This document shows, piece after piece, positions 1 to 64,000 of a stretch of DNA of 64,000 nucleotides. The translations under genes and the position numbers were made by a program. Under the pieces are notes generated by a model, which did no database searches, had not been told where the DNA came from, and saw only the letters and a program-made list of their open reading frames with translations. Source of the DNA: Kineococcus mangrovi. Its GTDB lineage: Bacteria; Actinomycetota; Actinomycetes; Actinomycetales; Kineococcaceae. Location of the stretch: NCBI RefSeq assembly GCF_041320705.1, contig NZ_JBGGTQ010000002.1, positions 62,001 to 126,000 on the forward strand, written 5' to 3'. Within the stretch, counting starts at the first letter, position 1, and each line of letters begins with the position of its first letter.

Positions 1-307
1 CGGTGGACTCCTGGACGCGGGCCAGCTTGGCCGAGTCGCCCTTGGCCTCCAGGCCGACCTCGAGCTCGACGTTGCGGTCGAAGTGGTCCTCCAGGGAGCG
101 CTTGTTGCGCCCGGTGATCATCAGGACGTCGGTGAGCCCGGCGCGGACGGCCTCCTCGACGATGTACTGGATCGCCGGGGTGTCCACCACCGGCAGCATC
201 TCCTTGGGCATCGCCTTCGTGGCCGGCAGGAAGCGGGTTCCCTGACCGGCGGCGGGGATCACGGCCTTGCGCACCGTGCGGCCGGGACGCTCGTCGCGTT
301 CAGTCAT
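1..307 (-). CDS. galU: UTP--glucose-1-phosphate uridylyltransferase, N-terminal part
   Basis: This is the N-terminal ~102 codons of a gene that continues beyond the left edge. The enzyme makes UDP-glucose from UTP and glucose-1-phosphate in the cytoplasm, for cell-wall polymers and trehalose or glycogen metabolism. The reading frame from ATG at 307 gives the nucleotide-binding signature [20 protein letters not shown] near residues 18-38, followed by [11 protein letters not shown] and [18 protein letters not shown], all typical of bacterial GalU. The gene is divergent from the folate cyclo-ligase gene. The catalytic C-terminal half is not in the window, so intactness cannot be judged. Confidence 0.93.
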
Positions 308-472
308 GGGCGGAGGCTACCGCCCGTCCAGGTGCGGCCACTGCCCGCAGTGGTGTTGAGCCGCCCGGGTGCGACCCTCCTCCTCTTCCGGAACCGCGAC
401 CGAGGAGGCAGACTCGAGGGAGCGGACGGCGACCGGACCTCCCTCGCCGGCCCGCGCGAACCAGGAGCGGCC

Positions 473-1096
473 GTGCCCACACCCGACACCGTCCGCGGCG
501 CCGGATCGTCCTCCGAGCTGTCGCTCGTGCCGGACGTCCTCGCCGTCGAGGCGCGCAAGCGCGCGCTGCGCCGAGACGTCCGGCGGACCCGGCGGGCCGT
601 GTCGGCGCCGGACGCCGCCGCGGTCGACGCCGCCGTCGCGCACGTCCTGCTGGACTGCCCGCTGCTCGCCGGGGCCCGGCGCGTGGCGGCCTACACCTCC
701 CTGCCGGGCGAACCGGGCACGCGCACCGCGCTGGCCGAGCTGCGCCGGCGCGACGTCGAGGTCCTGCTGCCCGTGCTGCTGCCGGACGGCGACCTCGACT
801 GGGAGCTGCGCCCGGCCGGTCCCACCCACGGCCCCCTGGGGGTGCACGCCGTCGCGAGCGCCGACCTCGTCGTCGTGCCCGCCCTGGCGGTGGACACCGC
901 CGGCCGCCGGCTCGGGCAGGGCGGTGGCAGCTACGACCGGGCGCTGCGACGGGTCCCCGCGCGGGTCCCCGTCGTCGCGGTCGTCCACGACGAGGAGCTG
1001 CTCGACGCGGCCGTCAGCCCGCTGCCGGCCCTGCCCCACGACCGGCTCGTGCGGGCCGTGGTGACGCCGACGCGGTGGCTCTGGCTCGCGACGTGA
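473..1096 (+). CDS. 5-formyltetrahydrofolate cyclo-ligase
   Basis: The 207-residue cytoplasmic enzyme converts 5-formyl-THF to 5,10-methenyl-THF with ATP, returning folate to the one-carbon pool. The family signature GQGGGSYDRAL lies at residues 148-158 (the usual form is GYGGGYYDR). The N-terminal basic segment EARKRALRRDVRRTRR fits the ATP/substrate-binding start of the family. GTG at 473 is chosen because AGGAG at 463-467 sits five bases upstream and the length then matches the family (about 190-210). The open frame runs further upstream but has no homologous content. It is divergent from galU, a common arrangement in actinobacteria. Confidence 0.92.
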   Translation: MPTPDTVRGAGSSSELSLVPDVLAVEARKRALRRDVRRTRRAVSAPDAAAVDAAVAHVLLDCPLLAGARRVAAYTSLPGEPGTRTALAELRRRDVEVLLPVLLPDGDLDWELRPAGPTHGPLGVHAVASADLVVVPALAVDTAGRRLGQGGGSYDRALRRVPARVPVVAVVHDEELLDAAVSPLPALPHDRLVRAVVTPTRWLWLAT

Positions 1097-1125
1097 CCGC
1101 GCCGCGGTGGGGGCTCGTCGTCAGA

Positions 1126-1146
1126 CCGGCTCGTGGGGTGAGCCGG
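1126..1146. terminator. Hairpin between convergent genes
   Basis: A 7-bp stem CCGGCTC/GAGCCGG with loop GTGGGGT lies between the stops of the folate cyclo-ligase (1096) and the FAD oxidoreductase (1152). There is no T-run, as is usual in such GC-rich genomes. It probably serves both genes. Confidence 0.5.
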
Positions 1147-1151
1147 GTGCG

Positions 1152-2606
1152 TCAACCACCCCGCCCCGCGGCGACGCGGCGCGAGCGGGCGAGGTCGCGC
1201 AGCGCCAGCGTCGCCGCGTGGAAGCCGCACATGCCGTGCACGCCGCCACCGGGCGGGGTCGCCGCCGAGCACAGGTACGTCCCGGGCAGCGGGACGCGGT
1301 AGGGCGAGAGCCCGACGACGGGCCGGAACAGCTGCTGGCGCAACGTGAGCGCTCCCCCGCCGACGTCCCCGCCGACGAGGTTGGCGTTCTGCTGCTCCAG
1401 CTGCGCCGGTGACGTCTCGACGCGGGCCAGGACCCGGTCGCGGAAGCCCGGCGCGAACCGTTCGACCTGCCGGTCCACCCGCTCCCCCGCGCCCGGGTCG
1501 GTCGAGCCCTGCGGCGTGTGCGCGTACGCCCACACGACGCGCTGCCCGCCGGGCGCGCGGCCGGGGTCGGCGGCGTCCTGCTGGGCGAGCAGGACGAAGG
1601 GGCGCTCGGGGTGGCGGCCGGCCACGACGTCGGCCTCGGCGGCGGCGACCTCGGCGGCGGTCCCGCCCAGGTGCACGGTGACGGCCCCGGCCAGCCGCGG
1701 GTCGCGCCACGGGACGGGCCCGTCGAGGAGGTAGTCGACCTTGAAGGCGCCCGGGCCGTAGCGCCAGCGCCGCAGGGCCGCGGCGTACCGCGGGGGCAGC
1801 CGGTCGGCGCCCAGCGCGAGCAGCTGCCGGGGGGTCACGTCGAGGAGGGTGAGGTCCGCCGGCGCCAGCTCGGCGAGCGAGCGGACCGGGTGCCCGGTCA
1901 CGACGCGGCCGCCGTTCTCGGTCAGGACCCCGTGCAGCGCACGGGTGATGGCCCCGGACCCGCCCTCGGGGACGGGCCACCCGGTCGCGTGGGCGGCCGT
2001 GCCGAACAGGGTCCCGAACGCGGAGGTGAGCAGCTGGGTGTGGGGCTGCAGGGCGTGCGCGGCCATGCCCGCGAACAGCGCCCGTGCGGGTTCCTCGCGG
2101 AAGGCCGTGCGCACGAAGGCGGCCGCCGGCCAGGCCGCGCGGGCCCCGAACGAGCCCAGCGCCAGGGGCGAGGACGGCACGCGCAGCAGGGGCCCCAGGA
2201 CGGCGGGGACCAGTTCCTCCCAGCGCGCCACCGGGCCGGCGAACAGGGCGTGCCAGGCCCGGCCGTCGCGGCCCAGCGCACCGGCGGCCTCGTCGAGGTC
2301 GTGCGGCAGCACCGCCGCCGGCCCGTCGTCGAGGGGGTGCCCGACCGGGTGGGGACCGTGCCGCCACCGCAGACCGTGCCGTTCGAGCGGGAGGTCGCGC
2401 AGGAACGGGCTCGCGACCGCGAAGGGGTGCACGGCCGACCCCAGGTCCGTCACGACCCCGGGGCCGAGGAGCTCGGCGTCCGTGCAGGCCCCACCGACCC
2501 GGTCGCGGGCCTCCAGGACGGTGACCTCCAGCCCCGCGCGGGCCAGGACGACGGCGGCCGACAGGCCGTTGGGCCCGGACCCGACGACGGTGGCCGTGCC
2601 CCTCAC
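1152..2606 (-). CDS. Phytoene desaturase-like NAD(P)/FAD-dependent oxidoreductase
   Basis: The 484-residue flavoprotein begins with a Rossmann dinucleotide-binding motif, VVGSGPNGLSAAVVLARAG, at about residues 7-25, followed by VLEARDRVGGACTDAEL. This arrangement is typical of the phytoene desaturase/CrtI-like amine-oxidase superfamily. The C-terminus carries the FAD-contacting segment CSAATPPGGGVHGMCGFHAA, as in the desaturase family. No other carotenoid gene is nearby, so the substrate cannot be assigned. It may be one of the CrtI-related oxidoreductases of unknown substrate common in actinobacteria. The start is GTG at 2606, next to the FAD motif; no convincing ribosome-binding site is visible. 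The gene is divergent from the antiporter. Confidence 0.8.
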   Translation of the reverse strand: MRGTATVVGSGPNGLSAAVVLARAGLEVTVLEARDRVGGACTDAELLGPGVVTDLGSAVHPFAVASPFLRDLPLERHGLRWRHGPHPVGHPLDDGPAAVLPHDLDEAAGALGRDGRAWHALFAGPVARWEELVPAVLGPLLRVPSSPLALGSFGARAAWPAAAFVRTAFREEPARALFAGMAAHALQPHTQLLTSAFGTLFGTAAHATGWPVPEGGSGAITRALHGVLTENGGRVVTGHPVRSLAELAPADLTLLDVTPRQLLALGADRLPPRYAAALRRWRYGPGAFKVDYLLDGPVPWRDPRLAGAVTVHLGGTAAEVAAAEADVVAGRHPERPFVLLAQQDAADPGRAPGGQRVVWAYAHTPQGSTDPGAGERVDRQVERFAPGFRDRVLARVETSPAQLEQQNANLVGGDVGGGALTLRQQLFRPVVGLSPYRVPLPGTYLCSAATPPGGGVHGMCGFHAATLALRDLARSRRVAAGRGG

Positions 2607-2683
2607 GGGCGCCGGCGCGGGACGGACGGGCGCGGTTCTCCCAGGAGCACGTGAGCACCGTAGCCGTCACGCTACGGTTCGGC

Positions 2684-4174
2684 ATGACCCTGGCGGAGTT
2701 CAGCCGCGTGCTGCTGCTGGCCTCCGGTGTCCTGCTGCTGGCGGTGCTCGCCGTGCGGCTGTCGGCCCGCACCGGGCTGCCCTCGCTGCTGCTGTACCTG
2801 GCCCTCGGCCTCGTCCTCGGCGAGGACGGCCTCGGCATCCCCTTCGCGGACACGGAGATCGCGCAGGTCCTCGGGTACGGGGCGCTCGTCCTGATCCTCG
2901 CCGAGGGTGGGCTGACGACGCGGTGGGAGGCGATCAAGGGCGTCCTGGCCCCGGCCGCCGTCCTGGCCACCGCGGGCACGACCGTCTCGATCGGCGTCGT
3001 CGGCGTCGGCGCGCACCTGCTGCTGGGCACGTCCTGGCCGGTCTCCTTCCTGCTCGGTGCCGTCGTCTCCTCCACGGACGCGGCCGCGGTGTTCTCGGTC
3101 CTGCGCTCGGTGCCGTTGCCGCCCCGGCTGTCGGGGGTCCTGGAGGCCGAGTCCGGTCTCAACGACGCCCCCGTCGTCATCGCCGTCGTCGCGCTCACCG
3201 AGGTGGCCTCCGGGGGCTCCGGGCACGCGTGGTGGTTCTACCTCGGCGAGGCCGCGTTCGAGCTCGGGCTCGGGACGGTCCTGGGGGTGGGGGTCGGAGC
3301 CGCGGGGGCGTTCCTGCTGCGGCGCATCGCGTTGCCCAGCTCGGGGTTGTACCCGGTGACCGTGCTGGCCCTGGCGGTCGGGGCGTTCGCCGTGGCCGAC
3401 GTGCTGCACGCCTCGGGGTTCCTCGCCACCTACCTGTGCGGGCTGGTGCTCGGCAACGCGCGGCTGCCCCACCGGCACGCGACGCGCGGGTTCGCTGAGG
3501 CGTCCGGCTGGCTGGCCCAGATCGGCCTGTTCGTCGTGCTCGGCCTGCTGGCCGAGCCCTCCCGCCTGCCCTCGGCGGTGGCCGACGCGCTGCTCCTGGG
3601 GGCCGTGCTGACCCTCCTCGCCCGTCCGCTGTCGGTCCTCGTCTCGCTCGCGGGGTTCCGGCTGCCCCGGCGCGACCTGGCGTTCTTGTCCTGGGCGGGT
3701 CTGCGGGGGGCCGTCCCCGTCGTCCTGGCGACGGTGCCGGTGGTGGCGGGGATCGACGGGTCCGAGCGGCTCTTCGACCTCGTGCTCGTGCTGGTCGTCG
3801 TCTTCACCCTCGTCCAGGCCCCGACGCTGTCCCCGCTGGCCCGGGCCCTGGGGCTCGCGACGGCGGCCCCCACGACCGACCTGGACGTGGAGGTCTCCCC
3901 GCTGGGGACCCTGTCGGCCGACGTCGTGCAGGTGCGGGTGGGGCCGCGCTCGCGCCTGCACGGGGTGGAGGTCTTCGAGCTGCGGCTGCCGCGCGGGGCG
4001 AACGTGAGCCTGGTGGCCCGCGACGGCACGACCTTCGTCCCGCAGCCGCGCACCGTCCTGCGCCGCGGTGACGACCTGCTCGTCGTCACGGGGACGGCCG
4101 AGCGGGCGCTCGTCGAGGAGCGGCTGCAGGCGGTCAGCCGGGAGGGCAAGCTCGCGGGGTGGCGCGAGGCGTGA
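2684..4174 (+). CDS. Potassium/proton antiporter, CPA1 family with TrkA-C (RCK) domain
   Basis: This 496-residue integral membrane protein exchanges cations (K+ or Na+) for protons. About twelve hydrophobic segments fill residues 1-390, including SSTDAAAVFSVL near residue 125 with the ion-binding DA/TDAA motif, and GLRGAVPVVLAT, the conserved CPA helix. Residues ~405-490 form a cytoplasmic RCK_C domain (LHGVEVFELRLPRGANVSLVARDG), as in NhaP2/CvrA-type proteins that are gated by nucleotide or cell volume. ATG at 2684 is preferred over the in-frame GTG at 2651. TACGGT at 2673-2678 lies five bases before it, which suggests a leaderless transcript, and MTLAEFSRVLLL is the usual N-terminus. The alternative GTG has AGGAG only three bases upstream. 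Confidence 0.88.
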   Translation: MTLAEFSRVLLLASGVLLLAVLAVRLSARTGLPSLLLYLALGLVLGEDGLGIPFADTEIAQVLGYGALVLILAEGGLTTRWEAIKGVLAPAAVLATAGTTVSIGVVGVGAHLLLGTSWPVSFLLGAVVSSTDAAAVFSVLRSVPLPPRLSGVLEAESGLNDAPVVIAVVALTEVASGGSGHAWWFYLGEAAFELGLGTVLGVGVGAAGAFLLRRIALPSSGLYPVTVLALAVGAFAVADVLHASGFLATYLCGLVLGNARLPHRHATRGFAEASGWLAQIGLFVVLGLLAEPSRLPSAVADALLLGAVLTLLARPLSVLVSLAGFRLPRRDLAFLSWAGLRGAVPVVLATVPVVAGIDGSERLFDLVLVLVVVFTLVQAPTLSPLARALGLATAAPTTDLDVEVSPLGTLSADVVQVRVGPRSRLHGVEVFELRLPRGANVSLVARDGTTFVPQPRTVLRRGDDLLVVTGTAERALVEERLQAVSREGKLAGWREA

Positions 4175-4196
4175 CCCGGGCGTCTACGTTGAGTTC

Positions 4197-6383
4197 ATGC
4201 GTCGTCGCACCGTGTTGTCGATGGCAGCGCTCGGCGCGTCCGGCCTGCTCCTGCCGGCCCGGGCGAGGGCCCTGGCGGCGGCCGACGGTCCGCAGACGCT
4301 CGCGCCCGGGGTCACCCTCGAACGCTCCACCTCCGCCGGTCCCGTGCGCCAGGTCCTCGTGCGGCTCGCCGCCGGCTCCTCCACCCGGCCCGTGCTGCTG
4401 CAGCGGACGCTGAGCTCCCCCCGCACCCCGGCGGAGCTGGCCGCCGCGGCCGGGGCGGTCGCCGCCGTCAACGGCGACTTCTTCGACATCGACCGCACCG
4501 GGACCCCCGACGGGCCCGTCGTCCTGGACGGCCGGGCGCTCAAGGCGTCCGCCGACCCGCAGTGGGCCGTCGGTCTCCACGCCGGACCCGACGGCTGGCG
4601 GGGGCGGGTGGGACGGGTCGTCCTGCAGGGCTCGGCGACGGTCGGCGGACGGTCCTTCCCGCTGGCGGCGCTGTGCACCCGGACCGTCCCGCCGGACGCG
4701 CTGGCGCTCTTCGGCCCCGAGTGGGGCGCTGGTGACCGGTCGCTGACGACGGTCGGCGGCGTCGAGCTGGAGGTCAGCGGCGGCGGCGTCACCGCCGTCC
4801 GGGCCCCTGGACCGGTGCCCGTGCCCGCCGGCGGCGGGGTCCTCGTGGCCACCGGCGCCGTCGCCGAGGCCCTCGCGGCCACGGCGGTCGGCACCCCGGT
4901 CCGGACGGACGTCCGCGTCCTCGACGACGCGCTCCCGCCCGGCTCGACGGGCTTCGCCGTGGGTGCGCGCCTGGAGGTCGTGCGCGACGGCGTCCTCGCG
5001 CCCGTCGACGAGACGGACCCGACCTGGGCGGCGCTGCGGGCCCGCACGGCGGTGGGCTGGACGGCGGACGGGGACCTCCTGCTGCTCACCGTCGAAGGCG
5101 GGACGGCCCTCTCGCAGGGTGCGACCGCCGTGCAGACGGGCCGGCGGATGCTCGCCGCGGGTGCCGTCGGGGCGGTCGTGCTCGACGGTGGCGGGTCCGC
5201 GCAGCTCGTCGCCCGGACCCCGGGTGACACGGAGGTCAGCGAGGCCGTCGTGCCCTCCGACGGCGCGGCCCGCCCGGTCGCCCACGTCCTGGCGCTCGTG
5301 CCCGCGAGCGCCGGCCCCGAGCCGCGCTCGGTCGTCCTGCGCCCGGTCCTGCCCCCGGGGTCGGGGGGCGCGACCGTCTTCCCCGGGCTGGCCACGCTGG
5401 TCCGGGTGGTCCCGCTGACGGCCTCGGGCGCTCCGACGGCGGGAACCCCGGTCGTGGACGTCGCCTCGGGCGCGGTGGCGCTCGAGGACCGCGGCCCCGA
5501 CGAGCAGGGCCGCGCGCGCATCGCCGTGCGGGGCCTCGCGCCGGGGGTGGCCGCGCTGCGCGCCGCGGTGGGCACCGCCGGCGGGGTGCTCGCCGTGCAG
5601 GTGCTCGACCCGCTGGTCGGGCTGCGCACCGACCGGCCGTTGAGCCTGTCGGCGGCCGGGTCGACGCTGGACGTCGTGGTCACCGGGCGCGACGCGACCG
5701 GTCGGGAGGCGCCCGTCGACGCGACCGACGTGCGCGTGCTGGCCGATCCGGGGGTCCTGACGGCGCGGGCGCTGCCCGAGGGGCGGGTGCGGCTGACCGC
5801 CACGGCCGGCGGGCCGGCCTCGACGTGGGTGCGGTTGTCGGCCGCCGGGGTCGAGGTGGCCGTCCCGGCGGCCGTGGGGACCCGCCCGGTCGTGATCGAC
5901 CCCCTGGCCGATCCCGGCGCCTGGGCGGTGGCCGGCGTGCGGGCCGAGGCGTCGGTCGGGGCCGTGGAGGGTCCGGCCCTGCGGTTGACGTTCGACTTCA
6001 CGGTGCGACCGGCCGAGCCGGGCACCACGACCGCGGCCCTCGTCGCCCGCGTCCCCCTCGCCGTGCCCCGGGGTGCCACCGGTCTGGCCGTGAGCGTGCG
6101 GGGCGAGGGGGCCGGCGGCTGGTTGCGCGCGGTCGTGCGCGTGGACGGCGCGAGCCGCCCGGTGACGTTCGCGGCGCGGGTCGACGCGACGGGCTGGCGG
6201 CGCTTCAGCGCCGACCTGCCGGCCACCGCGCAGGAGGTGCTGGTGGAGCGGCTGTACCTCGCGCAGACGTCGGTGGCCGCGCGAGGTGCCGGCGCCCTCG
6301 ACCTCGCCCGCCTCGAGGCCGAGGTCCCGCCGCTGCCGTCGGGGGGTGGGCCCGTCGCCCGCCGGCCGCGGCCTCGCCGGTGA
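4197..6383 (+). CDS. Secreted phosphodiester glycosidase (NAGPA-domain) family protein
   Basis: The 728-residue exported protein has a twin-arginine-like signal (MRRRTVLSMAALGASGLLLPARARALA). A NAGPA phosphodiester-glycosidase domain fills residues ~45-385. Its landmarks are AAVNGDFFDI near residue 95, RTAVGWTADGDLLLLTVEGG, and GAVGAVVLDGGGSAQLVAR. The last two are the conserved core of this family, which acts on sugar phosphodiesters. The remaining ~340 residues look like Ig-like beta modules and a carbohydrate-binding-type jelly-roll at the C-terminus (FDFTVRPAEPGTTTAAL). The start is ATG at 4197, with TACGTT at 4185-4190 exactly six bases upstream (leaderless). The substrate in actinobacteria is not established; cell-wall teichoic acid or exopolysaccharide is a guess. 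Confidence 0.78.
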   Translation: MRRRTVLSMAALGASGLLLPARARALAAADGPQTLAPGVTLERSTSAGPVRQVLVRLAAGSSTRPVLLQRTLSSPRTPAELAAAAGAVAAVNGDFFDIDRTGTPDGPVVLDGRALKASADPQWAVGLHAGPDGWRGRVGRVVLQGSATVGGRSFPLAALCTRTVPPDALALFGPEWGAGDRSLTTVGGVELEVSGGGVTAVRAPGPVPVPAGGGVLVATGAVAEALAATAVGTPVRTDVRVLDDALPPGSTGFAVGARLEVVRDGVLAPVDETDPTWAALRARTAVGWTADGDLLLLTVEGGTALSQGATAVQTGRRMLAAGAVGAVVLDGGGSAQLVARTPGDTEVSEAVVPSDGAARPVAHVLALVPASAGPEPRSVVLRPVLPPGSGGATVFPGLATLVRVVPLTASGAPTAGTPVVDVASGAVALEDRGPDEQGRARIAVRGLAPGVAALRAAVGTAGGVLAVQVLDPLVGLRTDRPLSLSAAGSTLDVVVTGRDATGREAPVDATDVRVLADPGVLTARALPEGRVRLTATAGGPASTWVRLSAAGVEVAVPAAVGTRPVVIDPLADPGAWAVAGVRAEASVGAVEGPALRLTFDFTVRPAEPGTTTAALVARVPLAVPRGATGLAVSVRGEGAGGWLRAVVRVDGASRPVTFAARVDATGWRRFSADLPATAQEVLVERLYLAQTSVAARGAGALDLARLEAEVPPLPSGGGPVARRPRPRR

Positions 6384-6467
6384 ACGCCCGCGCACCGTCG
6401 GTGGCGGGTATCATTGGCACTCGAACGACCCGAGTGCCAGCGGGGTCCTTGAGCTCACGGAGATCGC

Positions 6468-6830
6468 GTGCCCACCTACGCCTACGCCTGCCAGTCCTGC
6501 GGACACTCCTTCGAGGTCCGCCAGTCCTTCAGCGACGACGCCCTGACGGTCTGCCCGGAGTGCTCGGGCTCGCTGCGCAAGCTGTTCAACAACGTCGGCA
6601 TCGTCTTCAAGGGGTCCGGCTTCTACCGCAACGACTCCCGGTCCTCGAACGGCTCCTCGAACGGCTCGGAGAAGCCCGCGGACAAGTCCGCCGGGAAGTC
6701 CTCGGAGAGCAAGCCCGCCTCCTCCGACGCGAAGCCGTCGTCCTCGGGGTCCTCGTCCTCGGGGTCGTCCTCGGGGTCCTCCTCCAGCACCTCCAGCTCG
6801 TCCACCGGCGGGTCGACCTCCGCCGCCTGA
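6468..6830 (+). CDS. FmdB-family zinc-ribbon protein
   Basis: The 120-residue protein starts PTYAYACQSCGHSFEVRQSF and has two CxxC knuckles (CQSCG at ~9-13, CPECSG at ~32-37), the FmdB/CxxC_CxxC_SSSS zinc ribbon. Residues ~60-120 are a low-complexity tail of Ser, Lys and Gly ending in poly-Ser blocks, as often seen in this family. The tail is encoded by imperfect TCCTCGGGG repeats. The function is unknown; members are called regulatory because of the name-giving formamidase operon. GTG at 6468 precedes the conserved N-terminus. A perfect 12-bp hairpin follows. Confidence 0.88.
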   Translation: MPTYAYACQSCGHSFEVRQSFSDDALTVCPECSGSLRKLFNNVGIVFKGSGFYRNDSRSSNGSSNGSEKPADKSAGKSSESKPASSDAKPSSSGSSSSGSSSGSSSSTSSSSTGGSTSAA

Positions 6831-6846
6831 CGTCGCGCCGGTCTCC

Positions 6847-6886
6847 ACAGGCCGCCTGGGACGCCGACCGTCCACAGGCGGCCTGT
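6847..6886 (+). terminator. 12-bp stem-loop after the FmdB gene
   Basis: ACAGGCCGCCTG (6847-6858) pairs perfectly with CAGGCGGCCTGT (6875-6886) around a 16-base loop. It lies just after the FmdB stop and before the leaderless promoter of the next gene. It is probably a U-less intrinsic terminator. Confidence 0.7.
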
Positions 6887-6928
6887 CGCGTTCGGCGGCC
6901 CGGCACCGGGTACGCCTAGCGTCGCGCC

Positions 6929-7615
6929 GTGCCCGCCTCCCCCCTCGCCGACGTCCCGTTCCGCCCGCCCGCTCCCCCGCCGCGGGGCCCGGGAGCGCGG
7001 CGGCGCCGCCGGTTGGCCCGCCGCTGGCTGTCGGCGGGTCTGGTCGCGGCGGCCGGCGGGGTCGCGGTGGCCACGCTCACCCCGCCCTCCCCCGTGCGGG
7101 TGCCCGTGCTCGTCGCCGTGCGGGACCTGCCGACCGGCGCCGTCCTCACCGCGGCGGACGTCGCGGCGCAACCGCGGGAGGACGCGACGGTGCCCGACGG
7201 CGCCCTGAGCGCGGGGGCGGTCCACGGGGCCGTGCTGGCCGCGCCCGTGCGGCGCGGGGAGGTGCTCACCGACGCGCGGACGACGACCGGACCGCTGCTG
7301 GCGGGCCAGCCCGCGGGCACGGTGGCCACGGGCGTCGAGGTGGACGACCCCGCTCTGCTGCAGAGCCTGGCGCCCGGCGCGCGGGTCGACGTCCTGGCCC
7401 GCACGCAGGACCCCGTGTCCGGTGCGGCGACGGGCGCGGAACGGGTCGCCGTCGGCGCCGTCGTGCTGCGCGTCCCGTCGGCCGACGGCGCCGGTGGCCT
7501 GTTCGGCTCCTCGCCCGCACCGGGGTCGGCGTCGGTGCTGCTCGCCGTCGACCCCCCGACGGCCGCGCGGTTGGCCGCGGCGGCGGGCCGCACCGTGGTG
7601 ACGGTCCGCTCGTGA
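6929..7615 (+). CDS. SAF-domain (CpaB/RcpC-like) membrane protein
   Basis: The 228-residue protein has a proline/arginine-rich cytoplasmic start and one hydrophobic segment (WLSAGLVAAAGGVAVATL, about residues 31-50). A SAF domain follows from about residue 58 (VLVAVRDLPTGAVLTAADVAAQP...GAVHGAVLAAPVRRGEVLTDARTT). This architecture is that of RcpC/CpaB, the periplasm-facing partner of Flp/Tad pilus secretion. No other tad gene is in the window, so the pilus role is only a family inference. GTG at 6929 has TAGCGT (6917-6922) exactly six bases upstream, a clear leaderless start. The stop is two bases from the stop of the convergent GGDEF/EAL gene. Confidence 0.78.
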   Translation: MPASPLADVPFRPPAPPPRGPGARRRRRLARRWLSAGLVAAAGGVAVATLTPPSPVRVPVLVAVRDLPTGAVLTAADVAAQPREDATVPDGALSAGAVHGAVLAAPVRRGEVLTDARTTTGPLLAGQPAGTVATGVEVDDPALLQSLAPGARVDVLARTQDPVSGAATGAERVAVGAVVLRVPSADGAGGLFGSSPAPGSASVLLAVDPPTAARLAAAAGRTVVTVRS

Positions 7616-7617
7616 CG

Positions 7618-9708
7618 TCACTCGGTGCGCGGGGACACCGGGACGGGCAGGGGGGCCGCACGGGGGTCCCGCCGGCGCAGGAGGTCCAGCACGGCGTCGG
7701 CGCTCATCGGCCCGCCGACGTGCTCGCCCTGCGCGGTGTGGCAGCCCAGCGCGGCCAGCGCCCGCTGGGTGGGGGCGTCGGTGACGCCCTCGGCGACGAC
7801 GCGCAGCCCGAGCTCGCGGGCCATCTGGACGGTGGAGCGCACGATGACGGCCCGGGCCCGGTCCTGGATCATCCCGGTGACGAAGCTGCGGTCGATCTTC
7901 AGCTCGTCGACCTCAAGGTCCGTGAGGTAGGTCAGCGACGCCTGCCCGGTGCCGTAGTCGTCGACGGCGACCGAGCAGCCCAGGGCGCGCAACCGGCGCA
8001 CGACCGCCCGGGCCCGCTCGGGGTCGGACACGATGCCGGTCTCGGTGATCTCCAGGACGAGCGCGCTCGCGGCGACGCGGTGCCGCCGCAGCACCTCGGC
8101 GACCAGGCCCGGCAGGTCGTGGTCGGTGAGCAGCCGGGCCGAGAGGTTGACCGAGACGCTCGGCGCGAAACCGGCCGCGTGCCAGCGGGCGGCGTCGGCG
8201 AGGGCCCGGTCGAGGACCACGGCCGTCACGCCGGCGACGAGCCCGGACCGCTCGGCGAGCGGGATGAACCGGTCGGGCCCGACGGGCCCGAGCTCGGGGT
8301 GGCGCCAGCGGACGAGGGCCTCGGCCCCCACGACGGCGTCCGTGGCCGGGTCGACCTGCGGCTGGTAGCGCACGAAGAGCTCCCCGCGGTCGACGGCCCG
8401 GCCCAGGTCACCGAGCAGCCGGAGGCGCTCGATGCTGTTGACGTCCCGCCGACCCGCGTAGGTGCAGGCCCGGCCGCGCACCTGCTTGGCCTGGTAGAGG
8501 GCCACGTCGGCGCTGCGGAGCAGGGACGGCGCGCTGGTGCCGTGCTGGGGCGCGAGGGCGACCCCGACGCTGGCGGGCAGCAGGACCTGCAGGTCGCCGA
8601 CGCGCAGCGGCCTGGACATCTCCTCCACGACGGCGAGGGCCAGCCCCTCGGCCTGGAGCCCGTCGGGGACGAGCAGCCCGAACTCGTCGCCCCCGAGGCG
8701 GGCCACGACGGCGTCGGCGGGGACCTGGGCGGTGAGCCGCCCCGCGACCTCGCGCAGCAGGACGTCCCCGACGGGGTGCCCGAGGGTGTCGTTGACGTCC
8801 TTGAAGTGGTCGAGGTCGACGACGAGGAGCCCCGGGGCGGGGGCGGGGGCGGCCCCCGCGCGCAGGAGGCGCGCCGTCGCGGCGAGGAGGGCGTCGCGGT
8901 TGGGCAGCCCGGTGAGGTCGTCGACGAGGGCCCGGCGCTCGTGGCGGCGGGCCACGGCGGCGCTGACGAGCATCACCGACAGCGGGACGCACACGAGCAG
9001 CAGCAGCCAGGGACCGCCCTCGGCGCTGACGACGACCACGGGCGCCGAGGCGAGGACCGCCAGCGTGAGCAGCAGACCGGAGGCCGACCCGGCGCGGACG
9101 AGCCGCCGCGGGGACCGGACGACGACGCGCCGGGAGGCCGAGTGCGCGAGCCCCTGCGCGATCAGGCCGGCCGCCCCCGCCACGAGCACGGAGGGCCAGT
9201 CGGTGGGGTCGCGCAGCGCGGGCCCGTCGGCGGCGGGGGCCCCCAGCAGCACGTCGAGGACGACCCCGCAGACGAGCACCCCCACCAGCGAGGTCCCCAC
9301 GGCCACGACGACCACCTGCGGTCCGGACCCGCGCCGCAGGTGGCGCACCGCGGTGGGGACGGCCCGCACGAGGAGGGCCAGCGAGAGGGGCCCGAGGGCG
9401 ACGAGGGCGACGAGGAAGCCCCACGACACCGGCAGGGGTTCACCGCGACCGCCGGCGCGGCGGGTCACGGGCCGGGACTCGGCCACGAGGACGACGAGGG
9501 CGAGGACGAGGGAGAAGCGCCAGGCGTCCCAGGGCGCCGGACCGGCGAGGGCGGCGAGGGCGGCGAGGGCGAGGACACCGACCGCGGCGGCGACCGCCAG
9601 GAGGCCCGCGGCCAGGGGCACGACGGGCCGCGACCGGCGCGCGGGTCCACGGGGGGAACGGCGGGCGAGGGGGCGCGGGGCGACGAACGCGGCCGTCGAG
9701 CGCTGCAT
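7618..9708 (-). CDS. Membrane diguanylate cyclase/phosphodiesterase (GGDEF-EAL)
   Basis: The 696-residue inner-membrane enzyme makes and/or degrades cyclic di-GMP. Residues ~28-240 hold about six to eight hydrophobic helices. A GGDEF domain (~250-405) has an intact ARLGGDEFGLLV. An EAL domain (~430-690) retains its catalytic residues in EALVRW, NLSARLL, EITETG, DDYGTG, LKIDRSF and AEGV. The usual RxxD inhibitory site before GGDEF is not present (VPAD stands there), so product inhibition may be lost. ATG at 9708 is chosen over an in-frame upstream start because AGGTGG/GGGAGG lies just upstream of it. A sigma-28-like promoter precedes the gene at 9851-9879, which fits a motility or biofilm role. 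Confidence 0.92.
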   Translation of the reverse strand: MQRSTAAFVAPRPLARRSPRGPARRSRPVVPLAAGLLAVAAAVGVLALAALAALAGPAPWDAWRFSLVLALVVLVAESRPVTRRAGGRGEPLPVSWGFLVALVALGPLSLALLVRAVPTAVRHLRRGSGPQVVVVAVGTSLVGVLVCGVVLDVLLGAPAADGPALRDPTDWPSVLVAGAAGLIAQGLAHSASRRVVVRSPRRLVRAGSASGLLLTLAVLASAPVVVVSAEGGPWLLLLVCVPLSVMLVSAAVARRHERRALVDDLTGLPNRDALLAATARLLRAGAAPAPAPGLLVVDLDHFKDVNDTLGHPVGDVLLREVAGRLTAQVPADAVVARLGGDEFGLLVPDGLQAEGLALAVVEEMSRPLRVGDLQVLLPASVGVALAPQHGTSAPSLLRSADVALYQAKQVRGRACTYAGRRDVNSIERLRLLGDLGRAVDRGELFVRYQPQVDPATDAVVGAEALVRWRHPELGPVGPDRFIPLAERSGLVAGVTAVVLDRALADAARWHAAGFAPSVSVNLSARLLTDHDLPGLVAEVLRRHRVAASALVLEITETGIVSDPERARAVVRRLRALGCSVAVDDYGTGQASLTYLTDLEVDELKIDRSFVTGMIQDRARAVIVRSTVQMARELGLRVVAEGVTDAPTQRALAALGCHTAQGEHVGGPMSADAVLDLLRRRDPRAAPLPVPVSPRTE

Positions 9709-9850
9709 CTGCCACCTCCCGCCACCGGACCCCGACCCTTCGGACGGACCGGGCACGTGCCCCCCGTCCGGGGGACGCCGAGCGGCGGTCCGGGCCCATC
9801 ATGGGGGTCGTGGCGGCGTGGCAGAAGCTCTGAGCGGGCTCCCGGCCGCA

Positions 9851-9879
9851 CTTTCGACCGAGAGTCAGTATGGTTGAGC
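9851..9879 (-). promoter_or_regulatory. Candidate sigma-28 (FliA/SigD)-type promoter
   Basis: Read on the minus strand, GCTCAA (9874-9879) and GTCGAAAG (9851-9858) are separated by 15 bases, about 140 bases before the GGDEF/EAL start. The same GCTCAA box with GTCGAAGG recurs before the gene starting at 18788, and GTTCAA with GCCGATGC before the MCP-PilZ gene. The spacing and -10 resemble the motility-sigma consensus (TAAA-N15-GCCGATAA). Confidence 0.5.
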
Positions 9880-9958
9880 GTTCAGTCAGGTTCGGGTGTC
9901 GTTGCGCAGCCGTTCCCTGACTCAGCGTGTCCGACCTGCACCTCGGAACGCACGGCGC

Positions 9959-10123
9959 TCAGTCCCAGTGCGGCGGGCGCTGCGAGAGGTACCACTCGTC
10001 GTCGTACCCCGGTCCCGACCGCTCACCCCACCCCTCGTCGCGGTCGTCCGCGGACCGCTCGTCCTCCAGCGGGACGTCCCGGTCCACGCCGTCCTCGGGC
10101 CCCCCGCCCGGTGCCGCGCTCAC
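9959..10123 (-). CDS. 54-residue acidic ORF translationally coupled to the helicase-like gene
   Basis: The GTG at 10123 overlaps the TGA of the upstream 1272-residue gene (GTGA). The 54-residue product is acidic (EDGVDRDVPLEDERSADDRD) and ends WYLSQRPPHWD. I do not recognise a family. The overlap, the run of charged residues and the aromatic-rich C-terminus argue for a real small protein rather than a chance frame. It may act with the upstream protein; that is inference only. Confidence 0.55.
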   Translation of the reverse strand: MSAAPGGGPEDGVDRDVPLEDERSADDRDEGWGERSGPGYDDEWYLSQRPPHWD

Positions 10124-13100
10124 GGCAGCTGCACCCCGATCCGGTCCAGCTCGGCGGTCCGCGCCCGCCGGTCCGGGTCGAGGTCCCGGCGCCGGTCGGG
10201 ATCTCGGCCGGGGTCGGGGTCGGGGTCGGGGTCGACGGTCACGGCCGGGGCGACCAGGTCCACGACCCACGGCAGGTCGTGCCCGGCGTCGGCCAGCGCG
10301 TCGCGCCACAGGCCCGCGACGCGGTCCGCCTCGGCGTCCGCGTCGGCGAACACGTCCGCGGTCAGGACCCGCACGTACCGCCACCCCCGCCGCTCCAGCT
10401 CGGTGGGCCCGTCGACCTCGCGGTCCACGACGTCACCACCGGCCCACGCCGCGTCGTCGAGCTCGACGACGAGCGCCGGTCCCGCACCCGCGCGGGCGCG
10501 GGCGTCGCGGACGACGAGCGCGAGGACCCGGGAGGCGCCGACCTCGCACCGGACCGGCAGGCCGACGCGGCGGCACGCGGCGGCGAGGCGCCGCACCACC
10601 GCGTCGGACCCCGGACGCTCCGGGCGACCGGACCCGGCGAGCAGCTCGTCGCGCTCCCAGGCCCGGGCGGTCCGCTCCAGCAGCCCCCGGCCGTCCTCCA
10701 CACCCTCCTCGTCCGGCCCCTCGGCCTCCCGGGCACCACCCCGGTCGGCGCTCCAGCCGGAGTCGTCCAGCACGAGGGTGGTGCGCAACCGGCTGCGGGT
10801 CAGCGCCATCCACGCCTCGGCCCGTCCCGTGGCCCGGCCCTCGCCGTCCGGGTCCCCGCCCTCGCCGGCAGCGCCCAGCGCGGGACCGTTCAGGACGGCG
10901 TCGGTGACCACGAGCACGTGGTCGCGGCGCTCGCCGGCCCAGCGGACGGGCGTCCCGACGAGCAGGGGCTCGCGGCCGACGGACAGCGGCAGACCGCGGT
11001 CCATCGCCTGGCGGCGGACCGTGTCGGCCAGCAGCTCGGCCCCCGCCGCGTCCGGCACGACCACGCCCAGGGACTCCTCCGGGTGGGAGGTCAGCGCGGC
11101 CAGGGCCGTCTCCACGACGAGGTCGACGAGGGCGTCCGGACCGCGGCGCGCCCCCGGCGGGCGGTCCGAGGTGCGGGCCGTGGCCCGGCCGTCCAGACCG
11201 GCGCCGGGCAGGGAGGACTGCCCCGGTGGCACCGGGGCACCCGTCAGGAGCGTGTCGTCGAGCAGGGCGTGCTGGCGGTCCAGGCGCAGGGTCGGCAGGA
11301 CACCCTCGACGTCGGCGAACAGGCTGTCCCGCACCGGTCCGGGCACCACGTGCTCGTCGCGCGCGGTGGGCAGGTCGGTCGGTCCGGGGAGGTGCGGGTC
11401 GCCCACCACGAGGACGCGCGCGGCGCGCGAGAGCGCCGGGAGCGCGGCCGCCGTCCTGGTGGCCTGAGCCCCCAGCACGACGAGCAGGTCGGCGTCCGGG
11501 ACGTCGTCGGCCAGCCGGGCCACGCCCGCCGCGGACAGCGCGGTCACGGGCAGCAGGTCACCGGGGCGGCCCGACGCCTGGGCCCGGGAGTCGACCTCGG
11601 CCCGGGCCCGGGCCGTCTGCCGGCCGCGGCGCGCGGCCACCGCCAGCTGCAGCTCGTAGCGCGCCGTGCGCAGCGCAGCCGCCTCCCCCGTGCCCACGAG
11701 CGGGTCGACCATCGAGATGGCGTCCAGCACCCCCGCCCACCAGGCGCGTTCCACCTCCGAGGGCAGGTGCAGGCTGCCCGGGCCGTCCCAGCGCGCGCGC
11801 AGGTCCTCCAGCACCCCGCCCCAGCCACCGTCCTCGAGCTCGTCGAGCAGCACGGTCCGGCGCGGCAGCGGGCCGAGGGCGTCCGCGTCCGCGGCCAGCT
11901 GCCGCAGGAGCGCGGACAGCTCCGGCAGCTGGACGTCCTGCAGGGACGCCGCCCCCAGGTCCGTCCACGAGCGCGTCGGCAGGACCCGCGCCAGGTCGTC
12001 GAGCTCCTGGCGCACCGCCGCCACCGCGGCGACGAGCGCGTCGAGGTCGTCGGGCACCACCGGCGCGTTGTCCCGCACGGACACGCGTTGCCAGCGCAAC
12101 CGCTCCGAACGCGCCTGCTGCAGCCACGCGTGCAGGGTGGACCAGTCACCGGCGGAGACGTCGGGGCGCAGCAGGGCCCGGGCCTCGCGCCGCAGTCGCC
12201 AGCGTCGCACCCAGCCCTGTCGAACCTCGTGCTCGCGCCGCCACTGCGGCGTGGCCGTGGCGGCCGCCACGTCGCCGAGGGACTGACCGAACACGTCGGC
12301 GCCGAAGCGACCGACGGTGGTGCGGACCCCTTCGAGCAGCGCGGTGCGGTCAGCCGCCTCCCCGACCGAGGCGGCACCGCGCAGACCCGCCGCGTCGCAG
12401 ACCGTCGCCAGGAGCGCGCGCAGGGCCGGCAACCGCTGGCCGATGAGGTCCTCGACCCGGGCCAGGGCCTGCTGCGCGACCTGCGGGGTGCGCAGGTCCG
12501 CACCCGCCCAGGGCGTCGTGCCGGGGCCGACGTCGAAGGCCCCCAGGTCGACGGCCTCCACGAGGCGCTCCGCCCAGCGGGGCAGGTCCTCGCGCGAGCA
12601 GCCCGACAGGTCCTCACCGCGCAACCGGCGGCTCGTCGTCGGCGGCGCGGGCCGCTCGGCCAGGTCGAGCAGGGCGTGCACGGCCTGCGCCGCGCTGACG
12701 CCCCACGGGTCGCGGGGCCGGTGCAGGGCGCGGGCGTGCTCGTCGAGGGCCGTCGCCGGCGCGGCGACGTCCGGTTCGGCGACCTCTGCCGGGGCCGGGG
12801 CGTCCAGGCGGGCCCGGACCTCGCGGCGGGCCGCGTCGAGCTGGACGGAGGCGTCGTCGGCCGAGCCGTCCAGGTCCGCGACCAGGTGCAGCAAGAGACG
12901 CCCGAAACCGTTGTCGCGCAGCCGTTCGTCCACCGCTCGCCGGTCGGCGGCCGAGTCGGCGACGAGGAGCACCCGGCGCCCTGCGACGACCTCGGAGGCG
13001 ATGACGGCGGCCGCGACCTGCGTGGCGCCCGTCCCGGTCGGGGCGTCGAGCCGCACGTCGCGGCCCGCCAGGACGGTCTCGACGACGCGACGCTGGGCCG

Positions 13101-13938
13101 GGTCGAGCGCGAACCCCTCGACGGCCGCCGGCACGGCCGGGACCTGCCCGGGGGCGGGCGGGGGCGGCGGGTCCACCGGCCGGCGCGCCGCGATGGCGGC
13201 GACGACGCGGTGCTCGCGCACGAGGCCCCCGCGGCGGCGCAGGTCGGCCAGCAGGTCCGCGCCGGGGTCGGCGAAGGTCGCCAGCAGGAGACGGCGCTCG
13301 ACCCGCAACCCGCGGGTGCCGGCCAGCTGGCGGCGCAGCTCGTCCATCGCGGGGTTCGGGTCGAAGCCCCAGTGCGCCCCGACCGCGGACCCGATGCGGC
13401 GCGTGTCGAGGTCGACGCCGAGCTCGGCGCGCGCGACCCGGACGAGGACGGGGTTGACGATCACCTCGGGGGCCAGCTGCACGACGAAGTCGTCCAGCGC
13501 CTCGGTGGCGGGGGTGAGGGTGCAGCGACGCAGCAGCACGGGGGTGCGCCGCGGGGGGCGCAGCGCAGGGGGCGGGGCCCCCTCGGCGAGCGTCGCGGCG
13601 TCCGGCTCCTCCGCCAGGGACCACCCCGCGGTGCCGACGGCGACCGCGAGCGAGCGGGTGCCCCGCTGAGCCAGCAGCGCCGCCGCGAGGCGGTGGGTGG
13701 TGCGGGCCCGGCGACGGGCCTCGGCGAAGGCCCCCGCCTCGCGCACGAGGCTCGTCAGGGGGGCCGGGCCACCCGCCAGGAGCTGGGCCAGGCCGGAGGG
13801 GTGCGCGGTGGTCAGGTCGAGCACGGCGTCGGTCCCCACCGGGCAGTCCAGCAGCGCCGAGGTGCCGCCGAGGGCCTCCGCCTCCGCCCACCAGCGCCGA
13901 CGCGTGGAGTCGGGACCGGGCGCGGGAGAAGACGTCAC
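10120..13938 (-). CDS. Degenerate superfamily-1 helicase-like protein with REase-fold C-terminus
   Basis: The 1272-residue protein has the layout of large DUF4011/AAA_11-type DNA helicases: an N-terminal domain, a P-loop region at ~300, a long helical insertion, the second RecA half (VVGDPHLPGPTD, WMALTRSRLRTTLVL) and a C-terminal MTES_1575/Vsr-like nuclease fold (GPALVVELDD...RRGWRYVRVLTADVF). The key residues are lost. The Walker A is GTGATQ (Lys replaced by Ala), the Walker B is VVLGAQAT instead of VVDEAS, and the nuclease acidic residues are only partly kept. ATP hydrolysis is therefore doubtful. A PDPDPDP stretch, encoded by a GGGTCG repeat at ~10200-10234, lies near the end. GTG at 13938 has TAACCT (13946-13951) seven bases upstream, a leaderless start. 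A diverged relative lies at 26885-29182. Confidence 0.7.
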   Translation of the reverse strand: MTSSPAPGPDSTRRRWWAEAEALGGTSALLDCPVGTDAVLDLTTAHPSGLAQLLAGGPAPLTSLVREAGAFAEARRRARTTHRLAAALLAQRGTRSLAVAVGTAGWSLAEEPDAATLAEGAPPPALRPPRRTPVLLRRCTLTPATEALDDFVVQLAPEVIVNPVLVRVARAELGVDLDTRRIGSAVGAHWGFDPNPAMDELRRQLAGTRGLRVERRLLLATFADPGADLLADLRRRGGLVREHRVVAAIAARRPVDPPPPPAPGQVPAVPAAVEGFALDPAQRRVVETVLAGRDVRLDAPTGTGATQVAAAVIASEVVAGRRVLLVADSAADRRAVDERLRDNGFGRLLLHLVADLDGSADDASVQLDAARREVRARLDAPAPAEVAEPDVAAPATALDEHARALHRPRDPWGVSAAQAVHALLDLAERPAPPTTSRRLRGEDLSGCSREDLPRWAERLVEAVDLGAFDVGPGTTPWAGADLRTPQVAQQALARVEDLIGQRLPALRALLATVCDAAGLRGAASVGEAADRTALLEGVRTTVGRFGADVFGQSLGDVAAATATPQWRREHEVRQGWVRRWRLRREARALLRPDVSAGDWSTLHAWLQQARSERLRWQRVSVRDNAPVVPDDLDALVAAVAAVRQELDDLARVLPTRSWTDLGAASLQDVQLPELSALLRQLAADADALGPLPRRTVLLDELEDGGWGGVLEDLRARWDGPGSLHLPSEVERAWWAGVLDAISMVDPLVGTGEAAALRTARYELQLAVAARRGRQTARARAEVDSRAQASGRPGDLLPVTALSAAGVARLADDVPDADLLVVLGAQATRTAAALPALSRAARVLVVGDPHLPGPTDLPTARDEHVVPGPVRDSLFADVEGVLPTLRLDRQHALLDDTLLTGAPVPPGQSSLPGAGLDGRATARTSDRPPGARRGPDALVDLVVETALAALTSHPEESLGVVVPDAAGAELLADTVRRQAMDRGLPLSVGREPLLVGTPVRWAGERRDHVLVVTDAVLNGPALGAAGEGGDPDGEGRATGRAEAWMALTRSRLRTTLVLDDSGWSADRGGAREAEGPDEEGVEDGRGLLERTARAWERDELLAGSGRPERPGSDAVVRRLAAACRRVGLPVRCEVGASRVLALVVRDARARAGAGPALVVELDDAAWAGGDVVDREVDGPTELERRGWRYVRVLTADVFADADAEADRVAGLWRDALADAGHDLPWVVDLVAPAVTVDPDPDPDPGRDPDRRRDLDPDRRARTAELDRIGVQLP

Positions 13939-13974
13939 GTGGTCAAGGTTAGGCGCCGTGCGGCGCGGATCGGG

Positions 13975-15669
13975 TCAGGTGCCCGGCTCCTGCGCGCCGT
14001 CGCGGTCGACCGGCGCCGAGGGCACGGCGACGGTCCCGCGCGACAGGGCCACCAGGGTGACGTCGTCGCGCGCGCGACCGCCGCTGAAGCGCCGCGCGAC
14101 GTCGAGCGCCTCGTCGACGAGGGCCTGCGGCGTGAGCTCCGGCAGCCCCCCGAGGGCGTGCAGCACCCCGCCGATGCCCAGCTCGTCGGTGCTGCCCGTC
14201 GGCCGGGCCTCGGTGAGACCGTCGGTGTAGACGACGAGGACGGACCCCGGCGCCAGCGACGTCGTCCGGGTCTGCCAGCTCCCCGGGACGTCCAGGTGCA
14301 GCCAGGACAGCAGCGGGCCGGTGGCCTCCAGCTCGGTGACGACGCGCACGCCCCCGTCCTCCCCGTCGGTCCGCAGCACCACCGGCGCCGGGTGACCGGC
14401 GTTGGCGTACGACACGGTGCCGGAGTCGGGGTCGACGACCACGACGACGCAGCTGGCGAAGCGCTCGGCCTCGTCGGCGAAGACGCGGGCCGCCATGGCC
14501 AGGGCCAGGTCCGGTTCGGGGGCCAGGTGCAGCGCCGCCTCCAGCAGCCGCTTGAGCTGGATCGCGACGATCCCGGCGCGCGCACCGTGCCCCGACACGT
14601 CGGCGACGACCACGGCGAACCGGCCGTCGGCCAGCGGCAGCACGTCGTACCAGTCCCCGGCCAGCAACCCCTCCGCCGGGCGCAGCGCCGCCGCCGACGA
14701 CCAGCCGGGGACGACGGGCAGGTCGTGGGCGGCGAGCTGGTCGCGGACCTCGGCGACGAGCGGCTGCCCCTGCTGCAGCGCCTCGCGCGCCGAGACGGCC
14801 TCGGCGAGCTCGTCGAGGATGCGCCGGCGCATCGTCTCGGCCGAGGCGGCGACGGCGGCCAGCTCGGGCGGGCCGGGCAGCGTGATGGGTTCCTGCAGGT
14901 CCCCGCGGGACACCTGCAGCAGCTGGGCGGACAGCGAGCCGAGCGGGCGCAGGACCCACCGGCGGACGAGGTACAGGACGGCCGGGACGATGAGGAGGGT
15001 GACGCCGGCGACGAGCAGCTGCACGTAGCGGAACTGGTCCCGCTGGTCCTCCAGGACCTCCCGCGACCTCTCCTCGATGCCGCGGATCCGGTCCCGGAGG
15101 GTTTCCAGGTCCTCGTTGACGGTCAGCAGCGCGCGGGAGGACGGGTTGTCGAGGATCGACCTGTTCAACTGGTCCTGGTCCTGCCCCGCCTTGAAGGCCG
15201 CCTGGTCGTCGGCGAGGCTGCGCCAGTACGCCGCGTCGTCCAGCACGCGGACCAGGTCCTGCCGGACCGTGGCGTCGAGGGCGGTGTTGCGGGTCGCCTC
15301 CACGAGCCGCCCGCGCACCTGCTCGTAGCGCTGCATCGCCTCGTCGCGCTCGGTCGACGCCTCGGCCTGACGCTCGAGGCTCGAGGCCGTGATGAAGAGC
15401 TGGTTCCTCGCCTGGGCCTCGACCACGCTCCGGGCGAGGTCGTCGACCTCCTGCGAGAGCCGGACGTCGGACTGGGCCGCCTGGCGGTCCGTGGAGCCTG
15501 AACCCACCCAGGGGTTCCAGGCGATGACGAGGACCGTCAGGACGAGGACGACCAGCAGGAACGAAATGCCCATGACCGAGACCCGGCGCTGCAGGGTGGT
15601 CCGGGTCATGAACCGGTGCCACGCGCTCGCCACCCCGCTCAGCTGCCCCACCCCCTCGGCCCCGCGCAC
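13975..15669 (-). CDS. HAMP-domain SpoIIE/PP2C-type protein phosphatase, membrane sensor
   Basis: The 564-residue membrane protein has TM1 at ~residues 34-52 (VMGISFLLVVLVLTVLVIAW) and a ~170-residue extracytoplasmic helical sensor resembling a four-helix bundle/CHASE3. TM2 lies near 230-250, followed by a HAMP linker (LRPLGSLSAQLLQVSRGDL), a short coiled coil and a C-terminal SpoIIE domain. The metal-binding motifs GDWYDV, VVADVSGHG and RARDDVTLVAL are intact, so phosphatase activity towards Ser/Thr-phosphorylated (anti-anti-sigma-like) partners is expected. No anti-sigma/STAS partner is adjacent. The start is uncertain: GTG at 15669 is used, but an ATG at 15609 (MTRTTLQRR) would also keep both membrane segments. 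Confidence 0.88.
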   Translation of the reverse strand: MRGAEGVGQLSGVASAWHRFMTRTTLQRRVSVMGISFLLVVLVLTVLVIAWNPWVGSGSTDRQAAQSDVRLSQEVDDLARSVVEAQARNQLFITASSLERQAEASTERDEAMQRYEQVRGRLVEATRNTALDATVRQDLVRVLDDAAYWRSLADDQAAFKAGQDQDQLNRSILDNPSSRALLTVNEDLETLRDRIRGIEERSREVLEDQRDQFRYVQLLVAGVTLLIVPAVLYLVRRWVLRPLGSLSAQLLQVSRGDLQEPITLPGPPELAAVAASAETMRRRILDELAEAVSAREALQQGQPLVAEVRDQLAAHDLPVVPGWSSAAALRPAEGLLAGDWYDVLPLADGRFAVVVADVSGHGARAGIVAIQLKRLLEAALHLAPEPDLALAMAARVFADEAERFASCVVVVVDPDSGTVSYANAGHPAPVVLRTDGEDGGVRVVTELEATGPLLSWLHLDVPGSWQTRTTSLAPGSVLVVYTDGLTEARPTGSTDELGIGGVLHALGGLPELTPQALVDEALDVARRFSGGRARDDVTLVALSRGTVAVPSAPVDRDGAQEPGT

Positions 15670-15838
15670 CGGTGTGGATCACCGGCCGGTCGGCACACAC
15701 CTTGTCATCCCCGGTCGCGCCGGGTCACTCACCGGTCCCACGCCCGGGCCACCCGGATCGTTCCCCCCCGGGTATCCGGGTGCCCGGGTGTGTCGTCCCG
15801 ACGGGCGGGACGGCGGGTGAGGCGGTAGGGGTGGTCGG

Positions 15839-16606
15839 GTGAACGCCGCCCTCCCCCAGCCCGCCGGACTGGTCCTCGTCCGGCACGGGCAGTCGACGGG
15901 GAACCTCGCCGACGCCCACGCCCGCTCCACGGACGCGGAGGTGGTGGACGTCGAGGAACGGGACGCCGACGTGCCGCTGTCGCCGCTGGGCCGGGCGCAG
16001 GCCGCGGCCGTCGCGCACTGGCTGACGCGGGACCCGGCGGCGCCACCGGTCCCCGACGTCCTGCTCGCCTCGCCGTACCGGCGCGCCCACGACACGGCGC
16101 GCGCGATCGCGCAGGAGCTGCGGGCAGGGGGTCGCGACGTGGAGCTGCGCACCGACGAGCGGCTGCGCGAGCGGGACCTCGGGTGGTGGGACGGCCTGAC
16201 GGGGCGCGGGGTGCGGGCCCGGTTCCCGGAGGAGGCCGAACGGCGCCGCCGGATCGGCAAGTTCTACTACCGGCCCCCGGGCGGGGAGAGCTGGTGCGAC
16301 GTGGCCCTGCGGGTGCGCAGCCTGCTGGCGGGCCTGCGCGAGGAGCACGCCGGCCGGCAGGTGCTGCTGGTCTCGCACCAGGCGGTGGTGATGAACGCCC
16401 GGCTCGTCCTGGAGGACCTCGACGAGGAGTCCGTGCTGCGGCTGGACGCCGAGCAGCCGCTCGCCAACTGCTCCGTCACGGCCTACCGCGCCGACGGCGG
16501 CCGCCTCGTGCTCGACCGCGCCGGGGACACCACGGCGGTGCGCGACGTGCGCGTCACCGACGACGCCGTCGACGACGAACCGCGTGACGTGCAGGCGGGC
16601 GGGTAG
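15839..16606 (+). CDS. Histidine phosphatase family protein (phosphoglycerate mutase-like)
   Basis: The 255-residue cytoplasmic protein starts with the catalytic RHG motif (LVLVRHGQSTGN, about residues 10-21). It has the second histidine in VLLVSHQAVVM and the acid region LRERDLGWWDGLTGRG, as in the histidine phosphatase superfamily. The substrate is unknown; cofactor-independent mutase activity is unlikely without further evidence. A TAGGGG box (15826-15831) lies seven bases before GTG 15839, so it may be leaderless. Its TAG stop at 16604-16606 sits nine bases before the next gene. Confidence 0.87.
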   Translation: MNAALPQPAGLVLVRHGQSTGNLADAHARSTDAEVVDVEERDADVPLSPLGRAQAAAVAHWLTRDPAAPPVPDVLLASPYRRAHDTARAIAQELRAGGRDVELRTDERLRERDLGWWDGLTGRGVRARFPEEAERRRRIGKFYYRPPGGESWCDVALRVRSLLAGLREEHAGRQVLLVSHQAVVMNARLVLEDLDEESVLRLDAEQPLANCSVTAYRADGGRLVLDRAGDTTAVRDVRVTDDAVDDEPRDVQAGG

Positions 16607-16615
16607 GGGTCCGGC

Positions 16616-17509
16616 ATGAGTCCCGCACCCGGTGCCGTCACCGTGACCTCCGCCGTCCTGCGCGAGTGGCCGCTGCCCCCGCCGGGGGTGGGCAAGGAGT
16701 CGCGGGGCCGCACGGTGGTCCTCGGCGGCAGCGTCAGGACCCCCGGGGCGGTGCTGCTGGCGGCCGAGTCCGCCCTACGGTCGGGGGCGGGCAAGCTGCA
16801 GGTCGCGACGACGGCCGGCACGGCCGTCGCCCTCGGGGTGGCGCTGCCGGAGGCGCTCGTCCTGGGCCTGCCGGAGACGGGCGAGGGCGCGATCGACCCG
16901 GTCTGCGCCGACGACGAGGACCTGACCGAGCTCGTCGGCGGGGCGCACGCCGCGCTGCTCGGCGTGGGGGCCGTGGGCGAGCGGGCCGTCCGCTCGCTGC
17001 TGGAGGCGCTCGTGCCGCGCCTGGGGACGACCGTCGTCCTCGACGCCCTCGGGCTGGCCCCGGTGACGGCTGACGTCACCTTCCTGCACCACCTCGACGG
17101 GCGGGCCGTCCTGACGCCGAACCTCGCCGAGCTGGCGATCGTGCTCGACGCCGACCCCGAGGAGGTCGAGGGTGACGTGGGCGCCGCGGCGCGCGAGCTG
17201 GCCCGGCGCAGCCGCTGCACGGTGGCCGCCGGCGGCGGGGAGTCGTGGGTGGCGGCGCCGGACGGCCGGTCCTGGCGGGACGCCTCCGGCGGGGCCGGGC
17301 TGGGCGTCTCGGGGTCCGGTGACGTGCTGTCCGGGATCATCACGGGCCTGTGCGCCCGGGGCGCCGACCCGACCCAGGCCGCCGTCTGGGGCGTCCACCT
17401 GCACGGCAGGGCCGGTGACCGCCTCGCCAGCGCGGTGGGGCGGCTGGGGTTCCTGGCCCGCGAGCTGCCCGCGCAGGTGCCGGGGGTGCTCGCCGAGGTC
17501 GAGGCCTGA
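16616..17509 (+). CDS. nnrD: ADP/ATP-dependent NAD(P)H-hydrate dehydratase (YjeF C-terminal type)
   Basis: The 297-residue stand-alone dehydratase domain repairs damaged NAD(P)H hydrates. The ribokinase-fold signature GVSGSGDVLSGIITGL (about residues 231-246) contains the catalytic Asp. VLTPNLAELAIVL and GAGKLQVATT correspond to the nucleotide-contacting and N-terminal glycine motifs. The epimerase half (NnrE) found fused in many bacteria is absent, and no separate copy is in the window. ATG at 16616 is six bases after TAGGGG, which overlaps the stop of the preceding gene. The stop lies inside a hairpin. Confidence 0.88.
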   Translation: MSPAPGAVTVTSAVLREWPLPPPGVGKESRGRTVVLGGSVRTPGAVLLAAESALRSGAGKLQVATTAGTAVALGVALPEALVLGLPETGEGAIDPVCADDEDLTELVGGAHAALLGVGAVGERAVRSLLEALVPRLGTTVVLDALGLAPVTADVTFLHHLDGRAVLTPNLAELAIVLDADPEEVEGDVGAAARELARRSRCTVAAGGGESWVAAPDGRSWRDASGGAGLGVSGSGDVLSGIITGLCARGADPTQAAVWGVHLHGRAGDRLASAVGRLGFLARELPAQVPGVLAEVEA

Positions 17510-17517
17510 GGGCCTCG
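17500..17517. terminator. Hairpin at the nnrD stop codon
   Basis: CGAGGCC-TGAG-GGCCTCG forms a 7-bp stem with a tetraloop and includes the nnrD stop codon. It lies between nnrD and the convergent gene ending at 17534. Confidence 0.5.
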
Positions 17518-17533
17518 TCCCGGGCGGGCGACG

Positions 17534-17947
17534 TCAGGCGAGGAGCGCGGTGGCCGTCGGCACGACGTCGGCGGCCGGGACCTGCAGGCGCCAGCTCGTG
17601 GCCGAGCGGTTGGCGCACGTGTCGGGGTCGCCCCCGGCACCGGCCCACGTCTGCGGCTGGGCGGTCACCTTCCAGGCGTCGCCGCCCTGCTGGCGGGCGC
17701 GGGCGGCCAGCGCGGCGTCGCCGGCGCGCAGGGCGGCGGACACGATGACGTCCACGGCGCGCCCCAGGGAACGGGCGTCGTAGAAGGAGACGGTGCAACC
17801 GCCCTCGGAGACCTCGGTGGCCACGAGGATGCAGCCGGACTCGACGAGCGCGGCGTGCAGGGCCGCGACGGCGGCCTGCTCGCGCGGGGCGCGGCGGGGG
17901 GCCGGGACGCGGGTGTGGCCGGCCGGGCGAGCGGTGGTGACGGACAT
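17534..17947 (-). CDS. Conserved-looking hypothetical protein (137 aa)
   Basis: The 137-residue soluble protein has no family I recognise. A helical alanine-rich first half is followed by GCILVATEVSEGGCTVSFYDARSLGRAVDVIVSAAL and a C-terminal segment with tryptophan (DAWKVTAQPQTWAG). No signal peptide or membrane span is seen. ATG at 17947 has GAGGAG about 12 bases upstream (17960-17965), which also forms the end of a leaderless 29-codon ORF (17954-18043). The two are probably coupled. Confidence 0.62.
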   Translation of the reverse strand: MSVTTARPAGHTRVPAPRRAPREQAAVAALHAALVESGCILVATEVSEGGCTVSFYDARSLGRAVDVIVSAALRAGDAALAARARQQGGDAWKVTAQPQTWAGAGGDPDTCANRSATSWRLQVPAADVVPTATALLA

Positions 17948-17953
17948 GCGGGA

Positions 17954-18043
17954 CTACTCCTCGAGTGACGGCGACTGCCGGGTGTCGGCGTCCCCGTCGA
18001 CGTGGTCCGACGCCCGAGAAGGCCATCGGTCGGTGTTCTGCAC
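17954..18043 (-). CDS. Leaderless 29-codon upstream ORF
   Basis: On the minus strand a perfect -10 box TACACT (18050-18055) lies exactly six bases before GTG 18043. The frame runs 29 codons (VQNTDRWPSRASD... ending SPSLEE) to a TAG at 17954-17956. The stop is six bases before the ATG of the 137-residue protein, and the terminal Glu-Glu codons GAGGAG double as that gene's ribosome-binding site. This is either a real small protein or a regulatory uORF whose translation opens the downstream start. The peptide has no run of one amino acid that would suggest attenuation. Confidence 0.5.
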   Translation of the reverse strand: MQNTDRWPSRASDHVDGDADTRQSPSLEE

Positions 18044-18194
18044 GGCTTGAGTGTAGGCACCCGGACGGGTCCACCCCGACCACACCCCTCGCCCGTTCGC
18101 CTGCGGCGCAGCGAAAATCAACGACGTCCTGTCGTAGTTCGTCGATGTCGAACGGGTCCGACCCCGCCGGCGCGGGCGGGGTCCACCGGGCCGG

Positions 18195-18200
18195 TAGGCT
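18195..18200 (+). promoter_or_regulatory. -10 box of tRNA-Arg
   Basis: TAGGCT lies nine bases before the mature 5' end of tRNA-Arg, which gives a transcription start at about 18206-18207. Confidence 0.6.
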
Positions 18201-18208
18201 GCCACCGG

Positions 18209-18281
18209 GCCCCCATAGCTCAGGGGATAGAGCATCGGTTTCCTAAACCGTGTGTCGCAGGTTCGAATCCTGCTGGGGGCA
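18209..18281 (+). tRNA. tRNA-Arg (anticodon CCT)
   Basis: A 73-nt cloverleaf reads AGG codons. The acceptor GCCCCCA pairs with TGGGGGC. The D-arm is TAGCTCAGGGGATAGAGCA, the anticodon loop is TTCCTAA and the T-loop is TTCGAATC. The CCA end is not encoded. Confidence 0.95.
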
Positions 18282-18290
18282 CTGCGCGGG

Positions 18291-18314
18291 ACCGCGGGTC
18301 TGCAGGACCGCGGT
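18291..18314 (+). terminator. Hairpin downstream of tRNA-Arg
   Basis: ACCGCGG and CCGCGGT form a 7-bp stem around a 10-base loop, nine bases after the tRNA discriminator base. It is a weak candidate without a U tract. Confidence 0.4.
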
Positions 18315-18329
18315 GGGCCGGCAGCACGA

Positions 18330-18788
18330 TCAGGTGCGGAAGTCGACGGTGGCCCGGCCCCCGTGCTCCTCGAAGTAGCGCCGGGCGCGGTCGAACTGCC
18401 GCGGGCTGAGCAGCGGTTGCAGCGTCCCCGCGTCATCGTGGACGTTGAAACCCGCCAGGAGGCGCACGTAGGCGATGTCGATCGGGCACCCCTGCGGCAG
18501 CGAGCCGTCGTCCCGGTCGGCGGCGACCTGGGCGGCCAGGGCCGAGGACCCGACCTCCTCCAGGGAGGCGACGTCGGTCAGCTCCGGCCCCGGGCCGAGC
18601 ACCGCCCTGAGGAACGAGCGGTCGCTGACGGTCAGGGAGGCCAGGATGCGCGACTGGCGGGCCCGGGCCTCGCGCGAGGACGAGGTCCCCGACGCGTTCA
18701 CCACCTGCGTGATCGCCAGCCCGTTGAGGTCGCGGGTCGAGGAGGACAGACCCGGCTCACCGGTGGTGGCAGGTGAGGAAACGTTCAC
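18330..18788 (-). CDS. Hypothetical protein (152 aa) under a sigma-28-like promoter
   Basis: The 152-residue soluble protein is of no recognised family. The N-terminal ~45 residues are Ser/Thr-rich and likely disordered. The rest is helical: SREARARQSRILASLTVSDRSFLRAVLG, then SLPQGCPIDIAYVRLLAGFNV and SPRQFDRARRYFEEHGG. GTG at 18788 has GAGGAG upstream at a suitable distance; the frame continues further but without a better start. A GCTCAA-N16-GTCGAAGG promoter at 18839-18868 is nearly identical to that of the GGDEF/EAL gene. A motility- or chemotaxis-associated role is inferred from this only. Confidence 0.65.
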   Translation of the reverse strand: MNVSSPATTGEPGLSSSTRDLNGLAITQVVNASGTSSSREARARQSRILASLTVSDRSFLRAVLGPGPELTDVASLEEVGSSALAAQVAADRDDGSLPQGCPIDIAYVRLLAGFNVHDDAGTLQPLLSPRQFDRARRYFEEHGGRATVDFRT

Positions 18789-18838
18789 GTGGGTGCTCCT
18801 CGGGGATCCAGCTCCGTGGCCGTGCGCGGACCCGTTCC

Positions 18839-18868
18839 CCTTCGACACGTGACGGTGCGTGCTTGAGC
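18839..18868 (-). promoter_or_regulatory. Candidate sigma-28-type promoter
   Basis: Minus-strand GCTCAA (18863-18868), a 16-base spacer and GTCGAAGG (18839-18846) lie about 50 bases before GTG 18788. The -35 hexamer is identical to the one at 9874-9879. Confidence 0.5.
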
Positions 18869-19026
18869 CTGTCGCCGGTCGACCCGTCCGCGACCCCCGT
18901 GCGGGCGTCCGGCCACCGTGGGCGACACGAGGCGCGGGTCCGGGCCCGGCGCGGGCGCTCCCCGGTCGCTCCACGGGCCCTGCACCGGCACCGGCTCCCC
19001 CGGGCCCCGCCTGCGATGCTGGGGAC

Positions 19027-19713
19027 GTGGACGAGTCCCCCGGCACCACGCCCGCGAGCGCGGACGGCGTGCGCGTCCTCGTGGTCGACGACGAACCCCT
19101 CGTCCGCTCGGGCCTGACGGCCATCCTGTCCTCGGCTCCGGACCTGGACGTGGTCGCGGCCGTGGGGGGCGGCGCGGCGCTGGACGCGCTGCACCGCTTC
19201 CGGGTGGACGTGCTGCTGCTGGACCTGCGGATGCCCGACGTCGACGGCCTGAGCGTCCTGGCGGGCCTGGCGCAGCTGCCGCGCCGACCGGCCGTGGCCG
19301 TGCTGACGACGTTCCACGCCGACGAGAAGGTCGCGGCCGCGCTGGCCGCCGGCGCCGACGGCTACCTGCTGAAGGACACCGACCCCGACCAGCTCGTCCA
19401 GCACGTCCGGGCCCTCGCGCGGGGGGCGAGGGTCCTGTCCCCCGGGGTGACCGCGACGGTCGTGCAGGGGTTCCTGCGCTCGCGCGGGTCGGTGCCGGCG
19501 CAGGAGGCGCTGCGCCGCCTCACCCCGCGCGAGCACGAGGTGCTCCTCCTGCTCACCGAGGGCGCGCAGAACGCCGAGATCGCCGAACGGTTGTTCGTCT
19601 CGCTGCCGACGGTCAAGGAGCACGTCGGCGCCGTCCTCACCAAGCTCGGGGTCAGCAACCGGGTGCAGGCCGCCGTGCTGGCGGTGCGGGCGGGTGTCGT
19701 GGGCGGGGCCTGA
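19027..19713 (+). CDS. NarL/LuxR-family response regulator (orphan)
   Basis: The 228-residue regulator has a receiver domain with VRVLVVDDEPLVRSG (acidic pocket), the phosphoacceptor Asp in VLLLDLRMPDVDG, Thr in VLTTFHADEK and Lys in YLLKDTD. A C-terminal LuxR helix-turn-helix follows (LTPREHEVLLLLTEGAQNAEIAERLFVSLPTVKEHVGAVLTKLG). GTG at 19027 is chosen because GATGCT (19015-19020) stands exactly six bases upstream (leaderless) and the receiver begins ~15 residues later; the frame is open far upstream. No histidine kinase is adjacent, so its partner is elsewhere or it works unphosphorylated. Confidence 0.92.
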   Translation: MDESPGTTPASADGVRVLVVDDEPLVRSGLTAILSSAPDLDVVAAVGGGAALDALHRFRVDVLLLDLRMPDVDGLSVLAGLAQLPRRPAVAVLTTFHADEKVAAALAAGADGYLLKDTDPDQLVQHVRALARGARVLSPGVTATVVQGFLRSRGSVPAQEALRRLTPREHEVLLLLTEGAQNAEIAERLFVSLPTVKEHVGAVLTKLGVSNRVQAAVLAVRAGVVGGA

Positions 19714-19746
19714 GGGCAGCAGGTGGTCACCGCCCGCGAGAGGGGA

Positions 19747-19762
19747 CCCTCCGGAAGGAGGG
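19747..19762 (+). terminator. Short hairpin after the response regulator
   Basis: CCCTCC-GGAA-GGAGGG, a 6-bp stem with a stable GNRA-like tetraloop, lies 34 bases after the regulator stop. Confidence 0.4.
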
Positions 19763-19847
19763 GGCGCGCGGGGCCGGTCGCCGTCGACCATTCCGGCATG
19801 GACGACCGGACGGATGCGTGGACGGGTGCGTGCACGGGGGTGCGGGG

Positions 19848-20168
19848 GTGAGCCGCACGGCCGACTGGGCCCGCGACCACCTCGTGGTGCTCGTGCAGCC
19901 CGGCGGTGCGCTCGCGGTCTGGTCGACGGGGGCGCGCACGCTGGTGCTCCGGGACGCCACCGACCAGCAGGTCACCGACCACCTCGTCGCCCGGTCCCTC
20001 ACCGGGGGCGGGGGCGGCCCGGACGGCGGGGCCCACGCCGAGCGGCGGGCGCTGCACGCGGCCCGCTGGGCGGTGGGCCGGGCCCGCCAGGGCCTGCAAC
20101 CGCGGATCCACCTGCCGCGGTGGGAGGACGTCGCCGCGTCGGGACCGGGAGCCCCTGCCCGGCCCTGA
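19848..20168 (+). CDS. Small hypothetical protein (106 aa)
   Basis: The 106-residue product starts at GTG 19848 (SRTADWARDHLVVLVQPGGALAVWSTGARTLVLRDATDQQV) and ends with a basic region (RRALHAARWAVGRARQGLQPRIHLPRWED). The amino acid composition is protein-like, but I recognise no family and no good ribosome-binding site. The frame is also open upstream, so the start is uncertain. Confidence 0.45.
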   Translation: MSRTADWARDHLVVLVQPGGALAVWSTGARTLVLRDATDQQVTDHLVARSLTGGGGGPDGGAHAERRALHAARWAVGRARQGLQPRIHLPRWEDVAASGPGAPARP

Positions 20169-20295
20169 CGGGCCGACCGCTCGGCCGGGTCCGGTGCCGG
20201 CGGGGACCGGTGCCGACGTCGTCACCGCGGCGGGGCGGCGGTGGGCCGTGCGGGTGAGTTCCGGCCCCAGGAAGGCGCCGCGGGCGACGGTGCCC

Positions 20296-20301
20296 TAGTT
20301 T
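20296..20301 (+). promoter_or_regulatory. -10 box of the CWB2 gene
   Basis: TAGTTT lies about 50 bases before the ATG at 20353, with an AGAGGA ribosome-binding site between them. No clear -35 is seen. Confidence 0.4.
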
Positions 20302-20352
20302 CTCGAACGCGGTGGCGAGGTCGCCCCGTGCCCTGCGACAAGAGGAACCACG

Positions 20353-21384
20353 ATGCGCCTGGCCCGCCGTTCGACCCTGTCCGCCCTCGCCGCCACCGCC
20401 CTGCTGTCGACGGTGTGCGCGGGAGCCGCGCAGGCGTCCACCCCGGTGCCCAAGGTCGGCACCCCCTTCCCCTACGTCGGCCTCGTCCGGGCGGCCGGCG
20501 TCGACCGCTACGAGACGGCCGCCGTCATCTCCCAGGGGTCCTTCCAGCCCTCCAGCGGCAGCGCCGTGTTCATCACCAGCGGCGAGGCCCCGGCCGACGC
20601 GCTGACCGCCGGCCCGGCGGCGGCCTCCCTCGACGCCCCGCTGCTGCTGACCCGGGCCGACGACCTGCCCGCCGCGACGGCGACCGAGCTGGCCCGCCTC
20701 AAGCCCTCGACCGTCTACGTCATCGGCGGCACCGACCGCGTCTCGGAGGCCGTCCTGAGCCGGATCGGCACCGCCGCGGCGGGTTCGACGGTGACCCGCA
20801 TCGCCGGGGCGACCCGGTACGAGACGGCGGTCGACGTCGCCGAGGAGTTCTTCCCGAACCCCGAGGGCGTCGTCGTCACCCGCGGCGACACCTTCCCCGA
20901 CGCGCTCTCGGGCGGGGCGGCCGCGGCCTCGGCCGGGGTGCCGGTGATGATCACCGAGCCGACGTCGATCCCCGCCCCGGTGGCGCAGTGGATGGCGCAG
21001 CACACCTTCGCCGCCAGCGTCGTCGTGGGCAGCTCGGCCTCGGTGAGCGACCAGGTCGCCGCGACCGTCGCGAGCCGCACGAGCAGCGCGGCCGAGGCCA
21101 CCCGCATCGCCGGCGCCGACCGGTACGACACCTCCGCCGCCGTCGCCGCCGAGCTGTTCCCGCAGGCCTCGACGGTGGTCATCGCGACGGGCGACGACTT
21201 CCCCGACGCCCTGGCCGGGGTCCCCGCCGCCGCCGTCAACGCGGCCCCGGTGCTGCTCCTGCCGCAGGCGTGCACCCCCGCGTCCCTGGCCGCCTACGTC
21301 CAGGGCAACACCGGCATCACCGCCGAGATCGTGCTCGGCGGGCCCACCTCGGTGACGCCCGAGGCGCTGACGACGAACTGCTGA
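20353..21384 (+). CDS. Secreted cell-wall-binding repeat 2 (CWB2) protein
   Basis: The 343-residue exported protein has a Sec signal peptide (MRLARRSTLSALAATALLSTVCAGAAQA). Three consecutive CWB2 repeats of ~95-100 residues follow, each beginning with an AG-x-x-RYETA-type motif (AAGVDRYETA, AGATRYETA, AGADRYDTS). Each repeat also contains a FPDAL/ADAL segment and, in the first and third, VIGG/VLGG. CWB2 modules bind anionic cell-wall polymers. There is no additional catalytic domain, so it is probably a wall-anchored structural protein. AGAGGA precedes ATG 20353. A strong shared hairpin follows. Confidence 0.9.
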   Translation: MRLARRSTLSALAATALLSTVCAGAAQASTPVPKVGTPFPYVGLVRAAGVDRYETAAVISQGSFQPSSGSAVFITSGEAPADALTAGPAAASLDAPLLLTRADDLPAATATELARLKPSTVYVIGGTDRVSEAVLSRIGTAAAGSTVTRIAGATRYETAVDVAEEFFPNPEGVVVTRGDTFPDALSGGAAAASAGVPVMITEPTSIPAPVAQWMAQHTFAASVVVGSSASVSDQVAATVASRTSSAAEATRIAGADRYDTSAAVAAELFPQASTVVIATGDDFPDALAGVPAAAVNAAPVLLLPQACTPASLAAYVQGNTGITAEIVLGGPTSVTPEALTTNC

Positions 21385-21392
21385 CCACCACC

Positions 21393-21422
21393 GGGGCGAC
21401 CGCTCACCCCAGCGGTCGCCCC
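21393..21422. terminator. Bidirectional 12-bp hairpin terminator
   Basis: GGGGCGACCGCT and AGCGGTCGCCCC pair perfectly around CACCCC. It lies between the CWB2 stop and the GH15 gene and includes the last codons of GH15, so it can terminate both convergent transcripts. Confidence 0.7.
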
Positions 21423-23206
21423 GCCAGCAGGTCCGGCACCCGCACGCACGCCTCCAGGGCCAGCGCGTGCACGAAACCCTGCGGCAGGTTCCCGCGCAGC
21501 TGGTGCTGCTCGGGGTCGAACTCCTCGCTGAACAGCTGGGGTGGACCGGCGGCGGCCAGGGCCTTCTCCAACCGCGAGACCGCGCTGACCGGCTGGCCGA
21601 GCTGGGCCTCCGTCATCGCCGTCCAGTACGAGCACAGCAGGAAGGCCCCCTCGGCCTCGGGCAACGGCCGCGCGTCGTGGCGGAACCGGAACACGTAGCC
21701 GTCCACGCTCAGCTCGGACTGCACGGCGGCCAGCGTGTCCAGGCTGCGCGGGTCGTCCAGGGGCACCGCCCCGCGCAGGCCCCCCAGCAGCAGGGCCGCG
21801 TCGACGCGCTCGTCGTCGGCCGCCCGCTGCCACCGGCCGCTGGGGTGCAGGCCCGTGCGGGTCGCCTCGGCCAGCACCTGCTCGGCCAGCTGCAGGACCG
21901 ACGCGTCGTGGTGGCGGGCCGGGGACGCGGCCCGGCCGGCGGCGGACCAAGCCCGCAACCCCGCGACGACGGCGAGCTTGCTGTGGGTCCACTGCCGGTC
22001 CCCGAGCTCCCAGATCCCGGCATCCGGTTCCTGCCAGCGCTGCGTGATCGCCTCGACGGCGACCCGGGCGGCCCGCTCGCCCTCCTCGTCGAGCCGGCCC
22101 CGGCGCGCCGCCGCAGCGAACACCTGCAGCGCCTCCCCGAAGGAGTCCAGCTGGAACTGGGTGCGCACCTGGTTCCCGGTGCCCGCGTCGGCGCCCGGGT
22201 AACCGGGCAGGTCCACGCGCCCCGGGCCGGGGACGGGGTCACCGTCGGCGGTGTAGGCCGGGGCGAGCCGCGGGCCGTCGTGCAGCAGCCGGGCCGTCAG
22301 GAACCGGGTCGCGCTGTCGCCCAGCCGGTCGTCGCCCGCGGTGTAGGCCGCGACACCGGCGTAGCACTGGTCGCGGACCCAGGCGTACCGGTAGTCGTAG
22401 TCCTCGTGCCCGTCGAAGCGCTCGGGCAGCGAGGTCGTGGCCGCGGCCACCATCGCGCCCGCCGCGCTCGTCAGGCCGTGCAGGACGGCGAGGCTGTGCC
22501 GGGCCTGCGGCGGGGACCAGGCGCCGTCCAGGGCCGGGACGCGCCCGGCCCACTCGGCCTCGGTCTCCTGCCAGCGCACGCTCGCCGGGACCGGTCGCGA
22601 CCAGCTGCGCGGGTCCCCCGGGCCGATCTCCAGCACCAGGTCGCGCTGCTCCCCCTCGGCCAGCTCGAAGGCCGTCGTGAGCCCGTCGCGACGGCCGCTG
22701 CGGGTGGCCTCCGGCGCCCCCGTCCAGCGCACCCCGAGGTCACCGGTGCGCGCGGTCCACGTGCCGTCGTCGTCGCGGTGCTCGGCGCGCACACCCTCGC
22801 GGTCGAACCCCGCGCGGGGGTCGAGGTCGGCGACCACGCGGGCCCGCCCGCGCAGGACGCCGATCCGCCGCAGCAGCACGACCCGGTCGGGGTCGGCCGG
22901 CAGCGCGAGGGCGTCGCGGCACTGCACGACGGCGCCGTCGTCGGTCACCCACCGGTTGCGCCACACCAGGGTCCCCGGTTCGTAGCTCCCGCCCCAGACG
23001 CTGCGCGCGAGGGGGGCCAGGCGGTAGCGGCTGCGCCCGCCGAGCAGGGCGGAGAGGACCGCCGGGTCCTCGAACCGCGGTGCGCACAGCCACGCCACGT
23101 CGCCGTGGGGCCCCACGAGCGCTCCCCGCTCGCCGTCGGCCAGGAGGGCGTACTCGCGCAGGGTGGGGACCAGCGGGCCGGGCCGGGCGTGCTCGGCGCC
23201 GCTCAC
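21404..23206 (-). CDS. Glycoside hydrolase family 15 protein (glucoamylase/trehalase type)
   Basis: The 600-residue cytoplasmic protein (no signal peptide) has the GH15 layout. An N-terminal super-beta-sandwich (residues ~10-240, LVGPHGDVAWLCAPRFEDPAVLSALLGG) is followed by an (alpha/alpha)6 barrel with DYDYRYAWVRDQ, the acid region PDAGIWELGDRQWTHSKLA, and the base region FSEEFDPEQHQLRGNLPQGFVH. In actinobacteria such intracellular members hydrolyse trehalose or alpha-glucans; the sequence alone does not choose. The GTG start at 23206 overlaps the TGA of the small membrane gene (GTGA), making it the third gene of an operon. Confidence 0.9.
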   Translation of the reverse strand: MSGAEHARPGPLVPTLREYALLADGERGALVGPHGDVAWLCAPRFEDPAVLSALLGGRSRYRLAPLARSVWGGSYEPGTLVWRNRWVTDDGAVVQCRDALALPADPDRVVLLRRIGVLRGRARVVADLDPRAGFDREGVRAEHRDDDGTWTARTGDLGVRWTGAPEATRSGRRDGLTTAFELAEGEQRDLVLEIGPGDPRSWSRPVPASVRWQETEAEWAGRVPALDGAWSPPQARHSLAVLHGLTSAAGAMVAAATTSLPERFDGHEDYDYRYAWVRDQCYAGVAAYTAGDDRLGDSATRFLTARLLHDGPRLAPAYTADGDPVPGPGRVDLPGYPGADAGTGNQVRTQFQLDSFGEALQVFAAAARRGRLDEEGERAARVAVEAITQRWQEPDAGIWELGDRQWTHSKLAVVAGLRAWSAAGRAASPARHHDASVLQLAEQVLAEATRTGLHPSGRWQRAADDERVDAALLLGGLRGAVPLDDPRSLDTLAAVQSELSVDGYVFRFRHDARPLPEAEGAFLLCSYWTAMTEAQLGQPVSAVSRLEKALAAAGPPQLFSEEFDPEQHQLRGNLPQGFVHALALEACVRVPDLLAGRPLG

Positions 23207-23544
23207 CGCCGGCCCCCCGACGACAGGGCGGAGGCCGCCCCCCAGCCGAGGGCGAGGACCGCGTCCACGAGCGCGACGCGGCGCCGGGCGGGGTCCACCC
23301 GCGCCAGGGCGAGCATCGAGGCGGCGTGCGCGGCGTCACCGACGGCCCCCAGCACCAGGACGGTGCGCCCCGGGCTCGCCCCCGTGAGCGCCGCCTGGGC
23401 GAGGTGACGCACCCCGAGGACGCGCGCCACGGTGACCGCGCGGTCGTCGTCGGCACCCGGGCCCCCGGCGCGCCGCAGCAGGACGTGCGGGACGGTCAGC
23501 AGCGCGGTGCCCCAGACGGCGCGGGCCGGGGCGAGGGGGTTCAC
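23203..23544 (-). CDS. Small membrane protein (113 aa) between SDR and GH15
   Basis: The 113-residue protein has hydrophobic stretches around VWGTALLTVPHVLL, RTVLVLGAVGDAAHAASML and RVALVDAVLALGWGAASAL, suggesting three to four membrane helices. The family is not recognised with certainty; it resembles small DUF4267-type proteins. GTG at 23544 overlaps the SDR stop, and its own stop overlaps the GH15 start, so all three are translationally coupled. Confidence 0.75.
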   Translation of the reverse strand: MNPLAPARAVWGTALLTVPHVLLRRAGGPGADDDRAVTVARVLGVRHLAQAALTGASPGRTVLVLGAVGDAAHAASMLALARVDPARRRVALVDAVLALGWGAASALSSGGRR

Positions 23545-24596
23545 CGCCGGGCCCCGCGCGCCAGGAGGCCGACGGCGAGCGCGGCGGCCCCCGCGGCGAC
23601 CCCGGTCAGCACCCGCCGGTTCCGCAGGGCGAAGATCTGCGGGCTCGTCCCCCAGGACCGGTCGTCGAACTCCCCGTGGGCCCCGTGGTCGCCGGGGACG
23701 GGTTCCCACAGGTTCTCCCCCACCATCGTCGAGGCGTCCTGCCCCGTCTGCTGGCCGGAGACCCCCGTCCTGGCCAGGTAGCGGTCCAGCAGGGGCGCGA
23801 TGGTCCGGTTCCCCAGGATGGTGCCGACGGTGGACTCCCCGACCCAGGTGTTGCGGCGCGGGTGGTCCACCACCGAGCCGACGACGGCGGCGCAGGCCTC
23901 GGGCTGGTAGATCGGGGCCACGGGTTGGGGGTGCTTCGGCAACGTCGTGCGCACCCAGCCGAACTGCGTGGTGTTCATCCCCGGCATGTGGACCATCGAG
24001 ACGTGCACGGAACTGCCCCGGTGCAGGAGTTCGGTGATGACGCTCTCGGTGAAACCCACCATCGCGTGCTTGGAACCGCAGTAGGCCGCCTGCAGCGGGA
24101 TCCCCCGGAACGCCAGCGCGGAACCGATCTGCACGACCTGCCCGCGGTCGCGCGGCACCATGCGCCGCAGGGCCGCCCGCGTCCCGTTGACGAAACCCAG
24201 GTACGTCACGCGCGTGGCGCGTTCGAAGTCCTCGGGGGCCGTGTCGAGGAAGGGGGCGAACACGCTCGTCATCGCGTCGTTGACCCACACCTCGACCGGG
24301 CCGAGCACGTCCTCGACGCGGTCGGCGGCGGCCTCGACCTGCTCGTGCTCGGAGACGTCGCAGACGATCCCCACCGCGCGCCGGCCGGCGGCCGCCACGT
24401 CGCGCACCGCCCCCGCCAGCCCGTCGTGCCCGCGGGCCAGGACGGCGACGTCCCAGCCGCTGTCGGCCAGGACCCGCACGACGGCCCGTCCGAGGCCGGC
24501 GGAACCGCCCGTCACGACGGCGACCCCCCGCTTCGACGGCGGCGCCTGCAGCGCGGTGAGGTCCTGCTCGGTCACGGGAGCCGGTGGTGTGGGCAC
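23541..24596 (-). CDS. SDR-family oxidoreductase with C-terminal membrane tail
   Basis: The 351-residue short-chain dehydrogenase/reductase binds NAD(P) through TGGSAGLGRAVV (about residues 32-43) and has the catalytic YCGSK motif preceded by a Ser in QIGSALAFRG. After the ~250-residue core there is an extension ending in one hydrophobic helix (VLTGVAAGAAALAVGLLARGARR), which probably anchors it to the membrane. The substrate is unknown. The start is uncertain: GTG 24596 is used and GTG 24575 is an alternative; neither has a good ribosome-binding site. It is the first gene of the SDR/membrane protein/GH15 operon. Confidence 0.85.
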   Translation of the reverse strand: MPTPPAPVTEQDLTALQAPPSKRGVAVVTGGSAGLGRAVVRVLADSGWDVAVLARGHDGLAGAVRDVAAAGRRAVGIVCDVSEHEQVEAAADRVEDVLGPVEVWVNDAMTSVFAPFLDTAPEDFERATRVTYLGFVNGTRAALRRMVPRDRGQVVQIGSALAFRGIPLQAAYCGSKHAMVGFTESVITELLHRGSSVHVSMVHMPGMNTTQFGWVRTTLPKHPQPVAPIYQPEACAAVVGSVVDHPRRNTWVGESTVGTILGNRTIAPLLDRYLARTGVSGQQTGQDASTMVGENLWEPVPGDHGAHGEFDDRSWGTSPQIFALRNRRVLTGVAAGAAALAVGLLARGARR

Positions 24597-24648
24597 CCGG
24601 GCAGCGTCCCGCGGTCCCGCGTCCTCCGCAGGTCGAGCCGGGGAACTC

Positions 24649-24858
24649 TCAGGAACGGGTGCGGCGCGTCCGCCGCCGGCCCCGCACCAGGCCGGCCACG
24701 GCGACGGCGACGACGACGCCTCCGGCGACACCGGCGGCCAGGGGCAGGAACCCCAGGGAGCCGGCCACGTTCACGGTCAGCCCGACCAGCAGGAGGACCC
24801 ACGCCCCCGCCCGGAACGTGCTGCGGTGCTGCGGATCGGGGTTGCGTCGGTCGGCCAC
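24649..24858 (-). CDS. Small two-helix membrane protein (69 aa)
   Basis: The 69-residue protein has two hydrophobic helices (AWVLLLVGLTVNVAGSLGFL and AGVAGGVVVAVAVAGLV) and a very basic C-terminus (RGRRRTRRTRS). GTG at 24858 has an excellent AGGAGGAACCC leader. It is short and of unknown function. It lies upstream of, and in the same direction as, the SDR operon. Confidence 0.7.
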   Translation of the reverse strand: MADRRNPDPQHRSTFRAGAWVLLLVGLTVNVAGSLGFLPLAAGVAGGVVVAVAVAGLVRGRRRTRRTRS

Positions 24859-24993
24859 GGGTTCCTCCTGCGAGTTCTGGGGGCACCACCGTCGCCCGCC
24901 GGGGCGGGCCCGCGACACCCCGCAGCCTGCCGTCCGGAGGTGGTGCTGGCTGTACCGACGCCCGGCCGGCGGGGTCGGTACGGTCGTCGCGGG

Positions 24994-26211
24994 ATGAGCG
25001 GACCAGGGGCGCGCGGACTGCGCGGGAGGGTGGCCGGGGCCCGGTCGGGTTTCCTCGACCTCGGGCGCGGGCTCGGCACGGCGCTGAGCGCGGCGCTGCT
25101 GACGGCCTGGCTGCTCCTCGTCCTCGCGCTGCTGCCCGTGGGCCTCGGGGTCCTGCTCGCCCCGTCCGCGCTGCGCTGGGTGCGGCGGCTGGCCGACGCC
25201 GAACGCGCCCGCACGGGGTCCCCGACGTGGGGCCCGGGGCCCCGGCGGCTGCGCGCCGCGCTCGCGGACCGGTTGTGGCGCAGGGACCTGCGGTGGCTGC
25301 CCGCGCACGCCACCGTCGGACTGCTCCTGTGCCTCCTCGGCGTGCTGCTGCCCGTGTACGCGGTGCGGGACGTGTCGTTCCCGCTGTGGTGGTGGCTGCT
25401 CCCGGCCGACGAGGACGCCTCGCCGTGGTGGTGGTCCGTGCGGGCGTGGCCGCAGGCGGTGGCCGTCGCGGGCCTGGGCGTGGTGTGGGCGCTGCTCTGC
25501 CTCGGCCTGCCCCTCCTCGCCCGCGTCCAGTCCGGGTTCAGCCGCGCCCTGCTCCGCCCGCCCGCCGACGTCGACCTGTCCCTGCGGGTGGCCGAGCTCA
25601 CCGCCACCCGCGCGGCGGCCCTGGACGCGCACGCGGCGGAACTGCGGCGCATCGAGCGGTCCCTGCACGACGGTGCGCAGAACCGCCTCGTCGGGGTGAG
25701 CGTCCTGCTGGGCGCGGCCCGCCGCGCGCTCGCCCGGGACCCGGCCGCGGCCGATGACCTGCTGGCCCGTGCGCAGTCCGCGTCCGAGGAGGCCCTGGCC
25801 GAGCTGCGCGCCGTCGTGCGCGCCATCCTGCCGCCGGTGCTGGAGCGCGGTCTGGCCGCCGCCGTCACCGGGTTGGCCGCCGACTGCCGCGTGCCCTGCC
25901 ACGTCGAGGTCACGGTCGATCCCCGGTGCCCCGCCTCGGTGGAGGCGACGGCCTACTTCGTCGTCGCCGAGGCCCTGACGAACGTGTCCCGGCACTCGCG
26001 GGCGCGGGCCGCGTCGGTGTCGCTGCACCGGCGCGGTGACGTCCTGCACGTGGCGGTGGCCGACGACGGTCGCGGCGGCGCCGAACCGGGGACCGGGTCG
26101 GGGCTGGCGGGGGTGCGGCGCCGGGTCGAGGCGCTGGACGGGACGCTGGAGCTGAGCAGCCCGCCGGGCGGGCCGACGAGGGTGGAGGTGCGGTTGCCGT
26201 GCGGATCGTGA
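24994..26211 (+). CDS. Two-component sensor histidine kinase (HisKA_3/NarX type)
   Basis: The 405-residue membrane kinase has four hydrophobic helices in residues ~28-190 and no clear extracytoplasmic domain. The HisKA_3 motif carries the phosphoacceptor His in RRIERSLHDGAQNRLVGVSV. The HATPase domain has the N-box region AEALTNVSRHSRA and the G-box DDGRGGAEPGTGSGLAGVRRRVEALDG. ATG at 24994 lies nine bases after TACGGT (24979-24984), so the mRNA leader is only a few bases. The last 13 bases overlap the response-regulator gene, its obvious partner. Confidence 0.93.
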   Translation: MSGPGARGLRGRVAGARSGFLDLGRGLGTALSAALLTAWLLLVLALLPVGLGVLLAPSALRWVRRLADAERARTGSPTWGPGPRRLRAALADRLWRRDLRWLPAHATVGLLLCLLGVLLPVYAVRDVSFPLWWWLLPADEDASPWWWSVRAWPQAVAVAGLGVVWALLCLGLPLLARVQSGFSRALLRPPADVDLSLRVAELTATRAAALDAHAAELRRIERSLHDGAQNRLVGVSVLLGAARRALARDPAAADDLLARAQSASEEALAELRAVVRAILPPVLERGLAAAVTGLAADCRVPCHVEVTVDPRCPASVEATAYFVVAEALTNVSRHSRARAASVSLHRRGDVLHVAVADDGRGGAEPGTGSGLAGVRRRVEALDGTLELSSPPGGPTRVEVRLPCGS

Positions 26212-26846
26212 TCGGGGAGGACGACGCGCTGCTGCGCGAGGGCCTGGCGCTGCTGCTGGCCGCGGAGGGGCTGGACGTCGTGGCCACGGCCGCCGACGCG
26301 GACGCGCTGCTCGCGGCGGTCGACGAGCACCGGCCCGACGTGGCGATCGTGGACGTCCGGATGCCGCCGACCCACACCGACGAGGGCATCCGCGCCGCCG
26401 TGCGGGCGCGCAGCACCCACCCCGACCTCGCCGTGCTCGTGCTGTCGGCCTACGTCGAGCAGGCGTTCGCGACCGACCTGCTGGCGGGGGGCGCCCGGCG
26501 CGTCGGGTACCTGCTGAAGGAGCGGGTGGGGCGCGTGGAGGAGTTCCTCGAGGCGCTGCACCGGGTCGCGGGCGGCGGTACCGCGGTGGACCCGGAGGTG
26601 GTCGCCCAGCTCCTGACCCGCTCGCGCGCCGACGCGGGGCTGGAACGCCTCTCGGCCCGCGAGCGCGAGGTGCTGGGCCTCATGGCCGAGGGCCTGGGCA
26701 ACTCCGCGATCGCGGCCCGGCTCGTCGTCAGCGACGGCGCGGTGCACAAGCACATCCGCAGCATCTTCGCCAAGCTCGACCTGGCCCCGACGGACGAGGC
26801 GGACCGCCGGGTGAGCGCCGTGCTGCGGTACCTGCGCGCGGCCTGA
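26199..26846 (+). CDS. LuxR-family response regulator paired with the upstream kinase
   Basis: The 215-residue regulator has receiver acids in VIGEDDALLREG, the phosphoacceptor Asp in VAIVDVRMPP, and Lys in YLLKERVG. The C-terminal LuxR helix-turn-helix is LSAREREVLGLMAEGLGNSAIAARLVVSDGAVHKHIRSIFAKLDL. The GTG start overlaps the kinase gene by 13 bases, indicating coupled translation. The target genes are unknown. Confidence 0.94.
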   Translation: MRIVIGEDDALLREGLALLLAAEGLDVVATAADADALLAAVDEHRPDVAIVDVRMPPTHTDEGIRAAVRARSTHPDLAVLVLSAYVEQAFATDLLAGGARRVGYLLKERVGRVEEFLEALHRVAGGGTAVDPEVVAQLLTRSRADAGLERLSAREREVLGLMAEGLGNSAIAARLVVSDGAVHKHIRSIFAKLDLAPTDEADRRVSAVLRYLRAA

Positions 26847-26884
26847 GACCGGGCGGGACCGGCGGCACCCGGTAGCTTCGCCGG

Positions 26885-29182
26885 GTGAGCACCGCACCCC
26901 TCGACCCCGCCGGCGCCGGCCACCAGGACGTCCTGACGGTCCTGCGCGGAGCGCCGTCCCCGGTGCCGCCGGTGCCCGTCCCGGCCGCCCCCGCGAGCGT
27001 GTCCCTGCTGCCGGAGGCGGCGACCTCGCGGCACCAGCTGGTCGCCGACCTGGCCCTCGCCGGGGGCCCGGTGGTCGTGGACCGGACGGAGGACGAGGCG
27101 CCGGTGCTGCTCGCCGGGCTGCTCGCCGCGCTCGCGGCCGCGGGCCGGTCGGTGCGGCTGGTCCCGGGCGCGGCCTCGGAGGGGGCCCGCGCGGAGCTGG
27201 CCCGGCTGGGCCTGGGCCACCTGCTGGCCGACGTCCCGGAGGACGCGAGCCGCCGCGGGGCGGACCTGCCGCCGGCGGACCCGAACCGCTGGCTGACGCT
27301 GCTGCGCGACCTCGACGCCCGGCACCGCGCGTGGTTCTCGGCCGGCGGCGAGGCGGGGGCGAGCCGGTCCGAGCAGGTGGCGGGCCTGGCCGCGCTGCGC
27401 GCCGAGCACCTGCACCCGCCGCTGCTGCCGGCCGCCGCGACGTGGTCCGCGGACGAGCGGGCGCGCGTCGTCGACCTCCTGGACCGGGCCCGCACCGCGG
27501 GTGAGGACCCGCTGCGGGGGGTGCCCGGGGACCGTCTGGACGCCGTGGCCGCCGACCTGGACGGGCTGCCCGACCGGTTGGAGCGGCTGGCGGGGCTCGT
27601 GCAGCGCCTGGCGGCCGAGACGGGGTGGCGGCCGCGGACGCCGGGGGAGCTGGCGAGCGGCCTGCCGCTGCTGGCCCGCGTCGAGGACGCCCTGCGCACC
27701 TACGTCCCGGCCGCCCTGAGCACCGATCTCGACCAGGCCGCCGCCGTGCTCGCGCGGCAGCCGCGGTCCCTGCTGTCCGCGGAGGAGCGCGAGCGCCGCC
27801 GCGAGCTGAAGCGGCTCGCGGCGCTGCGCCACGACGGGTCGTCGTTCGGCCCCGCCGACGTCGAGACCCTGGGGTCGCTGCAGCGGGACTGGGCCGCGGC
27901 GATCGGGGGGGCACCTGCCCCGGCCGCCTCGCGGGCGGAGCTGGCGGAGCTGCTGGAACCGTTGCGCCGCAGCCTGTCCGTCGTCGCCGACGTGGTGCCG
28001 GACGTGGCGGTCGACCCGGAGCTGGACCGGTTCGCGGACCTCGCCGACCGGGTGCGGCGGGCCGGTCGCGCCGCCCGCGCGCGGCAGGACCGGGCGGCCG
28101 TGGAGGCCGAGGGGCTGGCCGACCTGGCCGCGGCCCTGCCCGCCGGGTCGAGCGCGACCGACGTCGCGCGGCTCGTGGACGGGACGCACTGGCGGGCGGC
28201 CCTGGAGGCGTCCGACCCCGGGGGGGCTCCGGTCGCCCGGGTCGCGGAGGAGTTCCGCCGCCTCGACGAGCAGCGCCGGGCGCGCTCGGCGCGGGAGCTG
28301 CAGCTGGCCCTGTCCGGGGCTCGCGCCCGGCCGGTCCAGGTCGGTGCCGACGCGCAGGGCCGGGACGTCGACGTGCTCGTCGTCGACGACGCCCACCGCC
28401 TCGAGGGCGCGGTCGTCGCCGACCTGGCCGGGACCAGCCGGCAGGTCGTGCTGCTGGGGACGGGCGGCGAGGGGGCGTCGGCGTGGGACCGCGCCGCGCA
28501 GGCCGTGACGCCGGTGCCGCTGGCGCTGCCCACCCGGCCGTCGACGGTGGCCGACGCGGTGACGGCCGCCCTGGGCGCCGCCGGGGTCGAGGTCGTCCCC
28601 GCACGTCCGGGCCGGCCCGCGGAACTGGAGCTGCACGTCGGTGGTGCCCGGTCGCTGCTCGGCCTGGAGGACGCGCTCGCCGCGTGGCGCGTCCAGGACC
28701 GCGAGGTCGTCCGCCCGGCACGGGCCCGGGCGAGCGGGTCGAGCTACCGCCTGGTGCGGACGGCGGAGTGGTCGGCCGATCCGCGCGCCGTGGCCCGTTC
28801 GCTCGTCGAGGAGGCCCGCGCCCTGACCCCCGTCGTCGAGGAGACCGCGGTGGCACCGGTGCTCGCCGCGCCCGTGCCGGTCGAGTCGTTCCCCAGGGGC
28901 CTGGGCGCGGCCGAGGACGCCCAGCGGGCCGTCACGGGGTTCGTCACCGCCCTGGCCGGCGGGAACCCGAACATCGACCAGACCCCGCCCGCCACGATCG
29001 ACGCGGCCGTGGCCCTGGCCTACGCCGACCTCGGCGTGGCCGCGGCCGACACCGTCGTCCTCGACGCGGCGATGGACCTGCTGGCCTACCGCCGCCGCGG
29101 CACCAAGGTGCTGCGCGCGTTCAAGGAGTCGGTGCAGCGCACCAAGAAGAAGATGCGCGGAGCCGGCGTCCGCGTGCCCTGA
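26885..29182 (+). CDS. Helicase-like protein lacking the Walker A motif (second degenerate copy)
   Basis: The 765-residue protein has the shape of a shrunken SF1 helicase. The first beta-strand/loop region, where a P-loop should be, reads GPVVVDRTEDEAPVLLAG, with no GKT. A long helical middle is followed by a Walker B-like strand VDVLVVDDAHRLEGAVV and RQVVLLGTGG. A C-terminal REase-fold-like end (SYRLVRTAEWSADPRAVARSLVEEA) and a basic tail (FKESVQRTKKKMRG) complete it. Its order of segments parallels the 10120-13938 protein, so both probably derive from DUF4011-type helicases. GTG 26885 is six bases after TAGCTT (26873-26878), a leaderless start. Its function is unknown. Confidence 0.65.
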   Translation: MSTAPLDPAGAGHQDVLTVLRGAPSPVPPVPVPAAPASVSLLPEAATSRHQLVADLALAGGPVVVDRTEDEAPVLLAGLLAALAAAGRSVRLVPGAASEGARAELARLGLGHLLADVPEDASRRGADLPPADPNRWLTLLRDLDARHRAWFSAGGEAGASRSEQVAGLAALRAEHLHPPLLPAAATWSADERARVVDLLDRARTAGEDPLRGVPGDRLDAVAADLDGLPDRLERLAGLVQRLAAETGWRPRTPGELASGLPLLARVEDALRTYVPAALSTDLDQAAAVLARQPRSLLSAEERERRRELKRLAALRHDGSSFGPADVETLGSLQRDWAAAIGGAPAPAASRAELAELLEPLRRSLSVVADVVPDVAVDPELDRFADLADRVRRAGRAARARQDRAAVEAEGLADLAAALPAGSSATDVARLVDGTHWRAALEASDPGGAPVARVAEEFRRLDEQRRARSARELQLALSGARARPVQVGADAQGRDVDVLVVDDAHRLEGAVVADLAGTSRQVVLLGTGGEGASAWDRAAQAVTPVPLALPTRPSTVADAVTAALGAAGVEVVPARPGRPAELELHVGGARSLLGLEDALAAWRVQDREVVRPARARASGSSYRLVRTAEWSADPRAVARSLVEEARALTPVVEETAVAPVLAAPVPVESFPRGLGAAEDAQRAVTGFVTALAGGNPNIDQTPPATIDAAVALAYADLGVAAADTVVLDAAMDLLAYRRRGTKVLRAFKESVQRTKKKMRGAGVRVP

Positions 29183-29271
29183 CCCGCCGTGCGCACCCGC
29201 ACGCGGGGCGCGGCACGCCGGCGGACCGGCCGGTCCCCGGGGGAACCGGGCACGGAGCCGGCCCGGGACGT

Positions 29272-29299
29272 TCAACCCCGGCCCCCCACCAGCCGATGC
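29272..29299 (+). promoter_or_regulatory. Candidate sigma-28-type promoter of the MCP gene
   Basis: TCAA (29272-29275, within GTTCAA), a 16-base spacer and GCCGATGC (29292-29299) lie ~55 bases before the MCP start. The -10 matches six of eight bases of the classic GCCGATAA. Chemotaxis receptors are typical sigma-28 targets. Confidence 0.6.
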
Positions 29300-29354
29300 C
29301 CCTGAGGACGACCGGCACCCGCCGGCCGCACGGCACCGACCGCGGGAGGGTGGC

Positions 29355-30665
29355 ATGACGTCGCCGGACACCCCGTCCACGGCCTCGACGGCACCGGCCG
29401 CGCTGCGCCCGTTCCTCGCCCTGGCGGGCAGCCACGGGCCCGTCGGCCGCGCGGTCGCGGCCCTCGCCCCGGCCGCCGCGCTCACCGGCGCCCACGTGCT
29501 CACCGACGGCGGCTGGTCGACCGCGCTCGCGGCGGCCGCCGGGCTGGCGGTGCTGCCCGGCACGTGCGCCCTGGCCTGGGCCGCGGTGCGCGCCGAGCGG
29601 GCCGAGCAGTCCCTGCGCGCGGCGCACGCGGCGCTGTCCGCGGCGGCCGCGCACGCCGAGCAGACCGCGACCGAGCACCTGGCCGAGCAGGTCCGCGGCG
29701 CGTTCGTCCAGCTGCAGTTCACCGAGCGCCAGTCCCGGGTCCGCGCCCAGGAGGTCGTCGACGACTCCAGCGCGACCATCGTCGAGCGCCTGGCCGAGGT
29801 CGAGGGCCAGGTGGCGAGCGTGCAGTCCTCCACCGACGTCATCGACGAGAGGGCGCTGGCGGCGGCGAACGCCACCCGCGAGATCCTCGCCCGGGCCGCG
29901 CAGGCCGACCGGGACGTGGCCGCCCTGGAGGACTCCCTGCGCTCGGTCGGGTCGATGGCCACCGTGATCGCCCAGGTCGCCGGTCAGACCAAGCTGCTGG
30001 CCCTCAACGCCACGATCGAGGCGGCCCGGGCCGGCGCGGCCGGGGACGGGTTCCGGGTCGTCGCCGGTGAGGTCAAGGACCTGGCGGCGACGACGGCCGG
30101 TTCCACCGGGGAGATCACCGAGACCGTCGCGGCGGTCCAGGCCGACGCGCACGCGGTCCTGCGCAGCCTGCGGGCCGTGCAGGAGCGGATCGCGAGCATC
30201 GACGAGGCCGCCGAGGGTCTGCGCTCGGTCGCCGACAGCCAGCGCGGCGCGCTCGTGGCGCTGCAGGGGTCCGTGGCCGCCGCCGTCGAGGGCGCCCGCG
30301 CCATGGGCGACCTCGCCGCCACCCTGGAACGGCGCCGGGTCGACCGCTTCCCGTGCCGGCAGGACGTGCTCCTGCGCGTGGAGGGCCACGAGAGCCCCGC
30401 CACCGTCCTGGACCTCGGGCTGGGTGGTGCCCGCGTCGCGACCCGGGCACCGCAGCGCATCGGCGTCGGCACGCGCGTCGTCGTCCCCTGGCCCCAGGAC
30501 GGACGGACGCTCGAGCTCGCCGGGGCGGTCGCGCGGGCGACGGGATCGGTGGGCGCCTGGGAGCTCGGCGTCGTCTTCGACACCACGAGCTCGGCCGCAC
30601 CCGCCGCCCTCGTCGCGGTCGTGGAGCGCCTGCGGTCCACCTGCCCGGTGCCCCCCGCCCGCTGA
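29355..30665 (+). CDS. Methyl-accepting chemotaxis protein with C-terminal PilZ domain
   Basis: The 436-residue protein has two short hydrophobic helices (residues ~33-76) with almost no extracytoplasmic part. A coiled-coil signalling domain follows, whose hairpin tip IAQVAGQTKLLALNATIEAARAG is canonical for CheA/CheW contact. From ~320 a PilZ domain begins with RRVDRFPC (the RxxxR c-di-GMP motif) and DLGLGGARVAT, where the usual D/NxSxxG has Gly for Ser. The fusion suggests that c-di-GMP modulates chemotactic signalling, linking it to the GGDEF/EAL protein. GGGAGGG precedes ATG 29355. No che gene is in the window. Confidence 0.88.
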   Translation: MTSPDTPSTASTAPAALRPFLALAGSHGPVGRAVAALAPAAALTGAHVLTDGGWSTALAAAAGLAVLPGTCALAWAAVRAERAEQSLRAAHAALSAAAAHAEQTATEHLAEQVRGAFVQLQFTERQSRVRAQEVVDDSSATIVERLAEVEGQVASVQSSTDVIDERALAAANATREILARAAQADRDVAALEDSLRSVGSMATVIAQVAGQTKLLALNATIEAARAGAAGDGFRVVAGEVKDLAATTAGSTGEITETVAAVQADAHAVLRSLRAVQERIASIDEAAEGLRSVADSQRGALVALQGSVAAAVEGARAMGDLAATLERRRVDRFPCRQDVLLRVEGHESPATVLDLGLGGARVATRAPQRIGVGTRVVVPWPQDGRTLELAGAVARATGSVGAWELGVVFDTTSSAAPAALVAVVERLRSTCPVPPAR

Positions 30666-30770
30666 CCGGGGGACCACCCGTCCGGGTGCCCGTGCAGCCC
30701 CGGGTCCACCAAGGTGGTTGCCCCATGCAAGAGTGCTCGGGCACAACTTTCGCCCGTCACTGGAGATCCC

Positions 30771-31076
30771 GTGTCAGCACGACACCCCCGCACCCCGACG
30801 TCCGACCGCACGGCCGACGTCCTCTTCGACATCCGCACCGTCATCGGAGGCCTGTTCGCCGTCTACGGCGCCGTCTGCCTCGTCTGGGGCCTGGTCTCGT
30901 TCACCGAGGCCGACCGCGCCAAGACCGGCGGGATCAACCTCAACCTCTGGACCGGCGCCGGGATGCTGGTGCTCGCCGCGGTGTTCGTCGGCTGGACGCT
31001 CCTGCGCCCCCTGCACCCGGCCGAGCCCACCGAACCCGCCGAACCCGCCCGGGGTCCGGACGGTGGTGACGCGTGA
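30771..31076 (+). CDS. Small membrane protein coupled to the solute symporter
   Basis: The 101-residue protein has two membrane helices (VIGGLFAVYGAVCLVWGLVSF and LWTGAGMLVLAAVFVGWTLL) and a Pro/Glu-rich tail. Its stop overlaps the symporter GTG (GTGA), so it is probably a small accessory subunit, as often seen beside SSS transporters. GTG 30771 follows TGGAGATCCC. An in-frame ATG-like extension upstream lacks a ribosome-binding site. Confidence 0.8.
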   Translation: MSARHPRTPTSDRTADVLFDIRTVIGGLFAVYGAVCLVWGLVSFTEADRAKTGGINLNLWTGAGMLVLAAVFVGWTLLRPLHPAEPTEPAEPARGPDGGDA

Positions 31077-32782
31077 GCGCCGCCCTGCCCGCCGCGGTGA
31101 GCACCGCCGTCACCTCGGCCACCGGGACCCTGCGCATCGACGCCCACCTCGTCGACTACCTGCTCGTCGCGTTCTACTTCCTCATCGTCCTGGGCATCGG
31201 CCTCATCGCCCGGCGCAGCGTCTCCTCCAGCCTGGACTTCCTGCTCTCGGGCCGCAGCCTGCCCGCGTGGGTCACGGGCCTGGCGTTCGTCTCGGCGAAC
31301 CTGGGCGCGACGGAGCTCCTGGGCCAGGCCGCCAACGGGGCGCAGTTCGGTGAGCAGGCGTTCCACTACTACTGGATCGGCGCGATCCCGGCGATGGTGT
31401 TCCTCGCGCTGGTGATGATGCCGTTCTACTACGGCTCCAAGGTCCGGTCGGTGCCGGAGTTCCTCGGCCGCCGGTTCGACGCCAAGACCCAGCGCCTGCA
31501 GGGCCTGCTGTTCGCGCTCGCCTCGATCCTGCTGGCGGGCGTGAACCTCTACGCCATGGCCATCGTCGTCAACGCGCTGCTGGGGTGGCCGACGTGGCTG
31601 GCGATCGTCGTCGCCGGCGTCATCGTCCTGGCGTACACGTTCCTCGGGGGCCTGTCGGCCGCCATCTACAACGAGGTGCTGCAGTTCTTCGTCATCGTCG
31701 TGACGATGGTGCCGATCACGCTGGTCGGCCTGCACCGCGTCGGCGGCTGGAACGGCCTGGTGGACGAGCTCACGGCCAACGGTGACGCGAACATGCTGCA
31801 GGCGTTCCCCGGTCAGGAGCTCACGGGCATCGGGTCGGCCATCGGGTCGACGTTCGGTGTGGTGCTGGGCCTGGGGTTCGTCACGAGCTTCGGCTACTGG
31901 ACGACGAACTTCACCGAGGTGCAGCGCGCGTTCTCGGCCCGCAACGCCTCGGCCGCGCAGCGCACCCCGCTCATCGCCGCGATCCCCAAGGTCCTCATCG
32001 CCCTCGTCATCATCGTCCCGGGCATGATCGCCGCGGTGCTCATCCCGGGCATCGAGGCCCTCAAGCGCGGGTTGCCGAGCGAGGCCACCTACAACGACGC
32101 GGTGCCGCTGCTGCTGCGCGACCTGCTGCCCAGCGGGTTCCTCGGCGTCGCCCTCGCCGGCCTGCTCGCCGCGTTCATGGCGGGGATGGCGGCGAACGTC
32201 AGCTCGTTCAACACGGTCTTCACCTACGACCTGTGGCAGGACTGGCTGCGCCCGGGACGCGACGACGCGCACTACCTCAGGGTGGGCAGGCTCGTCACCG
32301 TCGTCGGGACCGCGCTGGCGATCGGGACCGCGTTCATCGCCGCCGGGTTCACGAACATCATGGACTACATCCAGACCCTGTTCTCCTTCTTCAACGTCCC
32401 GCTGTTCGCCGTGTTCGCGTTCGGGTTGTTCTGGAAGAAGCTCACCGGTTCCGGCGGGTTCTGGGGACTGCTCTCGGGCACGGTGAGCGCCGTGTTCGTC
32501 TTCGTCCTCAACCAGGTCGGGGTGCTCTCGCTGTCCGGCCAGGGGTCCAGCTTCCTCGGCGGCGGGGTCGCGACGGTCGTGGCCGTCGTCGTCGGCTGGC
32601 TGATCTCGCGGGGCGGCACCCCGCGCCCGGAGGCCGACCTGCGGGGGCTGGTCTGGTCCCTCACCCCGGCCGACGTGCGGGCCGTGCCCCGCGAGGCCGG
32701 CTGGTACCGCAACCCCACGGTGCTGTCCGTCGTCGTCCTGACGCTGGCCGTCGCCGGGTACGTGCTGTTCGCGGTGGTCTGA
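31073..32782 (+). CDS. Sodium:solute symporter family (SSS) transporter
   Basis: The 569-residue membrane protein has about thirteen helices. Conserved SSS segments include SGRSLPAWVTGLAFVSANLGATELLG, EFLGRRFDAKTQR (the R-F/Y-x-A signature), LAYTFLGGLSAAIYNEVLQ and GLLAAFMAGMAANVSSFNTVFTYDL. The last contains the Ser/Asn region that binds Na+. The family imports sugars, carboxylates or amino acids with Na+. The EFLGRRFD/GGL pattern resembles sugar-transporting SGLT-like members, but the substrate is not determined by sequence. A strong hairpin follows. Confidence 0.9.
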   Translation: MSAALPAAVSTAVTSATGTLRIDAHLVDYLLVAFYFLIVLGIGLIARRSVSSSLDFLLSGRSLPAWVTGLAFVSANLGATELLGQAANGAQFGEQAFHYYWIGAIPAMVFLALVMMPFYYGSKVRSVPEFLGRRFDAKTQRLQGLLFALASILLAGVNLYAMAIVVNALLGWPTWLAIVVAGVIVLAYTFLGGLSAAIYNEVLQFFVIVVTMVPITLVGLHRVGGWNGLVDELTANGDANMLQAFPGQELTGIGSAIGSTFGVVLGLGFVTSFGYWTTNFTEVQRAFSARNASAAQRTPLIAAIPKVLIALVIIVPGMIAAVLIPGIEALKRGLPSEATYNDAVPLLLRDLLPSGFLGVALAGLLAAFMAGMAANVSSFNTVFTYDLWQDWLRPGRDDAHYLRVGRLVTVVGTALAIGTAFIAAGFTNIMDYIQTLFSFFNVPLFAVFAFGLFWKKLTGSGGFWGLLSGTVSAVFVFVLNQVGVLSLSGQGSSFLGGGVATVVAVVVGWLISRGGTPRPEADLRGLVWSLTPADVRAVPREAGWYRNPTVLSVVVLTLAVAGYVLFAVV

Positions 32783-32808
32783 CCCGGCCCACCCCGCCGG
32801 CCGCACGC

Positions 32809-32847
32809 ACGAGGGCCCCGGAACCGCACCGGTCCCGGGGCCCTCGT
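32809..32847. terminator. Bidirectional 13-bp hairpin terminator
   Basis: ACGAGGGCCCCGG (32809-32821) and CCGGGGCCCTCGT (32835-32847) pair perfectly. The hairpin lies between the symporter stop and the convergent metallopeptidase stop. Confidence 0.8.
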
Positions 32848-32858
32848 CCTGCCGGGCC

Positions 32859-35099
32859 TCAGGCGCCCGAGCCACCACCGGGTTGCAGCACCCCGTTGGC
32901 GAACAGCTGGTACGGCGCGTAGGACGGCGCCGTCTCCGTCGGGTCGTCCGCGGTCACCAGGACGGCGGCGACGTCGGGCCGGAACCCGAGGGTGAACGTG
33001 ACGGGCGCGACGGTCTTCCAGCCCCACGGGGTCGCCACGGTCGGCAGCTTGACGACCGAGACCCGCTCGCCGTCGTACCCGACGAGCTGCACGGTCCAAC
33101 CGGCCACCGGGACCGGGTGAGCCTGGGTCAGCGACCGCCACGTCGACAGGTCACCGGCGTCGGTGACCGGGTTTCCGCCGACGCTCACCGACGTGACCGT
33201 GACGCCTGGCCCGGAGACGCCGCCGTCGGTGACGTAGCGCAGGGCGACGTCGACGGTCCGGCCCGCGAACCGGGAGGCGTCGAAGGTCTTCTCCCCCTCG
33301 AACGTGCCGGACAGACCGCCGGTGCCCTCGTCCGCCCCCTCGGTGGGCAGGTTCACCCACGTGCCCGTCGCGGCGTCGTAGACCTGGACGTAGAAGTAGT
33401 CGTAACCCTCCTCGGTGTCCAGGTCCAGGCCCAGCGTGATGGTCGGGTCGGCGGCCGGGACGTCGAACGTCCGCACGACCGCCCGGTCGAGGTCGTCCCC
33501 GCTGCCGGAGACGAGGTCCCCGTCCTGCGCGGTCCACTCGACGGGCGTGACGGGGTAGTTCTTCGCGCCCGTGAAGTCGACGAACCCGTCCTGCAGCCAG
33601 CCGTCGAGGTTGCGCAGCCGGACGTAGTCGGCGCCGTTGACCGGGGCCCCGGGCGAGTCGTACGCCTGCGGCGTGTCCCAGTTGACCTTCGCCGACAGCG
33701 AGTTCGTCGTGAGCCGCCCGGCGTCGCCGCGCTTGACCTTCGCCCCGTCGTCGATCGCGGCGTCGACCGCGTTCATCGCGAGGAAGTCGTGGACGACGTC
33801 GGTCGCCCGCACCCGGTGACCGGTCCGGTCCAGGACCTCCTGCAACCCCACGAGCCCGTTGTCGGGTTCGCCGTGCAGCAGCTTCATGAACTCCTCGCCG
33901 CCGAAGTGGTCGTAGAGGTAGAACATGAACGCGTAGGTCGCGCCGTAGTCGGCGAGGGTCTCGGGGGCGCCCTGGTCGCCCCACTGCGTGAGGGACTGCT
34001 CGGGACCGCCGAAGCTCTCCTGCGGGTTCCAGCCGTAGAAGGTCGCGAGGTGGTTGTCCGCGGCCGGGTCGTCGAGCGGGATGGTCGGGTCGACGTAGCC
34101 GACGAGGGTCTGCGCCCAGTCGGACAGGCCCTCGTTGACCCAGTTCACCTCGTCGGGGTCGGCGTAGTACTCCAGCAGGTGCTGGTACTCGTGGGCGAAC
34201 GTGCCCTCGTAGGTGCGCGGGCTCGGCTCACCCAGACCGGGCCGGCCCAGGTAGTCGGCGCAGGCCAGGTAGTCGGGGTCGGCCGAGTCGTCCGGCGGGT
34301 TCGTCCCGGTGCGGTGCAGCCAGTCGAACCCGTCGATGGTCATGACGTTGCGGTCGAGCAGCTCGTTGAACGTCGAGAAGAAGAACCCGGCGATGTAGGT
34401 GCGGCCGTTGACGTTCGTCGGGTCGTAGTAGTTCTGGTCGCGCACGTTGTCGATGAGCGCGACGGTGCGGTCGCCCTCGCCGACCCAGTAGTCCTGCGGG
34501 TAGCCGGCGTCGGGGAACAGCTGGTCCGCGACCCCCTGCGTGCCGTCGCGGTCCGGCGCGACGGAGAAGGCCTCGGACTCCTTCGGCAGCACGTTCTCGT
34601 CGAACTCGTCGGCGAAGCCCTGCGCCTGCTCGTCGGTGATGCGGGTGAGCGCCCCGCCGTCGAGGGTGTTGCGGCAGTCCCCGTCGGGGAAGCTCAGGTC
34701 GTCGGCGACCCAGACCTCGAGGTGGTCGCCGAGGCCGCGCAGCGTGTACCCGCGGACGTCGATGCCGCCGGCGACCTCCTCGCCGTCCGGGGTGAGGCCG
34801 CCGTCGACGAGGGACAGCCAGTCCTTCCGGTCCCCCACCTGCAGGTCCCGGCCGGAGGCGGCGGACAGCGTGCTGCGGCTCCGGGCGTCCTGCGCGGCTC
34901 CGAGCTTCGCGGCGGCCGCGGCCGTGAACGGCAGTGCCGCACCGCCCTTGTAGTCGCCGTCGAGGAGGCGGACGTCCGTCGGGACGTGCTGCCGGGTGGG
35001 GGCGGGCGCGGCCGAGGCCGCGGTGGCCGGGACCGCGAGCGCGGTCGCCGAGAGCGCGGCCAGGGCGAGCAGCCCTGAGCGCCGTGGGTTCATCCCCAT
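32859..35099 (-). CDS. Secreted immune-inhibitor-A-like zinc metallopeptidase
   Basis: The 746-residue exported protein has a signal peptide (NPRRSGLLALAALSATALAVPATAASA). A catalytic region has the zinc motif HEYQHLLEYYADPDEVNWVNEG: HExxH, with the third ligand Glu in the NEGxxxW context, as in M6-like/gluzincin peptidases. The C-terminal ~250 residues contain beta-sandwich modules rich in Asp/Gly (TITLGLDLDTEEGYDYFYVQV), like the MAM/jelly-roll regions of immune inhibitor A. It probably digests extracellular protein. ATG 35099 is chosen from GGAGG seven bases upstream. Confidence 0.85.
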   Translation of the reverse strand: MGMNPRRSGLLALAALSATALAVPATAASAAPAPTRQHVPTDVRLLDGDYKGGAALPFTAAAAAKLGAAQDARSRSTLSAASGRDLQVGDRKDWLSLVDGGLTPDGEEVAGGIDVRGYTLRGLGDHLEVWVADDLSFPDGDCRNTLDGGALTRITDEQAQGFADEFDENVLPKESEAFSVAPDRDGTQGVADQLFPDAGYPQDYWVGEGDRTVALIDNVRDQNYYDPTNVNGRTYIAGFFFSTFNELLDRNVMTIDGFDWLHRTGTNPPDDSADPDYLACADYLGRPGLGEPSPRTYEGTFAHEYQHLLEYYADPDEVNWVNEGLSDWAQTLVGYVDPTIPLDDPAADNHLATFYGWNPQESFGGPEQSLTQWGDQGAPETLADYGATYAFMFYLYDHFGGEEFMKLLHGEPDNGLVGLQEVLDRTGHRVRATDVVHDFLAMNAVDAAIDDGAKVKRGDAGRLTTNSLSAKVNWDTPQAYDSPGAPVNGADYVRLRNLDGWLQDGFVDFTGAKNYPVTPVEWTAQDGDLVSGSGDDLDRAVVRTFDVPAADPTITLGLDLDTEEGYDYFYVQVYDAATGTWVNLPTEGADEGTGGLSGTFEGEKTFDASRFAGRTVDVALRYVTDGGVSGPGVTVTSVSVGGNPVTDAGDLSTWRSLTQAHPVPVAGWTVQLVGYDGERVSVVKLPTVATPWGWKTVAPVTFTLGFRPDVAAVLVTADDPTETAPSYAPYQLFANGVLQPGGGSGA

Positions 35100-35199
35100 G
35101 CGTGAGCCTCCGTGGTGGTTTCGTTGCTGAGCGTGAGCTTCTACCACTCACAGCTCACCCACAAGGGTCACCGGGCACCGGGTTCGACAGACTGTGGCC

Positions 35200-35742
35200 G
35201 TGAGCACCGATCCCGGCGGCCTCGAACCGCTGCGCGTCATGACCGTCTGCACGGGCAACATCTGCCGCTCCCCGATGGCCGAGGTCGTCCTGCGCGACCG
35301 CTTCCGCGCGGCGGGGCTGGCCGGCCGCGTCGTCGTGGACTCCTCGGGGATCTCCGCGGAGGAGGACGGCAACCCCGTCGACCGGCGGGCCGCGAGCGTG
35401 CTGGCCGAGCACGGTTACGAGGTGCCGCGCCACCGCGCGCACCAGGTGACGCGCGAGGAGATCGCGCACCGGGACCTGCTGCTGGCCATGACGGCCCGGC
35501 ACGCGCGGTGGCTGCGGACGCAGGCCCCGGACGAGGAGTCAGCGGGCCGGGTGCGGGTGTACCGCTCGTTCGACCCGGCCGCCCCGGGGGCGGACGCCGT
35601 GACCCCGGGATCGGCTCGGGAGTCGGACCTGGACATCGACGACCCCTGGTACGGGGGACGGGAGGACTTCGAGCGCACGCTGGCGCAGGTGGAGGCCGCG
35701 GCGGACGCGATCGTCGACCACGTCCGCCGCCTGCTCGGGTAG
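35200..35742 (+). CDS. Low-molecular-weight protein-tyrosine phosphatase
   Basis: The 180-residue cytoplasmic phosphatase has the P-loop VCTGNICRSPMAE (Cys17 and Arg23 of CX5RS) and the general-acid loop DIDDPWYGGREDF. Actinobacterial members counteract tyrosine kinases or are secreted effectors; no kinase is adjacent. GTG 35200 is preferred over GTG 35194 because CAGACT (35188-35193) lies exactly six bases upstream, a possible leaderless promoter. Confidence 0.92.
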   Translation: MSTDPGGLEPLRVMTVCTGNICRSPMAEVVLRDRFRAAGLAGRVVVDSSGISAEEDGNPVDRRAASVLAEHGYEVPRHRAHQVTREEIAHRDLLLAMTARHARWLRTQAPDEESAGRVRVYRSFDPAAPGADAVTPGSARESDLDIDDPWYGGREDFERTLAQVEAAADAIVDHVRRLLG

Positions 35743-35755
35743 GGCGACCGCCCCG

Positions 35756-35860
35756 GAGGGGCTTCGCGCGCAGGACGTCGCCGTGCACCCGGACGTACCC
35801 GGCGCGTTCGTGGGGGCCGACCGCGCCCGAGGGGTTCTCGCTGTCGACGTCGAGGCTGAC
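35756..35860 (-). pseudogene. Relic of a GNAT acetyltransferase C-terminus
   Basis: The minus-strand frame reads VSLDVDSENPSGAVGPHERA then GYVRVHGDVLRAKPL. This is the typical acetyl-CoA-fold end of GNAT enzymes (VDxENPxGAxxLYERxGF). No N-terminal GNAT segment can be read upstream, and no stop follows directly. It sits in the 200-base gap between the LMW-PTP and the methyltransferase genes. I read it as a decayed fragment left by deletion. Confidence 0.5.
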
Positions 35861-35942
35861 GACTCCCGTCCCCACCTCGTGCGCGCGGCGGGTCGGTCCG
35901 GGCGGCACCTGCCCACCCCGGCAGAGGCTCGGCCGGGGAGGC

Positions 35943-36428
35943 TCAGAAGAGCCGCTCGTCGGCGGACTGCTCCAGGTCGAGGAGGAACCGCTTGCGCCAC
36001 AACCCACCCGCGTAGCCGACGAGATCGCCGTCACGCCCGACGACGCGGTGGCAGGGGACGACGATCGACAGCGGGTTCCGCCCGTTGGCCAGGCCCACGG
36101 CCTGGGCGTGGCCGATCCCGCCGAGGGTCCGGGCGATCGCGCCGTAGGTGGTGGTCGTCCCGTGCGGGACGCGGATCAGGGCGTCCCAGACGCGGCGGCT
36201 GAACGCGTCCCCCGGCGGGTCCAGCGGGAGGTCGAAGACCGTGCGGGTCCCGGCGAAGTACTCCCCGAGCTGCCCGCGCACGTCCTCGAACGCGGCGTCG
36301 TCCCGCTCGGCGTCGGCGCCGACGAGGGCGCCGCCACGGTGGTCGGCGAACCAGACGCCGGTCAGACCGGCCCCCGTCCGCGCGACCGTGAGGTCGCCCA
36401 GCGGCGAGGTCAGCACACCCCAGCGCAC
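35943..36428 (-). CDS. ogt: Methylated-DNA--[protein]-cysteine S-methyltransferase
   Basis: The 161-residue DNA-repair protein removes alkyl groups from O6-alkylguanine by a suicide transfer to Cys126 in the active-site motif IVVPCHRVVG. The helix-turn-helix with the Arg finger precedes it (GTTTTYGAIARTLGG), and GYAGGLWRKRFLLDLE follows. The length is typical of Ogt-type proteins without an Ada domain. GTG 36428 has GAGGGG upstream. It is divergent from the PPOX gene. Confidence 0.93.
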   Translation of the reverse strand: MRWGVLTSPLGDLTVARTGAGLTGVWFADHRGGALVGADAERDDAAFEDVRGQLGEYFAGTRTVFDLPLDPPGDAFSRRVWDALIRVPHGTTTTYGAIARTLGGIGHAQAVGLANGRNPLSIVVPCHRVVGRDGDLVGYAGGLWRKRFLLDLEQSADERLF

Positions 36429-36461
36429 GACCGCCCCTCCCCCGGCCCGGGACGCCCCGGG

Positions 36462-36467
36462 TACGGT
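36462..36467 (+). promoter_or_regulatory. -10 box of the PPOX gene
   Basis: TACGGT lies 30 bases before GTG 36498, so this transcript, unlike many neighbours, has a leader with AGGAGG at 36487-36492. Confidence 0.5.
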
Positions 36468-36497
36468 GCCCAGGATCGCACCCACCAGGAGGTCCTC

Positions 36498-36971
36498 GTG
36501 CCGCGACCGCCGCTGCCGCCCCACGTCGCCGAGCTGTTCTCCCGCCCGAACCCGGCCGTCATGGCGACGGTCCACCCCGACGGTCACCCGGTGACCGTCG
36601 CCACCTGGTACCTCTACGAGGAGGGCCGGGTGCTGCTCAACCTGGACGGCCGGCGCGCCCGCCTGCGCCACCTCGAGGTGAACCCCGTGGTCTCGCTGAC
36701 GGCGCTGGCCGAGGGCGACTGGTACACCCACGTCAGCGTGCAGGGCCGGGTCGTGCAGACCCGCCCCGACGAGGACCTGGTCGACATCGACCGCCTCGCG
36801 ACGCACTACACGGGGCAGCCGTACCGGACGCGGGAGTTCCCCCGGGTCAGCGTCCTCGTCGAGGTGGACCACTGGCACGGCTGGGGGGCCGCGGCCGGTC
36901 AGCCGGCGGGCGCGAACGCCCCGCGCGGGGACGGGGCCTCGGGCGCCGCCCGGACGCACGACCGCCCGTGA
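36498..36971 (+). CDS. Pyridoxamine 5'-phosphate oxidase-like (PPOX/F420-type) protein
   Basis: The 157-residue split-barrel flavin or F420-binding protein contains NPAVMATVHPDGHPVTVATWYLYEEGRVLLNLDGRRARLRHLEVNPVVSLTAL, the core of PPOX-class F420-dependent/FMN proteins. It also has TPDEDLVDIDRLATHY-like later segments and ends in an unstructured Gly/Ala tail. It is probably an oxidoreductase using F420 or FMN; the substrate is unknown. The start is GTG 36498 with AGGAGG five bases upstream. Confidence 0.85.
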   Translation: MPRPPLPPHVAELFSRPNPAVMATVHPDGHPVTVATWYLYEEGRVLLNLDGRRARLRHLEVNPVVSLTALAEGDWYTHVSVQGRVVQTRPDEDLVDIDRLATHYTGQPYRTREFPRVSVLVEVDHWHGWGAAAGQPAGANAPRGDGASGAARTHDRP

Positions 36972-37104
36972 CACCCACGGCGCGGCAGGCAGACCAACCT
37001 CCCGTCACGTCACAGTCACCCCGTGTTGCACGAGGCGTCGCCCGCGGGGCATCGTGTCGCAGTTCGCCCCCGACGGCGGGGGTCCTCGGGGAAGGTCCGG
37101 CTCG

Positions 37105-38013
37105 ATGGGTGGCGTCGCGTACGTCGTCATGGCCCACACCGCTCCGGCCGCGGTGGCGGCGCGCGTCCGGCGGGTGCGCCACCTCGCCCCCTCCTCCCAC
37201 GTGCTCGTCCGCTCCGCGGGGCTGCTGCTGTCGGACCAGGACGCGGCCGACCTCGGGATCGCGCTGCTGCGCAGCGACATCCGCGTCCGGTGGGGTGACT
37301 GGTCGCTGACCGCCGCGGCCGTCGAGGCCCTCACCGCCGCCCAGCGCCGGTGGAACCCCGACCACGTGGTCCTCGTCTCCGGCCAGGACCACCCGGTCAC
37401 CGACCTCGCCGCGTGGGAGGCCGGGCTCGCGGGCGTCGACGCGGTCCTGCGCCGGGACCCCCGGGACGTCCACGCCCCGCGCTGGCACCACCGCTGGCAC
37501 GTCCTGCCCGCCCAGGAAGGGCTCGGAGGCCTCTGGTCGGGCCTGACACGACTGTCCGACCGGCTGCCCGTGCGTTCCGGCGTGACCCGGGCCGGGGGTC
37601 GCACGTGGGTGGCGCGCCGACCCCGCTCGGGGGGCCCACCCCTGCCCTACGTCAAGGGGTCATTCTGGTGCACCCTCTCGCGCGCGGCGGTGACCGCGGT
37701 CGCCGAGGCCGCCGCCGACCCCGCCGTCGGCGGCTGGTTCGCCACGACGCTCCTGCCCGACGAGGCCTTCGTGCACTCGGTGCTGGCCGCGCGCCCGGAC
37801 CTGGCGACCGTGGCGGGGGCGACGTCGTTCACCGTCTTCCCGACCGCCGGGTCGGCCCACCCGCGGGAGCTGGGGGTGGACGACGTCGAGGCGGCCCTGG
37901 CCGGCGGGACGCCGTTCGCCCGCAAGGTCGTCGGCGTCGAGAGCGGGTTCACCCGGCGCGTCGACGCCGCCGTCGACGCGCTCGCGGGCCCCGGTCTCAG
38001 GCCGCCAGCTTGA
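37105..38013 (+). CDS. Core-2/I-branching beta-1,6-GlcNAc transferase-like protein (GT14)
   Basis: The 302-residue protein begins VAYVVMAHTAPAAVAARVRRV. It has VVLVSGQDHPVTDLAAWEAGL and PYVKGSFWCTLSRAAVTAVAE followed by LLPDEAFVHSVLA, which match the conserved order of GT14/DUF5928-like branching enzymes (S-x-DYP/SGQDHP, KGSQWF, PDE-x-F). It may glycosylate a surface polysaccharide. The ATG 37105 start has GGAAGG ~10 bases upstream. Its 3' end overlaps the convergent mqo gene by 17 bases. Confidence 0.75.
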   Translation: MGGVAYVVMAHTAPAAVAARVRRVRHLAPSSHVLVRSAGLLLSDQDAADLGIALLRSDIRVRWGDWSLTAAAVEALTAAQRRWNPDHVVLVSGQDHPVTDLAAWEAGLAGVDAVLRRDPRDVHAPRWHHRWHVLPAQEGLGGLWSGLTRLSDRLPVRSGVTRAGGRTWVARRPRSGGPPLPYVKGSFWCTLSRAAVTAVAEAAADPAVGGWFATTLLPDEAFVHSVLAARPDLATVAGATSFTVFPTAGSAHPRELGVDDVEAALAGGTPFARKVVGVESGFTRRVDAAVDALAGPGLRPPA

Positions 38014-39469
38014 GGACGTCGGCCGTGTGCGCCAGCGTCCTCGTCAGCAGCTCGTGGTCGTCGGACAACCTCGTGCCGTAGGAGGGCACCATCGTCCGCA
38101 GCCGGTCGCGCCAGGCGTCCTGGTGGGCCGGGAAGCACTGCGCGAGCAGGCGCAGCATGACGTCCACCGCGGTCGACGCACCCGGGGAGGCACCGAGCAG
38201 GGCCGCCACCGACCCGTCGGCGGCGTGGACGAGTTCGGTGCCGAACTGCAGGACGCCGCCGCGCGGGCCCTTCTTGATGACCTGCACGCGTTGACCCGCG
38301 GTGAGCAGTTCCCAGTCCTCGGCGCGCGCGTCGGGGTAGAACACCCGCAACGCCTCCAGGCGCTGGTCCATCGACTGCACGATCTGCTTTCCGAGGTAGG
38401 TCATGAGCGAGACGTTGTCGCGCGCCACCGCCAGCATCGGCAGCAGGTTGCGCGGCCGGACCGACAGCGGCAGGTCGAGGAGCGAGCCCTGCTTGAGGAA
38501 CTTCGGGGAGAACCCGGCGTAGGGGCCGAACATCAGGGCCTTCTCGCCGTGGGAGTACCGGGTGTCCAGGTGCGGCACCGACATCGGCGGGGCACCGACC
38601 TCGGCCTGGCCGTAGACCTTGGCCCCGTGCCGGGCGGTGACCCCGGGGTTCGTGCACCGCAGCCACTGGCCGCTGACGGGGAACCCGCCGAAACCCTCGC
38701 CCTCCGGGATCCCGCTGCGCTGCAGCAGGTGCAGGGCACCGCCACCGGAACCGACGAAGACGAACGGGGTGGCGACCGCGAAACCGCCCTCCGAGCTCTC
38801 CCCCACGACCGTCCAGCCCGACCCGCGGCGGCGCAGGTCCTTGACGGTGTGACCGGTGAGGAGCTCGACCCCCTCCTTCGCCGCGCCCGTGAACAGCTGC
38901 TTGGTCAGGGTGCCGAAGTCGACGTCGGTGCCGTTGCGCGAACGGGTCGCGGCGACGCGCTCGGACGTGTCGCGGCCGGCCTCCAGCAGCGGCGCCCACT
39001 CGCCGATGCGGGCGTGGTCGTCGGCCCACTCCATCTCCGCGAACAGGGGGTGCTTCGACAGGGCCTCGAAGCGGGCGTGCAGGAAGTCGACGTCCCCGCC
39101 GCGCACGAAGCTCATGTGCGGGACCGCGTTGATGAAGTCGCCGGGCGAGGCGAGCACGCCCTTCTCGACGAGGTGGGACCAGAACTGCCGGCTGGCCTGG
39201 AACTGCTCGTTGATCGTGACGGCCTTGGCGATGTCGACGCCACCGTCCGCCGTGGCCGGGGTGTAGTTCAGCTCGCACAGGGCCGAGTGGCCCGTGCCGG
39301 CGTTGTTCCACATGTCCGAGCTCTCGGCCCCGACGGTGTCCAGCTTCTCCAGGACCAGGACCGACCAGTCCGGCTCCAGCTCGGCCAGCATCGTCGCGAG
39401 GGTGGCGCTCATGACCCCGCCCCCGATGAGAACTGCGTCGTAGCGGTTCGCTGCGGGCACCGGGCTCAC
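37997..39469 (-). CDS. mqo: Malate:quinone oxidoreductase
   Basis: The 490-residue FAD-dependent, membrane-associated TCA-cycle enzyme oxidises malate and reduces quinone. N-terminal VLIGGGVMSATLATML binds FAD. LEKLDTVGAESSDMWNNAGTGHSALCELNYTP is a signature of Mqo. The length matches the family (about 490-500). The GTG start at 39469 is preceded by GAGGAACGAGG. A -10 box (TAACCT, minus strand, 39501-39506) lies ~30 bases upstream. The 3' end overlaps the GT14-like gene. Confidence 0.96.
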   Translation of the reverse strand: MSPVPAANRYDAVLIGGGVMSATLATMLAELEPDWSVLVLEKLDTVGAESSDMWNNAGTGHSALCELNYTPATADGGVDIAKAVTINEQFQASRQFWSHLVEKGVLASPGDFINAVPHMSFVRGGDVDFLHARFEALSKHPLFAEMEWADDHARIGEWAPLLEAGRDTSERVAATRSRNGTDVDFGTLTKQLFTGAAKEGVELLTGHTVKDLRRRGSGWTVVGESSEGGFAVATPFVFVGSGGGALHLLQRSGIPEGEGFGGFPVSGQWLRCTNPGVTARHGAKVYGQAEVGAPPMSVPHLDTRYSHGEKALMFGPYAGFSPKFLKQGSLLDLPLSVRPRNLLPMLAVARDNVSLMTYLGKQIVQSMDQRLEALRVFYPDARAEDWELLTAGQRVQVIKKGPRGGVLQFGTELVHAADGSVAALLGASPGASTAVDVMLRLLAQCFPAHQDAWRDRLRTMVPSYGTRLSDDHELLTRTLAHTADVLKLAA

Positions 39470-39500
39470 CCTCGTTCCTCGTCGACCTGTGGACCACCCG

Positions 39501-39506
39501 AGGTTA
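39501..39506 (-). promoter_or_regulatory. -10 box of mqo
   Basis: TAACCT on the minus strand lies 31 bases before the mqo start codon. No confident -35 is seen. Two small palindromes farther upstream (39541-39553 GGGAC/GTCCC; 39553-39570 CACCTCA/TGAGGTG) could be operators or the end of the prsW transcript. Confidence 0.45.
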
Positions 39507-39636
39507 CGGCCTGTGCCGGGTGGGGCGCCGCCCGGGCGGTGGGACGGTGTCCCACCTCACACGTGAGGTGCGTCTCAGCGGGCCCCGGCCCGCCGAGGTC
39601 CCCGAGGTGCTGCCCGGGTGCTCCCGCACGGCCGCG

Positions 39637-40776
39637 TCAGGTCGTGGACGGCGGTGCCGCCGCGTCCCCCGCGCCGGGGCCCCGGGGGAGCAGGGCGAGG
39701 ACCTCGCGCCGCTGCCGGGCGAGCTGCTCCAGCAGCTCCAGCTCCTCCTGCGGGGACGACTCCACCGTCCCCCGCCGCAACCGGTCGCGACGGAACGCCA
39801 GCTCGGTGGCGGTCTCCTGGAAGTCCCGGACCGCTCGCGCGGCACCGCGTCCACCGCGGGCGGCGGCCAGCGAGCGGGCCCGGCGCCGTTCGCCGGCCGC
39901 GGCGAGCATCGCCACCTCCGACTCCCCCAGCCAGCCGGTGCGGGCGTAAACCTGCAGGTGGCGGGCGATGAGCCGGGCCTCGCGGACGCGGGCGGCGAGG
40001 GCGACGGCGACGGCCGCGGCGAAGACGGGCACCTGCAGCAGCAGGAACAGCTCGATGAACGAGGCCACGCCGGAACCGGCCGAGGCGTTCCACAGGGCGT
40101 GCAGGACGACGGCGACGGCGAACCCGAGCAGCGGCGCCCCCACCCGGCGCGACGGCGACCGGTGCCGCGCGGCGATCCCCAGCCCCACCCCGACGGCCAT
40201 CGTGAACAGCGGGTGGGCGAACGGGGAGACGAGGCAGCGCAGCACGAACACGGCGACGAGGGAGGCCGGCTGGTCGTCGCCCAGGGCCCGGCCGAGGTAG
40301 AGGACGTTCTCGAGGTAGGCGAAGCCGACACCGACGAAGGCGGCGTAGACGATCCCGTCGACGACCCCGTCGAACTGCCGGCGCTGCTTGAGCAGCAGGA
40401 GCAGCACCCCCAGCCCCTTGAGCGCCTCCTCGACGAGGGGCGCGACGAGGACGGACGTGCTCGTGACGTCGCCGACGGCCCGGTCGAGCAGGCGCGAGGC
40501 GCCCGTGTTGAGCACCAGCGCCCCCAGGCTCGCCACGCAGGCGCCCCACCCGAAGGCGAAGGCCAGCAGGTGCGGGGGCTCGGCCTCGTGCCGGTCCAGC
40601 CACAGGACGGTCGCGAGGACCGGCCCGACGGGCACGGCCGCGAGCGCCAGCCCGGGCAGCAGACCGCGCCAGCCGACCTCCATCGTCACGGCGGCCAGGC
40701 TCAGCACCCCGCACACGAGCAGGACGAGGACCGTCACGGGGGCCAGCGCCGAGGCGCGGGCTCGCGGCGCCGGCAT
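39637..40776 (-). CDS. PrsW-family intramembrane metalloprotease
   Basis: The 379-residue membrane protein has about eight helices in residues 10-265. Conserved PrsW motifs are PLVEEALKGLG (Glu116/Glu117), FAYLENVLYLGRAL, SPFAHPLFTMAVG and LHALWNASA, which place the metal ligands in the membrane. PrsW proteins cleave anti-sigma factors at site 1; the substrate here is unknown. The C-terminal ~110 residues are cytoplasmic and Arg-rich with a coiled coil. ATG 40776 lies seven bases after TACGCT (minus, 40784-40789), a leaderless start, back to back with the orn promoter. Confidence 0.88.
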   Translation of the reverse strand: MPAPRARASALAPVTVLVLLVCGVLSLAAVTMEVGWRGLLPGLALAAVPVGPVLATVLWLDRHEAEPPHLLAFAFGWGACVASLGALVLNTGASRLLDRAVGDVTSTSVLVAPLVEEALKGLGVLLLLLKQRRQFDGVVDGIVYAAFVGVGFAYLENVLYLGRALGDDQPASLVAVFVLRCLVSPFAHPLFTMAVGVGLGIAARHRSPSRRVGAPLLGFAVAVVLHALWNASAGSGVASFIELFLLLQVPVFAAAVAVALAARVREARLIARHLQVYARTGWLGESEVAMLAAAGERRRARSLAAARGGRGAARAVRDFQETATELAFRRDRLRRGTVESSPQEELELLEQLARQRREVLALLPRGPGAGDAAAPPSTT

Positions 40777-40867
40777 GGAGCCGAGCGTAAGGGCTGACCC
40801 GCGCCCCGCCCCTCCACCGCTCGTCCACGACCCGCCCGCCCGGGCCCACCCCCACTACGCTGCCCCG

Positions 40868-41509
40868 GTGAGCAACGACAAGGTCACCGGCAAGGTCAGC
40901 GACCGGATCGTCTGGATCGACTGCGAGATGACGGGTCTGAGCCTGACCGACGACGCGCTCGTCGAGGTCGCGGTCCTCGTGACCGACGCCGACCTCAACG
41001 TCCTCGGCGACGGCGTCGACGTCGTCGTCAAACCCCCGGCCGAGTCCCTGGAGCACATGGACCCGGTGGTCGTCGACATGCACACGACCTCGGGGCTGCT
41101 CACCGAGATCCCGTCGGGGCGCACGCTCGCCGAGGCCGAGCAGACCGTCCTGGACTACGTGCGGCAGTGGGTCCCCGAACCCCGCAAGGCGCCGCTGGCG
41201 GGCAGCTCCGTGCACACCGACCGCGCGTTCCTGGCCCGGGACATGCCCCAGCTCACCGACCACCTGCACTACCGGCTCATCGACGTGTCCTCGCTGAAGG
41301 AGCTGGCGCGCCGCTGGTTCCCCCGCGTCTACTTCCACACCCCGCGCAAGCACGGCGGGCACCGGGCGCTCGCGGACATCCGCGAGAGCATCCAGGAGCT
41401 GAAGTACTACCGGGAGGTGCTCTTCGTGCCCGACCCCGGCCCCGACTCCGAGACGGTCAAGGCGGCGGGGGCGAGGTTCGAGCTCAAGCCCGACGCGCCC
41501 GGGGCCTGA
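40868..41509 (+). CDS. orn: Oligoribonuclease
   Basis: The 213-residue DEDDh 3'-5' exonuclease degrades two- to five-nucleotide RNAs, including pGpG from c-di-GMP breakdown. Catalytic motifs: WIDCEMTGL (Asp18, Glu20), GSSVHTDRAFL, and HRALADIRES with the DEDDh His and final Asp. GTG 40868 is six bases after TACGCT (40856-40861), a clear leaderless start that resolves the long open frame upstream. tRNA-His follows 100 bases downstream. Confidence 0.96.
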   Translation: MSNDKVTGKVSDRIVWIDCEMTGLSLTDDALVEVAVLVTDADLNVLGDGVDVVVKPPAESLEHMDPVVVDMHTTSGLLTEIPSGRTLAEAEQTVLDYVRQWVPEPRKAPLAGSSVHTDRAFLARDMPQLTDHLHYRLIDVSSLKELARRWFPRVYFHTPRKHGGHRALADIRESIQELKYYREVLFVPDPGPDSETVKAAGARFELKPDAPGA

Positions 41510-41568
41510 GGCTCGGCCGGGCGGGTCACGGCCCCGGCTCCGTGTCCCGGGGCAGGCCCGCGCGCGTG

Positions 41569-41574
41569 TATCCT
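41569..41574 (+). promoter_or_regulatory. -10 box of tRNA-His
   Basis: TATCCT lies 35 bases before the mature tRNA-His, implying a short 5' leader removed by RNase P. Confidence 0.55.
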
Positions 41575-41609
41575 CGACCCGTCACGTGCGCTGGTTCGCC
41601 CGTGTCGTG

Positions 41610-41685
41610 GTGGGTGTAGCTCAGCTGGTAGAGCACCTGGTTGTGGTCCAGGAAGTCGCGGGTTCAAGTCCCGTCACTCACCCCA
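41610..41685 (+). tRNA. tRNA-His (anticodon GTG)
   Basis: A 76-nt tRNA with acceptor GTGGGTG/CACTCAC (one G-T pair), anticodon loop TTGTGGT and T-loop TTCAAGT. G at 41609 is the encoded G-1 that pairs with C73. The CCA end (41683-41685) is encoded, unlike in the other two tRNAs here. Confidence 0.95.
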
Positions 41686-41692
41686 CGCCGGA

Positions 41693-41730
41693 CGAGAGGG
41701 CGGTCCCGGGGTTCCGGGGCCGCCCTCTCG
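41693..41730. terminator. 11-bp hairpin after tRNA-His
   Basis: CGAGAGGGCGG (41693-41703) and CCGCCCTCTCG (41720-41730) pair perfectly around a 16-base loop. It serves tRNA-His and probably the convergent gene ending at 41742. Confidence 0.75.
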
Positions 41731-41741
41731 CACGTCTCGGC

Positions 41742-42362
41742 TCAGGTGTTCTGGTCCTCGCTGCGCGCGATCCGCAGCCTGCCGATCTCGACGAGCTGCT
41801 CACGCAGCCAGGCGAGGTAGGCGTCGCGGTCCGCGCGCAGGCCCAGGGAGATGACGGGCTGCCCCACGACGTCCCACGCGTGGGCGCCGGCGACCGGCAG
41901 GACGACGATGCGCAGGTCGAAGGGCCGGATGCGCCAGCCGAGCTCGCGCTCCACCGCGCTGACGAGGTTCGTCTCGAACAGGGCGCTCGGCGCGCGGGCG
42001 ACGACGCGCCTCTCGACCTCGCGGGCCCGGGCGCACCAGGCGACGGCGTCGTCCATCCCGAGCTCGGCCAGGCCCCGCAGCTCGGTGCGCCCCCGCAGGC
42101 CGGGGTAGCGCGGCGGCAGGATCGAGGTGAGGGCGTCCCCGCCCCCGGGGAAGCGCTCGACCCACCAGTCCGCCCACTGCCGGGCCGCGGCCTCCAGCCC
42201 GGCGTCGACGTGCAGGCGCCGCACGGGCGGGTCGAGCGGGGGCAGGTCGGGCAGCACGGGCGAGGTCGGCGGAGTCAGGCCGGCGGCGTCGCGCAGGTGC
42301 AGGGCCAGCAGCAACGACTGCGGCGCGGTGAGGTGGATCCCCCAGGCTCCCAGGTCGCGCAT
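41742..42362 (-). CDS. Hypothetical protein (206 aa)
   Basis: The 206-residue soluble protein is of no recognised family. It starts MRDLGAWGIHLTAPQSLLLALHLRDAAGL, has Pro-rich PVLPDLPPLDPPVRRLHVDAG, and ends with WRIRPFDLRIVVLPVAGAHAWDVVGQPVISLGLRADRDAYLAWLREQL. This resembles uncharacterised actinobacterial proteins that follow tRNA-His. ATG 42362 is used (CACAGT six bases upstream, a weak leaderless signal). A GTG at 42398 would add 12 residues. Confidence 0.65.
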   Translation of the reverse strand: MRDLGAWGIHLTAPQSLLLALHLRDAAGLTPPTSPVLPDLPPLDPPVRRLHVDAGLEAAARQWADWWVERFPGGGDALTSILPPRYPGLRGRTELRGLAELGMDDAVAWCARAREVERRVVARAPSALFETNLVSAVERELGWRIRPFDLRIVVLPVAGAHAWDVVGQPVISLGLRADRDAYLAWLREQLVEIGRLRIARSEDQNT

Positions 42363-42503
42363 CGGACCACTGTGCGCGGTGGTGCACCCCGCGTCCACCC
42401 TGAACGGCGGGTGGGTGGCGGATCGGCATCACCCCAGGGGGTGATGCCGCGGTCGTGCCCGCGACCGATGCGCGCGGCGACGGCCCGCACCTACGGTCGG
42501 GCC

Positions 42504-42674
42504 ATGACCGCTCCGGTGCTGACCCGCTACCCGCTCGACGCCTCGGCCGCCCGGCGCCGGCGACGGCGGATCGCGGTCGTCGTGGCGGTGCGCCGCGAGG
42601 CCGTGGAGCGTCTGGGGGTCCCCGCGGCCCTCCCCGGGAACGACCGTCCCGGCGCGGGCGTGCGCAGCCGGTGA
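42504..42674 (+). CDS. Leaderless small Arg-rich protein (56 aa)
   Basis: A perfect TACGGT (42492-42497) stands exactly six bases before ATG 42504. The 56-residue product has RRRRRR near residue 17-22, then IAVVVAVRREAVERLGVPAALPG. No family is recognised. The promoter match is the main evidence that it is expressed; a small RNA-binding or DNA-binding role is possible but unsupported. Confidence 0.55.
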   Translation: MTAPVLTRYPLDASAARRRRRRIAVVVAVRREAVERLGVPAALPGNDRPGAGVRSR

Positions 42675-42801
42675 CGACGAGGTCGCGCCGGTGCTCCGGA
42701 CGGGTCGTGCGCGGGGGCCGGTCTCAAGGAACCGCCCGCGCGGGACGACGTCCTGTGCATCCCCCGCACGCGAGGGGGTGCTCGAGTCCTCGGGAGGACG
42801 C

Positions 42802-42978
42802 ATGACGCAGGAGAAGACGCCGGCCGCCGACAGCGCGGCCGAACCGGTGATGGAGATGCTCTCCGAGCACATCCCGCTGTCCTTGATCATGGACATGGTC
42901 TCGCCGGACGGTCCGCACTCCGCGGAACTGCTGGCCGCCGAGGGCCTGCCCGACGAGGAGTGGTGGCACCAGGACTGA
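42802..42978 (+). CDS. Small acidic protein (58 aa)
   Basis: The 58-residue acidic protein (EPVMEMLSEHIPLSLIMDM, ending DEEWWHQD) has a good GGGAGGACGC leader before ATG 42802. Similar short proteins with an LSLIMDM-like helix and WW near the end are, to my memory, widespread in actinobacteria without known function. Confidence 0.65.
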   Translation: MTQEKTPAADSAAEPVMEMLSEHIPLSLIMDMVSPDGPHSAELLAAEGLPDEEWWHQD

Positions 42979-43068
42979 CCCGGGTCCACCGCGTCCGGTC
43001 CCGCGGGGGGCACGTTCCCCCCTCGTTCCCCCCGGGGACCGGATTTCGTCGCACCGGTGCAGGTCTGC

Positions 43069-43074
43069 TACGGT
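43069..43074 (+). promoter_or_regulatory. -10 box of tRNA-Lys
   Basis: TACGGT lies 12 bases before the mature 5' end of tRNA-Lys. Confidence 0.6.
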
Positions 43075-43085
43075 TCTTCTCGTTC

Positions 43086-43158
<73 letters not shown>

Positions 43159-43171
43159 CAGGGAAAGCCTC

Positions 43172-43203
43172 AGCGGCGCAGTCACTCCGGTGGCTGCGCC
43201 GCT
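43172..43203 (+). terminator. 10-bp hairpin after tRNA-Lys
   Basis: AGCGGCGCAG (43172-43181) pairs with CTGCGCCGCT (43194-43203), followed by TCTG. It is a likely intrinsic terminator. Confidence 0.75.
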
Positions 43204-43287
43204 TCTGCGTCCAGGGGTGCCGGTGCGCTCCGACGACGTGACGCACCTCGTGCAGCACCCGATCGGCCGTGGAGGGACGAGGGCCCC

Positions 43288-43863
43288 GTGACCGCTCCCC
43301 GCTGGGCGCACCTGACGAGCGAGGTCCTGGCCCCCTGGGTGCTGGCCGCCGTCATGCCGGTCCTCGTGCCGACCCTGACGACGACCCCCGCCTGGCGCGG
43401 CGCCCTGTCCGGCCTGGTCGTCACCGTGCTGTGCGCCGTCGTGCCGGTCGCGGTGGTCGCCGCGGGTGTCCGGCGCGGGCGGTACGCCTCGCTGCACGTG
43501 CCACGGCGCGAGGACCGCCCGCCCCTGCTGGCGATGGTCGCGGGGCTGAGCGCCCTGGCCGCCGTCCTGCTCGTCCTGCTCGACGGGGCGACGTCGTCCC
43601 TCGTCTTCCTCGGGCTGATGACCTCCTGCGCGGTCCTCGGGCTGGCCGTCTCGCGGCGGTGGAAGGTGTCCCTGCACGCGATGGTCGCCGCGGCCTCCGC
43701 CGTGGTGCTCGCCGGTCTCGTCCCGGTCGCGGCGCCGGTGCTGCTCTGCGTCCCGCTGGTCGCCGCGGCGCGGGTCCGGCTCGGCGCGCACACCGTCGCG
43801 CAGGTCGTGGTGGGTGCCCTCGCCGGGGCCGTCCTCGCGCTCGGCGCGCTCGCGCTGGTCTGA
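43288..43863 (+). CDS. PAP2-like membrane phosphatase
   Basis: The 191-residue protein has five to six hydrophobic helices. RRWKVSLHAMVAAASAV and ARVRLGAHTVAQVVVGALAG stand where PAP2 proteins carry the SGH and SRxxxxxH motifs, both in weakened form. The His residues are kept, but the Ser-Gly of SGH is not obvious. It may be a phosphatase of lipid phosphates or a PAP2 derivative without activity. GTG 43288 is used (GAGGG upstream); the open frame before it runs back into tRNA-Lys. Confidence 0.65.
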   Translation: MTAPRWAHLTSEVLAPWVLAAVMPVLVPTLTTTPAWRGALSGLVVTVLCAVVPVAVVAAGVRRGRYASLHVPRREDRPPLLAMVAGLSALAAVLLVLLDGATSSLVFLGLMTSCAVLGLAVSRRWKVSLHAMVAAASAVVLAGLVPVAAPVLLCVPLVAAARVRLGAHTVAQVVVGALAGAVLALGALALV

Positions 43864-43878
43864 CCCCCGCCGCCCCGC

Positions 43879-46431
43879 TCAGCCGCGCCCGTGCAGGCGC
43901 AGGGCGAGGACCGCGACGTCGTCGGCGGACCCGGCGGGCAGCGTGCGCGCCAGCAGCCCGTCGACGAGGGCGTCCAGGTCCGTCGGCCCCTCGGCGGCGG
44001 TCTCGGCCAGGGCACCCGCGAGCGCCGCGAACCCCTCGTCCAGGGAGGTGCCGCGCCGCTCGACGAGACCGTCGGTGTAGAGCAGGACGGTGCTGCCGGC
44101 GGGCAGGTCGGCGACGTGGTCGTGCCGCGCGGCGGCGGGGTCCACGCCGAGGAGCAGGTCGGCGTCGGGGGCGGTGAGGAACTCCACGGCCCCGGCGGGG
44201 GTGAGGACCGCGGCGGGCGGGTGCCCGGCGCAGGACCAGCGCAGCCGCGTCGCGCCCCCGGGCCCCTCCTCCAGCCGGGCGACGAGCACGCTGGCCGTCA
44301 CGTCGGGCTGGGAGGCGACGAGGACGCGGTCGGTGCGGGTCAGGACGTCGGCGGGCCGATCGTCGCCGACGGCCCCCAGGGTCCGCACGACCGTGCGCAC
44401 CTGCGCCATGGCCGTGGCGGCGCGCGTGTCGTGGCCGACGACGTCGCCGATGACGAGGACCGTGCCGGCGGGCTGCTCGAACGCGTCGTACCAGTCGCCC
44501 CCGACCTGCGCCGTCCGCGTCGAGGGCACGTAGCGGACGACGAGGTCGGTGCGCGCCGGGGCGGGCGGGTCGGTGAGCAGCGAGCGCTGCAGCTCCTCGG
44601 CGAAGCGGCGCTGGTGCCGGTGCAGGCGCGCGGAGTCCAGGGCGAGCCCGGCCCGCCCCGCGAGCTCGACGACGGTGGCGACGTCCTCGGCGTCCAGGGG
44701 CGGGCGGTCCGCGTCCTGGAAGAGGGTCAGCAGGCCGACCGTGCGCCCGCGGCCGGGCAGCGGCAGGACGAGGCCGGAGGAGGGGGCGAGCTCGGCCAGG
44801 ACCGCGCGGGCGACGCCGTCGGGGTCCAGGACGGCGGAGACGGCCGCGGTCGCGTCGGGCACCTGCAGGGGGCGCCCCTCGCGCAGGGCCCGCCAGAGGG
44901 GGGCGTGCTCGGTGAGGTCGGAGAGGCGGTGCTCGACGTACCGGGCGAGGAGCGGGACCCGGGCGGGGTCGCGGTGCCGGCTCCCGACGTCGCGCAGGCC
45001 GCGCCGCAGGTCGAAGGGGTGGGGGACGGTGCGGACGGGGGTGTCCACGGCCCTGTCGTCCTCGACGAGCGTGACGACGCACCAGTCCCCCAGGGCGGGG
45101 ACGAGCAGCTCGGCCAGCCGCTGGGCGGCCACGTCGGGGTCGTCGGTCCCGGTGGCGACGGCCGTGACCTCGGCGAGCAGGGACGCCCGGGTGCTCGCGC
45201 GCTCGGCCGCGCGCGCCGGTTCGTGGCGGTCGGTGCCGTCCACGAGGTACACGGCCAGGCCCTCGCCGCCGGGGACGACCCGCACCTCCACCCGGCGCCC
45301 GGTCCCGGGCGCCGTGACCTCGGTGACGGCCTCGCCGGCGTGCAGGGCCCGACGCACCAGGTCGGTGAGGGCGGCCGCGCCCCCGTCCCCGTCGCCGCCC
45401 CCGTCGCCGTCGCTGAAGAGGTCGACGACGCTGCGCCCCAGCAGGTCGGCGCGGGCGGTCCCGGTGAGCCGTTCGGCGGCCGCGTTCGCGTGGACCACCC
45501 GCCGGCTGCCGTCCGTGACGACGCACCCGACGGCCACGCCGTCCAGCGCGCCCGCGATGCGCTCGGCGGCGCGGCGGTGGGCGGTGACGTCGAGGACGCT
45601 GCCGGTGGCGAGCGCCACGGCGACGTCGGTGCGCGCAGCGGCCCGGTCCCCGGGGTGGATGCGGTCGAGGGCGACGTCCACCTCGTGGTCCAGCTCCTCG
45701 CGGCGCAGGCCGAACAGGGCCGGCGCCTGCTCGTCGCCGTCGACGCGGCCGGTGGCCACCTCGAGGTCGCGGGTGCCGACCCCGGCGGACCGCACGGCCG
45801 TCTGGACGAGGGAGACCTCCGGGGAGACCTCGCCGGCGACGGCGAGCTCCAGCCCGGCGGCCGCGGCCCCGGCCAGGTGCTGCAGCAGCGAGGCGTCCCC
45901 GGGCGCCCAGTCCCGGGCACCGGGGTCGAAGACGCAGAAGGCCCCGACGACGCACCCGTCCCGCGTGGCCAGGGGGACGCCGAGGTAGGAGCCGACCTCA
46001 CCGGCGCGGACGGCCGGCAGCTCAGTGACGCGCAGGTCGACGTGGGTGTCGGGGATGACGAGCGGGCGACCGGCGGCGGCCGTCTGGGAGCAGACGGTCC
46101 GGGCGAGCTCCTCACCGGGGCGGTCCCGCGCGGGGGCGGGCTGGGGCCCGTGGGCCCCGACGACCAGGGGGCCGTCGGCGAGCAGGGAGATGCGCCCGGA
46201 GGCCACCCCGAGCAGTCGCGCCGCGACGGTGGCGAGGCCGTCGAGGTCGGGACGGGCGGTCGCCGTCTGCAACCGGCGGGCGGCGGCCGTGCGGGCGGTG
46301 TCGGCCGTGAGCTGCTCGGCGGCGCGGTGCCCGTCGGCGCGGACCGCGGGCGCGGGCCGTCCGGGTTGCGGCAGGGGTGGACCGTGGGTGCGGGCGGGGA
46401 CGGGGGCACGGCCGGCGGCGGTGTCGTCCAC
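43879..46431 (-). CDS. GAF/PAS-domain SpoIIE-type PP2C phosphatase
   Basis: The 850-residue soluble multi-sensor protein has a GAF domain (residues ~45-200, SYLGVPLATRDGCVVGAFCVFD) and PAS-like regions: GTRDLEVATGRVDGDEQAPALFGL...DRIHPGD, and IAGALDGVAVGCVVTDGSRRVVHANAAAERLTG. A second GAF follows (~445-610, GLVLPLPGRGRTVGLLTLF), and a C-terminal SpoIIE phosphatase has VGGDWYDAF, VIGDVVGHD and SADDVAVLAL intact. It probably dephosphorylates an anti-sigma-factor antagonist in a stress or light/redox response. No partner is adjacent. The GTG start at 46431 follows GAGGGGGG. Confidence 0.9.
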   Translation of the reverse strand: MDDTAAGRAPVPARTHGPPLPQPGRPAPAVRADGHRAAEQLTADTARTAAARRLQTATARPDLDGLATVAARLLGVASGRISLLADGPLVVGAHGPQPAPARDRPGEELARTVCSQTAAAGRPLVIPDTHVDLRVTELPAVRAGEVGSYLGVPLATRDGCVVGAFCVFDPGARDWAPGDASLLQHLAGAAAAGLELAVAGEVSPEVSLVQTAVRSAGVGTRDLEVATGRVDGDEQAPALFGLRREELDHEVDVALDRIHPGDRAAARTDVAVALATGSVLDVTAHRRAAERIAGALDGVAVGCVVTDGSRRVVHANAAAERLTGTARADLLGRSVVDLFSDGDGGGDGDGGAAALTDLVRRALHAGEAVTEVTAPGTGRRVEVRVVPGGEGLAVYLVDGTDRHEPARAAERASTRASLLAEVTAVATGTDDPDVAAQRLAELLVPALGDWCVVTLVEDDRAVDTPVRTVPHPFDLRRGLRDVGSRHRDPARVPLLARYVEHRLSDLTEHAPLWRALREGRPLQVPDATAAVSAVLDPDGVARAVLAELAPSSGLVLPLPGRGRTVGLLTLFQDADRPPLDAEDVATVVELAGRAGLALDSARLHRHQRRFAEELQRSLLTDPPAPARTDLVVRYVPSTRTAQVGGDWYDAFEQPAGTVLVIGDVVGHDTRAATAMAQVRTVVRTLGAVGDDRPADVLTRTDRVLVASQPDVTASVLVARLEEGPGGATRLRWSCAGHPPAAVLTPAGAVEFLTAPDADLLLGVDPAAARHDHVADLPAGSTVLLYTDGLVERRGTSLDEGFAALAGALAETAAEGPTDLDALVDGLLARTLPAGSADDVAVLALRLHGRG

Positions 46432-46691
46432 GGGCCCCCCTCGGTCGGGCGCTCACCGGGTCGGGACCGCCTGCTGCGGAGGACGGTCCCCCGTGATCCC
46501 ATTCTGTTCTAGAAGATGACGCTCTGTCGCGCTCTTTCGTGATCTCGTGATCGATCCGGTGGTTCGACCGGGGCACGGGACGTCACGGGGAGGCGAGGAC
46601 GGGTGACGGCCTGCGACACTCGTCCCGGGACCCGAGCGCGCACGAGACCGCTCGGGCACGGCGGTCACAGCGAGGGGAGGTGGGCGACCCG

Positions 46692-47162
46692 GTGGTCCGA
46701 CGACGGCCCGGTGACGGCGCCGACCTGCTCGCCGAGGCGACCTCGGTCCTGCGCCGCCACACCCCCGACGGCTGGTCGGCCGTCCGCGGTGACCTGCTCG
46801 ACCTCGCCCGCCGCGCCCACCGCGCCTCGGCCCCCGTGCGCGGCCGGCACGAGCACGGCGACTTCCTCGTGGCCACCGACGTCCTCGTGGGCGCGCTGCG
46901 CCGGTCCGTGGGCTCGGTCCCCGACGTGGCCGTCACCGCGGTGCACTGCGCGAGCGGGCGGGACGCGGCGCTGACGGGCGTGACCGTCGAGATCACCGCC
47001 CTGTTCGGCACGCACCTGCCGACGGCGGGCGAGGCGGCCCGCGCGGTGGTCCGCGCCACCCTCGTGGAGGTCCTCGGCGAGCTCAGCCCCCCGGCGGAGC
47101 AGGTCCTCGTGCACGTGCACGTGCACGTGGGCGACGTGGTCGCACGGCGCACCGACCTCTGA
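46692..47162 (+). CDS. Asp23/Gls24-like envelope stress protein with HVHVHV motif
   Basis: The 156-residue protein's second half, VAVTAVHCASGRDAALTGVTVEITALFGTHLPTAGEAARAVVRATLVEVLGEL, has the strand-helix pattern of Asp23/Gls24 (AMY1/YloU) proteins. It ends VLVHVHVHVGDVVARR, where family members have VNVHVxDV. The triple His alternation is encoded by a TGCACG repeat and could bind metal; that is speculation. GTG 46692 is preferred (AGGGGAGG ~12 bases upstream); GTG 46680 overlaps the ribosome-binding site. Confidence 0.6.
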   Translation: MVRRRPGDGADLLAEATSVLRRHTPDGWSAVRGDLLDLARRAHRASAPVRGRHEHGDFLVATDVLVGALRRSVGSVPDVAVTAVHCASGRDAALTGVTVEITALFGTHLPTAGEAARAVVRATLVEVLGELSPPAEQVLVHVHVHVGDVVARRTDL

Positions 47163-47222
47163 CACCGACCCCGCACGGTGGGCTCACGCCGCGGGCTCGG
47201 ACGGTGGGCTCGGACGGTGGGC

Positions 47223-47414
47223 TCAGCCCCCGCCCTCCGGGGGGTCCGGCACCGCGCGCGGGGTGGGGCGCCCCGTCGGCGGACGGGGGACGAGGGGCAG
47301 GCGGCGCGGCTGGAAGCCCCGCGCCCGCCGACGCACCCACGCCGCGTGCCGCGCCGCGAGGAGCGCGGCCCGGCGCGCCGCGCGGTCGTCGTCGGGGGTC
47401 CGCAGCGCGCTCAC
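47223..47414 (-). CDS. Small basic protein (63 aa)
   Basis: The 63-residue product (SALRTPDDDRAARRAALLAARHAAWVRRRARGFQPRRLPLVP) has an excellent GGGGAGG leader four bases before GTG 47414. It is very basic and helical, with no recognised family, and could be a small nucleic-acid-binding protein. Confidence 0.5.
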   Translation of the reverse strand: MSALRTPDDDRAARRAALLAARHAAWVRRRARGFQPRRLPLVPRPPTGRPTPRAVPDPPEGGG

Positions 47415-47748
47415 GCGCCTCCCCCTCGACGGCACCGCACCGGTCCTGTCCGCACCACCACTGCCCTCGTCCCTCCCGGACGGTCGACCTCCTGGCCCGG
47501 GACCCGCGAGAGCTGGACCGGTGCACCGGTGCACACCGTCCCGTCTCGCGCGGCGGAGCGCACCCGGAACCGGCCGGATGTCCCCCGGACGGAGGACCGC
47601 GGGGCCTGCGGACGGTCCGTCCCCGCCCGCTGGCCGCGCACCTCCGCACCGCCGGCCCGGCCCGCACCGCACCGGACCGGTGGTCGGGTTCTCCTCGTGC
47701 GGGTCCTCGTCCACCGCCTCGCGGCCGGCGTCGCGCTGCGAGCCCTGG
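47415..47748. other. 334-base interval without a supported gene
   Basis: Long frames exist in this GC-rich stretch but have no ribosome-binding site or protein-like content. A palindromic GACCGGTGCACCGGTGCAC segment is near 47516-47533. No clear promoter or terminator is seen. Confidence 0.4.
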
Positions 47749-48042
47749 TCAGGCGGCGGCCCACCCCGCCTGCCACACCCGGGCCGCGGTGAGGAACTCG
47801 CTGAGCGCCGGGGGCTGGGCGTGGACGCGGTAGGTGTGCCCGTGCAGCCGCAGCGCCACGGCGACGTCGGCGACCTCGACGCCGAAGGAACGCAGGTCGT
47901 CGGTCAGTTGACCCGGCAGGAGGTCCCCGGGCCCGAGGGTCACGAGCTCCTCGCGGACCGCGGGGCTGACCTGGCGCCACCACGACGCGATGGCTCGACT
48001 CTGTTGCTGCACACCACAGGTGTCGTGCCGTCCGGCGCGCAC
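47749..48042 (-). CDS. Hypothetical protein (up to 97 aa)
   Basis: The product has WWRQVSPAVREELVTLGPGDLLPGQLTDDLRSFGVEVADVAVALRLHGHTYRVHAQPPALSEFL, a plausible small globular protein without a recognised family. The start is GTG 48042 or GTG 48012; neither has a good ribosome-binding site. It is divergent from the GH43 gene. Confidence 0.5.
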   Translation of the reverse strand: MRAGRHDTCGVQQQSRAIASWWRQVSPAVREELVTLGPGDLLPGQLTDDLRSFGVEVADVAVALRLHGHTYRVHAQPPALSEFLTAARVWQAGWAAA

Positions 48043-48108
48043 CTCGACCCCGCCTCACCCGCACGGCGGCAGCGGACCACCCGCTCGGCTCCCGGCTAGG
48101 GTCGGGCG

Positions 48109-49095
48109 GTGGCCGACGACGACCTGCAGGTGCCCCTGGACGCCCTGCCCGTGCACGACCCCTTCGTCCTGCCCGTCGCCCACGACGGCACCTACCGCCT
48201 GTACCAGGGTGTCGCGGGCGACCCGGCGGGTGTGGAGGTGCGGCACAGCCGCGACCTGCGGACCTGGTCGGCGCCGCGCCGCGTCTTCTCCGTCCCCGAC
48301 GGCTGCTGGGCCGACCCGTCGTGCTCACCGTGGGCGCCGGAGGTGCACGCGTGGGGCGGCCGGTACCACCTGCTGACGACGCTGCACCAGCCCGCCGCCG
48401 GGCTGCCCCCCGCCCGTCAGGGCGGGACGACGTTCCTGCTGCGCTCCGACGAGTCGCGGTGGCGGCTGGACCCGGCGGCGCGAGGCACCGTCGTGGCGGT
48501 CGCGGACGACCCCGACGGCCCGTTCACCCTGGTCGACCCCACCGGCCCCGTCCCGCCCGCGGAGTTCATGACGCTCGACGGGACCCTGGCCCTCGACCGG
48601 GACGGGCGGCCGTGGCTGGTCTACGCCCACGAGTGGGTGCAACTGCTCGACGGCACGGTGGAGGCCGTGCCGCTGCGGCCGGACCTGTCCGCCGCGGCCG
48701 GCGACCCCGTCCACCTGTTCCGCGGGTCCGAGGCCTCCTGGCAGGCCGACCGAACCCCGCGAGCCACCGCCCTCGCCCCGTACGTCACCGACGGCCCGCA
48801 GCTGCGGCGGTTGCCCGGCGGGGCGCTGGCCTGCCTGTGGTCCTCCTACCGCGGAGGGGGGACCGAGTACGTCCAGACGTGGGCGCTGTCGCGCTCGGGG
48901 GACCTGACGGGCCCGTGGGAGCAGCGCGAGGTCCTCGTCGGCGGCGGCGCCGGGCACGGGATGCTCTTCGAGACCTTCGAGGGCCGCACGGCGCTCGTGC
49001 TGCACCGCGGGATGGGGACCCCGACGGTGCGGGCGGAGTTCCACGAGGTCGACGTCTCCCCCGACTCCCTCGCCGTCCGCCCCTGGCGGTGGTGA
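48109..49095 (+). CDS. Glycoside hydrolase family 43-like protein
   Basis: The 328-residue five-bladed beta-propeller enzyme has no signal peptide, so it is cytoplasmic. The catalytic base is Asp17 in HDPFVLP. WAPEVH stands at 75-80, the pKa-modulating Asp157 is in MTLDGTLALD, and the acid is probably Glu175 in YAHEW. GH43 acts on arabinan, xylan or galactan oligomers. With the adjacent beta-galactosidase, an arabinogalactan-type substrate is plausible. GTG 48109 is six bases after TAGGGT (48097-48102), a leaderless start. It has no LacI operator of its own. Confidence 0.85.
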   Translation: MADDDLQVPLDALPVHDPFVLPVAHDGTYRLYQGVAGDPAGVEVRHSRDLRTWSAPRRVFSVPDGCWADPSCSPWAPEVHAWGGRYHLLTTLHQPAAGLPPARQGGTTFLLRSDESRWRLDPAARGTVVAVADDPDGPFTLVDPTGPVPPAEFMTLDGTLALDRDGRPWLVYAHEWVQLLDGTVEAVPLRPDLSAAAGDPVHLFRGSEASWQADRTPRATALAPYVTDGPQLRRLPGGALACLWSSYRGGGTEYVQTWALSRSGDLTGPWEQREVLVGGGAGHGMLFETFEGRTALVLHRGMGTPTVRAEFHEVDVSPDSLAVRPWRW

Positions 49096-49101
49096 GTCCC
49101 C

Positions 49102-50913
49102 TCACGCCTCCGTGTGACCGAGCACCAGGTCCGGCAGGGTCGCGACGACGGCGTCCGGGGCCCCGTCGAGCTCCAGCACCGTGACCACGTTCCGGCCCGC
49201 CCGGACCACCGGGGCGGGCACGTAGAGGCTGCGCTGCGGGCCGTGGCGCCAGTACCGGCCCAGGGCGAACCCGTTGAACCACGCGACCCCGCGGCCCCAC
49301 GCGGCGGTGTCCAGGAACAGGTCCGTCACGTCGGGCACCTGCAGTTCCGCCGCGGCCAGCACCGGCCCGACGAGCCGTTCGAGCGGTTCGGTCCCGGGGG
49401 CGACCAGCTCGGGCAGCACCTCGTGGTCGACGGCGCGCACGACGGCGTCGCGCAGGGGTTCCCCCGCGACGAGCAGCGGCCCCACGAGCCCCTTCGTCTC
49501 CCCGAGGCGTTCGCCGTAGTTCACGCGCCCGGCGTCCTCGACGAGCAGGTCGACCCGGGCCCCCTGGCGGTGCGGGGGCAGGACGAGCGCGCGGTCGTGG
49601 TGCTCGCGGAACAACGTGCCGAGCCGGACCCCGTCGAGGTGGACCGTCACCCGGTCGCGGACCTCCCCGACCTCGAGCAGCGTCGGACCCGCCGCCCCGC
49701 AGGAGGTCCCGCTGATCCACGCGATGCGGACGGTCGCACCCGAGGGGATCTCGAGGTCGTCGAGGACGGGGGGTTCGGTCCCCGTCCAGGACTGCTCGGG
49801 ACCGGGCGGCAGCGAGGCCAGCGGCCGGGCGGCGGAGAACCGCGACCCGAGTTCGGGGGCGGGCACGCGCACCCCGTCGTCCGCGGCCGGCGGGAGGACG
49901 GGAACGTGCCGGGACAGCACCTCGCGGAACGCGTGGTACTTCGCGGTGGGCCGGCCGGCCTCGTCGAGCAGGGCGTCGTAGTCGTAGGAGGTGATCGTGG
50001 GCTGGTAGGTGCCCTTGTCGTTCGCCCCGTTGGTGAACCCGAAGTTCGTACCGCCGTGGAACATGTAGACGTTCACCCCGGCCCCGCGGGACAGCATGGC
50101 CTCGAGCTCGGCGGCGGCGTCGGCCACGGGTGTCGTCCCGTGGTGCGAACCCCAGTGGTCGAACCACCCGATCCAGAACTCCGAGCACACCAGCGGACCC
50201 TCCGGCTGGTGCCGCCGCAGGGTTTCCAACCGGTCGGCCGCCCGGCCCCCGAACGAGCCCGTGGTGAGCAGGTCGGGCAGGGTCCCGGCCGCCAGCATCT
50301 CGTCGGTGGGCTGGTCGACGGTGGTGAGCGGCACCGTGATGCCCGCCGCGCGGGTCAGGTCGACGAGGTGGCGCAGGTGGTCGGCGCGCGCCGCCGCGTC
50401 CGTGCCCGTGGGGTAGGCGCCGTACTCGTTCTCCACCTGGACGAGCACGACGGGTCCGCCGCGGTCGGCCTGCCGAGGGCGCACCACGTCGTAGACGGCG
50501 GTGAGGAAGTCGTCGACGGCCTCCAGGTAGCGGGGGTCGTCGGTGCGGACCCGGGCACCGGACCTCGTGAGCCAGACGGGCAGGCCCCCGTTGTCCCACT
50601 CGGCGCAGATGTACGGGCCGGGCCGGACGACGGCGTCCAGGCCCGCGGCGGCGACCGCGTCGAGGAACCCCCCCAGGTCGCAGGCGCCGTCGGTGCGGAA
50701 CTCCCCGCGGCGCGGGGAGTGCAGGTTCCAGGGCACGTACGTCTCGACGGTGTTCAGGCCCATCGCCGCGGCCTTGGCGAGCCGGTCGGCCCACTGCAGC
50801 GGGTGCACGCGGAAGTAGTGGAGGGCACCGGACAGCAGCAGGTGCGGCCGGCCGTCGCGGAGGAAGCCGTCGGGTCCCACCTCGAGCGGGTGGGTGGCGG
50901 GAGCGAGGATCAC
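49102..50913 (-). CDS. Beta-galactosidase, glycoside hydrolase family 35
   Basis: The 603-residue cytoplasmic enzyme hydrolyses terminal beta-galactosides. A TIM barrel in residues ~15-340 has GGLPVWL at 109-115, acid/base Glu163 in QVENEYG, and nucleophile Glu245 in SEFWIGWFDHWG. The C-terminal jelly-roll domains include VAWFNGFALGRYW, the usual GH35 ending. GTG 50913 is seven bases after a -10 TAGCGT, so the mRNA is leaderless. The -35 lies inside a LacI-type operator (50937-50950). It lies 54 bases downstream of the lacI-type gene and in the same direction. Confidence 0.93.
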   Translation of the reverse strand: MILAPATHPLEVGPDGFLRDGRPHLLLSGALHYFRVHPLQWADRLAKAAAMGLNTVETYVPWNLHSPRRGEFRTDGACDLGGFLDAVAAAGLDAVVRPGPYICAEWDNGGLPVWLTRSGARVRTDDPRYLEAVDDFLTAVYDVVRPRQADRGGPVVLVQVENEYGAYPTGTDAAARADHLRHLVDLTRAAGITVPLTTVDQPTDEMLAAGTLPDLLTTGSFGGRAADRLETLRRHQPEGPLVCSEFWIGWFDHWGSHHGTTPVADAAAELEAMLSRGAGVNVYMFHGGTNFGFTNGANDKGTYQPTITSYDYDALLDEAGRPTAKYHAFREVLSRHVPVLPPAADDGVRVPAPELGSRFSAARPLASLPPGPEQSWTGTEPPVLDDLEIPSGATVRIAWISGTSCGAAGPTLLEVGEVRDRVTVHLDGVRLGTLFREHHDRALVLPPHRQGARVDLLVEDAGRVNYGERLGETKGLVGPLLVAGEPLRDAVVRAVDHEVLPELVAPGTEPLERLVGPVLAAAELQVPDVTDLFLDTAAWGRGVAWFNGFALGRYWRHGPQRSLYVPAPVVRAGRNVVTVLELDGAPDAVVATLPDLVLGHTEA

Positions 50914-50920
50914 GGAGGGG

Positions 50921-50948
50921 ACGCTACCCCCTCATATGTTCGCGCCAA
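50921..50948 (-). promoter_or_regulatory. Promoter of the GH35 gene
   Basis: Minus strand: -35 TTGGCG (50943-50948), 16-base spacer, -10 TAGCGT (50921-50926), then seven bases to GTG 50913. The -35 is embedded in the operator, so repressor binding would block polymerase. Confidence 0.7.
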
Positions 50949-50950
50949 CA
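50937..50950. promoter_or_regulatory. LacI-family operator O1
   Basis: TGTTCGCGCCAACA is a 14-bp palindrome with a central CG step (one mismatched pair), as LacI-family operators require. It shares TGTTnGCGCnAACA with the site at 52164-52177. Confidence 0.75.
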
Positions 50951-50967
50951 CGGCTCGCATCGTCCGA

Positions 50968-52023
50968 TCAGGTCCGCGGCGGTGCGGTGGAGGCCCGGAC
51001 GACGAGCTGCACGGGCACCCGGTGAGTCCGCGCCGGGACGGGTCCGCTGTGCTGGATCTGGTCGAGCAGCAGCGACACGCACAGCTCCCCGACCCCCTCG
51101 AAGTCCTGCCGCACGGTGGTCAGCGGGGGCCAGTAGTCCCCCGCCTCGGCGATGTCGTCGAAGCCCACCACGGACACGTCTCCCGGCACGTCGGCCCCGG
51201 CCTCGTGGAAGGCCCGCAGCACCCCGAGGGCCATCTGGTCGTTGGCGCTGAAGACGGCGCTCACCTCACCCGGCGGACGTTGGGCCAGGACCCGTCCGAT
51301 CCGGTACCCCGAGGCCGACGTCCAGTCCCCCACGTGCGCCGGGGGCGCGGGACGGCCGTGCGCGAGCAGGGTCGACTCCCACGAGCGCTGCCGCTCCCGG
51401 GCGGCCCGGGAGGTGCGGGGGCCGCCCACGTGGTGCACGGTCCGGTGCCCGAGCCGCAGCAGGTGCTCCACGGCCAGCGCGGCCCCGGCGGCCTGATCGG
51501 TGTCGACGTTCGGGTACCGTTGCGAGGCAACAGCATCCGTGACCACAAGGGGGACAGAGGGCGGGACGGAGAACACCGGTGAATCCAGCACCTCGGCCTC
51601 GATGATGATGAGCCCGTCGACGTCCTGGCCCGCGAGGTGGGCGATCCCGGCGTCCACACCCGTCGTGGTCGCCTCCCGCAGGCTGAGCAGGCTGATCGAG
51701 TAGCCCGCACGGGAGGCCGCGGTGGAGATCCCCGACAGGGAGCGGACGTCGCCGAGCCGCGAGACGGAGAACGTGAGGACCCCCAGGGCGCGCGATCGGC
51801 CGGTGGCCAGCGCACGGGCCGCCGCGTTCGGTCGGTAGCCCACCGCCCGCAGAGCCTCCAGGACGCGTTCGCGCGTCGCGGCGACGACGTTGCCGTGCCC
51901 GTTGACCACGCGCGAGACGGTCTGGGAGGACACCCCCGCGACCTTGGCCACGTCGGCCAGCGACGGGTTCCGCCGCGCGGTCGGCGTCGTCCGCAGCGCC
52001 TCGCCGGTCACTTCACCGGGCAT
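50968..52023 (-). CDS. LacI-family transcriptional repressor
   Basis: The 351-residue regulator has an N-terminal LacI helix-turn-helix and hinge helix (SLADVAKVAGVSSQTVSRVVNGHGNV...GYRPNAAARALATGRS, residues ~20-70) and a periplasmic-binding-protein-like sugar-sensing domain (VSAVFSANDQMALGVLRAFHEAG; DVSVVGFDDIAEAGDYWPPLTTVRQDFEGVG). ATG 52023 has GAGGAAGG upstream. It lies between the two TGTTnGCGCnAACA operators and so probably represses GH35 and the ABC operon until a galactoside-type inducer binds. Its own promoter (GTGACA-N16-TAGGCT at 52117-52144) does not overlap an operator. Confidence 0.93.
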   Translation of the reverse strand: MPGEVTGEALRTTPTARRNPSLADVAKVAGVSSQTVSRVVNGHGNVVAATRERVLEALRAVGYRPNAAARALATGRSRALGVLTFSVSRLGDVRSLSGISTAASRAGYSISLLSLREATTTGVDAGIAHLAGQDVDGLIIIEAEVLDSPVFSVPPSVPLVVTDAVASQRYPNVDTDQAAGAALAVEHLLRLGHRTVHHVGGPRTSRAARERQRSWESTLLAHGRPAPPAHVGDWTSASGYRIGRVLAQRPPGEVSAVFSANDQMALGVLRAFHEAGADVPGDVSVVGFDDIAEAGDYWPPLTTVRQDFEGVGELCVSLLLDQIQHSGPVPARTHRVPVQLVVRASTAPPRT

Positions 52024-52116
52024 GCCGGCCCCTTCCTCGACAGCCCCGTCGGTCCGGTGCGGACCCGCCCGCACCAGGGCGCACCGCGGGGCGCACCACG
52101 GGCCGGGGGCCCCGGC

Positions 52117-52144
52117 AGCCTAACGGTTCGGCGGCGGTTGTCAC
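52117..52144 (-). promoter_or_regulatory. Promoter of the LacI-family gene
   Basis: Minus strand: GTGACA (52139-52144), 16-base spacer, TAGGCT (52117-52122). The start would be about 90 bases before the ATG. The operator at 52164-52177 is about 20 bases upstream of this -35, so autoregulation could be weak. Confidence 0.6.
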
Positions 52145-52150
52145 CGGGGG

Positions 52151-52178
52151 TTGACGCCATCTCTGTTTGCGCTAACAT
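52151..52178 (+). promoter_or_regulatory. Promoter of the sugar ABC operon
   Basis: TTGACG (52151-52156), a 16-base spacer and TAACAT (52173-52178). The operator covers the spacer and most of the -10. Confidence 0.75.
52164..52177. promoter_or_regulatory. LacI-family operator O2
   Basis: TGTTTGCGCTAACA is a 14-bp CG-centred palindrome overlapping the -10 region of the ABC-operon promoter. It differs from O1 only at the two degenerate positions. Confidence 0.78.
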
Positions 52179-52282
52179 CGGCACCAGAGGTTCCGGCGTC
52201 GTCGCCGGTACCGACGAGGGCGGTCACCGCTGACCGTCCCGCCCTGCGCGCCGCTCGGCGCGCCGTCCCGAAGGAGCACGAC

Positions 52283-53557
52283 ATGGCGCCCACCTCCTCC
52301 CGGTTCTCCCGCCGGGCCCTGCTCACCGGCCTCGGTGCCGGAGCCACGACCCTCGCCCTCAGCGCCTGCGGCAGCAACGACGGCGGCACCGGGGGCGGCG
52401 GGAACGGCGGCACGTCGCTGTCGCAGTGGTACCACCAGTACGGCGAGGACGGCGTCCAGCAGGCGGTGACCGACTGGGCGAAGAACTACGGGGCTGCGGA
52501 CGTCAGGGTCGAGTGGACCCTCGGTGACTACGCCTCCAAGCTGTCCTCGCGCCTGTTGTCCGGCAGTGGTGTCGACGTGTTCGAGAACAACGGCATCGAC
52601 CCGGCGTCGGCGCGCAAGGGGCTCTACGCCGACATGAGCGACGTCATGGACCCGATCAAGGACCAGTACAGCGAGGTCGCCCTCAAGCCGGTGACCATCG
52701 ACGGCAAGATCTGGGGCATTCCCATGATCACCGACCCCCAGCTCCTGTGGTACCGGCCGAGCATGCTGGAGGAGGCCGGGGTCGCCGTGCCGACGACCTT
52801 CGACGAGCTCATGCAGGCCGGGATCGAGCTCACCGGCGGGAACCGGAAGGGGTTCTTCGTCGGCAACGACGGCGGGGCCGGGGTCTTCTCCCAGGCGATC
52901 GCCGTGGCCGCCGGCCCCGAGCTCCTCAACGACGACAACACCCAGGTGACCTTCGACACCCCCGACGTGGTGATGGGCCTGACGGCCCTGCAGAAGGCCT
53001 ACGGGGCGGGTGCCATGCTCACGGGTGCCCCCACCGACTTCTGGGACCCGACGACGTTCAACGCCGGTCTCGCGGCGATCACCTGGCAGGGCATGTGGGC
53101 TCTGCCGGCCATGAAGAAAGCTCTGGGGGACGACCTGGGCGTCATGGCCGTCCCACCGGTCGGCGGGTCGGGCAAGCAGGCCGTCCTGGTCTCGCAGTGG
53201 AACGAGCAGGTCGCGGCCAAGGCCTCGGACGTGGAGGCCGCCAAGGCGATGGCCAAGGCGCAGTGGGTCGACGACGCGGAGTTCCAGAAGACGTTCGCCG
53301 TCGGCTTCGGCTTCCACGTCCCGCCGAAGACGGCCACCGCGGAGGCGACCACGGAACTGCAGGACGGTCTGGCCAAGCAGGTCGTCGACCTCACGAACCA
53401 GTGGGGCTACACGGCCGGGCCGTACTGGGCCCCCGCGATGGGAACAGCGCTCACCGACGCCGCGACCCGCATGCTCACCAACGGCGCCGACGTGGCGAGC
53501 GAGCTGGCGGCCGCGCAGAAGACCTGCCAGCAGACCCTCGACTCGCTCGCGTCGTGA
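52283..53557 (+). CDS. Sugar ABC transporter substrate-binding lipoprotein
   Basis: The 424-residue family-1 extracellular solute-binding protein has a signal SRRALLTGLGAGATTLALSACG with lipobox Cys29 and an RR pair that may direct Tat export. After a Gly-rich linker it has SQWYHQYGEDGVQQAV, GVDVFENNG, WGIPMITDPQLLWYRPSMLEEAGV and ITWQGMWALP, typical of CUT1 binding proteins for oligosaccharides. AAGGAG precedes ATG 52283; the longer upstream frame has no ribosome-binding site. It is the first gene of an SBP-permease-permease operon under operator O2. Confidence 0.92.
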   Translation: MAPTSSRFSRRALLTGLGAGATTLALSACGSNDGGTGGGGNGGTSLSQWYHQYGEDGVQQAVTDWAKNYGAADVRVEWTLGDYASKLSSRLLSGSGVDVFENNGIDPASARKGLYADMSDVMDPIKDQYSEVALKPVTIDGKIWGIPMITDPQLLWYRPSMLEEAGVAVPTTFDELMQAGIELTGGNRKGFFVGNDGGAGVFSQAIAVAAGPELLNDDNTQVTFDTPDVVMGLTALQKAYGAGAMLTGAPTDFWDPTTFNAGLAAITWQGMWALPAMKKALGDDLGVMAVPPVGGSGKQAVLVSQWNEQVAAKASDVEAAKAMAKAQWVDDAEFQKTFAVGFGFHVPPKTATAEATTELQDGLAKQVVDLTNQWGYTAGPYWAPAMGTALTDAATRMLTNGADVASELAAAQKTCQQTLDSLAS

Positions 53558-54567
53558 GCAGCAGCACCGCGTCCGCGCCGGGACGGGGCGGCACATCGCC
53601 GGCCCCGTCCAGCACCCCCGCGTCCGCCACCGCGCCCCGGGCGGCGACCGTCAAGGGCAGCCGGCTGGCCTTCTGGGTGTTCGTCACCCCCTTCCTGGTC
53701 GGCCTCGTCCTGTTCACCGTGGTCCCGATCGTGTGGAGCACGGGCCTGAGCTTCTTCGAGGCGCGCGGGACCCTGACACCGACACGGTTCGTCGGGCTGG
53801 GGAACTACACCCACTTCCTCACCGACGACGCGTTCACGAACAGCCTCGGGACGTTCTTCGTCTACGCCCTGTTCATCGTCCCGGTGACGATGGCCGTCTC
53901 CCTCGGTCTCGCCGTCCTCGTGAACGGGCTGCCCCGGTTCCAGGCCTTCTACCGATCGGCGTTGTTCCTGCCGGTGGCGTGCTCCTACGTCGTCGGGTCA
54001 CTGGTCTGGAAGCTCGCCCTCTTCTCCGGCCTGCCCTCGGGGGTGGCGAACAGCGCCCTCGGCGTGTTCGGCATCCCCCCGGTGTCCTGGCTCGGCAGCT
54101 CTCCCTACTGGTGGATCGTGCTCATCAGCGTCCGCCTGTGGTTGCAGGTCGGGTTCTACGTGGTCCTGTTCCTGGCCGGGCTGCAGCGCATCCCACCGGT
54201 CCTGTACGAGGCGGCGATGTTGGACGGCATCTCCGCCGGGTTCCGCCGGTTCCGGTACATCACGTGGCCCCAGCTGCGGCCCACCGTCGCAGCGGTCCTG
54301 CTGCTCCTGCTCGTCGCCGCCTTCCAGGCCTTCGACGAGTTCCTCAACCTCGTGCCGACCAACCCGTCGACGCGTCCGCCGCTGGTCTACCTCTACAACG
54401 TGGCTCTGGGCGCCCAGCGCGACTTCGGTCTCGGGTCGGCCGGCGCACTCATCCTCACCACGATCATGGTGGTGGTGGCACTGCTGCAGACCAGGTTCTT
54501 CGGGTTCTCCGCCGCGGAGGACCGGAACGGGACGTCCCGCCGGCGTCGGGGAGGGGTGCAGGCGTGA
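53554..54567 (+). CDS. Sugar ABC transporter permease (MalF type)
   Basis: The 337-residue permease has a Ser/Pro/Ala-rich cytoplasmic start and six membrane helices from residue ~38. The ATPase-contact EAA loop EAAMLDGISAGFRRFRYITWPQL lies near residue 225. GTG 53554 overlaps the binding-protein stop (GTGA). No ATPase gene is in this operon; actinobacterial CUT1 systems often share one MsiK-type ATPase encoded elsewhere. Confidence 0.92.
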   Translation: MSSSTASAPGRGGTSPAPSSTPASATAPRAATVKGSRLAFWVFVTPFLVGLVLFTVVPIVWSTGLSFFEARGTLTPTRFVGLGNYTHFLTDDAFTNSLGTFFVYALFIVPVTMAVSLGLAVLVNGLPRFQAFYRSALFLPVACSYVVGSLVWKLALFSGLPSGVANSALGVFGIPPVSWLGSSPYWWIVLISVRLWLQVGFYVVLFLAGLQRIPPVLYEAAMLDGISAGFRRFRYITWPQLRPTVAAVLLLLLVAAFQAFDEFLNLVPTNPSTRPPLVYLYNVALGAQRDFGLGSAGALILTTIMVVVALLQTRFFGFSAAEDRNGTSRRRRGGVQA

Positions 54568-55451
54568 GCACCGCGCAACTGAGCCGCACGGCTCCCCGAG
54601 CCGCCGGGACGGGGCGGCGACAGGCCGCCCGCACCGGTGCGAACGCCGCCCGCTACGCCGCCGTCACGCTCGTGGCCCTGCTGTTCCTGCTGCCCTTCTA
54701 CCTCATGGTGAAGACCGCGGTGTCCCCCACCACCGACATCGCCGGGCAGACCTTCGTCCTGTGGCCCTCGGACCCCGACTGGTCGTCGTTCTCCCGGGTG
54801 CTGCAGGACCCGACGTTCCCGCGGGCCCTGCTCAACTCCGCGGTCATGGCGGTCGTGCTGACCGGGGGGCAGATCGCCCTGGCCGCGATGGCCGGCTACG
54901 CCATGGCGCGCATCCCGAACCGGGCCGCCAGGCCGCTGTTCTCGGCCACGATCGTGGTCCTGCTGATCCCGGCCGCGACGACGTTCCTGCCGAACTTCCT
55001 CATCGTGGCGCGACTGGGCTGGGTGGACTCGTTGCGCGGTCTGATCATCCCGGGACTGTTCAGCGCCTTCAACGTCTTCCTGTTCCGCCAGTTCTTCCTC
55101 AACTTCCCCAGGGAGCTCGAAGAAGCCGGGCGCCTGGACGGGTTGGGCTACTTCGGGGTCTTCCGGCGCATCGTCGTCCCGAACACCCTCGCGTTCGCGT
55201 CGGCGCTCACGGTCCTGGGGTTCGTCGGTTCCTGGAACGCCTTCCTGTGGCCGCTCGTCGTCGCCGGTGGCGGGTCGGGCGCGGTGACGGTGCAGGTGTA
55301 CCTGTCCTCGTTCCTCACGGCCCAGACGTTCGACTACTCCGGGTTGTTCGCGGCCGCCCTGCTCTCGCTGGTCCCCGTGCTGCTCGTGTTCCTCGTGCTC
55401 CAGCGCTGGCTCGTGCGCGGCGTGGCCGAGACCGGGATGGGCGGCGGCTGA
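54564..55451 (+). CDS. Sugar ABC transporter permease (MalG type)
   Basis: The 295-residue permease has six membrane helices. The EAA loop is EEAGRLDGLGYFGVFRRIVVP, and GFVGSWNAFLWPLVVAGGGSGAVTVQVYLSSF is the conserved MalG-family C-terminal part. GTG 54564 overlaps the previous stop. The last 118 bases are overlapped on the other strand by the run-on tail of a GNAT gene. Confidence 0.92.
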   Translation: MSTAQLSRTAPRAAGTGRRQAARTGANAARYAAVTLVALLFLLPFYLMVKTAVSPTTDIAGQTFVLWPSDPDWSSFSRVLQDPTFPRALLNSAVMAVVLTGGQIALAAMAGYAMARIPNRAARPLFSATIVVLLIPAATTFLPNFLIVARLGWVDSLRGLIIPGLFSAFNVFLFRQFFLNFPRELEEAGRLDGLGYFGVFRRIVVPNTLAFASALTVLGFVGSWNAFLWPLVVAGGGSGAVTVQVYLSSFLTAQTFDYSGLFAAALLSLVPVLLVFLVLQRWLVRGVAETGMGGG

Positions 55452-55969
55452 GCCCGCACCCTCCCCGGTCGCAGGTCCTTCGTGAAGGGCAGGGGCCCGA
55501 TCGTCTCGGAGTCGGTGACCACGTCGAAGAGGGGACGGAACCCCGTCCGCAGGTAGAGCTCGCGGGCCTCCGGCTGCCGCGGACCGGTCGTGAGGAACAA
55601 CCGCTCGTAGCCCGCCGCGACGGCCCGCCGCTCCAGTTCGGCGAGCACCTGCCGGGCCAGTCCCCGTCGCCGGTGCGCCGGGTGGGTCCAGATGCGCTTG
55701 AGTTCAGCCGTGCCCACGTCGTACCGGCGGTAGGCGCCCCCGGCGACGGGGGCGCCGTCCTCCAGCAGCAGCAGGAGGACCCCGCCGGGGTCCGCGAACT
55801 GCTCCGCCGGGTGGCGCAGCAGCTCCTCGCGGACCTGGTCGGGCGTCGCGCCGTAGCGGGTCGCGTACTCGCGGGCGAGGTCCTCGAACAGCGGTCGGGC
55901 CAGCGGGTCGTCGACCGCCACGGACCGCACGACGAGGCTGCCGGCCCCGGTGGCCCAGCCGGCGCTCAC
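55334..55969 (-). CDS. GNAT-family N-acetyltransferase with antisense run-on tail
   Basis: The 211-residue frame has a normal GNAT core in residues ~11-166. ELKRIWTHPAHRRRGLARQVLAELERRA is the acetyl-CoA-binding motif A (R/Q-x-x-G-x-G/A), and YERLFLTTGPRQPEARELYLRTGFRPL is motif B. The core ends at PFTKDL. About 45 further residues are simply the antisense of the convergent permease gene, so the ancestral stop seems lost. The GTG start overlaps the ABC-ATPase stop (GTGA), making it the last gene of the SAM-riboswitch operon. It may acetylate an amine released from the imported compound; that is inference. Confidence 0.82.
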   Translation of the reverse strand: MSAGWATGAGSLVVRSVAVDDPLARPLFEDLAREYATRYGATPDQVREELLRHPAEQFADPGGVLLLLLEDGAPVAGGAYRRYDVGTAELKRIWTHPAHRRRGLARQVLAELERRAVAAGYERLFLTTGPRQPEARELYLRTGFRPLFDVVTDSETIGPLPFTKDLRPGRVRAQPPPIPVSATPRTSQRWSTRNTSSTGTSESRAAANNPE

Positions 55970-57624
55970 CGGACGTCCTCGAGCGCACGCCGCCCGGGCA
56001 CCGCGTCGAGGAGTTCAGCCGTGTACGAGTGCTGCGGACGCTCGAACACCTCCTGCACCGGTCCGAACTCCACCAGCTCCCCGTTCCGCACGACCCCCAC
56101 CTCGTCGCTGATTTGGCGCACCACGGCCAGGTCGTGGGAGATGAAGAGGTAGGCCAGGCCGTGGTCGGACTGGAGCTGCACGAGCAGCTCCAGGATCTGC
56201 GCCTGCACCGACACGTCGAGCGCCGAGACCGGTTCGTCGCACACGACGACGTCGGGGTCGAGCGCGAGAGCCCGGGCGATGGCGACGCGCTGGCGCTGCC
56301 CCCCGGACAGTTCCGCCGGCCGGCGCTCGGCCAGCTCGGTGGGCAGGCGCACCTGGTCCAGCAGCTCCAGGACCCGCGTCCGGCGCGACCGGCGGTCGCC
56401 GACCGCGAAGGCGCGCAACGGTTCCGCGACCGTCTCCCCCACCGGCAGGCGCGGGTCCAGGGACGCGTAGGGGTTCTGGTAGACGAACTGCAACCGGCGA
56501 CGCAGCGCACGCCAGGCGGAACCGCGCAGCAGACCCGTGTCCTGGCCGTCGAGGAGGACCCGACCCGACGTCGGGCGTTCCAGGCCGAGGACGAGCCGGG
56601 CCGTGGTGGTCTTGCCCGATCCCGACTCCCCCACCAGCCCGACCGTGCGGCCCCGGTCGAGGTCGAAGCTGACGTCGGACACGGCCCGGTGCACCCGGCC
56701 GCGGCCGGGGAGGGGGAACTCCTTGACCAGCGACCGCACCTGCAGCAGGGGTGTCCCGGCCCGCGGTCCCGGGGTCCGGGCCGGGGCGTCCCCGCCTCCC
56801 GCGGGCCGCACGCCCGCCTGCAGCCGGGTGGTCGCGAAGCTGGGCGCAGCCGCCAGGAGGGAGGCCGTGTACGCGTGCCGGGGTCGGGTCAGGACCTGCG
56901 GGGTCGTCCCCGTCTCGACGACCTCGCCCTGGGACATCACGACCACGCGCGAGGCCCGGTCCGCCGCGACCGCCAGGTCGTGGGTGATGAACAGGACGGC
57001 TGTGCCCGCCTCGCGGGTGAGCTGCGCCAGGTGGTCCAGGACCGTGCGCTGGACGGTGACGTCCAGGGCGCTCGTCGGTTCGTCGGCCACGAGCAACCGG
57101 GGGCCGGCGGCGAGCCCCACGGCGATGAGGACGCGCTGGCGCATCCCGCCGGACAGCTGCGTGGGGTACTGCCGTGCGCGCACCGCGGCGTCCGGCAGGC
57201 CCGCCGCCGTGAGCAGGTCCACCGCCCGTCGGCGCGCGTCGGCGCCCCGGGCCAGCCCGTGGATCCGCAACACCTCGGCCACCTGGTCCCCGACGCGCGT
57301 GACGGGGTTGAGGGACAGCGTCGGGTCCTGCGGGACCAGGCCGATCCGGGCCCCGCGCACGGACCGCCAGGCCCGTTCGCCCAGACCCACGAGTTCCTCG
57401 CCCTCGAAGCGCACCGAGCCGGCGTCGACCGCACCACCCGGGGGGAGCAGACCCACCACGGCGTGCGCCGTCGTGCTCTTGCCCGAGCCGGACTCGCCGA
57501 CGACCGCGACGACCTCCCCGGGGTGCACGTCGAGCGACACCCCGTGCAGGACCTCGCGGCGCCCGCCGCGGCCGGAGTAGGACACCCGCAGGTCCTGGAC
57601 GCTCAGCAGCGGTTCGGTGCTCAC
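55966..57624 (-). CDS. Double-domain peptide-type ABC transporter ATPase (DppD-DppF fusion)
   Basis: The 552-residue protein has two complete nucleotide-binding domains: Walker A GESGSGKS at 43-50 and 332-339, signature LSGGMRQRV near 157 and LSGGQRQRV in the second half, and Walker B LLVADEPTSALD and VVVCDEPVSALD. Each half belongs to the oligopeptide/nickel subfamily (the first half DppD-like, the second DppF-like). GTG 57624 overlaps the permease stop. The SAM riboswitch upstream points to methionine or a sulfur compound as cargo rather than nickel or general peptides. Confidence 0.93.
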   Translation of the reverse strand: MSTEPLLSVQDLRVSYSGRGGRREVLHGVSLDVHPGEVVAVVGESGSGKSTTAHAVVGLLPPGGAVDAGSVRFEGEELVGLGERAWRSVRGARIGLVPQDPTLSLNPVTRVGDQVAEVLRIHGLARGADARRRAVDLLTAAGLPDAAVRARQYPTQLSGGMRQRVLIAVGLAAGPRLLVADEPTSALDVTVQRTVLDHLAQLTREAGTAVLFITHDLAVAADRASRVVVMSQGEVVETGTTPQVLTRPRHAYTASLLAAAPSFATTRLQAGVRPAGGGDAPARTPGPRAGTPLLQVRSLVKEFPLPGRGRVHRAVSDVSFDLDRGRTVGLVGESGSGKTTTARLVLGLERPTSGRVLLDGQDTGLLRGSAWRALRRRLQFVYQNPYASLDPRLPVGETVAEPLRAFAVGDRRSRRTRVLELLDQVRLPTELAERRPAELSGGQRQRVAIARALALDPDVVVCDEPVSALDVSVQAQILELLVQLQSDHGLAYLFISHDLAVVRQISDEVGVVRNGELVEFGPVQEVFERPQHSYTAELLDAVPGRRALEDVR

Positions 57625-58532
57625 GCCGTTCCCCTCTCCAGCGCCCGGGCGATCCGGTGGGTGGACAGCACGACCGCCACCACCACCAGCCCGGGCAGGG
57701 TCGTCAGCCACCAGGCGGTGGCGAGGTAGTCGCGGCCGCCGGAGACCAGTGCCCCCCACTCCGGGGCCGGCGGCGGGGAGCCGAACCCGAGGAAGCTCAA
57801 CGCCGACACCGACAGCACCGCGACGCCGAACTCCAGCGCCGACAACGCCAGGACGGGTCCGGCGGCGTTGGGCAGCACGTGCCGGAAGAGCACCCCCGTC
57901 GTCCGGACCCCGCCGGCGCGGGCGGCCTCGACGTACGGCGAGGCGCTGACCTTCAGCACCTCCGAGCGCATGACGCGGGCGAAGTTCGCGACGGTGCCGA
58001 TGCCGACCGCGACCGCCACCTGCACGGTGCCGAACCCGAGCGCGGTGATGAGCGCCATCGACAGCAGCAGCGACGGGATGGACAGCAGCACGTCGACGAC
58101 CCGCATGAGGACGTCGTCCACCATCCCGCGCAGGAACCCGGCGACGAGCCCGACGAGGGTTCCCGCGACCAGACCGATGAGCACGGCGAGCACGGTGGCC
58201 TGCAACGTCAACCGGGCTCCGTGCACGACCCGCGCGAACAGGTCTCGGCCGAGGTGGTCGGTGCCGAAGACGTGCGCCGCCGACGGTCCCTGGAGCCGGT
58301 CGGCCGGGACGCCCTGCGCCGGGTCCTGACCGGTGACCAGGGAGGGCGCCACCGCCCAGGCGAGGACGAGGAGCAGGACGAACCCCGCCAGCACGAGGTC
58401 GGGGTGCCGGAGCCAGGCGGGCAGCGGGCCGCGCGGCGCCCCCGCCGCGCGGTAGCGGGTCCCGATGTCCAGCACGTCGAGCACGTCCTCGGGGTCCCCC
58501 CGGTCCAAGGTCCGGGCAGGGGTGCGGCTCAC
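57621..58532 (-). CDS. ABC transporter permease (DppC type)
   Basis: The 303-residue permease has a cytoplasmic N-terminus and then HVFGTDHLGRDLFARVVHGARLTL, the conserved OppC/DppC motif. Six helices and an EAA-like loop (YVEAARAGGVRTTGVLFRHVLPN) follow. GTG 58532 has GGGAGG upstream and overlaps the stop of the first permease. Confidence 0.93.
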   Translation of the reverse strand: MSRTPARTLDRGDPEDVLDVLDIGTRYRAAGAPRGPLPAWLRHPDLVLAGFVLLLVLAWAVAPSLVTGQDPAQGVPADRLQGPSAAHVFGTDHLGRDLFARVVHGARLTLQATVLAVLIGLVAGTLVGLVAGFLRGMVDDVLMRVVDVLLSIPSLLLSMALITALGFGTVQVAVAVGIGTVANFARVMRSEVLKVSASPYVEAARAGGVRTTGVLFRHVLPNAAGPVLALSALEFGVAVLSVSALSFLGFGSPPPAPEWGALVSGGRDYLATAWWLTTLPGLVVVAVVLSTHRIARALERGTA

Positions 58533-59554
58533 GCGGCACCTCCCACCAGGACGCGTCCGCCACCGCTGCGGGTGCGCCGTCGCGAGGCGCCGGCCCCGAC
58601 GACGCGCAGACGCGGGTCCACCCAGGGGAGCAGCAGGTCGACGACGAGGTTCGTGACCACGAAGACGGTCGCCGCGAGCAGCACGAGACCCTGCACCAGC
58701 GGGATGTCCTGCCCCTTCACCGCGGTCACCGTGAGCCGTCCGACGCCCACCCGCGAGAAGACCGTCTCGACGACCACGGCACCCGCCAGCAGGTTCCCGA
58801 CGATGATCCCGCCCAGCGTGAGGGTCGGGATCGCGGCGTTGCGCAGCGCGTGCCGCAGGTGCACGCGGGAGCGGGAAGCACCCTTGGCGCGGGCGGTCTC
58901 GACGTACGGTTCGGCCAGGGCCGTCCGCAGGCTGCGGGCCAGCACCTGGGCGATGGACGCCGACACCGGGACCGCCAGCGTCACCGCCGGCAGGACGAGG
59001 CTCGCGGGGCCCTCGTCGCCCAGGGCCGGGAAGACCGGCAGTCGGAACGAGAACGCCTGGACCAGCAGCAGTCCCACCCAGAACGTGGGCAGCGAGACCC
59101 CCAGCGGGGGCAGGGCCTGCAGCGACGTGCGCAGCCAGGACCGGTGGACGGCGGTGGAGGCCAGGGCGATCCCCACCCCGAGGACCAGGGCGAGCAGGAA
59201 CGACGACGCCGCGAGGACCGACGTCTGCGGCACCGCGCCGCGGATGAGCGTCGTCACGGGGGCACCGTTCTGGATGGAGTTCCCGAGGTCCAGGTGCAGC
59301 GTCCGCCACAGCGCGTGCGCGTACTGCACGGGCAGCGGGTCGTCGAGGCCGTGCTCGGCCCGCAGGGCCGCGACCTGCGCGGGGTCGGCCGTCGACTGCT
59401 CCCCGCCCTGCCCGCCGGCCAGCATGATCGAGACCGGGTCGCTGGGCAGCAGGTAGAGGATGACGAACGTCACCGTGAACGCGGCCCACAGCACCAGGAC
59501 GGCCTGGCCGAGCCGGCGGACGACGTACCCCGCGCGACCGCCACCGGCCGTCAC
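58529..59554 (-). CDS. ABC transporter permease (DppB type)
   Basis: The 341-residue permease begins YVVRRLGQAVLVLWAAFTVTFVILYLLPSDP, the hallmark of DppB/OppB. It has HGLDDPLPVQYAHALWRTLHLDLGNS and the EAA loop YVETARAKGASRSRVHLRHALRNA. The GTG start overlaps the TGA of the binding-protein gene. Confidence 0.93.
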   Translation of the reverse strand: MTAGGGRAGYVVRRLGQAVLVLWAAFTVTFVILYLLPSDPVSIMLAGGQGGEQSTADPAQVAALRAEHGLDDPLPVQYAHALWRTLHLDLGNSIQNGAPVTTLIRGAVPQTSVLAASSFLLALVLGVGIALASTAVHRSWLRTSLQALPPLGVSLPTFWVGLLLVQAFSFRLPVFPALGDEGPASLVLPAVTLAVPVSASIAQVLARSLRTALAEPYVETARAKGASRSRVHLRHALRNAAIPTLTLGGIIVGNLLAGAVVVETVFSRVGVGRLTVTAVKGQDIPLVQGLVLLAATVFVVTNLVVDLLLPWVDPRLRVVGAGASRRRTRSGGGRVLVGGAA

Positions 59555-61155
59555 GACTGCTTCCAGGCGTCGTGGAACCAGAGCCGGGAGGAGCCCTCGA
59601 ACTGCAGGCCGTGGACGTCGTCCGACGCCGCGATGACGGTGGAGAGCTCGATGAGGGGGATCGAGTGCGCGTCCTGCACGAGCGAGCGTGAGGCCTGTTC
59701 CACCAACCGCGCCCGCTGCGCGGCGTCGGTCGTGGACGCCTGCTCGGCGAGCAGGTCGTCGACCGCACCGCGGGGCCGCTGGTTCACGTTGCGCGTGTCG
59801 GTGGAGAAGACGGTGCGCAGGACGTCCGAGTCGGACCGGGTGAGGTTGTAGAACAGGACGTCGTAGTCGCCGGAGTTCTGCTGCGCAGCCGTGTCGGCGG
59901 TCGTGCCCTGCTTCAGCTGCAGGTCGAAACCGACCTCACGGACCTGCTGCTGCAGCAGTTCCAGCACGGCCGACGTGGGCTGCCAGAACAAGACGGTGAA
60001 GGTGAGCTCGCGTCCGGCCTTCTCGCGGATCCCGTCCGCACCCCTGGTCCAGCCGGCCTCGTCGAGCAGGCGGTCCGCGCCGGCCAGGTCGCGGGCGAGC
60101 ACCGGGGAGTCGTCGGGGGCGTCGGGGGTGGACGCCGAGAGGGCCGACCGCACGGCCTGGTCCCCCGGGTTGAGGAGGCTCGCCAACTGCTCGCGGTCGA
60201 CGGCCTTCGACAGCGCCTGCCGGACGCGGACGTCGTCGAACGGTGCCCTCGACTCGTTGGGGAACAGGTTGTACGGGATCCCGGGGTTGGCCCGCCGCTG
60301 CGTCCAGAAGCCGTTCCCGTCGAACTGCGGCAGATCCTGGGACGCGATGCCGGTCGTGGCGTCGACCTGGTGCGACTGCAGGGACCCGGTGCGCACGCCG
60401 GCCTCGGGGACCACGCGGTAGGTGACCGAGTCGAGGTGGGCCTCGCCCTGGTGCTGCGCCCCGGTCGGTGCCCAGTCGTACCCGCTGCGCCGGTCCAGGA
60501 CGGTCGTGGCGTCCTTGGTGTAGCTGCCGACGACGAAGGGACCGGAGCCCACGAGCGTCGTCCCTGCGCAACGGGTCGCGGGATCGGCGGTCGTGGTCGG
60601 GACGGACAGCAGCCCGAGGCTCATGGTCGAGGTGGCCTGCAGGAACTGCGCACTGGGCCGGGAGAACGTGACGACGGCCGTCTGCGCGTCGGGGGTCTGC
60701 GTCCCGGTGTACCCCTGGAGGTACGTGGACCCGAGCGGGGCCTTGGCCCCGAGCGCGACGATCCCGTCGAGGTTCGCCCGGACCGCGGTGGCGTCCACCG
60801 GCGACCCGTCGGAGAACGTCGCCCCCTGCCGCAGGTGGAACGTGAACGTCGTCGCGTCCGGGCTGACCTCGAAGCGCTGCGCGAGCCACGGCTGGATCCG
60901 CCCGTCGAGGTCCTGGACGGTGAGGGAGTCCACGAGCTGGCGGCCGATGTTCAGCGCGTCGTTGTTCCCGACCTGCTGCGGGTCGATGCACCCGGAGTCG
61001 ACGGAGATGGCGAACGTGAGGTTCCCTCCGCGGACGGGGGCGGCGCCGGCGTCGTCGGCGCTGCTGCGGCTCCCGCTGCACGCGGTGAGCACGCCGAGCA
61101 GCGGGACGAGGGCGGCGGCGGACAGGACGGTGGGCAGGGAGGTGCGGCGGCGCAA
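59551..61155 (-). CDS. ABC transporter substrate-binding lipoprotein (SBP_bac_5 family)
   Basis: The 534-residue exported lipoprotein has the signal SLPTVLSAAALVPLLGVLTAC with lipobox Cys26. It then has the family-5 binding fold, FAISVDSGCIDPQQVGNNDAL, TFHLRQGATFSDGSPVDATAVRANLDGI and DDVRVRQALSKAVDREQL, usual in peptide, nickel and glutathione binding proteins. The start is a TTG at 61155 with AGGAG five bases upstream. It lies 78 bases after the leader-peptide stop and is the first structural gene of the SAM-riboswitch operon. Confidence 0.92.
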   Translation of the reverse strand: MRRRTSLPTVLSAAALVPLLGVLTACSGSRSSADDAGAAPVRGGNLTFAISVDSGCIDPQQVGNNDALNIGRQLVDSLTVQDLDGRIQPWLAQRFEVSPDATTFTFHLRQGATFSDGSPVDATAVRANLDGIVALGAKAPLGSTYLQGYTGTQTPDAQTAVVTFSRPSAQFLQATSTMSLGLLSVPTTTADPATRCAGTTLVGSGPFVVGSYTKDATTVLDRRSGYDWAPTGAQHQGEAHLDSVTYRVVPEAGVRTGSLQSHQVDATTGIASQDLPQFDGNGFWTQRRANPGIPYNLFPNESRAPFDDVRVRQALSKAVDREQLASLLNPGDQAVRSALSASTPDAPDDSPVLARDLAGADRLLDEAGWTRGADGIREKAGRELTFTVLFWQPTSAVLELLQQQVREVGFDLQLKQGTTADTAAQQNSGDYDVLFYNLTRSDSDVLRTVFSTDTRNVNQRPRGAVDDLLAEQASTTDAAQRARLVEQASRSLVQDAHSIPLIELSTVIAASDDVHGLQFEGSSRLWFHDAWKQS

Positions 61156-61233
61156 GGGTTCTCCTGGGAAGGGGTGGGGCGCACCGACGGGACGGCGGCG
61201 CGCGGAGCCGGGTCGGAGCCGGCGGGAGGACGG

Positions 61234-61311
61234 TCAGCGACAGCTGGTCGCACCGGTGCGGCAGAGGTCCACGACGCGCCGCAGGACGGCGACGTGAGAC
61301 GTGCGGTCCAC
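61234..61311 (-). CDS. 25-residue Cys-containing leader peptide
   Basis: GTG 61311 has GGAGGGG (61317-61323) five bases upstream. The 25-codon frame contains RRVVDLCRTGATSCR at its C-terminus (Cys17, Cys24) and stops with TGA at 61234. The (R)RxVDLCR-x-x-x-x-C pattern resembles short peptides annotated, as I recall, as putative leader peptides before sulfur-metabolism genes in actinobacteria. Stalling at the Cys codons under cysteine limitation could change folding of the 78-base interval before the binding-protein gene. It lies directly after the SAM-I riboswitch, whose P1 3' strand overlaps its ribosome-binding site. Confidence 0.72.
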   Translation of the reverse strand: MDRTSHVAVLRRVVDLCRTGATSCR

Positions 61312-61321
61312 CTGAACCCCT

Positions 61322-61408
61322 CCATCGTTCCTGGCGGAAGCACCCGCGCCCGTTTTTGGGGGGTTGCTGCGGCGTCGCGGAGCCAGGTCTCTCAGCCGCT
61401 CTGGATGG
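61322..61408 (-). ncRNA. SAM-I (S-box) riboswitch
   Basis: On the minus strand the RNA has the S-box core. P1 is CCAUC (61404-61408) with GAUGG (61322-61326). Then comes CCAGAG and P2 GCGGC...GCCGC containing the kink-turn UGAGAGA. AGCAACC with GGGUGCU forms P3 around an AAAAAC loop. P4 is UUCC-GCCA-GGAA. CAGAGCGGCUGAG, GCCGCAGCAACC and GGGUGCUUCC match the family consensus. It senses S-adenosylmethionine and normally turns off methionine synthesis or uptake. Here it precedes the leader peptide and the ABC-transporter operon; the P1 3' strand runs directly into the peptide's ribosome-binding site. Confidence 0.9.
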
Positions 61409-61419
61409 TTGCACCGTGA

Positions 61420-61448
61420 ACTCTACGGGGAACCGTGCCGGAACTCAA
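61420..61448 (-). promoter_or_regulatory. Promoter of the riboswitch/ABC operon
   Basis: Minus strand: TTGAGT (61443-61448), exactly 17 bases, TAGAGT (61420-61425). The start would be at about 61413, a few bases before the aptamer, so the operon is transcribed independently of metE. Confidence 0.78.
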
Positions 61449-61467
61449 CCACGGACTTCCCCGGGGA

Positions 61468-61510
61468 CGGCCGAACCCCTCCACCCCGGTGGGGTGGAGG
61501 GGTTCGGCCG
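61468..61510 (-). terminator. 20-bp perfect stem terminator of metF-metE
   Basis: 61468-61487 pairs without mismatch with 61491-61510 around a three-base loop, 9 bases after the metE stop. It is the strongest hairpin in the window and separates the metE transcript from the riboswitch promoter. Confidence 0.85.
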
Positions 61511-61519
61511 TGAGGGAGG

Positions 61520-63877
61520 TCAGCCCGCGACGGGCGTACCCTCGAGCAGTTCCGCCCGTACGGTGCGCGCGGCCTCGACGAGGTTCCGCAGGGACTCCGT
61601 CGTCTCGGCGTACCCCCGCGTCTTGAGCCCGCAGTCGGGGTTCACCCAGACCTGGGGTGCGGGCACCGAGCCGACGGCCGACCGGAGCAGCCCCACGACC
61701 TCCTCGGCGGACGGGACGCGCGGGGAGTGGATGTCGTAGACGCCGGGACCGATGCCGCGGGCGAAACCGGCCCGGGCGACGTCCTCGAGCACCTCCATCC
61801 GCGAACGCGCCGCCTCGATGCTCGTGACGTCGGCGTCCAGGCCGTCGATGGCCTCGATCACCTCCCCGAACTCGGAGTAGCACAGGTGGGTGTGCACCTG
61901 CGTCGCGTCGGCCGCCCCCGCGGTGGCCAACCGGAAGGCGGTGACGGACCAGTCGAGGTACGCCGCCTGGTCGGCCGTCCGCAGCGGCAGCAGCTCCCGC
62001 AGCGCGGGTTCGTCCACCTGCACGATCCCGATGCCCGCCGCCTCGAGGTCGGCGACCTCGTCGCGCAGGGCGAGGGCGACCTGGTTCGCGGTGTCCCCCA
62101 ACGGTTGGTCGTCGCGCACGAAGGACCAGGCGAGGATCGTCACCGGGCCCGTCAACATGCCCTTGACGGGTTTCGCCGTCCGACTCGCCGCGTACCTGCT
62201 CCACGGCACCGTGATGGGCGCGGGTCGCGACACGTCGCCCCACAGGATCGGCGGCCGGACCCCGCGCGAGCCGTAGGACTGCACCCAGCCGTGCTCGGTC
62301 ACCGCGAACCCGTCGAGCTGCTCGGCGAAGTACTGGACCATGTCGTTGCGCTCGGGTTCGCCGTGGACGAGGACGTCGAGGCCGAGCTCCTCCTGCAGCT
62401 GCACGACGCGGTCGATCTCGGCGCGCAGGAACTCCTCGTACCCCTCCTGCGCGAGCTCACCCCGGCTCCGGGCAGCACGCGCCCGGCGGATCTCGGACGT
62501 CTGCGGGAAGGACCCGATGGTGGTCGTCGGCAGCAGCGGCAGACCCAGGGCCGTCTCCTGCGCCACCCGCCGCACAGCGTGGTCGCTGCGCCGGAACGCG
62601 TCCGGGGTCAGCGCGGCGAGCCGGTCGCGCACCTGCGGCCGCACCACGCCGGAGGCGCCGAGACGATCGGCCCGGGCCGCGGCCGAGTCGGCCAGTCCCG
62701 CGGCCACGCCGGAGCCGTCCGGATCGGCCAGGGCCCGGCCCAGCAGGACGACCTCGGCCACCTTCTGGTCGGCGAAGGACAGCCATCCGCGCAGCCGCTC
62801 CGGCAGAGCGCTCTCGCGGGACACGTCGTGCGGCACGTGCAGCAACGAGGTCGAGGTGCCCGGGACGACGCGACCGGCAGACCCCTGCATCCGGCGCAGG
62901 CTCTCCCGCGCCTCCTCGAGGTCCCCGCGCCAGACGTTGCGCCCGTCCACGACGCCGCCGACGACGGTCTTGCCCGCCAGGACGGACGGGTCCGCCGGCG
63001 CGGAACCCTCCACGAGGTCGAGCGCGATCCCCTCCACCGCGCTCAACGCACCGAGGAACTCCTGCGCGTCCCCGTACGGCGTGGCCACCAGCAACCGCGG
63101 GCGGCCCGGAACCGCGGCGAGCCGCTCGTAGGCCCCCCGCACCAGGTCGGCCAGGCCGTCGACACGGGCCGTCGCGGACTCGCTCACGAGACCGGGTTCG
63201 TCGAGCTGGACCCAGGTGGCCCCCGCCGCGGCGTGGGCTGCCAGCAGACCCTCGTAGGCGGCGAGCAGGTCCTCGAGCCGGCTGATCGGCGCGAAACCCT
63301 CCGGGCCGCCGTCGGCGGCCTTGGCCAGGAGCAGGAACGTGACCGGCCCCACGACGACCGGGCGGGTGAGGAACCCGTCGGCCAGCGCCTCGGAGAACTC
63401 GCGGACCCCGCGGTCGTCGGCGAACCGGAACGCCGTCGTGGGACCGATCTCGGGGACGAGGTAGTGGTAGTTCGTGTCGAACCACTTCGTCATCTCCAAC
63501 GGGGCCAGCGTCCCGCGCCCCCGGGCCATGGTCGAGCAGGCCCCGAGGTCCACCCGGCCGTCGGCCCCGACGAGGTCGGCGAAACGCTCCGGCACCGCCC
63601 CCACGGCGACGGCGGTGTCGAGGACCTGGTCGTAGGCGGAGAACGAGGACGGGATGGACGCGTCGTGGGCGGGCAGCCCGAGGGCGTTGAGGCGCCGGAC
63701 CGTCCGGGCGCGGACGGCGGCCAGGGCCGATTCGGTGGCGGCCAGGTCGGCGCGCCCGGCCCACAACGCCTCCATGGCCTTCTTGGTCTCCCGGTCGGGT
63801 CCGATCCGCGGGTAGCCGAGGACCGTCGCGTTCCACTCGGGGTGCTGGGTGTGACCGGTCGGTGCGTTCTGGCTCAT
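61520..63877 (-). CDS. metE: Cobalamin-independent methionine synthase
   Basis: The 785-residue cytoplasmic enzyme transfers the methyl group from 5-methyl-THF-polyglutamate to homocysteine. Both barrels are present: LGYPRIGPDRETKKAMEALWAG at the N-terminus, and the catalytic C-terminal barrel with zinc ligands in VHTHLCYSEF (His and Cys) and NPDCGLKTR (Cys), plus HGEPERNDMVQYFAEQL. The length is as in E. coli MetE. ATG 63877 overlaps the metF stop (ATGA) with GGAGGACGCACCCG upstream. Despite its role, no riboswitch is seen in the part of its leader that is in the window. Confidence 0.97.
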   Translation of the reverse strand: MSQNAPTGHTQHPEWNATVLGYPRIGPDRETKKAMEALWAGRADLAATESALAAVRARTVRRLNALGLPAHDASIPSSFSAYDQVLDTAVAVGAVPERFADLVGADGRVDLGACSTMARGRGTLAPLEMTKWFDTNYHYLVPEIGPTTAFRFADDRGVREFSEALADGFLTRPVVVGPVTFLLLAKAADGGPEGFAPISRLEDLLAAYEGLLAAHAAAGATWVQLDEPGLVSESATARVDGLADLVRGAYERLAAVPGRPRLLVATPYGDAQEFLGALSAVEGIALDLVEGSAPADPSVLAGKTVVGGVVDGRNVWRGDLEEARESLRRMQGSAGRVVPGTSTSLLHVPHDVSRESALPERLRGWLSFADQKVAEVVLLGRALADPDGSGVAAGLADSAAARADRLGASGVVRPQVRDRLAALTPDAFRRSDHAVRRVAQETALGLPLLPTTTIGSFPQTSEIRRARAARSRGELAQEGYEEFLRAEIDRVVQLQEELGLDVLVHGEPERNDMVQYFAEQLDGFAVTEHGWVQSYGSRGVRPPILWGDVSRPAPITVPWSRYAASRTAKPVKGMLTGPVTILAWSFVRDDQPLGDTANQVALALRDEVADLEAAGIGIVQVDEPALRELLPLRTADQAAYLDWSVTAFRLATAGAADATQVHTHLCYSEFGEVIEAIDGLDADVTSIEAARSRMEVLEDVARAGFARGIGPGVYDIHSPRVPSAEEVVGLLRSAVGSVPAPQVWVNPDCGLKTRGYAETTESLRNLVEAARTVRAELLEGTPVAG

Positions 63878-64000
63878 CGGGTGCGTCCTCCTACCGCGCG
63901 GGGGCGGCGTTCGGCGGGTCGGGTGAGGTCCGGGTGGTCGTGCAGCTGCTCGAGGAGGTCGAGCACGGGCTCGACCGCGTTGAAGGTGTAGAGGTGCAGA
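63874..64000 (-). CDS. metF: Methylenetetrahydrofolate reductase, C-terminal end
   Basis: The last ~41 codons of a gene cut by the right edge. LHLYTFNAVEPVLDLLEQL is the conserved C-terminal helix region of MetF (usually GLHFYTLNR...). The enzyme supplies 5-methyl-THF to MetE. Its TGA overlaps the metE ATG (ATGA), so the two enzymes are translationally coupled. A short basic tail follows the helix. Confidence 0.8.
   Translation of the reverse strand, partial: LHLYTFNAVEPVLDLLEQLHDHPDLTRPAERRPRAVGGRTR

Follow-up and report, generated by a model that had tools for sequence, protein, structure and literature searches.

A SAM-I (S-box) riboswitch and a short leader peptide containing cysteine are stacked in one mRNA leader of Kineococcus mangrovi, ahead of an ABC transporter operon, and a comparison of related loci showed that the two elements are conserved together. 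The window, that is, the whole stretch of 64,000 nt that was analysed, had been read before from its letters alone. This sequence-only reading gave no strand, and the feature lies entirely on the minus strand. The observation was confirmed and is much stronger than first thought, while the interpretation is partly supported and plausible in logic. What goes beyond the earlier reading is that Cys24 of the peptide rather than Cys17 is conserved, that its codon is TGT, that the arrangement recurs, and that it has a SAM-IV version.

Layout of the leader and its recurrence in Kineococcus

The features of the locus are given here in 5' to 3' order on the minus strand.

61520, minus strand: 3' end of metE, the first feature in this direction
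61510-61468, minus strand: long inverted repeat without a T tract, after metE
61420..61448, minus strand: promoter-like boxes TTGAGT (61448-61443) and TAGAGT (61425-61420), 17 nt apart, from the sequence
61319..61411, minus strand: SAM-I (S-box) riboswitch aptamer (Rfam RF00162, 57.9 bits, E 8.7e-11)
61408-61404, minus strand: 5' strand of helix P1, CCAUC, from the sequence
61317..61326, minus strand: 3' strand of P1, GAUGG (61326-61322), overlapping the Shine-Dalgarno sequence (SD) GGAGGGG (61323-61317), from the sequence
61234..61311, minus strand: leader-peptide ORF with GTG start, MDRTSHVAVLRRVVDLCRTGATSCR, stop TGA, 25 codons, from the ORF list
61240..61242, minus strand: codon TGT of Cys24, position D+9, the conserved sensor candidate from the peptide comparison
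61156..61233, minus strand: 78-nt spacer from the peptide stop to the main gene, C-rich and G-poor in composition
61165-61161, minus strand: SD of the main gene, AGGAG, within the 78-nt spacer
59551..61155, minus strand: ABC substrate-binding lipoprotein gene with TTG start, Opp/Nik/TIGR04028-like (TIGR04028, E 8.9e-87)
58529..59554, minus strand: ABC permease gene, Opp2B/NikB-like by family match
57621..58529, minus strand: ABC permease gene, Opp2C/NikC-like by family match, start approximate
55966..57672, minus strand: double ABC ATPase gene, GsiA/OppDF-like by family match, start approximate

The claim of a complete S-box was borne out by the Rfam match, which covered the full model (positions 1-108) and exceeded the gathering threshold of 44.4 bits. 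The coordinates also agreed with the statement that the GAUGG strand of P1 shares two bases with the GGAGGGG of the peptide, and the minus-strand sequence read as described, with a 25-codon ORF (Cys at residues 17 and 24), then 78 nt, then the TTG-started ABC operon. The distance from the aptamer to the sORF is 7 nt. Less was left of the "consensus promoter": both boxes are present at a spacing of 17 nt, but they match the consensus at only 8 of 12 positions, and a scan at 9 of 12 reported no promoter. The transcript probably starts near the first base of P1. No intrinsic terminator was found by a scan of window positions 61000-61620. The binding protein scored 291.7 bits against TIGR04028, its best model, which is under the curated cut-off of 468.5, so the family scores do not settle the substrate of the operon. 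The closest relative of the binding protein was that of Kineococcus vitellinus.

The inverted repeat after metE (61468-61510) contains GAACCCCTCCA, 11 nt exactly complementary to the peptide start region UGGAGGGGUUC (61314-61324). Antisense action of the metE terminator on the sORF start was rejected, as the 11-nt complementarity was present in only two of seven loci checked (the window and L034); because it is absent from the five other loci of the group, it is treated as a curiosity.

The comparison covered 90 SAM-I places, 86 of them in 11 Kineococcus genomes and four in one genome of a sister genus. An RR sORF was defined as an ORF of at most 60 codons with the motif RRx(x)[VIL]D[LFH] whose start lies from -8 to +20 relative to the aptamer end. 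Such an ORF came next after 41 of the 90 aptamers, and 40 of these 41 were within Kineococcus (40/86 S-boxes). The controls gave one RR sORF in 5280 dinucleotide shuffles and none at 10532 other anchors in the same loci; the shuffles comprised 60 for each of 88 loci, two stretches being too short, and the main count keeps all 90. A long ORF, the start of the main gene, takes the peptide's spot in 38 of the 90 loci according to a script classification, in which "direct" means an ORF of at least 110 codons with an SD-like string and a start within 46 nt, and in which at least one row (L059) is in the wrong frame, though the right frame also starts there. Among the remaining 11 loci, nine precede a metF-like gene and have a short ORF, which is Cys-free except in the sister genus (L077), and the other two were left unassigned.

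The RR sORFs start at +4 to +12 from the aptamer end in 39 of 41 cases and at -7 in two, and the direct long ORFs start at +1 to +13. As the distances are nearly equal, the leader peptide stands where the main gene would otherwise begin, and the presence of a long ORF at the same spot in 38 loci indicates that the translational output site of the aptamer is alike in both designs. All 90 aptamers contain CCATC/GATGG, the overlap of P1 and SD is alike in all 90 loci, and an SD stands before all 41 RR sORFs. A TANNNT box lay within 26 nt upstream of 64 of the 90 homologous aptamers, compared with 4 of 1663 control windows, but only 25 of the 90 had in front of this box another one resembling TTGACA (4 of 6 positions). 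An out-of-frame ATG at -7 of the aptamer end (124 aa in L003) was rejected as the start of a product, its length and sequence not being kept among orthologs.

The genome of the window carries eight SAM-I aptamers, four of which are followed by this type of short ORF, and the other three S-box peptides are MDSCTQLTRRYHVDLARTASMACR..., MTARTAARPPLVRRRHVDLGHLSSAVCSGR and MEHAPLTRRLVIDLLRSAGTTCRA. The sequence-only reading had named orthologous leaders with the aptamer but no conserved small ORF as a refutation, and this outcome did not arise: the 25-codon peptide type of the window was found right after the aptamer in 7 of the 11 Kineococcus genomes, counted by peptide type. The binding-protein gene is visible in six of these seven genomes; the seventh locus (L072) is cut off by the end of its contig and was assigned to the group through its peptide. 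By eye, except at the window locus, we take the genes after the peptide type to encode binding proteins, an O-acetylhomoserine sulfhydrylase-like and a sulfurtransferase-like protein, a cysteine-synthase-like protein and FAD/NAD proteins, and those after the direct type presumably encode a rhodanese-like protein, flavin monooxygenases, an ABC ATPase and an MFS transporter.

The number of SAM-I copies per Kineococcus genome was 5 to 13, some of the genomes being fragmented drafts. Outside the family, 19 of 20 sampled genomes from other families of the order had none, and in the class sample 168 of 246 genomes had a SAM-I match, most of them one. These counts make SAM-I in Kineococcus a lineage-specific expansion. 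In four metF-type loci (L002, L019, L020 and L023), the Cys-free short ORF after the S-box has a stop that overlaps or abuts the metF-like start, which suggests simple translational coupling to the riboswitch. In the window genome, one FAD/NAD-type gene (L005, G000:C2:132572 onward) is cut to a 60-codon ORF with its aptamer and peptide still there, and its counterpart L057 has at least 377 codons. About 0.9-1.3 kb past the window end (G000:C2:126895-127251), a SAM-I aptamer on the minus strand, before a metF-like gene, stands back to back with a SAM-IV aptamer on the plus strand; one genome thus uses both classes in divergent leaders.

The peptide family and its cysteine codon

Counting from the Asp (D), the 41 peptides have an invariant Arg at D-4, the invariant Asp itself, and Leu or Phe at D+1 in 40 of 41, an invariance that is partly built in, as the search motif requires RR, Asp and then Leu, Phe or His. 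Outside the search motif, Arg was present at D+3 in 35 of 41 peptides and Cys at exactly D+9 in 39 of 41. Cys17 of the window peptide (D+2) is common to only 15 of 41. The D+9 position lies one to three codons ahead of the stop in 31 of 41 peptides, as would be expected of a cysteine-charging sensor. Like Cys-responsive attenuators, the family has a conserved Cys codon close to where a short ORF ends, ahead of sulfur genes (gene functions judged by eye). The ratio pN/pS, determined on whole peptides with variable ends, was 0.46-0.55 in three ortholog groups (0.53 in the window group) and 1.0 in two, so that selection on the frame shows in the former three only. The peptides of L010 and L011 are alike and stand before similar genes; they have kept RRHVDL and.RQSSAL and lost the Cys (Pro or Ser at D+9), as if this part of the peptide served a separate purpose, or as if the sensor were decaying.

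The codon of the D+9 Cys was TGT in 36 of 39 peptides (TGT 36:3), whereas TGC was used for the other Cys of the same sORFs (34:3, Fisher p about 2e-14 versus D+9) and in 85 main genes, as far as their sequence reached (107:2, Fisher p about 2e-28 versus D+9). The third base at D+9 was A or T in 38 of 41 peptides, and GC3 was 0.924 at the other positions from D-12 to D+12. TGT also encoded the conserved Cys in all 29 peptide-bearing leaders of orthologous operons, 28 of which are new, as L130 and L062 are one and the same K. vitellinus locus. The same codon was found in all 27 readable class-wide peptides (29 loci, two peptides not located), in which the other Cys were TGC 19:4. This pattern of sequence conservation argues that the D+9 Cys codon is under selection. 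Slower wobble decoding by tRNA-Cys as the reason for TGT is a guess on our part. Cysteine attenuators do not need UGU in general, since a cysS leader ORF of Rhodobacterales has mostly UGC according to the available portion of PMC8632094. A TGT preference at leader-peptide Cys is not mentioned in the accessible text of the related open-licence PMC literature.

The family was also compared with known models. The window peptide matched the peptide profile in its own genome with an E of 4.6e-10, the profile including this peptide. At E<=10, 15 of 21 representative peptides matched NF042934 ("putative leader peptide"), the best at 1.4e-8. The window peptide itself gave no match at E<=10 to this model (cis_reg_atten, cut-off 27 bits); four of five sister peptides matched it at 18.2-31.9 bits, one of them above 27, and the fifth had no match. 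The sole family match of the window peptide was to NF042933 Ms5788A, at 13.7 bits, under the curated cut-off of 45.

A profile of 21 peptides found 64 peptides in the genus at E<=0.01, and 40 of these lay just downstream of a SAM-I aptamer. Six of the other 24 were scanned against Rfam; five gave nothing and one, L235 (G010:C599) of Kineococcus, gave a SAM-IV of 104.5 bits ending about 5 nt before the start of the RR sORF, so that both aptamer classes are paired with an RR peptide within one genus. Two RR peptides of the window genome, L125 and L126, have no Rfam family near, and their start adjoins a -10-like box; they are apparently leaderless, judging by this box. One of the two stands before a gene whose paralog elsewhere has both S-box and peptide, which makes the peptide look like a modular add-on. 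The class-wide searches for SAM-I, SAM-IV and the peptide used an even sample of 246 Actinomycetes genomes, and 29-30 loci were read for each among the matches listed. At least one such peptide was present in 133 of the 246 genomes, and no Rfam family was found in any of the 20 loci scanned among the 29 new class-wide peptide loci. The family is thus widespread and often alone; in Kineococcus it has been placed behind S-boxes.

We also analysed the best 80 relatives of the window binding protein. An RR peptide was located within 600 nt upstream in 29 of them and none in 51. The Rfam scan covered 58 of the 80 loci, including all 29 with a peptide, and showed a SAM-IV ahead of the peptide in 18 of the 29 leaders (Streptomyces and Blastococcus), a SAM-I in one (Kineococcus) and nothing in 10. 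The SAM-IV of L172 and L175 was only just above threshold. In 9 of the 18 SAM-IV leaders the peptide frame opens within 30 nt of the aptamer end; in the others it starts further on. Seven loci had a SAM-IV close upstream but lacked an RR peptide; unrelated Cys-rich sORFs were present in two of these (L136 and L150). In four Arthrobacter-type loci a SAM-IV lay about 2.7 kb away, and in L186 (Nocardia) a borderline SAM-I match lay about 1 kb upstream. The pairing is no general rule for SAM-IV or for SAM-I in the class: no RR peptide was found at the 28 readable loci among the 30 top-scoring SAM-IV loci, and at 26 of the 29 readable loci among the 30 top SAM-I loci the aptamer directly heads one long protein, which we take to be threonine synthase. 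Unrelated Cys-rich short ORFs follow the SAM-IV in L136, L150 and L246 (MRALGTEQEHDRRAVCRLGGARPLAPCCR, MAHWQCPDAPCVGCRRMLLVPRACR and MRASLHPLTRCCCR), and these are possible independent inventions of the same pairing.

Folding tests, proposed mechanism and alternatives

The sequence-only reading had SAM binding hide the peptide start. Folding of 39 RR loci did not support such masking, as the mean exposure of the SD was 0.35 with P1 forced and 0.35 with P1 blocked; at the window locus it was 0.29 with P1 and 0.22 without, a direction opposite to the masking model. The proposal that stalling gates the binding-protein gene fared no better in general. A modelled ribosome stalled on the Cys codon freed the main SD by a median of 0.05 kcal/mol in 37 loci (mean 0.61, down to -4.4 kcal/mol in L066), by -0.9 kcal/mol at the window locus, and by more than 2.5 kcal/mol in only nine loci. 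These nine include four of the metY group's six loci. A conserved attenuator fold of the spacer was rejected, RNAalifold on six orthologs of the window group giving a weak structure of -11.6 kcal/mol with a covariation term of -0.22.

The composition of the spacers was also determined. In the 37 usable spacers, mean C was 0.554 and mean G 0.257, and every one of the 37 had more C than G; in control gaps of the window C was 0.38 and G 0.365, with C above G in 17 of 28. The opening codons of main genes and the 5' portion of sORFs also had more C than G, and because the skew extends beyond the spacer it is weak evidence for Rho. The genome encodes rho (637.5 bits).

On balance, and from sequence comparison, we favour a reading in which the aptamer would license a cysteine-sensing attenuator and so form an AND gate for low SAM and low cysteine. 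Starting from the aptamer, the sORF, their recurrent stacking and the conserved peptide motif and TGT codon, we infer all three regulatory steps: the response to SAM, the stalling of the ribosome and the effect on the operon. With plentiful SAM, the S-box would close P1 and hold part of the peptide SD, and few ribosomes would enter the leader; this step draws on the geometry and on sister loci with the main gene itself at that spot. When SAM is low, the peptide would be translated, and the ribosome would pause at the conserved UGU Cys codon if Cys-tRNA were short, by analogy with the cysteine-responsive attenuators of mycobacteria. The RRx(x)VDL part may prolong the pause from within the exit tunnel. 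In the least certain step, the parked ribosome would alter the fate of the C-rich spacer so that the operon is expressed; it might keep Rho-dependent termination in check or, in some operons, open a hairpin around the stop codon. Ample cysteine or ample SAM would leave the operon low. One point against this gate is that much of the spacer would not be covered by a ribosome stalled close to the stop. A wider proposal, which we regard as possible rather than probable, would have UGU-specified, arrest-like peptides licensed operon by operon by SAM-I in a rewired sulfur-scavenging regulon that responds to low SAM and low cysteine together, with UGU (through slow wobble decoding or pause context) as a universal sensor in high-GC Actinobacteria and with the peptide paired with SAM-IV in other actinomycetes.

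Several other explanations were weighed against the AND gate. The aptamer could control the sORF and the sORF simply relay its state, by keeping Rho off or by re-initiation, with cysteine not sensed at all. C-rich spacers fit Rho, the metF-type leaders of the same genus with their Cys-free short ORF look like plain relays of this kind, and mycobacterial riboswitches acting via a uORF provide precedents for B12 (PMC11260477) and the M-box (PMC12810186), as far as the available text of these papers goes. However, a relay ORF needs neither an invariant Cys (39/41) nor one synonymous codon for it (TGT in 36/39), nor a peptide family that is also found without SAM-I (24 of 64 in the genus, and no Rfam match at the 20 of 29 class-wide loci scanned), and we consider a pure relay unlikely, though worth keeping in view. 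Arrest by the nascent chain received a lower estimate still and seems distinctly doubtful. Here R-x(2-3)-D-L-x-R-x-x-S-x-x-C would stall via the tunnel and sense a sulfur metabolite or Cys-tRNA, the single UGU would set the pause site, and the S-box would gate the reading of the sensor. Such a peptide would account for the invariant Arg at D-4 and Asp (both required by the motif), the Arg at D+3 (35/41) and the fixed Cys (39/41), none of which is needed for codon counting, but the conserved residues might serve another role of the free peptide.

It is also conceivable that the sORF is untranslated and the SD at the S-box is a ribosome-recruiting site for the distant main gene, as proposed for Sinorhizobium metA, where, in the accessible text of PMC9373788, translation under a SAM-II starts 74 nt downstream of the SD. 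We hold this to be very improbable, as a separate SD precedes the main gene about 150 nt downstream and three of the five ortholog groups show signs of a conserved sORF frame. Short ORFs are common in high-GC DNA, and the peptide could be a chance ORF in a GC-rich leader; the controls (1/5280 and 0/10532) and the TGT bias within sORFs (p about 2e-14) refute it, leaving it a negligible chance.

Riboswitches and amino-acid attenuators are usually treated apart from each other. At 40 of the 86 S-boxes of one genus, the arrangement described here appears to combine them, with a metabolite aptamer controlling whether ribosomes reach an amino-acid sensor. The AND gate, if true, would be a naturally occurring device with two inputs that ties the methionine/SAM end of sulfur metabolism to the cysteine end. 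The pairing is repeated often enough to be dissected by comparison, and it occurs with another aptamer class in other genera. The near-absolute UGU among third positions of about 92% GC raises a testable question on codon choice versus sensitivity to tRNA charging.

Comparison with known systems

The aptamer agrees with SAM-I (RF00162) in matching the whole model above threshold and differs from its usual form in that the first translated product here is a leader peptide. SAM-IV (RF00634) is another aptamer class, yet in Streptomyces and Blastococcus it occupies the same place before this peptide family and this operon. The peptide resembles NF042934, NF042933 Ms5788A, NF042936 Ms4527A and the mycobacterial polycysteine sORFs in its Cys on the C-terminal side, its RRxVDL core and its position upstream of sulfur genes. 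Canestrari in 2020 reportedly described the mycobacterial polycysteine sORFs as candidate cysteine attenuators. These sORFs are leaderless according to the consulted parts of citing papers (PMC13236596 and PMC9094748). In contrast, the window sORF starts 100 nt past the first aptamer base, at an SD shared with the aptamer, given the probable transcript start.

Riboswitch-controlled uORFs of Mycobacterium tuberculosis, described for B12/ppe2 (PMC11260477) and M-box/pe20 (PMC12810186), are like the present case in having a small ORF ahead of the main gene under a riboswitch, and Rho is involved or considered there in the text available. However, the same text reports no amino-acid-sensing codon in these uORFs, whereas the sORF here has a conserved Cys codon. 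A conserved Cys codon in a riboswitch-controlled sORF means that two signals may be read.

The leader of Salmonella mgtA is one mRNA leader that reads two signals. The tandem attenuators of Salmonella mgtCBR also read two signals in one leader, one of them via amino-acid codons of a short ORF (PMC3641672, in part). The signals of mgtCBR are others and, in that part, both attenuators are ORF-based, whereas here a metabolite aptamer abuts the SD of the leader ORF.

Candidate cysteine attenuators have been described previously (PMC1262725, accessible text), and leader peptides and SAM switches of S. lividans were treated separately in the available sections of PMC8079986. The genome paper of Kineococcus radiotolerans mentions riboswitches, in the portion at hand, only for cyclic di-GMP (PMC2587704). 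No report of a SAM riboswitch controlling a cysteine leader peptide was found in the open-licence PMC full text, as far as it was accessible. Two-signal leaders, uORF riboswitches and candidate cysteine attenuators are thus already known, and the comparison suggests that a SAM riboswitch set on a cysteine leader peptide is a new combination of them.
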